Of a stretch of 34,964 nucleotides of DNA, positions 1-34,964 are shown piece after piece. Below the pieces are notes generated by a model. The model saw only the letters and a program-made list of their open reading frames with translations. It was not told where the DNA came from and ran no database searches. Source of the stretch: Planctomycetaceae bacterium (GTDB lineage Bacteria > Planctomycetota > Planctomycetia > Pirellulales > UBA1268); the NCBI GenBank assembly GCA_947459185.1, contig CANHCU010000031.1:1-34964 (forward strand), read 5' to 3'. A program made the position numbers and the translations under genes. Each line of letters begins with the position of its first letter. Within the stretch, counting starts at the first letter, position 1.

Positions 1-76
1 GGCGCGAGCCGGGGGGCGCGTTGGACGTGATCCCGTCGCTGGCGCTCAGGGCTTCTATGGGAGCGTCGCATGGAAG

Positions 77-96
77 CCCCCGGCGCGAGCCGGGGG
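77..96. repeat. REP-like palindrome CCCCCGGC-GCGA-GCCGGGGG; the right half of another copy lies at 2-16
   Basis: Perfect 8-bp stem with GNRA-type tetraloop; near-identical copies at 30369-30388 and 30467-30486. Confidence 0.75.
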
Positions 97-107
97 TCGT
101 GCGTAAC

Positions 108-611
108 TCATTTCCCTTGGCCTGATGCGCGGGGCGGCAGTTCGTCGTCCATCGTGCTGATATAGCTGCGGAGCCGCTCCAATTCGTCGCTGACGTGCCG
201 GAGCTTGAGCATGTTTTCCACGCGCTTCACAAGCTCGACCTTGTTGACCGGCTTCGACAGGAAGTCGTCGGTGCCGGCCTCGACCGCCCGCTCGATGTCG
301 CCGAGTTCGCCGAGCGCGGTGACCATCAGGATCATGATCGGACTGGTGGCAGGGTCCGACTTCAGCCGCTCGCAGACTTCGAACCCCGACAGCTTCGGCA
401 TCATCACGTCGAGCAGGATCACGTGGGGGTGGAAGGAGGCCACCTTGTCGAGCGTGTCGCGGCCATCCACCGCCGCGGTGATCTCGCAGTCGAGTTCGGC
501 GAGATACACCTCGAGCAGTTCGCGGTTGGGCTCGTTGTCATCGGCGATCAGCACGCGGCTGCGCGGCGTCGCGGTGGGCGTTTTCGAAGAATTGGTTTTG
601 GGTGTAGGCAT
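108..611 (-). CDS. Response regulator, single CheY-like receiver domain
   Basis: VLIADDNEPNRELLEVYL...VILLDVMMPKLSGFEVCERLK...MVTALGE...GTDDFLSKPVN: acidic pair, phospho-acceptor Asp, conserved Thr and Lys. Confidence 0.92.
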   Translation of the reverse strand: MPTPKTNSSKTPTATPRSRVLIADDNEPNRELLEVYLAELDCEITAAVDGRDTLDKVASFHPHVILLDVMMPKLSGFEVCERLKSDPATSPIMILMVTALGELGDIERAVEAGTDDFLSKPVNKVELVKRVENMLKLRHVSDELERLRSYISTMDDELPPRASGQGK

Positions 612-657
612 CGGGCAGAGCTTGTGTGGAGGACGTGTGGGAAGGAACGGTGCGACC

Positions 658-1236
658 TCAGGGGAGTTCGAAGAGCGACTGACTCTTCACGATCGCGCGG
701 TCGTCCGGGAAGGTGTGAAACGCCTGCACGGAGAGGCCCGAGGCGCGGGTTTCGATGTTGATCCAGCTGAGGGCGCCCGTGGCCAGCCTCCCAGACGCAC
801 TGAAATGGTGGAGCAGGCCATGCTTGCGGCCCTCGGCAGCGAGTTCTTCCTGGAACGCCCAGAACACCTCCGGCGCGACCCGCTCGAGCTGGAAGCACAT
901 CTGATAGGAGCCGCCGCCGCGGCACTCCATCCGGTCGCTGCGTTCGCCGCTGAGCCGGTGGGAGAGCAGCCGCCGCTTCTGGGGCAGGGGCTGGTTGCTG
1001 CCGGCCGCCACTTCAGTCAGCGTCAGGCCATCCTTTCGCCAGGTCACAAGGTGGCCGGCATTGGTGATCGCCACTGTGGCCGCATACCCGCCGCGGTCGA
1101 TCGTGCGAGAGCACTGAATTTCGAAGAGTTCAGGATGCAGCACCCGCCCGTAGAGCTGGAAGACCAATTCGGCGACCTTGGGACGAGCCGACAGCACGAG
1201 AGGCCACTCCACAAAGACACTGGTCACAGGAGACAC
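658..1236 (-). CDS. DUF2617-like conserved protein
   Basis: ARPKVAELVFQLYGRVLHPELFE... resembles DUF2617 proteins as I remember them; start codon uncertain. Confidence 0.6.
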   Translation of the reverse strand: MSPVTSVFVEWPLVLSARPKVAELVFQLYGRVLHPELFEIQCSRTIDRGGYAATVAITNAGHLVTWRKDGLTLTEVAAGSNQPLPQKRRLLSHRLSGERSDRMECRGGGSYQMCFQLERVAPEVFWAFQEELAAEGRKHGLLHHFSASGRLATGALSWINIETRASGLSVQAFHTFPDDRAIVKSQSLFELP

Positions 1237-1355
1237 TGGTCACAAAAAACTTGAGACACATCAGCCGGCCTCCGAGGCCCGCTGCACCGAAAGGATTATA
1301 GATCGTGGCCGCATCTGACACCAAGGCAGATGCCAGTATCGTTTTCGCCGCCGAT

Positions 1356-2306
1356 CTACAGCAACCCGACGAGCAGGTCGTAGAAAAAATGAGTGCCAGC
1401 GGCGATGCCGAAACCGCGTAGCAGGAACAGCACGGCGAAAAAAATTCCCGCCACGGTGCGAAACGTGAAACTATAGAGCGCGAACGAGTCGCCAAGCGGT
1501 CCGATATAGTGCGCGGCGCTGAAGAGCAGGCTCGACAGCAGCAGCGCCCAGAACCCGGCAGACAGCGGCGAGCAGCCTAGTCGCTCCAATGTCCAGACGG
1601 CAATGGGCAGCATGAGCAGCCGAAACAGCACCTCCTCGTAAAGCCCCGCGCCGCAGAAGCCGATGAGTCTGGCCAGAACTGTCTGCCAGCCGAATCCGGC
1701 GTCGGCCTGCCACTGGAGGAGTTGCCCGTGCACGAGTTCCCATTGCAAGAGCTGTTCGCGGAACGGCCAGAGGCTCTGCTGCAGTCGTCCGACGCCGACG
1801 AGCACCACCGCCCAGAGCAGGCATTCGGCCGTCATGCCGGGGAGTGCGGCCAGGCTCACCCGCCAGCGGTCGTGGGCCAGAAATTGCCACACCAAAAGCC
1901 CCGCCACGGTGAGCAGTGGCAGGAGAAAATACTGGCCGAATCCCAGGGAATCGAGCAGGTGTCGGAGCCAGACGTCGGCGCCGTTGCGGGGTGAACCGTG
2001 GCCCAACAGCAGCACGCCGCCCTCGTAGGCCAACACCAGGGGGAGCGTAAATACCAGACTCGTCAGCGGCGTGCGCGAGAGTTGCCAATACGAATCACTC
2101 GATGCGGAATCATGTTCCGTCGAGCGTGTCGCCGGCTCGGCATCCGCGGCGTCGTCGGAGAGCAGATCAGGGAGCGGATCTCCGAGAGGCAATCCATCAG
2201 GGACTAGGGCGGCAGGGAGCGGGTCGTCAAGCCCCCGTCGTGAATCGCGGGCGAACCGTCTGTTGGTGCTCGAGTCGCCGTTGTCGCGGGAAGAAGAGTG
2301 GTGCAT
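1356..2306 (-). CDS. CPBP family intramembrane (CAAX-type) metalloprotease
   Basis: GLYEEVLFRLLMLP (EExxxR motif), multiple hydrophobic segments; start placed at MHHSSSRDNG rather than the upstream ORF start. Confidence 0.82.
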   Translation of the reverse strand: MHHSSSRDNGDSSTNRRFARDSRRGLDDPLPAALVPDGLPLGDPLPDLLSDDAADAEPATRSTEHDSASSDSYWQLSRTPLTSLVFTLPLVLAYEGGVLLLGHGSPRNGADVWLRHLLDSLGFGQYFLLPLLTVAGLLVWQFLAHDRWRVSLAALPGMTAECLLWAVVLVGVGRLQQSLWPFREQLLQWELVHGQLLQWQADAGFGWQTVLARLIGFCGAGLYEEVLFRLLMLPIAVWTLERLGCSPLSAGFWALLLSSLLFSAAHYIGPLGDSFALYSFTFRTVAGIFFAVLFLLRGFGIAAGTHFFYDLLVGLL

Positions 2307-2869
2307 GAGGCGATTCTTCAGACGTGGTGAAATGCCGTTATGACCGGGATTGTGAAGGATCTGGTCACGGCAGCACAGTATCTCGAATCGGTTTCGACAA
2401 TGCTTGCACTGCTGGCAAAAAATTTTTTTGGAGGAAACGCGATTTCTCTCCGGCAGTTTTGGGCATGTGAGTTCGTGCGCGCGGCGTGCGCGATGAGCCG
2501 TCCTTGACATCGGCGACCTGCTCCACAGAATGAGCCCTCATCAGGTGATCGTGAGACGCAGACATGGAGTCCATGTGGAAGCGGCCCTGAGAAGCGTTGA
2601 TAAACGCCTAGCAAACATTCGCCTGGCAAAAAATCGTTTCGAATTTCGGGGGCGACGACTGGAGGGAGCGACAGTCGGCGACTTTGGTCGTGGCCTGGAT
2701 GTCCCCCCGGTTTCGAGCGATGGTTGGGTGGCGGGTCGGGCTGTATTTACAGCGTTTTGTGGTCAGCGTGGGTGACGGTGTTTTTCCGGGAGGGCGGCCG
2801 GCGGTTAGAATCGGGGGTGCGTCGCGTCTTGTTTTACAGCTTGGCCGAAGCCTCTTGGTGTGAAACGCT

Positions 2870-3985
2870 ATGGCACGATGCCTTGTCGGATGCGGATCCA
2901 ATCTCGGGAAACGGCGTGAGTATCTCGACCGCGCGATGGAATTGCTGCGGTTCATGCCTGGCGTCACGCTCACGAGCGTGAGCCGCTACCGCGACACGCG
3001 GCCGATCGGCGGCCCGCCCGGGCAAGGGCTGTTTCTCAACGGCGCCTGTCTGTTTGAGACCGATCTGGCACCGCACGACGTGCTCGGCATGCTCGCGGCG
3101 GTGGAAAACACACTCGATCGTGAACGTGGCGAGCGATGGGGACCTCGAACGGTGGACCTCGATCTGCTGCTCTATGACGACGTTGTCCTCGACACCGAAT
3201 CGCTGACGTTGCCGCACCCACGGATGGTCACGCGCCGGTTCGTGCTCGAACCCTGCGTGGAGATCGCCCCGGATCTCGTGCACCCGTTGGCCGCCTGCAC
3301 GCTCGAGGATCTGCTCGAGAGCATCTCGTCGCCGCATCCCCATGTCGCGGTGGTCGGCGTGCCTGGATCGGGCGCGGCGGAGGTGGCGGCGGCGATTGCC
3401 CATGCGACGCTCGCGCGGCTGGTGTCGGCACCGCCGGAGTATGCCTTGGTCGGCGGCACGGCGCCGCGGCTGGATGCGGCCCCCGGTGACCTCGACTGGC
3501 GGCACGCGGTCGAGGCCTGCGCGAAACCGCTGCTGGCAAAGCGGTGGTCACAGGACCCACACGGCACCGTGGTTGATTATTGGCTGGGCACCGTACGGCT
3601 GGCGGCGTCCGAATCGTTGGCGGCTGAGCCGCGCGATCGCTTCGAGTCGTTCTTCGCGGACATGAAGGCGGACACTGTGCCGCCGCATGTCGCGATCCTG
3701 CTGCTGGCTTCGCCCGACGTGCTCGAGGAGAAGATCGCCCTCCGCGATCGGCAGTCTGCTGATCGCGGTGCCATCGGCGCCGGCTCGCATGCGGGTATGG
3801 CGGCGTGCGCGACGATGGACGAGGCGGTGGCCAGGCTCCTGCGATTGCAGGACCGGATCGTCGCCGAGCTCCGCTCGCCTGAGGCCAGCGGCGGTGGTGG
3901 GCCTCGTGCCGTTGTGACGATCGCTGCAGGCGATTTCGATAAGACGGTGCAGGAAGCGGTGGCCGTCGTCGAGGCGATGGTGTGA
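2870..3985 (+). CDS. folK: FolK (HPPK) fused to a C-terminal deoxynucleoside-kinase-like domain
   Basis: N-terminus CLVGCGSNLGKRREYLDRAM...RDTRPIGGPPGQGLFLNGAC...ERGERWGPRTVDLDLLLYDD...LPHPRM is typical HPPK; the C-terminal half resembles a deoxynucleoside kinase (LLLASPDVLEEKIALR). Confidence 0.9.
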   Translation: MARCLVGCGSNLGKRREYLDRAMELLRFMPGVTLTSVSRYRDTRPIGGPPGQGLFLNGACLFETDLAPHDVLGMLAAVENTLDRERGERWGPRTVDLDLLLYDDVVLDTESLTLPHPRMVTRRFVLEPCVEIAPDLVHPLAACTLEDLLESISSPHPHVAVVGVPGSGAAEVAAAIAHATLARLVSAPPEYALVGGTAPRLDAAPGDLDWRHAVEACAKPLLAKRWSQDPHGTVVDYWLGTVRLAASESLAAEPRDRFESFFADMKADTVPPHVAILLLASPDVLEEKIALRDRQSADRGAIGAGSHAGMAACATMDEAVARLLRLQDRIVAELRSPEASGGGGPRAVVTIAAGDFDKTVQEAVAVVEAMV

Positions 3986-4893
3986 TGCCAGAGATCGTGC
4001 ACGATCCCGATCGCATGCGGGCGCTGGTCGTCGAGGCTCGGGCTGCCGGCCGACGGGTTGGATTCGTGCCCACGATGGGAGCGCTCCATGCCGGTCATGC
4101 AAGCCTCGTGGCCCGCGCGGCGGCCTGCTGCGACGACGTCGCCGTCTCGATCTTCGTGAACCCGACACAGTTTGGACCGCACGAGGATTTCGCGCGGTAT
4201 CCGCGAACGCTGTCCGCCGACGCCGCGGTGCTCAAGCCGCACGGAGTGAGGTGGATCTATGCGCCGGAAGTGGCGGCCGTCTATCCGCCGGGAGATGCCA
4301 CGCGGATCGTCGTGGGCGGTCCGGCGGTGCCGCTGGAGGGAGAGCGACGGCCCGGCCATTTCGATGGTGTGGCGACGGTGGTCTGCAAGCTCTTCCTGAC
4401 AGTGCCGGCCGACGCCGCCTATTTTGGCGCCAAAGACTGGCAGCAGACGCTCGTCGTCAAGAGGATGGTCCGCGATCTGGGACTGCCGATCGAGATCGTC
4501 GTCTGCCCCACCGTGCGCGAGGCGGATGGTCTCGCCATGAGTTCGCGGAATGCCTATCTCTCCGCCGCCGACCGCCTCCGTGCCGTCGCGCTTTCGGAGA
4601 GCCTCAGGCAGGCGGAGCAGCTTTGGATTGCCGGGGCCGCTCCCACGGCGATCGAGCGAACGATGAGGGAGACGATGGAGAGGCATGGCATCGTGGTCGA
4701 GTATGCGGTGCTCGCCGACCCAGAGTCGCTCGACCCGCTCACCGACCATGCCATGCAGGCGGTGGCGCTGGTGGCTGGCCGTCTGGGATCGACGCGGCTC
4801 ATCGACAACCGTGAGCTGTGCGGACGCGGCACATCCGCGGCCGAAAACACACCCGAGCAAGGCCCTACACCCGAGCAAGGCCAGGCCCGCTGA
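3982..4893 (+). CDS. panC: Pantoate--beta-alanine ligase
   Basis: VGFVPTMGALHAGHASLV...VSIFVNPTQFGPHEDF...AYFGAKDWQQTLVVKRMV...SSRNAYL; 4-nt overlap with folK. Confidence 0.96.
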   Translation: MMPEIVHDPDRMRALVVEARAAGRRVGFVPTMGALHAGHASLVARAAACCDDVAVSIFVNPTQFGPHEDFARYPRTLSADAAVLKPHGVRWIYAPEVAAVYPPGDATRIVVGGPAVPLEGERRPGHFDGVATVVCKLFLTVPADAAYFGAKDWQQTLVVKRMVRDLGLPIEIVVCPTVREADGLAMSSRNAYLSAADRLRAVALSESLRQAEQLWIAGAAPTAIERTMRETMERHGIVVEYAVLADPESLDPLTDHAMQAVALVAGRLGSTRLIDNRELCGRGTSAAENTPEQGPTPEQGQAR

Positions 4894-6260
4894 TGCTTTC
4901 GACGCTCTTTCACATCCCGACGCGGATCATCGTGGGCGGAACATCGCTGCCGCTGATTGGCTGTGGACTCCTGTTGGCCGTGTGGGGGATCGTGGCGGCT
5001 GTGATGCTGGCGCGAACCGCCGCTGGTCAGGGCTGGAGAGTGGCGTTGGAAACATTGGGAGTGCCGCTGGCGATCATGGCGGCGACGATCCTCTGGCTGC
5101 TGCCGGCGCTCGACGACGGCCAGGGCGTGCCGGTGCGAGGCTATGGAGCGATGCTGCTGCTGGCAGCCACCGCCGGCACCTGGCTGTCGATCGTGCGGGG
5201 CCGCAGCATGGGCTTCGATGCCGATACGATCCTGGCGCTGGGCATGGAGGTTTTTCTCTGGGGAATCGTCGGCGCCAGGCTCTTCTATGTGCTTGAGTAC
5301 CACGAGCAGTTTTTTGCCGCCGGACGGAGCTGGTCGGAGTCGCTGATGGCCGTGCTCAATGTCGCGGCCGGGGGACTGGTTGTGTTTGGATCGCTGCCGA
5401 CCGCGGCGCTCGCTGCCTGGCGATTTGCCAGTCGCCGCGGACTGTCGCTGCCGCGGCTGGCCGACTGCATCGCCCCGGGGCTGCTCGTCGGGCTGGCCAT
5501 CGGCCGGATTGGCTGCTTCCTCAACGGCTGCTGTTACGGCGGGCCCTGCGATCTGCCCTGGGCGGTCCGGTTTCCGCCGGAGAGTCCCCCGTGGCTCGAC
5601 CAGGCGGCGCGGGGGCTGTTGCCGGCAGCGGCGGCCAATGGCGGCCTCCCCTGGAGCCTGCCAGTGCATCCGGCCCAGCTCTACGCCGCGATCGATGCCG
5701 CGATTCTGGCGGTGCTGGCCTGCTTAGCCACTCCGCTGACCCGGCGGGACGGACAGGTGTTTGCCCTGGTGCTTACCCTCCACCCGATTTCCAGGCTCCT
5801 GCTGGAGGCCATCCGCGTTGACGAGCCGCCCGCCCTGGGCACGTCGCTGTCGATCTCGCAGCTGGTGTCGCTCGTGCTGCTGGCTCTTGCTGCGGCGGTC
5901 TGGTGGTGGACGTGCCGCCAGCCGCCTCAGCGGCCGCCACGTCAGTCTGCCCGACCTGAGGCCCCTCCCGATCGGCAGGGCCTGGGCGGCGGGGCGGGGC
6001 CGCGTGCCCTGCCGCCCGACAGTCTGACGATCCGCTGCCGCGAGAATGGCCCGCTCGTGGTCGAAATGCCCACGGCAGAGCGGTTTGCGGGCCTCTTCCT
6101 CCGCATCACGGACCATCAGGGGCAGGAGTTCACGCTGCCAACAGGGAAGCGGGCCGTAGCCCTCTGCCGGTGCGGCCACACGCGGAACAGGCCGTTCTGC
6201 GACGGCAGCCACAAAACCATCGGTTTCGAGGCGTCTGATCCGGCGACTACCCCCGGGTGA
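4893..6260 (+). CDS. lgt: Prolipoprotein diacylglyceryl transferase-like protein with C-terminal CDGSH iron-sulfur domain
   Basis: GRIGCFLNGCCYGGPCDLPWAVRFP and HPAQLYAAI (Lgt); C-terminal CRCGHTRNRPFCDGSHKTIGF (CDGSH). Start ATG 4893 overlaps the panC stop (TGATG). Confidence 0.9.
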   Translation: MLSTLFHIPTRIIVGGTSLPLIGCGLLLAVWGIVAAVMLARTAAGQGWRVALETLGVPLAIMAATILWLLPALDDGQGVPVRGYGAMLLLAATAGTWLSIVRGRSMGFDADTILALGMEVFLWGIVGARLFYVLEYHEQFFAAGRSWSESLMAVLNVAAGGLVVFGSLPTAALAAWRFASRRGLSLPRLADCIAPGLLVGLAIGRIGCFLNGCCYGGPCDLPWAVRFPPESPPWLDQAARGLLPAAAANGGLPWSLPVHPAQLYAAIDAAILAVLACLATPLTRRDGQVFALVLTLHPISRLLLEAIRVDEPPALGTSLSISQLVSLVLLALAAAVWWWTCRQPPQRPPRQSARPEAPPDRQGLGGGAGPRALPPDSLTIRCRENGPLVVEMPTAERFAGLFLRITDHQGQEFTLPTGKRAVALCRCGHTRNRPFCDGSHKTIGFEASDPATTPG

Positions 6261-6304
6261 ATCGTGGCGGTTGTGCGGCCTGGGAAAGGTCTTTTGTAGG
6301 CGGA

Positions 6305-6326
6305 AAGTGTTCTCTGGAAAACACTT
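6305..6326. other. Stem-loop AAGTGTT...AACACTT between lgt and the MMPL gene
   Basis: 7-bp perfect inverted repeat in intergenic DNA, no clear T-tract. Confidence 0.35.
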
Positions 6327-6465
6327 ACGTCATCCAACAGGTGTGGAAAAATGCCCTGGACGCCCGGGAGCGATATGGACTGGGCATGAAAACCCCTGTA
6401 CGGTTGAGATATTCACATATGGAAATCCCGCGCCCGGCACCCCCGGGCGGCCCAGTCTGGACGGC

Positions 6466-8994
6466 ATGATGTCGAAGCCCGGCACAAACTTCTACCAGCG
6501 GAACAGCGTCTGGATCATGGCGATCCTGATCTTCCTGTTGCCCTTGGTGGTCGTGGGCGCGATCAAAGCCAAGGGAAACAATCGCAACGACGTGAAGGGC
6601 TGGCTGCCCCTCGAATACCCCGAAACCCAGACCTACCGCTTTTTCCGGCGGAACTTCCAGGGCGAGGAGTTTGTTCTGATCAGCTGGGATGGCTGCACGA
6701 TGGCCGATCCCCGACTGGAATTGCTCGCCCAGAAGCTGTTGCCCCCTCCCGAAGAAGCCTCCCGAATCGATCGCCCTCTCTATTTCAAGTCGGCCCAGAC
6801 CGGCCCCCGGGCCGTCGAACGGATGACTGACGAGCCGCTGAACCTCGATCGCGAGGAGGCGATTTCCCGGCTCACGGGGGCGATCATCGGCCCGGCCGCG
6901 GAGGGGATTGCCGCCGGGAGCGACGCCGACAATCTCGACGCTCGCCAGACCTGCCTCGTGCTGACTCTTTCCGATACTGCCCGCGCCAACCTCCATGGGG
7001 CCATCGACCTTATCAAGGACGTGGCCGCCGGGGAGTGCGGGATTCCCGAGCAGACGCTGCACATGGGCGGCCCTCCCGTGGACAACGTGTCGATCGATCG
7101 GGCCGGCCAGACGAGCGTGACGATTCTCTTCGGGCTGTCGCTCGTGGTGGGCTTCATCGTCAGTTGGTGGAGCCTCAAGAGCAAGACACTGGTGGCCATG
7201 GTGCTCGCCTCCGGCGTCTACAGCATGTTCGCCAGCCTCGCGGTCGTCTGGTACTCGGGCTATCCCGTGGACGCCATCCTGCTGACGATGCCGTCGCTGG
7301 TCTATGTGGCCACGACCAGCGGCGCGATCCATCTTGCCAACTACTACCGCGACCAGCTTGCAGAGACCGGTGTGGTGGAGGGCGCTGCGGGCCGGTCAGT
7401 GCACCACGCGCTGCTGCCGCTCACGTTGGCGACGGGTACGACGGCGATCGGTCTGGCGACCCTCGCTGTGAGCGAGCTGGTGCCGATCAGAATGTTCGGG
7501 ATTTTCTCCGCCATCGGCGTCGTGTGCAGCTTCCTGATCCTTGTCACGTTCATGCCGGCGGCGCTCGAGCTGTTTCCGCCGAAGCTCAAGCTCGGCAAGC
7601 TGGCCGAGGACGAAGGCAGCGATGCCTGGAAGCCGGTCGAGTCGAGCCCGTGGTGGCGTGTGGGGCGGTGGATCACCGAGCACAACGGCTTCGTCACGGC
7701 GACCTGCCTGCTCGTGATGGCCGGCGTGGGCTATGGGCTCACGCAGGTCGAGAGCAGCGTGCAACTCATGCGGCTGTTCTCCTCCAAGGCCCGCATCCGT
7801 CAGGACTACCACTGGCTGGAGAAACACCTCGGCCCGCTCGTGCCGATGGAGATCCTCGTGCGGATCGACCAGCAAAACTGTCCGCTCACGTTTTTGGAAC
7901 GGATGGAGCTGGTCGGCGACATCCAGAAGAAAATCGGCGACCTCGACGAGGTGGGCAGTTCGCTCTCGACCGTCACCTTCGGCCGCAGCCTCGACGTCGG
8001 AAGCGACGGCGATAGCATCGGCGGTGCTGCGGCTCGGGCCATCGGCTTCGGCTCACGGACCAAGCGAAGCGTGCTCAATCGCAGACTGACCGCCCACCGT
8101 GCCGATTTTCTCGCCGGCGATTATCTCCGGGAGGCAGAACTGCCCGATGGCACGCAGCAAGAACTCTGGCGGATCAGCGCCCGCGTCAGTGCGACCAAGG
8201 AGGTGGACTACGCCCTGTTTAAGCGAGACCTGCAGTCGAAGATCGACCCGATCCTCGCCGACCTCGAAGCCGAGGGTGTGAAGGGTGTGTCAGTCGATTA
8301 CACAGGCCTCGTGCCGCTGGTATACAAGGCCCAGCACTCGCTCCTGGACGGCCTGATGATCGGCTTCATTTACGATTTTGCGATTATCGTCGTCGTGATG
8401 ATCGTGCTTTGCCGGGCTGCCTCCGCCGGCGTGTTGCTCCTGTTGCCGGCCGCGTTTCCGGCCCTGATGGTGTTTGGTGGTGTGGGCTGGACCCACGCGA
8501 TGCTCAAGTCTTTCGACGCCGGTTCGCTCCTCATCGACATCGGCACCGTGATGGCGCCGAGCGTGGCGCTCGGCGTGACGGTGGACGACGTCGTCCACTT
8601 CATGCTCTGGTTCCGCAAGGGCATCGCCGACGGGCTCGACCGCAAGCAGGCGACCATGCTCGCCTACAAGGGCTGTGCCCGTGCGATGTATCAGAGCTGG
8701 GGGGTGATTGGCATCGGCCTCTCGGTCTTCTCGCTCTCACCGTTTGGGCCGACCCAGCGATTCGGCCACATGATGCTGGCGATGCTCACCATCGCGCTGG
8801 TCGGCAACCTGGTCTTCATGCCGGCGCTGTTGTCGGGTCCGCTGGGCGCCGTATTCAGTTGGAGCGTGCTCAGAATCGAACGGAAGAAGGCCCTCCGCGA
8901 GGGTCGGCGAAAGGTGACGACCGATCCGGGCAGCGATGCCCTGCCGAAGCCCCACGTGGTGCCGGGCCCGGCCAAGCAGGTCGTTCATGCCTGA
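6466..8994 (+). CDS. MMPL/RND family transporter
   Basis: Two sets of TM segments with large intervening periplasmic-type loops; GTVMAPSVALGVTVDDVVHFMLWFRKG typical of the RND/MMPL family; start at MMSKPGTNFYQ. Confidence 0.88.
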   Translation: MMSKPGTNFYQRNSVWIMAILIFLLPLVVVGAIKAKGNNRNDVKGWLPLEYPETQTYRFFRRNFQGEEFVLISWDGCTMADPRLELLAQKLLPPPEEASRIDRPLYFKSAQTGPRAVERMTDEPLNLDREEAISRLTGAIIGPAAEGIAAGSDADNLDARQTCLVLTLSDTARANLHGAIDLIKDVAAGECGIPEQTLHMGGPPVDNVSIDRAGQTSVTILFGLSLVVGFIVSWWSLKSKTLVAMVLASGVYSMFASLAVVWYSGYPVDAILLTMPSLVYVATTSGAIHLANYYRDQLAETGVVEGAAGRSVHHALLPLTLATGTTAIGLATLAVSELVPIRMFGIFSAIGVVCSFLILVTFMPAALELFPPKLKLGKLAEDEGSDAWKPVESSPWWRVGRWITEHNGFVTATCLLVMAGVGYGLTQVESSVQLMRLFSSKARIRQDYHWLEKHLGPLVPMEILVRIDQQNCPLTFLERMELVGDIQKKIGDLDEVGSSLSTVTFGRSLDVGSDGDSIGGAAARAIGFGSRTKRSVLNRRLTAHRADFLAGDYLREAELPDGTQQELWRISARVSATKEVDYALFKRDLQSKIDPILADLEAEGVKGVSVDYTGLVPLVYKAQHSLLDGLMIGFIYDFAIIVVVMIVLCRAASAGVLLLLPAAFPALMVFGGVGWTHAMLKSFDAGSLLIDIGTVMAPSVALGVTVDDVVHFMLWFRKGIADGLDRKQATMLAYKGCARAMYQSWGVIGIGLSVFSLSPFGPTQRFGHMMLAMLTIALVGNLVFMPALLSGPLGAVFSWSVLRIERKKALREGRRKVTTDPGSDALPKPHVVPGPAKQVVHA

Positions 8995-10219
8995 GTCATC
9001 GAGCCAGCCGTCTGCGGCGGCCGGTCTGCCCGCGGCGACGGTGGTGCTCAAGCCCAAGCGGGCCCGCCCCTTCTTCGGACGGCATCCCTGGGTGCTCGAC
9101 TCGGCGGTGCTCCGCGTCGATGGCACGCCGGCGGACGGCGACGTCGTCGATCTTGCCACCCACGACGGCACGTTCGTGGCCCGCGGGCTCTGGAATGCGT
9201 CGAGCAAGCTGCGTGTGAGGCTCTATGCCTTCGACGCTGCCACCCGGCTCGACGACAGCCTCTGGAAGGGGCGGATCGCGTCGGCAGTGGCACTGCGGCA
9301 GTCGCTCGGCCTCGGCGACGTGGGCGGTGCCGCCCGCCTCGTCAACAGCGAGGGGGACGACCTCTCCGGCCTGATCGTTGACCGCTACGGCGAATGGCTT
9401 TCCGTGCAGGTGACGGCGCTGGCGATGTCGCACCGGCTCGACACGATTTGCGACGCCCTCGAATCGCTCGTGTCACCGAAGGGGATCCTCCTGCGTGGCG
9501 CCGAACGGGGGCTTGCGAAGCTCGAGGGCCTGCACCTCCCCGACCGTCTCGTCAGGGGCACAGCGCCATCAGGCCCGATCTTCGTGACGGAGCACGGCCT
9601 GAAGTTCGGCATCGACCTCACCGAGGGGCAGAAGACCGGCTTTTATCTCGACCAGCGGGACAACCGTCAGGCGGCTGCCAGGTTTGCTCGCGGCCGGCGG
9701 GTGCTCGACATGTTCTGCTATTCAGGCGGCTTCGCCACGGCCTGCGCCGTGAGCGGCGGGGCGCGGAGCGTGCTGGCCGTCGATTCAAGCGCGAAGGCAA
9801 CGGCCCTGGCCAAGGCCAACGCCGATCTCAATGGCGCCGCCAACGTCGCCGTTGAAACCGCCGACGCCTTCGAGAAACTCGCCGCTCTCAAAACGGCTGG
9901 CGATCGCTTCGGCATGGTGATCCTCGACCCGCCGAAGTTCGCCCGCAGCCGTGCCTCGCTCGACGATGCGATGCGGGCCTATCATCGCATCAACCGGCTG
10001 GCGGTCGATCTCCTCGAACCGGGCGGCATCCTCGTGACCAACAGCTGCTCAGGCGCGGTGTCGCGGGAGGATTTCCTCGTCATGCTCGCGGGCGTCGCCC
10101 AGCGATCGGGCCGCACGATCCAACTGCTCGAATGCCGCGGCGCCGCCCCGGACCATCCCGTGAGCGCGGGCTGCCTCGAGGGTGAGTATCTCAAGTGCGT
10201 GATCGCCCGCGTGGCGTGA
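8987..10219 (+). CDS. Class I SAM-dependent rRNA (cytosine-C5) methyltransferase, RlmI-like
   Basis: KPKRARPFFGRHPWVLDSAV (PUA-like start), TGFYLDQRDNRQAAARFARGRRVLDMFCYSGGFATACAVSG, MVILDPPKFARS, VTNSCSGAVSREDF; 8-nt overlap with upstream gene. Confidence 0.9.
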   Translation: MPESSSQPSAAAGLPAATVVLKPKRARPFFGRHPWVLDSAVLRVDGTPADGDVVDLATHDGTFVARGLWNASSKLRVRLYAFDAATRLDDSLWKGRIASAVALRQSLGLGDVGGAARLVNSEGDDLSGLIVDRYGEWLSVQVTALAMSHRLDTICDALESLVSPKGILLRGAERGLAKLEGLHLPDRLVRGTAPSGPIFVTEHGLKFGIDLTEGQKTGFYLDQRDNRQAAARFARGRRVLDMFCYSGGFATACAVSGGARSVLAVDSSAKATALAKANADLNGAANVAVETADAFEKLAALKTAGDRFGMVILDPPKFARSRASLDDAMRAYHRINRLAVDLLEPGGILVTNSCSGAVSREDFLVMLAGVAQRSGRTIQLLECRGAAPDHPVSAGCLEGEYLKCVIARVA

Positions 10220-10243
10220 AGCCGGCCCCCGTGGCCGGCTTCA
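10217..10243. terminator. Stem-loop TGAAGCCGGCC-CCCGT-GGCCGGCTTCA at the methyltransferase stop codon
   Basis: 11-bp perfect inverted repeat including the TGA stop; no T-run follows, so terminator function is inferred. Confidence 0.5.
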
Positions 10244-10328
10244 GTATTGGCTGTCGGCCCTTCCCCGTGGCGGCGAGTTTTTAACTTGCTTTGATTTTTG
10301 TTGCGGGTCGGCCCGTTACACTCCGTTC

Positions 10329-11045
10329 ATGCGTTCCCTCCTGCTCTCCTTGTGCCTTGTCTTCCTCGTCTATCCGACCGGCACCCGCGGTGCATCGGCC
10401 GATCAGCCTGCGTCGCGGGCGGAACGAAGCATCGAAGGGTTTCGGGTACGGGTCGACGAACGTCTCCTGCCTGGATGTGCCGACGACGAGGTGGGCCGCG
10501 CGGCGCTCGCGTTTCTCGCCTCGAAGCTCGCCGATATCCGAATCGTCGTGCCAGCCGACAAGCTTGAACGTCTGCGTCAGGTAACGATCGTCCTCGACGC
10601 CTCCTGCGGCGATCTCGCTAGCATGCAGTATCACCCCAGCGGAGACTGGCTCGAGTCACACGGCTATCCCCGCGATCTCGAAAAGTGCATCCATTTGCCG
10701 AGAGCCGCCGACGTGGCTACTCGCCGAAACGTGAACGAACAGCCGTGGGTGGTGCTCCACGAACTCGCTCACGCCTATCACGATCAGGTGCTCGGGTTCG
10801 ACGAGCCGCGCATCCTCTCCGCCTGGGAGGCCTTCAAGGCCGACGGCCGGGCACAGACCACGCTCCTCTTCGATGGCTCGCGCACGAAGCACTACGGCCT
10901 CACCGATCAGAAGGAGTTTTTCGCGGAGATGACCGAGGCCTACTTCGGTTCAAACGATTTCCAGCCGTTCAACCGCGCCGAGTTGAAGACGGACCATCCG
11001 GCCATCTACGCCCTCCTCACCGACATCTGGGGCCCGCTTCGCTGA
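10329..11045 (+). CDS. Secreted HExxH metallopeptidase-like protein
   Basis: N-terminal signal peptide MRSLLLSLCLVFLVYPTGTRGASA; VVLHELAHAYHDQVLGFDEP (HExxH) and downstream EFFAEMTEAYFGSNDFQPF (candidate third-ligand Glu). Confidence 0.75.
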   Translation: MRSLLLSLCLVFLVYPTGTRGASADQPASRAERSIEGFRVRVDERLLPGCADDEVGRAALAFLASKLADIRIVVPADKLERLRQVTIVLDASCGDLASMQYHPSGDWLESHGYPRDLEKCIHLPRAADVATRRNVNEQPWVVLHELAHAYHDQVLGFDEPRILSAWEAFKADGRAQTTLLFDGSRTKHYGLTDQKEFFAEMTEAYFGSNDFQPFNRAELKTDHPAIYALLTDIWGPLR

Positions 11046-11109
11046 GACAAGGAGCGTTGAGCGGGATAAAGAGACGCACTCTTTCCATGCTTAGCCTGGA
11101 GTTCAGCGA

Positions 11110-11238
11110 GGGGTTGCCCGTGCCCCAGGAGCCGGCGTTGCTGACCAGCGCAGGCAGGATGCCGAAGCGCAGTCAGCATCGAGAGAGCGGAGGCAGGATG
11201 CCGTAGCGAACGTCCGGCGACGGGGCACGGGCAACCCC
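11110..11238. repeat. Terminal-inverted-repeat element, copy A (129 bp)
   Basis: Perfect 17-bp arms GGGGTTGCCCGTGCCCC (11110-11126) / GGGGCACGGGCAACCCC (11222-11238); inverted homologous copy at 30250-30341. Confidence 0.8.
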
Positions 11239-11243
11239 GGCCG

Positions 11244-11412
11244 CCGGCCCTGTGCCGTAGCCTACAGCTTCCGCAGCCGCGTGAACTCGGGATTTTCGCG
11301 GAAAACACGGACATCGTGTCCGTTTTTCCTTGGCGGGCCTCCGCCCGCTGGTGCTGATCCGGGCCTCCGGCCCTGTGCCGTGACTTACAGCTTCCGCAGC
11401 CGCGTGAACTCG
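11244..11412. repeat. 46-bp direct duplication of the 3' end of the 91-aa gene (11244-11289 and 11367-11412)
   Basis: CCGGCCCTGTGCCGT...TACAGCTTCCGCAGCCGCGTGAACTCG appears twice with about 3 mismatches. Confidence 0.8.
11307..11327. terminator. Rho-independent-type terminator between convergent genes
   Basis: ACGGACA-TCG-TGTCCGT hairpin followed by TTTT, preceded by AAAAC (possibly bidirectional). Confidence 0.65.
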
Positions 11413-11660
11413 TCCATTGTCACAGTGGTGAGTTCGCCGTCGTCGCGGGAGAGGATCAGCACGTCGCTGTAGACCTTGTCGTCGGGATTGCGGCGAAAGT
11501 GCAGGCCGTGCCGCCGCCGCTCCCGACGGAGCACCTGCCCCACCGTGGTCGTGCTCCACTTGGCGCTCGACCCCACGGTGACGCCGTGAATCACCTCCAC
11601 CCGGTCTCCCGGCTGGAGCTGCTCGTAAAGGCTGCGCGACTGGTATTCCTCTGGCGTCAT
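11385..11660 (-). CDS. Small conserved hypothetical protein (91 aa)
   Basis: Intact ORF immediately downstream of ilvC on the same strand: MTPEEYQSRSLYEQLQPGDRVEVIHGVTVG... Confidence 0.65.
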   Translation of the reverse strand: MTPEEYQSRSLYEQLQPGDRVEVIHGVTVGSSAKWSTTTVGQVLRRERRRHGLHFRRNPDDKVYSDVLILSRDDGELTTVTMDEFTRLRKL

Positions 11661-11664
11661 GCGA

Positions 11665-12669
<1,005 letters not shown>

Positions 12670-12744
12670 AGTTCACTCCAGTTTGAGATGATGAAACAAA
12701 GTCGAATGTCTGGCACCGCCGGGACGGCAGAAGTTTCCTCGCGG

Positions 12745-12803
12745 TGGAGATTTCTCCTTCCACGACCTACGGCGATGCATTCCTCAGAAGGTCGAAATCT
12801 CCA
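12745..12803 (-). promoter_or_regulatory. Structured ilvC leader candidate
   Basis: On the minus strand TGGAGATTTCGACCT...AGGTC-gtggaagga-GAAATCTCCA: nested long-range stem between ilvN and ilvC. Confidence 0.5.
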
Positions 12804-12859
12804 ATGCTCGTCAAGCTTCCGCCGATCCCGGCTCCCGCTTGAGTTGTTACTTTTGCCTT

Positions 12860-13417
12860 TCAGGCCAGGGAATCGCGTTCGGGGCTCGCGTCGGCCGGGC
12901 GGGCGCCGTCGGCGGCCTCGGTAAGTTCGCGGGTCGGGGGGCTCCCCCGCACCATCGCAATCCGGCCGGTGCGGACGAGCTCCAGGATGCCCAGCGGCCG
13001 CATCAGTTCGATGAAGCCCTCGACTTTCTTTTCGGTGCCCGAGATCTCAACGATCACGCTGTCGGCCGCCACGTCCACGATCCGGCCGCGGAAGATCTCG
13101 GCAAGTTCCTTCACCTGCGATCTGGCCGGGCCGACCGGAGCGGCCACTTTCAAGAGCATCAGATCCCGCTCGACATAATTGCGGGAGCTGATGTCGTCCA
13201 CACGGACCACCGTCACGATCTTTTCCAACTGCCGGCGGACCTGATCAAGCACGCGGTCGTCGCCCCGGAGCACGAACGTCATCCGCGAAAATCCCGGGTC
13301 TTCGGTCTCGCCGACCGCCAGGCTGTCAATGTTGTAGCCACGGGAGGCCAGCATGCCCGACACATGCGCCAGCACCCCTGGAACGTTCTGGACCGTGGCC
13401 GAGAGGACATGTCGCAT
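12860..13417 (-). CDS. ilvN: Acetolactate synthase small (regulatory) subunit
   Basis: MRHVLSATVQNVPGVLAHVSGMLASRGYNIDSLAVGETEDPGFSRMTFV...RDLMLLKV (ACT domain). The 611-aa ORF extension is antisense to rpsB and discarded. Confidence 0.93.
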   Translation of the reverse strand: MRHVLSATVQNVPGVLAHVSGMLASRGYNIDSLAVGETEDPGFSRMTFVLRGDDRVLDQVRRQLEKIVTVVRVDDISSRNYVERDLMLLKVAAPVGPARSQVKELAEIFRGRIVDVAADSVIVEISGTEKKVEGFIELMRPLGILELVRTGRIAMVRGSPPTRELTEAADGARPADASPERDSLA

Positions 13418-13604
13418 CGGTGCGTTCGGCAGGATTTGCCGGGCTCTGGAGGGGGTGGAACAGGGCGAAGTGGGCCGGAAACGCGGAAAATCCCGCGGTC
13501 GCGAGTCTAGTGTGCACGGATGGGCGGATTCAAGCCATGGCTGCGGACCGGGGCCGGCAGGCCGCCCCGGGTTTGCGGCAATGCCCGGGGAAGCGGCGTG
13601 TGCG

Positions 13605-13634
13605 TTGACACGGGGCCGAAAAAGCCGATAGTTT
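13605..13634 (+). promoter_or_regulatory. Sigma70-like promoter for rpsB
   Basis: TTGACA - 18 nt - TAGTTT, about 70 nt upstream of the rpsB start. Confidence 0.5.
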
Positions 13635-13702
13635 GCGGTGCTCGGGCGGGTCGGCTTCGGCCCCGCCAAGTACGAGTGATCCCATTCCTCCAGTGAGAGT
13701 AC

Positions 13703-14527
13703 GTGAGCGTGTCGAACGTTTTGGCCCAAGAATTGATTGAAGCGGGTGTTCACTTCGGCCACCGTGCCAGCCGCTGGAATCCCAAGATGCGGCCCTACAT
13801 CCACGGCCGCCGCAACCTCATCCACATCATCGACGTCCGTGAGACGATCCGCGGCCTGCTGCGGGCGCGGAAGTATCTTAAGCAAGTAGCCTCGTCCGGC
13901 GTGCTCGTGCTCTTCGTGGGCACCAAGCGGCAGGGCGCCGAGGCCGTGGCCCGCGAGGCCGCCCGCTGCGGCATGCCTTATGTGAGTGATCGTTGGCTCG
14001 GCGGTACGCTCACCAACTTTCGTACCATCCGGAATCGGCTGACACGCCTCGAGGAACTTGATGCGCTGATCCCCTCGGAGGCATTCGGCGGTTACTCCAA
14101 GAAGATGCAGTCGTCGCTCCGCCGCGAGCATCGCAAGATGCTCCGCAATCTCGGTGGCATCCGCACGCTGTCCCGGCTCCCGGAGTGTCTGGTGGTGTTC
14201 GATCCCAAGAAGGAGAAGAATGCCGTCAACGAGGCTCGGAAGATGGGCATCACAACCGTGGCGCTGATCGACACCGACTGTGATCCCGATGTCATCGACC
14301 TGCCGATCCCGGGCAACGACGACTCGATCCGCTCGATCGAACTGGTCGCCGCCCGGCTGGCCGACGCGATCCTCGAGGGCAAGGCACAGACCGCGACGGA
14401 GTCGCAGGCCAAGGCCGAGGGCGCCGAGGCAGGTGGTCAGGCTGGAGAGGACGGAAAGTCCTCCAAGCCCGCCCCCAAAGCCAGGGCAAACGTGAAGCGG
14501 GCCGTGCCAAAGCCCCCCAAGACGTGA
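13703..14527 (+). CDS. rpsB: 30S ribosomal protein S2
   Basis: [34 protein letters not shown]...FVGTKRQ...[16 protein letters not shown] start; Ala/Lys-rich C-terminal tail. Confidence 0.97.
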
Positions 14528-14709
14528 TCTGATTTCTGAGCGGCCAAGCAGGTCGTTCCAGCGGGTGGTTCCAGCGGGCGTTGATGGTGTTATTTGCCCG
14601 TTTGATCTTCCACTGTGCCGGTCCTGCAGGGTTGCCGGCTGGAATTGATGTCCAGCACCCACCCAAACCATCAGCGTTATCAACCGCCGATTCACGAAGG
14701 AGATAGACC

Positions 14710-15552
14710 ATGGCTGAGATCACCGCAGCGGCTGTGATGGCCCTCCGCGACAAGACGGGCCTGCCGATGATGGAGTGCAAGAAGGCCCTGCAGTCATGCG
14801 GCGGCAACACCGAAGAGGCTGTGGAGTGGCTTCGGAAGCAGGGTGTGAAGACGCAGGCCCTGCGGGCCGATCGCGAGACCTCCACCGGCCGGCTCGCCGT
14901 CTACACCGACCTGACCAAGGGGGTCGGGGCGATGATTGAGATGAAGTGCGAAAGCGCTCCCGTGGCTGGCAGCCCCGATTTCAAGGACTTTGTCAACGAC
15001 ATCGCCAAGACCCTGGCGCTCGGACCGGGCGCTGCAACGTCGGCCGACCTGCTCGCGCAAAAGAGCTTGGCTCATCCCGACCGCACGCTGGGCGAACTGA
15101 AGGACGACCTCTTCAACCGCATGAGGGAAGTGTTCGAACTGTCGCGGATCTGCCGCATCGACGCCCCCTGCGGCGGCTACGCCCACCACGACGGCTCGAA
15201 GGCGGCGCTCGTGGAGGTGACTGGCAACACCACCGGCGCGACCGCGGCCGAGGTGGCCAAGGACGTGGCCATGCACGCCGTTGCGATGGCGCCGCAGGCG
15301 CTCTCCAAGGAGGATCTCGATCCCGAGATCGTCGCCAAGGAGCGTGAGATTCTCAGCGACGCGGCCCGCAAGGAGGGGAAGCCCGAGAACATCATCGCCA
15401 AGATGATCGAAGGCCGGCTCCGCAACTTCTTCAGTCAGTGCGTGCTCCTCGAGCAGCCCTTTGTGAAGGACGACAAGCAGACCGTTGGCCAGCTCGCCAG
15501 CTCGGCCGGGCTGCAGGTCAAGCGTCTGGAAAACTGGCGTATCGGCGGCTGA
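14710..15552 (+). CDS. tsf: Elongation factor Ts
   Basis: [48 protein letters not shown]. Confidence 0.97.
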
Positions 15553-15590
15553 AACCAGCACCCACACCCCGGTCCGATCGCCTCACCATC

Positions 15591-16322
15591 ATGGACGCCG
15601 GTCTCTACCGTCGCGTGCTCCTCAAACTCTCGGGCGAGAGCTTCGCCCGTCAGGGTGAGCGCGGCATCTCGATGGAGGAGGTCCTCCACATCGCCCGGCA
15701 GACCGTCCAGGCGGCGGCCCGCGGCACGCAACTGGCCGTCGTCATCGGCGGCGGCAACATCCTGCGTGGGGCATCCTTCACCGCCGGCAATGCCGGCATC
15801 CAGGAGGCCACGGGGCACTCCATGGGCATGCTCGCCACGGTGATCAACGGGCTGGCCCTCCAGGATGCTATCGAGAGCCTCGGTGTGCAGACCCGTCTGA
15901 TGACCGCCATCCGCATGGAGGGCGTGGCCGAGCCCTACATCCGCCGCCGTGCCAAACGGCACCTGGAAAAGGGCAGGATCGTGATTCTGGCGGCCGGCAC
16001 CGGCAGCCCGTTCGTGACGACCGACACGGCGGCCGCCCAGCGGGCGCTCGAACTGGAGGCCGACATTCTCATGAAGGCCACCCGCGTGGACGGTGTCTAC
16101 TCCGACGATCCGGAGAAGAATCCGCATGCCATGCTCTATCGCGATCTCACCTACCAGCAGGTGCTGGAGCAGAATCTCCGCGTGATGGATGCCACCGCGA
16201 TCTCGCAGTGCATGGAGCACGCCATGCCGATCCTTGTCTTCAACTCACGGCGGGAAGGCAACATCGAGCGGGCCGTCTCGGGCGAACGAGTCGGCACGCT
16301 CGTGGGGGCCAGACGCGCATGA
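15591..16322 (+). CDS. pyrH: UMP kinase
   Basis: [14 protein letters not shown]...[11 protein letters not shown]...[44 protein letters not shown]. Confidence 0.96.
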
Positions 16323-18307
16323 GTCGGCCAACGTCTGCGCAGCAACTTGACGAGCACGCGCACCCGCAGCACCACTACGCCTGGTGGCTGATCATGTGCC
16401 TGTGTGGCGTCGACTATTTCAGCACGCTCGGCTACCAGCCGTCGATCGCATTCGAGGGGGCAGGCACCCTCGCCCCCGTCGCCACGCTGATCCTCGTGCT
16501 GGTCACGCTCTTCGGCGCGCTGCCTGTCTACCGGCATGTGGCTGGTGAAACCCCGGATGGCGTCGGCTCCATCGGCATGATCGAACGACTGTTTCACGGA
16601 TGGTGGAACAAGGTCGTGGTGCTCGTGCTCGTCGGCTTCGCAGCCACTGACTTCGTGATCACGAAAACGCTTTCCGCGGCCGACGCCGCGGCCCACCTGA
16701 TCAGCAACGCGTTCTATGCCGCGGAGGCACCTGCCTTCATGCAGGGGCAGATGTTCGTCACCATTGTCCTGCTCGTGCTGTTGGGCGGGATGTTTCTCAA
16801 GGGGTTCAGCGAGGTCATCGGGCTGGCGCTGGTGCTCGTCGTCGCCTACCTCGGCCTGACGGCCATCGTGGTCGGGGCGGGACTGTTTCATCTGGTCACC
16901 CATCCCGCCCTGCTCCAGCACTGGCTGGGGGAGATTACCAGCGGAAACTACCACCTGGCCCACGCGCCCATCAGCGGCAGCGGCCCGTGGGTCGCTTTGG
17001 GCATCGCCTGCATCGTGTTTCCGAAACTGGCGCTGGGCATGAGCGGCTTCGAGACCGGCGTACTGCAGATCCATCTCATGAAGGGCACGCCGGACGATCC
17101 GACGAATGCCGCGGCCCGGATCGCCAACACGCGGAAACTGCTCTTCACGGCCGCCATGATCATGTCTGTGTTTCTGGTTGGATCGTCGCTGGTCACCGGC
17201 ACCGACACCCTCATCCCGGCCGATGAACTCAGGCTCGAGCCGGTCAAGGGCAAGGCCATCGACCGGGCGCTGGCCTACATCGCCCATGGTGAGAGTCCGC
17301 ACGCAATCTGTCCGCTCTTCGGCCGCGTCTTCGGCTCGGCGTATGACATCAGCACGATTCTCATCCTCTGGTTTGCCGGCGCTTCGGCGATGGCGGGCCT
17401 GCTCAACATGGTGCCGAGGTATCTGCCGCGGTATGGCATGGCACCGGAGTGGGCGGCCGCCTATCGCCCCCTCGTCATGGCCTTCACGGTTATCAACCTG
17501 GTCGTCACCTGGGCCTTCCGGGCCAACGTCTCCGCGCAGGGCGGCGCCTATGCAACCGGCGTACTCGTGCTCATGACCAGCGCCGCCATCGCGACGCTCG
17601 TCGACATCGGCCACAAGCCGCTACCGGCGGATGGATCGGGTGTGTTCGGTCGCCGCGCGGCGCAGTGCTACTTTTTTCTTGTCTGCCTGGTGTTCATCTA
17701 TACCACGATCGCCAACATGATCGAACGGCCCGACGGCATCATCATCGCGTCGATCTTCATCGGCTGCGTGCTTGCCCTCTCGCTGGTGTCGCGGTTCTGG
17801 CGGTCCGAGGAACTCCGGCTCAAGGAGTTTCGCTTTGCCGACGACGCCGCCCGGATGCTCTGGACCGACATCTGTCTGGACGGCACGTTCCAGGTACTCG
17901 TGCCGCACCGCCCCGGCCAGCGGTCGCTGGCAGAGAAGGAAGCGGAGATCCGCCGCAAGCACCGCATCCCGCTGGGCGTGCCGATCGTGTTCCTCGAGGT
18001 GCACTACGGCGACACGAGCGAATTCGAGAACGCGCCGATCATCGGTGTGCGGCAGGAGGGGGATTTCTTCGTGATCACGGCGCACGACTGCGTGTCGGTG
18101 TCCCACACGATTGCGCAGCTGGCGATGGAGATGACCAAGAACGGTTCCCCGCTCGACATCGTGTTTGGTTGGAGCAAGGGCAACCGCCTCAATCTCGCGC
18201 TCGACTTCCTGCTCTTTGGCCGCGGCGACGTGCCCAATCGCGTGGTCGATCTGCTCGACGACGCCATCGCCGACCCCGACAAGCGACCGACGGTCATTGT
18301 CGGGTAG
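16319..18307 (+). CDS. APC superfamily permease
   Basis: About 12 hydrophobic segments; [28 protein letters not shown]; 4-nt ATGA overlap with the pyrH stop; soluble C-terminal domain. Confidence 0.8.
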
Positions 18308-18337
18308 CGGTTCGTGGATGCAGTCGTCCGGCGTCGG

Positions 18338-21142
18338 CTAGGCGAAGCTGACGTTCTGGAGCGAGACACCGTGCGTGTTCGTGCCCGACACGGTGACGGC
18401 GATCACGTTGTTCACGATCCGAACCGGACAGTTGATCGTCACGCCCTGCCACTGCAGCCCGATCTGCCCCATGCCGCCGTCCAGAAACTGACCGCCCGTC
18501 AGCGTCGCGGAGTTGCTCGCGGCGTTGACGCTGCGACCGAAGGCTGCGGCTGACGCCGAGATGGCCCGCAGCGACGTCGCAGATGCGACCGGCGGTGTCA
18601 GGGAGAGACTGTCTGAGACCGCGCCGGAGAGGCCCCAGCCGCTGTCGAAACGGATATTCGAAATGCTGATCGGGCCTGTGTCCGACGCATCTCCCACGAC
18701 GTTGATCGAGCAGGTGTTGTGCTCGACGCGGACGGAACCTTTGACGACCACGTCGCGCCACTGCAGGCCAATGTCACCCGTACCGCCGTCGAGGAACTGA
18801 TTGCGGACGAGCGTGCCGCTGTTCGACGCAGCATTCACCGGTCTCGCCTGTGCGGCCGGCGCCGCGGCCGACCCGTAGAGCGACACACGTTTCGCCGGGG
18901 CGGTCATGGCGGGTCTGGCCGAGAGGGTGCGGGACGGCGCACTTCCCGGGAATGCGATGCCGCTCAAGGTGATGGGACCGGCCTTGGCTCCTGGCGCGGA
19001 CCCTGTCGTGCCATTGTTGCTGACCTGGAGCACGTTGTTGACGATCACCAGACCGGTGCCGTCGCGAGTGACGGTTCGCCACTGCAGCGATGTCGCCGCC
19101 GCGGGTCCGCTCAGCACCTGCTTGTTTGTCTGGTTGACAGTGTTTGATTTCTTGGCGAATGCCGCATTGGGAACGAATGGGGGCGGGCCCACCGCGTTAG
19201 CAGGATTGACCGTCAGCGGAGGGAGCGTTGCCGGGGCGAGTCGCGGATCTCCAGCGGATGCCGCGGCGGAGCCGAAGACGACGTTCTGCACCGAGATGCC
19301 CGCGGCATTCGATCCTTCAGGCTGGATCGACAGAGAATTGTGAACGACCTGCACGCTGCCCTCGACCGACACGTTCGACCACTGCATGCCGATGTCGCCA
19401 AAGCCACCGTCGGCGAACTGGCTCTGTGAAACCAGTCCACTGTTGGTGGCCGAGTTGGCCTGGGACCGCGGCGTGCCAGGACTCGTCGGCACAGGAAGCG
19501 ATGGCGACACGGCGGTGCCCTGGGTGATGACAGCGGGCACTGATGACAGCACGCCGTCACTGGAGGTCTGCGAGGGGGTGAACGCCGGCGGCGACGCCGA
19601 GAAGGAGACGTCAGCGACGGTGATCAGACCCTGGTTGCTGTTCTCGGGCTGAACGGAGAGCGAGTTATAAGTCACCTCGACGCTGCCACTGACATGCACT
19701 GTCTGCCACTGCATTCCGATGTCACCGAACCCGCCGTCGGCGAACTGGCTGCTCGTGATCCGCCCGCTGTTGGTGGCGGCATTGCCCGGGCTGCTCCCGG
19801 TCGTGGTCCCGGCCGTACCGCTCGACGCCACGGGCGGGACCGACCCGTTGGGGTTCGCCTGCACAAGGCCCGCTTGGGCCGGAAGTCCGAACTCCTTCTG
19901 GCCGGTCGTGATGGAGCCGACGTTGTTGACTCCCGGCTGGATCTGCAGGCCATTGTGTTGCGTGGCCACCCGTCCGCCCACCGTCACATTGGACCACTGC
20001 AATCCGATGTCGCCAAAGCCGCCGTCGGCCAGCTGACTGGAGACGACGGCACCGGTGTTCGTGGCCGTGACAGGCGCGAAGAAGGTCAGCCGGATGGCCC
20101 CCGTCGCCTGCGGCCGCTTCGAGAGCATGAGCCGGTAGGGACCGCCGATCGATTGGATCACGGTCTTGGGCGGAATGCCCCTACCGGTGACCAGCATGCC
20201 GGGGTATAGCATGCTGGTGGGCGGAGCCGCGCCGGCGGGGCCCCTGGCGAACGTCACCAGCCGCGTCGTGGCCGTGAGCCTTCCGACGAGGATCGGGGGC
20301 CCGACAGACTTGGGGCCCGTCGTCGGCTGGATCAGCAGCCGCTCCGCGCCGACATCGATCGAGCCACCCACCTTCACGGTCCGCAGCTGCAGGCCGATGT
20401 CGCCAAAGCCACCGTCGGCGAACTGGCTGTCACGGATGGTGCCGGTGTTGACCGGCATGGCCTGCAAGGCCGGCGAGAACGGCACGGTGATGGGCGCGAC
20501 TGGCACGCTCGGCGACCCAAGAGTGGTTCGCGACACGATCGACAGGTCGCCGCCGACGGAGAGTCCGCTGGCCTGAATGCCGATCGGACCGAAGCCGCCG
20601 TCGTTGAACTGGCTGGAGGCGATGATGCCGGTATTGGTCACGACCCCAGGTGTGCCCGGCGGCACCTGCTGAGGCAGCAGGTTCGCGCCGCTCACAGGCA
20701 CAGGCTGCGTGCCCCCTGCAGATGGCTTCCCAATACTCTCGTCCACAACATCGACCCGCAGGCCGCCGTTGGGGAGGGTCACGTTCTGCAGTTGCAGTCC
20801 CACCGTGGTGAAACCGCCGACGTTCACCTGACTCCCGCTGATCAGCCCCGTGTTCACCGGCGTCTGTGGATAGCTGTAGTCGATGGGCGGAGTGGGCGGG
20901 GTGCCGATATTGTTCGGAGCCGTCAGCTGCAGCGATGCGACGTTCTTCGTCGTGACGTCGAGCAGTTGGGTTCCCAGCAGCGCATAGCCGTAGGGCTGGA
21001 ACTGACTGGCGACGATGGAGCCCGCGTTGGGGTCCACCGGTGCCGCGGCCAGAGCCAGCCGCGGTTCCAATTGCTCCGCCTGCACCAGCCGGCGACGGCT
21101 GTTTCGCGTGTCGCGTCGGTGGTGGTCGGCTCGTGTGGGCAT
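18338..21142 (-). CDS. Large repeat-rich surface/secreted protein with LEPR-type N-terminal motif
   Basis: N-terminal RRRLVQAEQLEPRLALAAAPVDPN; about ten repeats of the type NSG-x(4)-SQFADGGFGDIGMQW-x2-V-x-V-x-GSV... Confidence 0.82.
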   Translation of the reverse strand: MPTRADHHRRDTRNSRRRLVQAEQLEPRLALAAAPVDPNAGSIVASQFQPYGYALLGTQLLDVTTKNVASLQLTAPNNIGTPPTPPIDYSYPQTPVNTGLISGSQVNVGGFTTVGLQLQNVTLPNGGLRVDVVDESIGKPSAGGTQPVPVSGANLLPQQVPPGTPGVVTNTGIIASSQFNDGGFGPIGIQASGLSVGGDLSIVSRTTLGSPSVPVAPITVPFSPALQAMPVNTGTIRDSQFADGGFGDIGLQLRTVKVGGSIDVGAERLLIQPTTGPKSVGPPILVGRLTATTRLVTFARGPAGAAPPTSMLYPGMLVTGRGIPPKTVIQSIGGPYRLMLSKRPQATGAIRLTFFAPVTATNTGAVVSSQLADGGFGDIGLQWSNVTVGGRVATQHNGLQIQPGVNNVGSITTGQKEFGLPAQAGLVQANPNGSVPPVASSGTAGTTTGSSPGNAATNSGRITSSQFADGGFGDIGMQWQTVHVSGSVEVTYNSLSVQPENSNQGLITVADVSFSASPPAFTPSQTSSDGVLSSVPAVITQGTAVSPSLPVPTSPGTPRSQANSATNSGLVSQSQFADGGFGDIGMQWSNVSVEGSVQVVHNSLSIQPEGSNAAGISVQNVVFGSAAASAGDPRLAPATLPPLTVNPANAVGPPPFVPNAAFAKKSNTVNQTNKQVLSGPAAATSLQWRTVTRDGTGLVIVNNVLQVSNNGTTGSAPGAKAGPITLSGIAFPGSAPSRTLSARPAMTAPAKRVSLYGSAAAPAAQARPVNAASNSGTLVRNQFLDGGTGDIGLQWRDVVVKGSVRVEHNTCSINVVGDASDTGPISISNIRFDSGWGLSGAVSDSLSLTPPVASATSLRAISASAAAFGRSVNAASNSATLTGGQFLDGGMGQIGLQWQGVTINCPVRIVNNVIAVTVSGTNTHGVSLQNVSFA

Positions 21143-21348
21143 GGGCTATCCCGCAGGCTAGTCCGCGCGGATGACGACCGCAAACGCTGACCGCACCATG
21201 CCATTCATACGGGTCCCACGGGCACGGTGTTCGCCAAACGACCAGCGGCCCCGCGGCCTCGCTTGCTTCCCGGGGGATCATCCTGCCAGAATTGGGATTC
21301 TCGGCGATCGTGCCGAGTGAGATGCCACTTTGAGGAGGAAGAGTCCCC

Positions 21349-21909
21349 ATGCCGGCCGACGATATTCTGCTCGATGCTGAAGAACGGATGGAGAAGGCCG
21401 TGGACGTGTTCCGCCACGCCCTCACCGGCATCCGCACGGGTCGGGCCAACCCCGGTCTCGTCGACACGCTGCGGGTCGAGGTGTATGGATCGCCGACTCC
21501 GATCAAGGCACTGGCCAGCGTTGGCGCCCCCGAGCCCAACCAGATCGTCGTCCGCCCCTTCGACCCCGGCACCATCAAGGACATCGAAAAAGCGATTCAG
21601 GCCAGCGATCTGGGCCTCAATCCGCAGAGCGATGGCCGCGTCATCCGCATCACCATCCCGGCCCTCTCCACCGACGTGCGACGGAAGATGACCGCCCGCA
21701 TCAAGGAGCTGGGCGAAGAGTCCCGCGTGGCGATCCGCAACGTCCGCCGCGACGCCAACAAGGCAGCCGACACCGAGAAGACCGACGGCACCCTCACCGA
21801 GGACGACTGCGACTCCACCAAGGAGGAGGTGCAGGAGCTGACCAAGAAGTACGAGGCCAAGGTGGGCGACCTCGCAAAGTCCAAGGAAGCGGAAGTGATG
21901 GAGCAGTGA
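21349..21909 (+). CDS. frr: Ribosome recycling factor
   Basis: RMEKAVDVFRHALTGIRTGRANPGLVDTLRVEVYGSPTPIKALASV...RITIPALSTDVRRKM...EESRVAIRNVRRDANK. Confidence 0.97.
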   Translation: MPADDILLDAEERMEKAVDVFRHALTGIRTGRANPGLVDTLRVEVYGSPTPIKALASVGAPEPNQIVVRPFDPGTIKDIEKAIQASDLGLNPQSDGRVIRITIPALSTDVRRKMTARIKELGEESRVAIRNVRRDANKAADTEKTDGTLTEDDCDSTKEEVQELTKKYEAKVGDLAKSKEAEVMEQ

Positions 21910-21931
21910 GTGGCTGAATCGGTCCGCCCCT

Positions 21932-21963
21932 CGGCAGGATGCAGCACCCCCGGCAGGATGCAG
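21932..21963 (+). repeat. Short direct repeat CGGCAGGATGCAG x2
   Basis: 21932-21944 and 21951-21963; the core GGCAGGATGC also occurs twice in the TIR element at 11110-11238. Confidence 0.7.
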
Positions 21964-21970
21964 ATTCATA

Positions 21971-23005
21971 GTGGGCGATCCCATTCGAGATGATCTCGTG
22001 CGCGACGATCTCCCCGTGCGGCTCGATGGCGTTGTAAAACGCTACGGCAGCCGCACGGTGCTCGATGGCGTTTCGCTCGAGGTCACGCCCGGCGTGACCG
22101 GACTCGTGGGCCCCAACGGTGCCGGCAAGAGCACGCTCGTGCGATCGATCCTGGGGCTCGTCCGGCTGGTCGCGGGGAACGTCCGCGTGTTCGGCCTTGA
22201 TCCTGCCCTGGAGCCGCGGCGGGTGCGGTCGCTGCTGGGCGTCGTGCCCGAAGACGAATGCGCCGTGCCAGGGCTCTCCGGTGTCGAGATGGTGCGGTAT
22301 GCCGCGCGGCTGTGCGGACTGCCTGGCACCGAGAGCCTGCGCAGAGCCCATGAGGTGCTCGATTGGTGCGACGCCGGGCAGGAACGGTATCGGCCCGTGG
22401 AAACTCTCTCGGTCGGCACACGGCAGAAGGTGGCCTTCGCCGCGGCGATCGTCCACGATCCGCGGATGGTGATCCTCGATGAGCCGACCAACGGCCTCGA
22501 TCCGCTCGAGCGGCGGGCGATGCTCGGCCGGCTGGTCACCCTCGCCCGCGACCACGGCAAGACGGTGCTGGTCTCCACGCACGTGCTCCCCGACGTGCAG
22601 TCGATCTGCGATCGCGTGATCGTGCTCGCCCGCGGCCGTGTGCGGCTCACCGGTTCGATCGACGAACTCACCCGGCCCGCCACACCCTCGCATCGCCTCG
22701 AAGGCGACGGCCCGCTGGCTGAACTCGCGAGGCTGCTCAACGCCCGCGGCCTGCCGGCCCGGCTGGCCGACGACGAAGATGACGAGACTAGTGCGGCCGG
22801 GGCGATCCTGATCGAACCGCCCGGGCCTGCGCGGCTCAGCCTGGTCTGGGAGGCCGCCCGGGATGCCGGGGTGGTCATCCGGTCGCTGGAGCCGGCCCAC
22901 AGGCCGCTGGAGGAGGTCTTCGTGCAGACGCTTCGCGACGCCGAAACTGCCGATGTGACCAGCGACGAATCGGTCAGTCGGGAGGAGAGCCATGCCGCTC
23001 CATGA
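21971..23005 (+). CDS. ABC transporter ATP-binding protein
   Basis: GLVGPNGAGKSTLV, LSVGTRQKVAFAAAIVHDPRMVILDEPTNGLDPLE. Confidence 0.93.
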   Translation: MGDPIRDDLVRDDLPVRLDGVVKRYGSRTVLDGVSLEVTPGVTGLVGPNGAGKSTLVRSILGLVRLVAGNVRVFGLDPALEPRRVRSLLGVVPEDECAVPGLSGVEMVRYAARLCGLPGTESLRRAHEVLDWCDAGQERYRPVETLSVGTRQKVAFAAAIVHDPRMVILDEPTNGLDPLERRAMLGRLVTLARDHGKTVLVSTHVLPDVQSICDRVIVLARGRVRLTGSIDELTRPATPSHRLEGDGPLAELARLLNARGLPARLADDEDDETSAAGAILIEPPGPARLSLVWEAARDAGVVIRSLEPAHRPLEEVFVQTLRDAETADVTSDESVSREESHAAP

Positions 23006-24218
23006 TGTCGGCTATCGGCCGTGGCAGGGTGAACGGCTCGGCTCCGGCTCGGCCATCGGCGTGATTGCGCTGACCGGCATCAAGCTGGCATGGACGAGCC
23101 GCTGGCTCCGCCGCATGGTGTTCTTCGCGTGGAGCCCCGCGCTCGTGTTCGCGATGAGCTTCTTCGCATTCGAGCAGGCGATCGACGAGGGCCGACTGGC
23201 AAACATGCGGGACGCCGCCCGTGCCGGCCGCAATCTCGACGGCGTGGGGATGCTGGGCACGGTGCTGGCCGACACGTTGGGCAGGACGCCGGGACACGCC
23301 GCAGGCACGCGGGCCGTGCGGCGCGAGGGCGGCCCCCCCGAGAACCCGAAGGTCGATGTCGCCGAAACGCGGCGGGTTGTCTGGTCGCGGCTGCTGCTGG
23401 CCTTCATGCGGGTGCCGCAGGCGCTGCTGTTGGCCGGCGTCATCGGGCTGGTCGCACCGTCGCTGGTGTCGCGTGATCTCCGGGCAAAGGCATGGCTCGT
23501 CTACTTCACCCGGCCTGTTGGGCGGGTCGAATATATCCTCGGCAAGGCGGCCATCCTCGGCGTGCTCGTCGCTGCCATCACGGTGCTGCCAGCGTTGGCA
23601 CTGTGGCTGATGGGGGTGCTGGTCAGTCCGAGCGTGTGGGTGGCCGTTGACACCTGGGACCTGCCGCTGAAGGCGGTCGCGGCGAGCGTCGTGCTGGCCG
23701 TGCCGACGGTGCTCCTGGCGCTCGCCTACTCCTCGGCCACGGCGGAGAGCAGGATCGCAAGCTTTGCCTGGTTTGCGACGTGGGCGGCCTGCTGGATCGC
23801 CCACTCGACGCTCACCACCGCAGACATGGTGGCCGCCTCCCGACAGTCCGAAACGACTGTTGCGGCGGGGAGCGGCCAGCGTGAGGGCCGGACGGGATCC
23901 TGGGTCGAAGACCCCTTCGGTGATCTTGAAGAAGATGCCTCCCGGGTGGAGCGGCGATCGTCGTCGTCCGCCCGATCCTCCGAGAATGGTCTGCCGCGTC
24001 GGTTTCGCTGGCTGGCAAAGGCCGCCGGCATGGACCCCTCGATCGATCGCTGGGCCTGGCTTTCGCCTTATCATGCGCTGGGTGTCATGCAGGCCTGGAT
24101 CTTTGGCATCGAAACAAGACCTCAGGCGGTCGTGCCGTCGCTCGTGTCGCTGGCGATCGTGTCGCTCGTTGCCTTGATCGTGCTGTTGAACAGGATCGAC
24201 GCCCCGACCCGAGTCTGA
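22992..24218 (+). CDS. ABC transporter permease (ABC-2-like)
   Basis: Multiple TM segments, overlaps the upstream ATPase by 14 nt. Confidence 0.8.
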   Translation: MPLHDVGYRPWQGERLGSGSAIGVIALTGIKLAWTSRWLRRMVFFAWSPALVFAMSFFAFEQAIDEGRLANMRDAARAGRNLDGVGMLGTVLADTLGRTPGHAAGTRAVRREGGPPENPKVDVAETRRVVWSRLLLAFMRVPQALLLAGVIGLVAPSLVSRDLRAKAWLVYFTRPVGRVEYILGKAAILGVLVAAITVLPALALWLMGVLVSPSVWVAVDTWDLPLKAVAASVVLAVPTVLLALAYSSATAESRIASFAWFATWAACWIAHSTLTTADMVAASRQSETTVAAGSGQREGRTGSWVEDPFGDLEEDASRVERRSSSSARSSENGLPRRFRWLAKAAGMDPSIDRWAWLSPYHALGVMQAWIFGIETRPQAVVPSLVSLAIVSLVALIVLLNRIDAPTRV

Positions 24219-24275
24219 ATCGTTCAAAGCCCGACGCCCGCCCGCTCTCGTACCCTCATCCTTCCCGACACATCC

Positions 24276-25226
24276 ATGCTCTCCCTCACGCACGTCACCA
24301 AAGTCTTCGGGTCGGTGATCGGCGTCAACGACGTGACGGTGGAGTTGGGGGCTGGGGCCCACGGCCTACTCGGCCCCAACGGCGCCGGCAAGACAACGCT
24401 CCTGGGACTCATCACGGGCCAACTCCGGCCCACCATGGGGCAGATCCGCGTGTTTGGCGAACATCCGTTTGCCAATCCGCGGGTGCTGCGACGGATCGGG
24501 TTTTGTCCGGCCGCCGATCTCCTGGAACGACGGGCGACACCGCGCGAGTGGGTTCGGTATCTCGTGCAGCTCTCTGGCTTCCGACGGGACGCCGCAGCCG
24601 AGCGGGCGGATCGCGAACTCGACCGCGTGGGACTGGGCGAGGCGATGGACCGCCCGCTGTCCACGCTCTCCAAGGGGATGCGGCAGCGGGCGAAACTGGC
24701 AGGAGCCATGGCGCACGACCCCGATCTCCTCGTGCTCGACGAGCCGTTCGACGGACTGGATCCGGTGGCGCGGCATGACCTCGTCGGTCTCGTGCGGCGC
24801 TGGGCGGTGTCGGCCGATACCGCGGAAGTGCCGCGGACGCTCATCGTGGCCAGCCACCTGCTCCACGAGGTGGAGGCCCTGCATGCGGGACTGGCCGTGA
24901 TCCTGGGCGGCCGGCTCGTCGCCAGCGGCACGGCTGGCGAAATTCGCGACATGGTGGACGCCATGCCCGCGGAGATTCGGATTCGGTGTGACACGCCCCG
25001 GCGGCTGGCGGAGCTGGTCTGCAGCACGGACGGCGCGGAGGGCTTGCGGTTCGAAGGAGACGACCTTCTCGTGGTGGCCACCCGGCAGCCGCGGGCTCTG
25101 GCCGAGCGAATCGCCTCCGTCGCGGTCGAGGAACGACTCGCCATCGGGGAGGTCGCGGCCGGCGACCGGTCGCTCGAGGGCATCTTCGGCCGACTGGTGC
25201 GGCTCCATCGGGGAGTAGGATCATGA
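24276..25226 (+). CDS. ABC transporter ATP-binding protein
   Basis: GLLGPNGAGKTTLL, LSKGMRQRAKLAGAMAHDPDLLVLDEPFDGLDPVA. Confidence 0.93.
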   Translation: MLSLTHVTKVFGSVIGVNDVTVELGAGAHGLLGPNGAGKTTLLGLITGQLRPTMGQIRVFGEHPFANPRVLRRIGFCPAADLLERRATPREWVRYLVQLSGFRRDAAAERADRELDRVGLGEAMDRPLSTLSKGMRQRAKLAGAMAHDPDLLVLDEPFDGLDPVARHDLVGLVRRWAVSADTAEVPRTLIVASHLLHEVEALHAGLAVILGGRLVASGTAGEIRDMVDAMPAEIRIRCDTPRRLAELVCSTDGAEGLRFEGDDLLVVATRQPRALAERIASVAVEERLAIGEVAAGDRSLEGIFGRLVRLHRGVGS

Positions 25227-26038
25227 TCGCGACTGATGCGGGACAGGCCGATGCGTCGTTCCGGACTGCCGTGCTTTCCCCCACGCTTGCCGTCATGAGC
25301 TTTCAGCTTGGACGGCTGCTCTCCCGGCAGCGGCTCCTGCTCGCCGGGCTCGGCGTTCTCTTTCCTGCGGCGGTGATGCTGGCGGTGCGGCGGACTGTGG
25401 CGGAGGGGCTCGATCGTGACCTCGCCGTCACGATGATCTACGCGCTCGTGCCGGAGGCGGTCTGCATGCTCGGCCTCCTCGTGACGATGTGTCCGGCGGT
25501 GGCCGACGAACTGGAGCGTGGCACGTGGATCCACATCGCGGTCCGGCCCGGCGGCCGGCGGGCACTGCTCGTGGGCACCTATCTGGCCGCCGTGATCTGG
25601 ACGAGCGCCGTGGCCATCCTGGCGGCATGCCTGGCGGTGCTGGTGGCCCGCGTGCCGCAGCCCCTGCCGCTGATCGGCATCTTGGCGGTGCTCGTGGTGC
25701 TCTCGACACTGGGTCGGGCGGCGCTCTTTGCCCTGCCTGCCGTGATCCTGCCGAAGCGGGCCCTGGTGGCAAGCGTGGCCGTGGCGCTCGTGGTCGAGTA
25801 CCTTGCAGGCTTCATTCCGGCGGTCATCAACCAGGCGACGGTGAGCCTGCGGCTGCGGAGCCTGCTGGTGGAATGGATGGGCTGGCGGCAGAAGTTGCCT
25901 GTTGAAATGCAGCTGCTCATCGACCCGCAGCCGGCCTGGGTGCAGATTGCGGCGGTCTTCGGCCTGGCGGCCGTGCTCCTGGTGGTGGCGGTGAAGATCC
26001 TTGACTTCCGGCAGTTTCCCCCCAGCGTGGAGCTATGA
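25223..26038 (+). CDS. ABC transporter permease
   Basis: Hydrophobic multi-TM protein, ATGA overlap with the upstream ATPase. Confidence 0.78.
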   Translation: MIATDAGQADASFRTAVLSPTLAVMSFQLGRLLSRQRLLLAGLGVLFPAAVMLAVRRTVAEGLDRDLAVTMIYALVPEAVCMLGLLVTMCPAVADELERGTWIHIAVRPGGRRALLVGTYLAAVIWTSAVAILAACLAVLVARVPQPLPLIGILAVLVVLSTLGRAALFALPAVILPKRALVASVAVALVVEYLAGFIPAVINQATVSLRLRSLLVEWMGWRQKLPVEMQLLIDPQPAWVQIAAVFGLAAVLLVVAVKILDFRQFPPSVEL

Positions 26039-26062
26039 CATGAGTCTACGGGAGACGACGCG

Positions 26063-26800
26063 ATGATCGAGGTGATCGATCTTGTGAAGCACTATCGGGC
26101 CAGCGACGGCAGCGTCGTGCGGGCCGTGGATGGTGTTTCGCTCGCCGTTGCGCCGGGCGAGATGGTTGGCCTCCTCGGCGGCAACGGCGCCGGCAAGACA
26201 ACCACGCTGCGGGTGCTGGCCACGCTCTTGAAGCCGACGTCGGGCACCGCCCGCGTGGGTGGCTGCGACGTGTTGGCCGATCCGTTGGGAGCGAGGCGGC
26301 ATCTGGGCTACGTGTCGGCGACCACGGGCGTGCCCGACCGGCTCACGGCCCGCGAGATCATGCGGTCGTACGGCCGTCTGCACGGCCTCGACGAGGGGCC
26401 ACTCTCGCGACGCATCGACCTCGTCGTGCAGTCGCTCGGCCTCACCGACTTCATCGACCGGCCGACGGGCCGGCTCTCGTCGGGGCAGCGGCAACGGGTC
26501 TCGCTCGCCCGGGCGCTCGTGCATGATCCACCGGCGCTCGTGCTCGACGAACCGACCAATGCGCTCGACGTGGTCGGCGCACGCGATCTGCTCCACCTGC
26601 TCGACGGCCTCCGCGCGGATGGACGGGCGATCCTGCTCTCCACGCACCGGCTTCACGAGATCGAGCATCGCTGTGACCGATTCGTGATCATCGACGGCGG
26701 CCGCCTCGTGGCGCAGGGAACGCGCCCGGAGATTCTCGGCCCCCATGCGAGTCTGGAGGAGGCGTTTTTTGCGGCGCTGGCCGTGGGAGCAGCGTCATGA
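26063..26800 (+). CDS. ABC transporter ATP-binding protein, NatA-like
   Basis: GLLGGNGAGKTTTLRVLATLLKPTSGTARVGG, LSSGQRQRVSLARALVHDPPALVLDEPTNALD. Confidence 0.92.
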   Translation: MIEVIDLVKHYRASDGSVVRAVDGVSLAVAPGEMVGLLGGNGAGKTTTLRVLATLLKPTSGTARVGGCDVLADPLGARRHLGYVSATTGVPDRLTAREIMRSYGRLHGLDEGPLSRRIDLVVQSLGLTDFIDRPTGRLSSGQRQRVSLARALVHDPPALVLDEPTNALDVVGARDLLHLLDGLRADGRAILLSTHRLHEIEHRCDRFVIIDGGRLVAQGTRPEILGPHASLEEAFFAALAVGAAS

Positions 26801-29800
26801 ACGATTCCGAAGATCGCCGCACGGCGAAGGGTCAGGAAGCCGGCGGCCTGCGTGCCAAGGCGCGGCTGGCGCTGGCCCGACGCGACCTGCTCGAATTCAT
26901 CCGCGACCGTCGCACGCTGTTCGTCACGCTCCTGTTGCCGATGGCGATGTATCCCATTCTCGCACTCTCAAGCGCTCTGGGTGTGCGGACGGCGCTCTCC
27001 GACATCGATTCCCGGACGGCGCCCACCAATCTGGTCGTCGTGTTTTCCGGCTCGCCCTGGGATGCGCAGGCACTGGCGGAACGCATGGGCGGACTGCCGA
27101 AGCCTGAAAAGGGCCGGTTCAAGCTTGACTGGCCGGCCTCGGTGTCATTCGGGTTTGGGTCTGCCGAAGAGGCCAGGGCTGCCGTTGAAGCCGGTCAGGC
27201 CGACCTGTGGATCGAGGTACCCGAGCAGGTTCTCGACCAACTCGACGGCACCGGCACGATCTCGATCGAGGCGCAGGGGCCCGACACGAAAGTGCTGCCG
27301 CCGCGGGTGCAGGAACAGTTCACCGCCGTGATGGGGGGCCTGTCCGACGACGCCAGGAGACGGCGGATCGACCGGGCCGGTCTGCCGGAGAGCCTGCTCG
27401 ATCCGGTCGATGTCCGCTTCACCGGCAAGATCGATTCACCGGGAACGATTTCCACGCGCGGCATCCTGCCGACGGCCGCCGGGGGTGTATTCGTGCTGCT
27501 GGCCGTACTGACGATGACCGGCGCGTTCTACCCGGCCATCGACGCGATTGCCGGCGAAAAGGAACGGGGTACCATCGAGACGCTCCTCATCGCCCCCTGC
27601 GCGGCGATCGACATCGTGGCTGGAAAGTTTCTCGCGGTCTGGGCGGTGGCCCTGGCGACGCTCGTGGCGAACGTCGTCTCGATCGTTCTGACGACCGCCG
27701 TGTCGCTCCGCTTTCTGCCGCAGGGCGGAAGTCTGCTGCCGGAGGGGCACCTGCCGATCGTCGTGGGCGTGTCGCTTCTGGCGTTCATCGGATTATCGGC
27801 AGTCGCGGCAGCGATGTGCCTGGCCGTGACCACGGCGTCGAAGAGCGGCAAGGAGGCGCAAAACACGCTCACGCCTGTCCTGCTCATGGCCAGCGCCCTG
27901 GCCGGTGCAGGCCTGGTCATCGATCTCGGGAGAAACGCGCTGCTCCCGGCGGTGCCGTTCGCCGGACAGGTGGCTGTGGCTCGCGCTACGCTGGAACCCG
28001 ATGAACGTCCGGCCGTGCTGCCGTCTGAGACCACGGAGGGCCGGTCACAGTCACGGCCCGCCGGGCTCCCGGACCGGACCGCGGCCACCGGCCTCATCGA
28101 ACGGCTGGCCCTGCCGTTGGCTGTGTCGCTCATCTCTTCGGCCGTGATCGTCTGGCTCATGCTCCAGTTCACGGCGAACCTGCTCACCGACGAGGAGATC
28201 CTCTTCCGGGGGCCCGACGTCGCCGGCACACTCTGGTCGCGGCCCGCCCGCCGCCGCCGGCCTTCCGTGGCGCAGGGGCTCACGGCGCTGGCCGTCGGTC
28301 TGGCCGGCCTGTGGTATGCGCAGGGCATCGCGCCCGCCGACTTTGCCCTGGCGATTCCTGTGCAGCAGGCTGCCGCGGTGGTCTTGCCACTGGTCCTGCT
28401 CATGGCCTGGCAGCGGGTTGACCTGCGCCGCACGTTTGGCCTGCGGTGGCCCGAGGCGGCAGCCGGTGGCAGGGGTGGCGTGGTCGGGCGGACGGCTGCG
28501 AGTGTCTCAGGGGCGGTGCTGATCGGCGGTGGTCTGTTTGTGCTGGGGGCCGCGGTGCTTCTGGCCGTCCGTGGCACGCACGTGTCGGCGGACGCGAAAA
28601 CCCTGGCGGAGAAATTGATCGGCATGATGCGCGACAAACCGGTCTGGCTGTCGTGGGCACTGATCGCCCTGCTTCCAGCGATCGGTGAAGAACTCCTCTT
28701 TCGAGGCTGGGTGCAGTCGGCGCTCGTCGGAGCCTGGCCCAGCCGCAGCCGGATGGTGGCGGGCATCGTGGTGCAGGCGGCCTGTTTCGCGATCTTCCAT
28801 CTGCTTCCAGAACGCATGCCGCAGACGTTCGCCCTGGGGCTCGTGACCGGTAGCCTGACGCTGGCCACTGGGAGCATTCTGCCGGCCATCGCCTGCCATG
28901 CCGCCCACAACTCCATGCCGCTGGCGATGCTCTGGCTTGTTGGCGGCCTGTCGAACGCAGCCGACTCGCCAGACTCGGCCCCGGTGGTCGCGGCGGCTGC
29001 TGAGGGCGTGAGCCTGCCAGCTTGGGCGGTGATCGCGGCACTGGCGAGCGTGGCGGTGGGAGCAGCCGCGATCTGGCTGGTGGTCCGCGGACGGCCGAGG
29101 GCGGGCTTGGGCCGTCGGAGAGCCGGCGTCGCAGTCGCGTTGCTCGTCGCGCTGATTGGCAGCGACTGCATCGGCGGGCCTGGCCTGGCATCTGCTGCAG
29201 ACCCGGCGCCGGCCGCTGTCGCTACGGCTCCCCAACGGCTGCGCGTGGCCGTCGCGCCGCTTGCCTCGGCGGTCGAATGGGATGGCGATCAGCCCACCGG
29301 CGTGGTCATCGATATCTGGCGAGATCTTGAGAAGCGTCTCGGCACGGAGACCGACTTCGTTCGCGTGGACACGTTCAAGCGGCTGATGGAGACGCTGACC
29401 AGTGGCGAGGCTGACATGGCACTGGGACCGTTCGCGATCACCGAGGAGCGGGAGCGGATCTTCGACCTCACCCACCCGATCATCCATTCGGGCTTGCGGA
29501 TTGCCGTCCGCCAGCGTGACGAATCGGGATTCCTCTCGGCGCTTCGGTCGCTCTTCTCGTGGCAGTTGCTCCAGCTTCTGGGAACCGTTCTCCTGCTTGC
29601 CCTCGCCTCCGGCCATCTGCTCTGGTGGTTCGAGCATCGCGGCAACCCGGAGTCATTTCCGCCGCAGTATCCTCGGGGCATGTGGGAGGCCATCTGGTGG
29701 ATCGCATCGACGGTCGTCGCCGGCGGCTGCGACAATAAGCACGTCGCCAGCGGGCTTGGCCGCACGATCGCCTTTGCCTGGATGGTGGGCGGAATCATGC

Positions 29801-30231
29801 TCCTGGCAGCGTTCACCAGCGTGCTCACCGCCACGCTCACGGCGGAACAGGTGGCAGGAAACATTCACGGGCCCAAGGATCTCGCCGGCCGGACGGTCGG
29901 CTGCCAGGAGGCGGCGGTGACGGTGAAGGAGGTCAGGCGCAGGGGAGGTATCTCCAGAGAATTTTCCAAGCTCAACGAGGCCTTGGATGCACTCCGCCGG
30001 GATGAACTGGATGCCGTGGTCGGCGAGAACCAGCAGATGATGTTTCTGTTGAACCAGCCTGGACGTCAGAGTCTCAAACTCGTCGGCCCGATCTTCGAGT
30101 CGTTCGACTACGGCCTTGGGCTGCCCAACGGCAGTCCGCTCCGCGAGCCGCTCAACACGGCGATCCTGCGGATGCGGGAGGGTGGCACGATGGACCGCAT
30201 CCGCGAGCAGTGGCTCGGCAGGCACGACTAG
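26797..30231 (+). CDS. Fusion: NatB-like ABC-2 permease + CPBP protease + iGluR-like ligand-gated channel module
   Basis: LARRDLLEFIRDRRTLFVTLLLPMAMYPIL and FYPAIDAIAGEKERGTIETLLIAP (NatB/ABC-2); AIGEELLFRGW, FAIFHLL, AHNS (CPBP); LRVAVAP...GPFAITEERERIFDLTHPI / M1 / P / M2 / KDLAGRTVGCQ...MDRIREQWLG (SBP_bac_3 split by a channel). Confidence 0.88.
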   Translation: MNDSEDRRTAKGQEAGGLRAKARLALARRDLLEFIRDRRTLFVTLLLPMAMYPILALSSALGVRTALSDIDSRTAPTNLVVVFSGSPWDAQALAERMGGLPKPEKGRFKLDWPASVSFGFGSAEEARAAVEAGQADLWIEVPEQVLDQLDGTGTISIEAQGPDTKVLPPRVQEQFTAVMGGLSDDARRRRIDRAGLPESLLDPVDVRFTGKIDSPGTISTRGILPTAAGGVFVLLAVLTMTGAFYPAIDAIAGEKERGTIETLLIAPCAAIDIVAGKFLAVWAVALATLVANVVSIVLTTAVSLRFLPQGGSLLPEGHLPIVVGVSLLAFIGLSAVAAAMCLAVTTASKSGKEAQNTLTPVLLMASALAGAGLVIDLGRNALLPAVPFAGQVAVARATLEPDERPAVLPSETTEGRSQSRPAGLPDRTAATGLIERLALPLAVSLISSAVIVWLMLQFTANLLTDEEILFRGPDVAGTLWSRPARRRRPSVAQGLTALAVGLAGLWYAQGIAPADFALAIPVQQAAAVVLPLVLLMAWQRVDLRRTFGLRWPEAAAGGRGGVVGRTAASVSGAVLIGGGLFVLGAAVLLAVRGTHVSADAKTLAEKLIGMMRDKPVWLSWALIALLPAIGEELLFRGWVQSALVGAWPSRSRMVAGIVVQAACFAIFHLLPERMPQTFALGLVTGSLTLATGSILPAIACHAAHNSMPLAMLWLVGGLSNAADSPDSAPVVAAAAEGVSLPAWAVIAALASVAVGAAAIWLVVRGRPRAGLGRRRAGVAVALLVALIGSDCIGGPGLASAADPAPAAVATAPQRLRVAVAPLASAVEWDGDQPTGVVIDIWRDLEKRLGTETDFVRVDTFKRLMETLTSGEADMALGPFAITEERERIFDLTHPIIHSGLRIAVRQRDESGFLSALRSLFSWQLLQLLGTVLLLALASGHLLWWFEHRGNPESFPPQYPRGMWEAIWWIASTVVAGGCDNKHVASGLGRTIAFAWMVGGIMLLAAFTSVLTATLTAEQVAGNIHGPKDLAGRTVGCQEAAVTVKEVRRRGGISREFSKLNEALDALRRDELDAVVGENQQMMFLLNQPGRQSLKLVGPIFESFDYGLGLPNGSPLREPLNTAILRMREGGTMDRIREQWLGRHD
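28660..28965 (+). other. CPBP intramembrane protease domain within the fusion ORF (approximate bounds)
   Basis: EELLFRGW at about 28687, FAIFH and CHAAHNS downstream. Confidence 0.8.
29239..30228 (+). other. iGluR-like module: S1 29239-29540, M1 29560-29634, P-loop 29680-29739, M2 29764-29850, S2 29870-30228 (approximate)
   Basis: Periplasmic-binding-protein lobes interrupted by hydrophobic helix, re-entrant-like segment and a second helix FTSVLTATLTAEQV, comparable to the SYTANLAAF region of iGluRs. Confidence 0.8.
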
Positions 30232-30249
30232 AACGGATGGCACGGCCCC

Positions 30250-30341
30250 GGGGCTGCCCATGCCCCGTCGCCGGACGCTCGCTATGGGCATTCTGCCCTC
30301 CGCTTGTCAGCAACGCCGGCTCTCGGGACATGGGCAGCCCC
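30250..30341. repeat. Terminal-inverted-repeat element, copy B (92 bp), inverted relative to copy A
   Basis: GGGGCTGCCCATGCCCC (30250-30266) / GGGACATGGGCAGCCCC (30325-30341); interior shares GCCGGCGTTGCTGAC and AGCGTCCGGCGACGGGGC with copy A. Confidence 0.8.
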
Positions 30342-30365
30342 TCACGGATGATTCAGGTTCCATAC

Positions 30366-30508
30366 AAGCCCCCGGCGCAAGCCGGGGGATGAAGCCGGTC
30401 GGCTATGGGCGGGACGGGGAATCCCATCGCTCGCGCTCCGGGCTTGTATGAACGCTCCCATAAAAGCCCCCGGCGCAAGCCGGGGGATGAAGCCGGTGGG
30501 CTATGGGC
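30366..30508. repeat. Two REP-like hairpins in a 98-bp-period direct repeat
   Basis: AAGCCCCCGGCGCAAGCCGGGGGATGAAGCCGGTSGGCTATGGGC at 30366-30410 and 30464-30508; hairpins 30369-30388 and 30467-30486 with GCAA loops. Confidence 0.85.
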
Positions 30509-30530
30509 TTGCGAGGGGACTTGCACCACG

Positions 30531-31985
30531 TCACGCAAACAGCGCCTTCACGGGCTTGGCCGGCTCGACGCCGGTGAGCTTCGAATCGAGGCCCTGGTAT
30601 TCGACCGTGAACTTCGCGTGGTCGATGCCGAGGAGATGGAGCATCGTGGCGTGCAGGTCGCGAACGTGGACGACATCCTGCACCGCGTTGTAGCCGAAGT
30701 CGTCTGTGGCGCCGTGAACGATGCCACCTTTGATGCCACCACCCGCCAGGGCCATGCTAAAGCCCTTGATGTGGTGGTCGCGGCCGATCTCTGCTCCCTT
30801 GCCCTGCCCCATCGGCGTCCGTCCGAACTCACCCCCGATCACCACGAGCGTCTCGTCGAGCAGGCCGCGGCGTTCGAGGTCGGTGAGGAGAGCCGCGGCG
30901 GCCCGGTCAGTCGGCGGGCAGATCTCCCGCATGTGCTTGTCGATGCCGCCGTGGTGATCCCAGTCGCTATGGTAAAGGTGCACGAACCGGACGCCGCGTT
31001 CGACCAGTCGCCTGGCCATCAGGCAGTTGGTCCCGACGGTCGCCTTGCCGGGTTCGGCGCCGTAGAGGGCGATCGTCTCCGCCGTCTCGCCGGAGAGATC
31101 GGCGAGCTGCGGCACGCTCGCCTGCATCCGGAAGGCGAGTTCGTATTGTTTCACTCGCGTGGCGATCTCGGGATCGGCCAGTCGGGCGAGACGATGGTGT
31201 TCAAGGGCGGCGACGGTGTCGATCAAGTCCCGCTGATGGGCGGACGACACGCCCGGTGGGTTGTCCACGTAGTGCACAGGGGCCCCGGAGGTGGCGAACT
31301 CGACACCCTGAAACTGCCCCGGCAGAAAGCCGGAATGCCACTGCCGCGCCGCGATCGGCTGCGGGCTGCGGCCCATCTTGCTCGTCATCACGACGAACCC
31401 GGGCAGGTCTTCGGCCTCGCTGCCGAGGCCGTAGGTCACCCACGCCCCCATGCTCGGCCGGCCGGAGAGGGCCGTGCCGCAGTTCATGAACGTGTGGGCG
31501 GGATCGTGGTTGATCTGTTCGGTCACCATGCTTCGCACGATGGCGAGCCTGTCAACCAAGCCGCCGAGTCGTGGAAAGAAATCGCTGACGGGCGTGCCGC
31601 TCTCCCCATGCCGTGAAAACGTTGTCCGCGGGCCGAGGCAGACGAGCTTTTGCCCCTGCAACTGTGCGATCGGCTGGCCAGCCGTCACGCTCTGCGGCAT
31701 CTCCTGGGCATCGAGCTTTTCGAGCACCGGCTTGTAGTCGAAGGTTTCCAGATGGCTCGGGCCGCCGGCGAGACAGAGGAAGATCACCGACTTCGCCCGT
31801 GGTGGATGATGGAGCGGAAAGACCGCGCCCGGATACGTGTCGGCTGCACCGCCTGAGCGTGCAGTGGCCGAGATCGCCGCCGCCAGGCCATCGCGAGCCA
31901 GCAGGCCAGCGACCGCGGCGCCGCCGAGCGAGAGGCCGGAGCGGGCCAGGAACGTACGGCGATGGATCATGAGTGGGTCGTGCAT
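30531..31985 (-). CDS. DUF1501 domain-containing protein (sulfatase-like), Tat-type signal
   Basis: MIHRRTFLARSGLSLGGAAVAGLLA; HHPPRAKSVIFLCLAGGPSHLETFDYKP...GGEFGRTPMGQGKGAEIGRDHH. Confidence 0.9.
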   Translation of the reverse strand: MHDPLMIHRRTFLARSGLSLGGAAVAGLLARDGLAAAISATARSGGAADTYPGAVFPLHHPPRAKSVIFLCLAGGPSHLETFDYKPVLEKLDAQEMPQSVTAGQPIAQLQGQKLVCLGPRTTFSRHGESGTPVSDFFPRLGGLVDRLAIVRSMVTEQINHDPAHTFMNCGTALSGRPSMGAWVTYGLGSEAEDLPGFVVMTSKMGRSPQPIAARQWHSGFLPGQFQGVEFATSGAPVHYVDNPPGVSSAHQRDLIDTVAALEHHRLARLADPEIATRVKQYELAFRMQASVPQLADLSGETAETIALYGAEPGKATVGTNCLMARRLVERGVRFVHLYHSDWDHHGGIDKHMREICPPTDRAAAALLTDLERRGLLDETLVVIGGEFGRTPMGQGKGAEIGRDHHIKGFSMALAGGGIKGGIVHGATDDFGYNAVQDVVHVRDLHATMLHLLGIDHAKFTVEYQGLDSKLTGVEPAKPVKALFA

Positions 31986-31987
31986 GG

Positions 31988-34477
31988 CTAGTATCGCGAG
32001 ATCGCCTCGTGGAGGTTGAGCACCGCGCGGGCGGCTGCGGTCCACGCGGCAAGTTCGGGTTCGTTCAAGGACGTGTCGCGCGGCGCGATGCCGACCGTGA
32101 GGAGCTGGGTCGCCGCCTTCGGGTCGGCCTTGAACTCGGTGCGGCGGCGGTCGAGCAGGCCCTTCACGAGTGCCAGTTCCTCGGTCGCAGGCGGGCGGGA
32201 GAGGGTGTTTTTCCAGAGGAACGTGATTCTCTCGTCATCGCTGCCGCCGCCGCCCGTGACGGCACGTTCGGCGAGCTTCCGGGCCGCCTCGAGGAATGTC
32301 GGATCGTTCAGCAGCACGAGCGCGGCCTTCGGGGTGTTGGATCGCATCCGGACGGCGGTGCACTCCTCGCGGGTGGGCGCGTCGAAAGCGAGCAGTTGCG
32401 GATGGAGAAACATCCGCTGCCAGTGGACGTAGAGCCCACGCCGCCACTGACGGCTGTCGGTGTCGGCCCGGTATTCCCGCTGCGGGAAATTGAGGTGCCG
32501 GTAGTAGCCGGCCGGCTGATACGGGTGCACGCTCGCACCACCGAGCTGTTCAACCAGCAGCCCACCGGCAAAGAGGGCGGTGTCACGGACGCCCTCGGCA
32601 GGCAGCCTCCACCGACCCTGCCTCGCAAGCAGCCGATTGTCAGGATCGCGGGCCAGCAGATCGTCCGGCGCATCGGATGCCATGCGGTAGGTGCGGCTCG
32701 TCACGATCGTGCGGATGAGCTTTCGCACGTCCCACCCCTGCTGCACGAATTCAAGCGCCAGGCGGTCGAGCAGTTCGGGGTGATCGGGTAGTTCCCCTTG
32801 GCCGCCGAGGTCGCCGGTGCTGCGGCAGAGGCCGCCGCCGAAGAACAGGGCCCAGATCCGGTTGACCATCACGCGGGCGGTGAACTCTCCCGCGCCGCCG
32901 GCGGCGACCGGCGTGACCAGCCAGCGGGCCAGATCAGCCCGCGTCGCTCGGCCCTTGGTGTCGAGCCTGCCGAGGAAGGCGGGAACGGCCGGCTCGACGA
33001 GCGGCCCGGTCTCATCCATCCAGTTGCCACGGTGAAGAATGCGGACGTCGCGGGGCGTCGCGAGCGGCCGAGTGATCATCAGCGACCGGTCAAGCTGCTT
33101 TCGCTGCAGCTTGAAGCGATCGAGTTCGATGCGGCTGGCGACGACGCTGTCAGGTTCGGGCTCCTCGGGCTGGGCCCGCGGCGGCAGCACGAGCGGAGGC
33201 AGCTGGGTTTCGAGCGAGTGGATCCGGGCGTCAAGTTCGCTGGCCGGCGTGCGGTCGAACGGGCCGACGATCGTCACCTCGGGATCCCGCTTCGTCGGCA
33301 ACCCGTTGAGGTTTTGGCCGCCGAAGCCCCCCTTGTCCATGTGCCTCTCGTCGTCGATGTCGGAGAAGAAAGCGCCGAGCGTGTGGAAGTCTTTGGCGGT
33401 GTAGGGGTCGTACTTGTGGTCGTGGCACTGCGCGCAGCCCACGGTCGCTCCCATCCACACGCCCGACACGTTGCGGATCCGGTCGGCCTGATAGATCGCG
33501 CGATACTCCTTCAGCTGGAGGCCGCCTTCATGCGTCGTCTGCAGTAGCCGGTTGTAGGCACTGGCGAGCACCGGATCATCGCTGTGTTCATTGCCGGCAG
33601 GGCCAACGAGATCGCCCGCGAGTTGAAGCACGGTGAACCGATCGAATGGAACGTTGTCGAGAAACGCCTTGATCACCCAGTCGCGGTAGGGCGAGATGCT
33701 GTGGTCCTGATCGCCGTGGTAGCCGACCGTGTCGGCATAGCGGACGAGATCGAGCCACCAGGCCGCCAGCCGCTCGGCATGCCGAGGCGAGGCGAGGAGC
33801 CGGTCTATCAACAACATGTAGCTATCAGGCCGGGTGTCGGCGAGGTAGGCATCGACCTCGGCCGGCGATGGTGGCAGGCCGGTGAGGTCGAGAGTGAGAC
33901 GGCGGACGAGCGTGAGCGGATCGGCCTCGGCCGCCGGCGTCAGTCCTTCAGCCTCCAGACGCCCAAGGACAAAGGCATCGATCCAGTTGATCGGCCAGTC
34001 GGTCTGACGGATCGGTGGCGGGCCATGCGGCCGGGGAGCGACGTAGGCCCAGTGCGGTGAGTAGGGGGCGCCGGCCGCGATCCACTTGGCCAGCGTCTCT
34101 TTCTGGGCGGCCGTGAGCAGGTGGTTGCTCTCGGGCGGCGGCATGATCGTGTCGGGGTCGGTGTCGTGGATCCGGGCGATCATTTCGCTCTCATCAGGCT
34201 TGCCGGGGACGATGGCCCGGCCGCCGCTGTCGAGTTCGGCCGTGGCCGCGTCGCGGTCGTCGAGCCGCAGGCCGCCACGCCGGTCGTGCTCGTCAGGACC
34301 GTGGCAGGCAAAGCAATTGTGCGAGAGGATCGGCCGAATGTCGCGGGTGAAGTCCGGGACCTTTTCGGCCCCTTGGGCAGCCGCACCCCCCCACCCTTCG
34401 GAGAGGCTGCACAGTGCCAGTATCGCGGCCAGCAACCCGCAGGCGGGGTGGCGGACGGGCTGAGATGGACGGGGCAT
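31988..34477 (-). CDS. PSD1 and planctomycete cytochrome C domain-containing protein (DUF1549/DUF1553)
   Basis: Signal peptide; DFTRDIRPILSHNCFACHGPDEHDRRGGLRLDDRDAA; LTLDLTGLPPSPAEVDAYLAD; VGCAQCHDHKYDPYTAKDF; VNRIWALFFGGGL. Confidence 0.93.
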   Translation of the reverse strand: MPRPSQPVRHPACGLLAAILALCSLSEGWGGAAAQGAEKVPDFTRDIRPILSHNCFACHGPDEHDRRGGLRLDDRDAATAELDSGGRAIVPGKPDESEMIARIHDTDPDTIMPPPESNHLLTAAQKETLAKWIAAGAPYSPHWAYVAPRPHGPPPIRQTDWPINWIDAFVLGRLEAEGLTPAAEADPLTLVRRLTLDLTGLPPSPAEVDAYLADTRPDSYMLLIDRLLASPRHAERLAAWWLDLVRYADTVGYHGDQDHSISPYRDWVIKAFLDNVPFDRFTVLQLAGDLVGPAGNEHSDDPVLASAYNRLLQTTHEGGLQLKEYRAIYQADRIRNVSGVWMGATVGCAQCHDHKYDPYTAKDFHTLGAFFSDIDDERHMDKGGFGGQNLNGLPTKRDPEVTIVGPFDRTPASELDARIHSLETQLPPLVLPPRAQPEEPEPDSVVASRIELDRFKLQRKQLDRSLMITRPLATPRDVRILHRGNWMDETGPLVEPAVPAFLGRLDTKGRATRADLARWLVTPVAAGGAGEFTARVMVNRIWALFFGGGLCRSTGDLGGQGELPDHPELLDRLALEFVQQGWDVRKLIRTIVTSRTYRMASDAPDDLLARDPDNRLLARQGRWRLPAEGVRDTALFAGGLLVEQLGGASVHPYQPAGYYRHLNFPQREYRADTDSRQWRRGLYVHWQRMFLHPQLLAFDAPTREECTAVRMRSNTPKAALVLLNDPTFLEAARKLAERAVTGGGGSDDERITFLWKNTLSRPPATEELALVKGLLDRRRTEFKADPKAATQLLTVGIAPRDTSLNEPELAAWTAAARAVLNLHEAISRY

Positions 34478-34705
34478 GGTCACGGTCAACGGTGCTGGCG
34501 GGGGATGCAAACGCCCGGATTCCTCATTATAGCCCTCAGCAGTGTCGGGTGCCGCCTCGATTCGCTCGTTGACGCTACCCGCCCGCGACACTAGATTCTG
34601 GCGAGTTTGTCGGCCCAAATCGGCCGCGTTTACCCTGCTGCCCGGTGCGATGCGCCGGATTCGTTTTCCCCGCTACGACCCGCTACGAAAGGTTTTGACC
34701 AGCCC

Positions 34706-34964
34706 ATGGCCACCACTGTCGGAAAGAAGTCCTCCAAGCATGCGTCCACCAAGAGCGGGAACAAGAGCGGGAAGCAGAGCGGCAAGCCGGGCAAGATGAT
34801 CTATTCCTTCGGCGAGAAGAAGTGCGACGGCGACGGCACGATGAAGGCCCTGCTTGGCGGCAAGGGGGCGAACCTCGCTCAGATGACCAAGATCGGCCTG
34901 CCGGTGCCCCCGGGCTTCACGATCACGACACAGGTCTGCATCGACTACTACAAGCACGGCAAGA
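34706..34964 (+). CDS. ppdK: Pyruvate phosphate dikinase, N-terminal fragment (runs off the window)
   Basis: Manual translation: [86 protein letters not shown]. Confidence 0.85.

Follow-up and report, generated by a model that had tools for sequence, protein, structure and literature searches.

The 34,964-nt stretch of planctomycete DNA analysed here (the window) contains two similar palindromes, and raises the question of whether they are copies of a mobile repeat or RNA structures serving the ends of the adjacent genes. An earlier note, made from the sequence alone, had left this choice open by describing a MITE/REP-like mobile or RNA-structured 3' element. Two folded palindromes are indeed present: their arms pair, their folds exceed those of dinucleotide shuffles (z = −8.9 for copy A, −8.6 for the sense strand of copy B), and a covariance model (R1, built from 40 diverse copies) recovers both. 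Copy A (nt 11110–11238) lies with its sense strand on the plus strand and scores 139.2 bits (E = 9e-27), while the shortened copy B (nt 30250–30341) is on the minus strand and scores 83.9 bits (E = 1.7e-15). In copy A the outer helix is formed by a 5' arm, GGGGTTGCCCGTGCCCC (nt 11110–11126), that pairs perfectly over 17 bp with the 3' arm, GGGGCACGGGCAACCCC (nt 11222–11238). Within it are helix 2, with GCCGG at nt 11131–11135 and its partner CCGGC at nt 11214–11218, helix 3 (GCTGAC/GTCAGC, nt 11140–11177), which bears inner hairpin 1 (nt 11153–11163, GGA loop at 11157–11159), and inner hairpin 2 (nt 11192–11202, GGA loop at 11196–11198). Both inner hairpins read GGCA-GGA-TGCC. The arms of copy B have a single pairing exception, which is A·C on the plus strand of the window and G·U on the sense strand of the element.

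Both copies are near gene 3' ends, as the note had stated, and both are situated between convergent genes (ORF list and hexamer gene calls). The gene upstream of copy A (nt 10329–11045, plus strand) ends 64 nt before it, and 146 nt separate the copy from the minus-strand stop codon on its other side; for copy B the corresponding distances are 18 nt, to the stop of the plus-strand gene at nt 26797–30231, and 189 nt. Elsewhere in the window, a long minus-strand ORF (nt 18338–21142), apparently for a repeat protein, includes a direct repeat of roughly 99 nt in five copies (nt 18726–20450).

BLAST searches with copies A and B found at least 57 distinct copies, some of them partial, in the 4.09-Mb assembly of the source genome (G000). 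This is an undercount because many copies lie at contig ends, and with so many assembled copies the resemblance between A and B is not due to chance. In a sister species (G002), 1.54 Mb of sequence yielded 41 copies, or about 105 per genome by extrapolation. Each of the five genomes in the genus carries the repeat, as do 62 of the 72 genomes of the GTDB family, in which 12 genera were sampled. A class-wide search of 398 genomes with the covariance model, under strict filters, was positive for 14 of 16 family members and for none of the 382 genomes outside the family. The element is, on these counts, a dispersed, high-copy repeat of about 130 bp that is present dozens to hundreds of times per genome and is specific to one planctomycete family. 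Named records that carry it are freshwater-type planctomycete MAGs, and the repeat explains why assemblies of MAGs from this family break at the same sequence. Viral contigs gave no match to the core pattern, and Rfam returned none at the gathering score in the window and none at E-values up to 1 in four element loci. The sister-species sequences are CAMCQY01 records (L116, L076; 65.6% GC) submitted under the name Candidatus Kuenenia stuttgartiensis; these MAGs belong to the same GTDB genus as the window and carry the same repeat, and the label looks wrong.

The consensus structure has seven helices and 44 base pairs, consisting of an 18-bp outer helix, the GCCGG/CCGGC helix (invariant in 40/40 aligned copies), the GCTGAC/GTCAGC helix with hairpin 1, and a short helix with hairpin 2. 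Across the alignment, 97.9% of cells are paired. Changes on both sides were seen in 23 of the 44 pairs, compared with 9.5 in shuffles; none of 500 shuffles reached 23, and slid controls gave at most 6. Twelve of the 18 pairs of the outer helix and five of the nine of helix 3 are among those changed on both sides. The compensatory arm changes first noticed between A and B are therefore real and extend to many copies, so that the case allowed for in the note, of two isolated copies with no covariation, does not apply. The outer helix even continues beyond a tandem G·A/A·G mismatch (103/146 copies) into a further covarying pair at positions −3:+3 (TA 79, CG 17, GC 11), which is paired in 107 copies against a shuffled maximum of 89. 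One detail of the original description turned out to be the wrong way round: copy A contains no additional internal duplication. Two hairpins are standard in the genome-wide alignment, and it is copy B, along with a few others, that has lost one hairpin by deletion of the stretch between direct repeats AGCGnAGGCAGGATGCCGnAGCG (around GGCAGGATGCC); its GGA has also become GAA. Hairpin 2 is a hot spot for the insertion of further hairpins, which gives expanded apices such as GCGGGCACCGATCCG...CGGATTGGTC (loci L092 587, L103 7388–7600, L277 589–746 and L266 4539–4695).

An apical GGA is retained in both hairpins in about 98% of copies, on stems that vary (GGCCA, GGGCA, GGCA, GGACA, GCCCA, GAACA). 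Such loops could make the repeat a dispersed CsrA/RsmA sponge, in which every transcribed copy would present CsrA with a pair of A(N)GGAX hairpin loops. For each hairpin, the hexaloop ATGGAT occurs in about 30 copies and matches the high-affinity ANGGAX consensus of CsrA/RsmE (PMC4005645), csrA is found in 72/72 family genomes, and the one csrA gene read (G036) retains the V-H-R binding segment. However, csrA is equally present in genomes that lack the element, most loops are without the N (the commoner form is AGGAT), which is the lower-affinity form for CsrA (PMC4005645), and a preference for the transcribed sense is seen neither for the element nor for other intergenic GGA-loop hairpins (38 vs 31). 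We regard a sponge as very improbable. Most family genomes have two to five csrA paralogs, often with two on one contig about 14–15 kb apart, and in the sister species loops that contain GGA or TCC are clearly commoner in intergenic than in coding hairpins.

With gene calls made on genome pieces, 20 of 37 copies were found to lie between convergent genes, an arrangement that accounts for 71 of the 392 intergenic regions (18%) measuring 150 nt or more in that DNA. Copies are depleted between divergent genes, where promoters lie. Other genera present a similar picture. Between tandem genes, orientation is near even (37 sense to 24 antisense). When 17 sites of the source genome were traced in sequence pieces of the sister species, 15 still held an element although the adjacent repeats and intergenic DNA differ, and in two of these 15 the element is inverted. 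Since sister species have most sites in common, present-day movement must be slow. None of the three copies inspected that are specific to the sister species displayed unambiguous insertion ends or a clean empty site, and for the clearest case of site absence (L230/L330) a deletion at ACGG microhomology fits equally well.

RNA-like covariation and stability, together with the placement of copies at the 3' ends of genes and in convergent intergenic regions, and the persistence of the element at orthologous sites while neighbouring DNA turns over, would suit a host-functional RNA element that is selected locus by locus, for mRNA end protection, attenuation or as a bidirectional barrier between convergent genes. 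The evidence on strand use speaks against this. Read on the sense strand, the arms of 76 distinct copies contain 77 G·U pairs and 9 A·C pairs; these counts would be exchanged on the opposite strand, and so the sense strand is the one that bears the fold. Consistent with this, computed folding gives a more stable RNA for the sense than for the antisense strand in 140 of 143 copies. Unpaired columns show no excess of C>T, so the bias does not stem from a mutation pressure on one strand. Were the fold to serve the local mRNA, copies transcribed in antisense should lose their sense bias, but they keep it: G·U:A·C is 26:4 in antisense-transcribed and 32:1 in sense-transcribed copies, and broken pairs per copy do not differ (0.84 and 0.79, respectively). 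The weak orientation preference between tandem genes, the inverted copies at two shared sites and the lack of a U-tract beside the hairpin also count against a locally selected host RNA, which we judge unlikely. A preference for one replication strand, assessed by GC skew, is weak at 56:90, a ratio that includes some copies twice and is confounded by gene strand.

The bias is seen in mutations that have spread. Changes private to one copy are evenly divided (7 G·U, 8 A·C), which is a further point against selection at each locus, while states common to at least two copies have G·U:A·C at 13:3, and at 148:6 cells in the commonest class. The contrast between shared and singleton states is small (Fisher p = 0.066), and so is suggestive only, but the one-strand constraint appears to act when copies are made and not in the local 3'UTR. 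Of the two halves of the original description, the REP/MITE-like dispersed repeat is thus upheld, while an RNA acting in the local 3'UTR is not, and neither is a classical MITE (see below).

Comparison of the two sister species also reveals a loss of identity between orthologous elements. In 7 of 14 ortholog pairs the two elements resemble each other no more than typical paralogs do (rank 12–37 of about 41), which indicates that copies are overwritten or replaced. This would be expected of a passive family, in which ancient copies, neither mobile nor functional, are homogenised by recombination or gene conversion and their palindromes corrected by template switching. Deletions between direct repeats (copy B; C8/L279), tandem local arrays of the repeat (C40, C222) and the lack of a candidate enzyme also fit such a process. 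Template-switch correction is strand-symmetric, however, and given the strand-specific bias among propagated wobbles it cannot be the whole story; in addition, near-invariant unpaired GGA loops on varied stems need some selection. We consider purely passive maintenance to be improbable.

If copies are propagated, an enzyme may be sought among the neighbours of the repeat. The note had proposed looking for a cognate transposase, but no link to Y1 genes was found by neighbourhood or by co-occurrence. The source genome has two Y1 genes with the Y----Q motif, which fits planctomycete class 3 proteins (PMC6006769), and their flanks carry REPs, of a separate family for each gene, and not the branched repeat. 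One of these RAYT-like genes (contig C196; L072 1111–1818) is flanked by REP type 1 (CCCCCGGCGCAAGCCGGGGG), a hairpin that also occurs in the window at nt 66–96. The second (L073 997–1803, L221 58–423) adjoins an ornithine carbamoyltransferase-like gene, has the same position in both sister species, and in the source genome is flanked by a different REP family (GCTTGCGCTGCGGGCTTGGATGG). Repeat searches located a REP type 1 hairpin upstream of copy B (nt 30358–30388), with a second nearby (nt 30456–30486), and the same fixed offset recurs upstream of 17 copies in the source genome, which indicates that the repeats build mosaics. Other hairpin repeats with varying stems (TTGGCGGGCCTCCGCCCGCTGGTGCT, ATGGCATCCTGCCAT) adjoin the element at nt 11320–11387 and in the flanks of many copies.

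The fixed REP offset, the presence of REP-flanked Y1 genes of planctomycete class 3 type, and a strand-specific fold that would agree with Y1 chemistry invite the idea of a REPIN mobilised in trans by these RAYT-like transposases. None of the six Y1 loci in the genus is flanked by the element, however, or has a copy within about 1.5 kb. Y1 genes were found in 26 of 72 family genomes, unrelated to the presence of the element, by a Pfam model against which class 3 Y1 proteins score weakly, so some may be missed. Four element-rich genomes that are 93–97% complete (G044, G048, G054, G060) had no detected Y1, and two genomes with four (G032) and two (G017) Y1 genes have no element. Mobilisation in trans by Y1 seems quite improbable on these distributions. 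Reverse transcriptase (RVT_1) and IS110 likewise gave no match in the genus, and the repeat is able to dispense with Y1, reverse transcriptase and IS110 genes.

Taken together, we lean towards a non-autonomous, family-specific REPIN/ERIC-like repeat that is copied through a folded single strand. The sense strand would fold into the long outer helix, the invariant GCCGG/CCGGC helix and two GGA-tipped hairpins, and those copies that fold well as this strand would be the ones copied onward. The folded strand may be a copying intermediate, of ssDNA or RNA, and the copying would be performed by a host or mobile enzyme. Location at gene 3' ends could mean that insertions into genes and promoters are selected against. 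Once inserted, a copy would mostly drift in place or be overwritten by other copies. A bias in shared states with none in private ones is the expected outcome if well-folding copies multiply and then drift. Set against this copying model are the failure to find an enzyme or a clean insertion, the small singleton/shared contrast and the slow movement. More tentatively, the repeat may represent a novel class of structured element, selfish or domesticated, whose replication passes through a single folded strand of RNA or ssDNA and uses no Y1, reverse transcriptase or IS110 enzyme, and whose fitness lies in the folding of that strand during copying. How REP- and ERIC-like repeats persist without a dedicated transposase is an open question, raised for the CGTC REPs (PMC3733652). 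The present repeat covaries strongly, in hundreds of copies spread over an entire bacterial family, and it comes with a built-in test, as the strand bias of propagated versus private mutations tells which strand matters and when, making the copying step directly testable.

Compared with known repeat classes, the element may be set beside the REPIN/BIME systems with their RAYTs (PMC3116915, PMC3733652, PMC6006769), with which it shares a hairpin unit of about 100 bp, inverted arms, high copy number, an intergenic location near gene 3' ends, single-strand folding and mixing with REP hairpins in mosaic regions. It differs in having no GTAG or CGTC tag at its ends (flank consensus ATCCGTGA/GGGG ... 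CCCC/GAACCG), no linked RAYT and no co-occurrence with Y1, and in that its arms form one long helix with a branched interior and not independent tagged REPs. MITEs such as Correia/NEMIS or RUP (PMC2229807) are also non-coding, shorter than 200 bp and high in copy number, with terminal inverted repeats, here the 17–18 bp arms. Unlike them, the repeat is constrained on one strand, has no autonomous relative with the same ends and lacks a target-site duplication, as there is no excess of 5–8 nt matches in copy flanks. An excess of 3–4 nt at offset 3 is explained by the stem pairing at −3:+3, where the helix continues past the mismatch. Among sampled loci, half-elements 0.15–5 kb apart that might mark a larger copy with the same ends were seen at two only, both with a 261-bp gap. 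Integron attC sites were rejected, as the R' (RYYYAAC) and R'' (GTTRRRY) end boxes occur in 0/146 copies on either strand. RNAs of the CsrB/RsmZ type (PMC4005645) also have GGA in hairpin loops, but the repeat encloses two such hairpins in a long closed helix, is dispersed in both orientations and has given no evidence of a promoter of its own. ERIC/IRU (PMC2229807), compared here by description, is similarly a palindromic intergenic repeat (about 127 bp) of one bacterial family with no proven transposase; the present repeat belongs to another lineage and has an outer helix of 17–18 bp where ERIC has a 7-bp TIR, no 5'-TA-3' termini in its flank consensus, no detected target-site duplication and a branched, GGA-tipped interior. 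It therefore fails tested defining features of REPINs (tag, linked RAYT), MITEs (target-site duplication, parent) and ERIC (TA ends), and constitutes a new family, specific to its lineage, of palindromic repeats that are long, branched and strand-polarised and that work like REPIN or ERIC.
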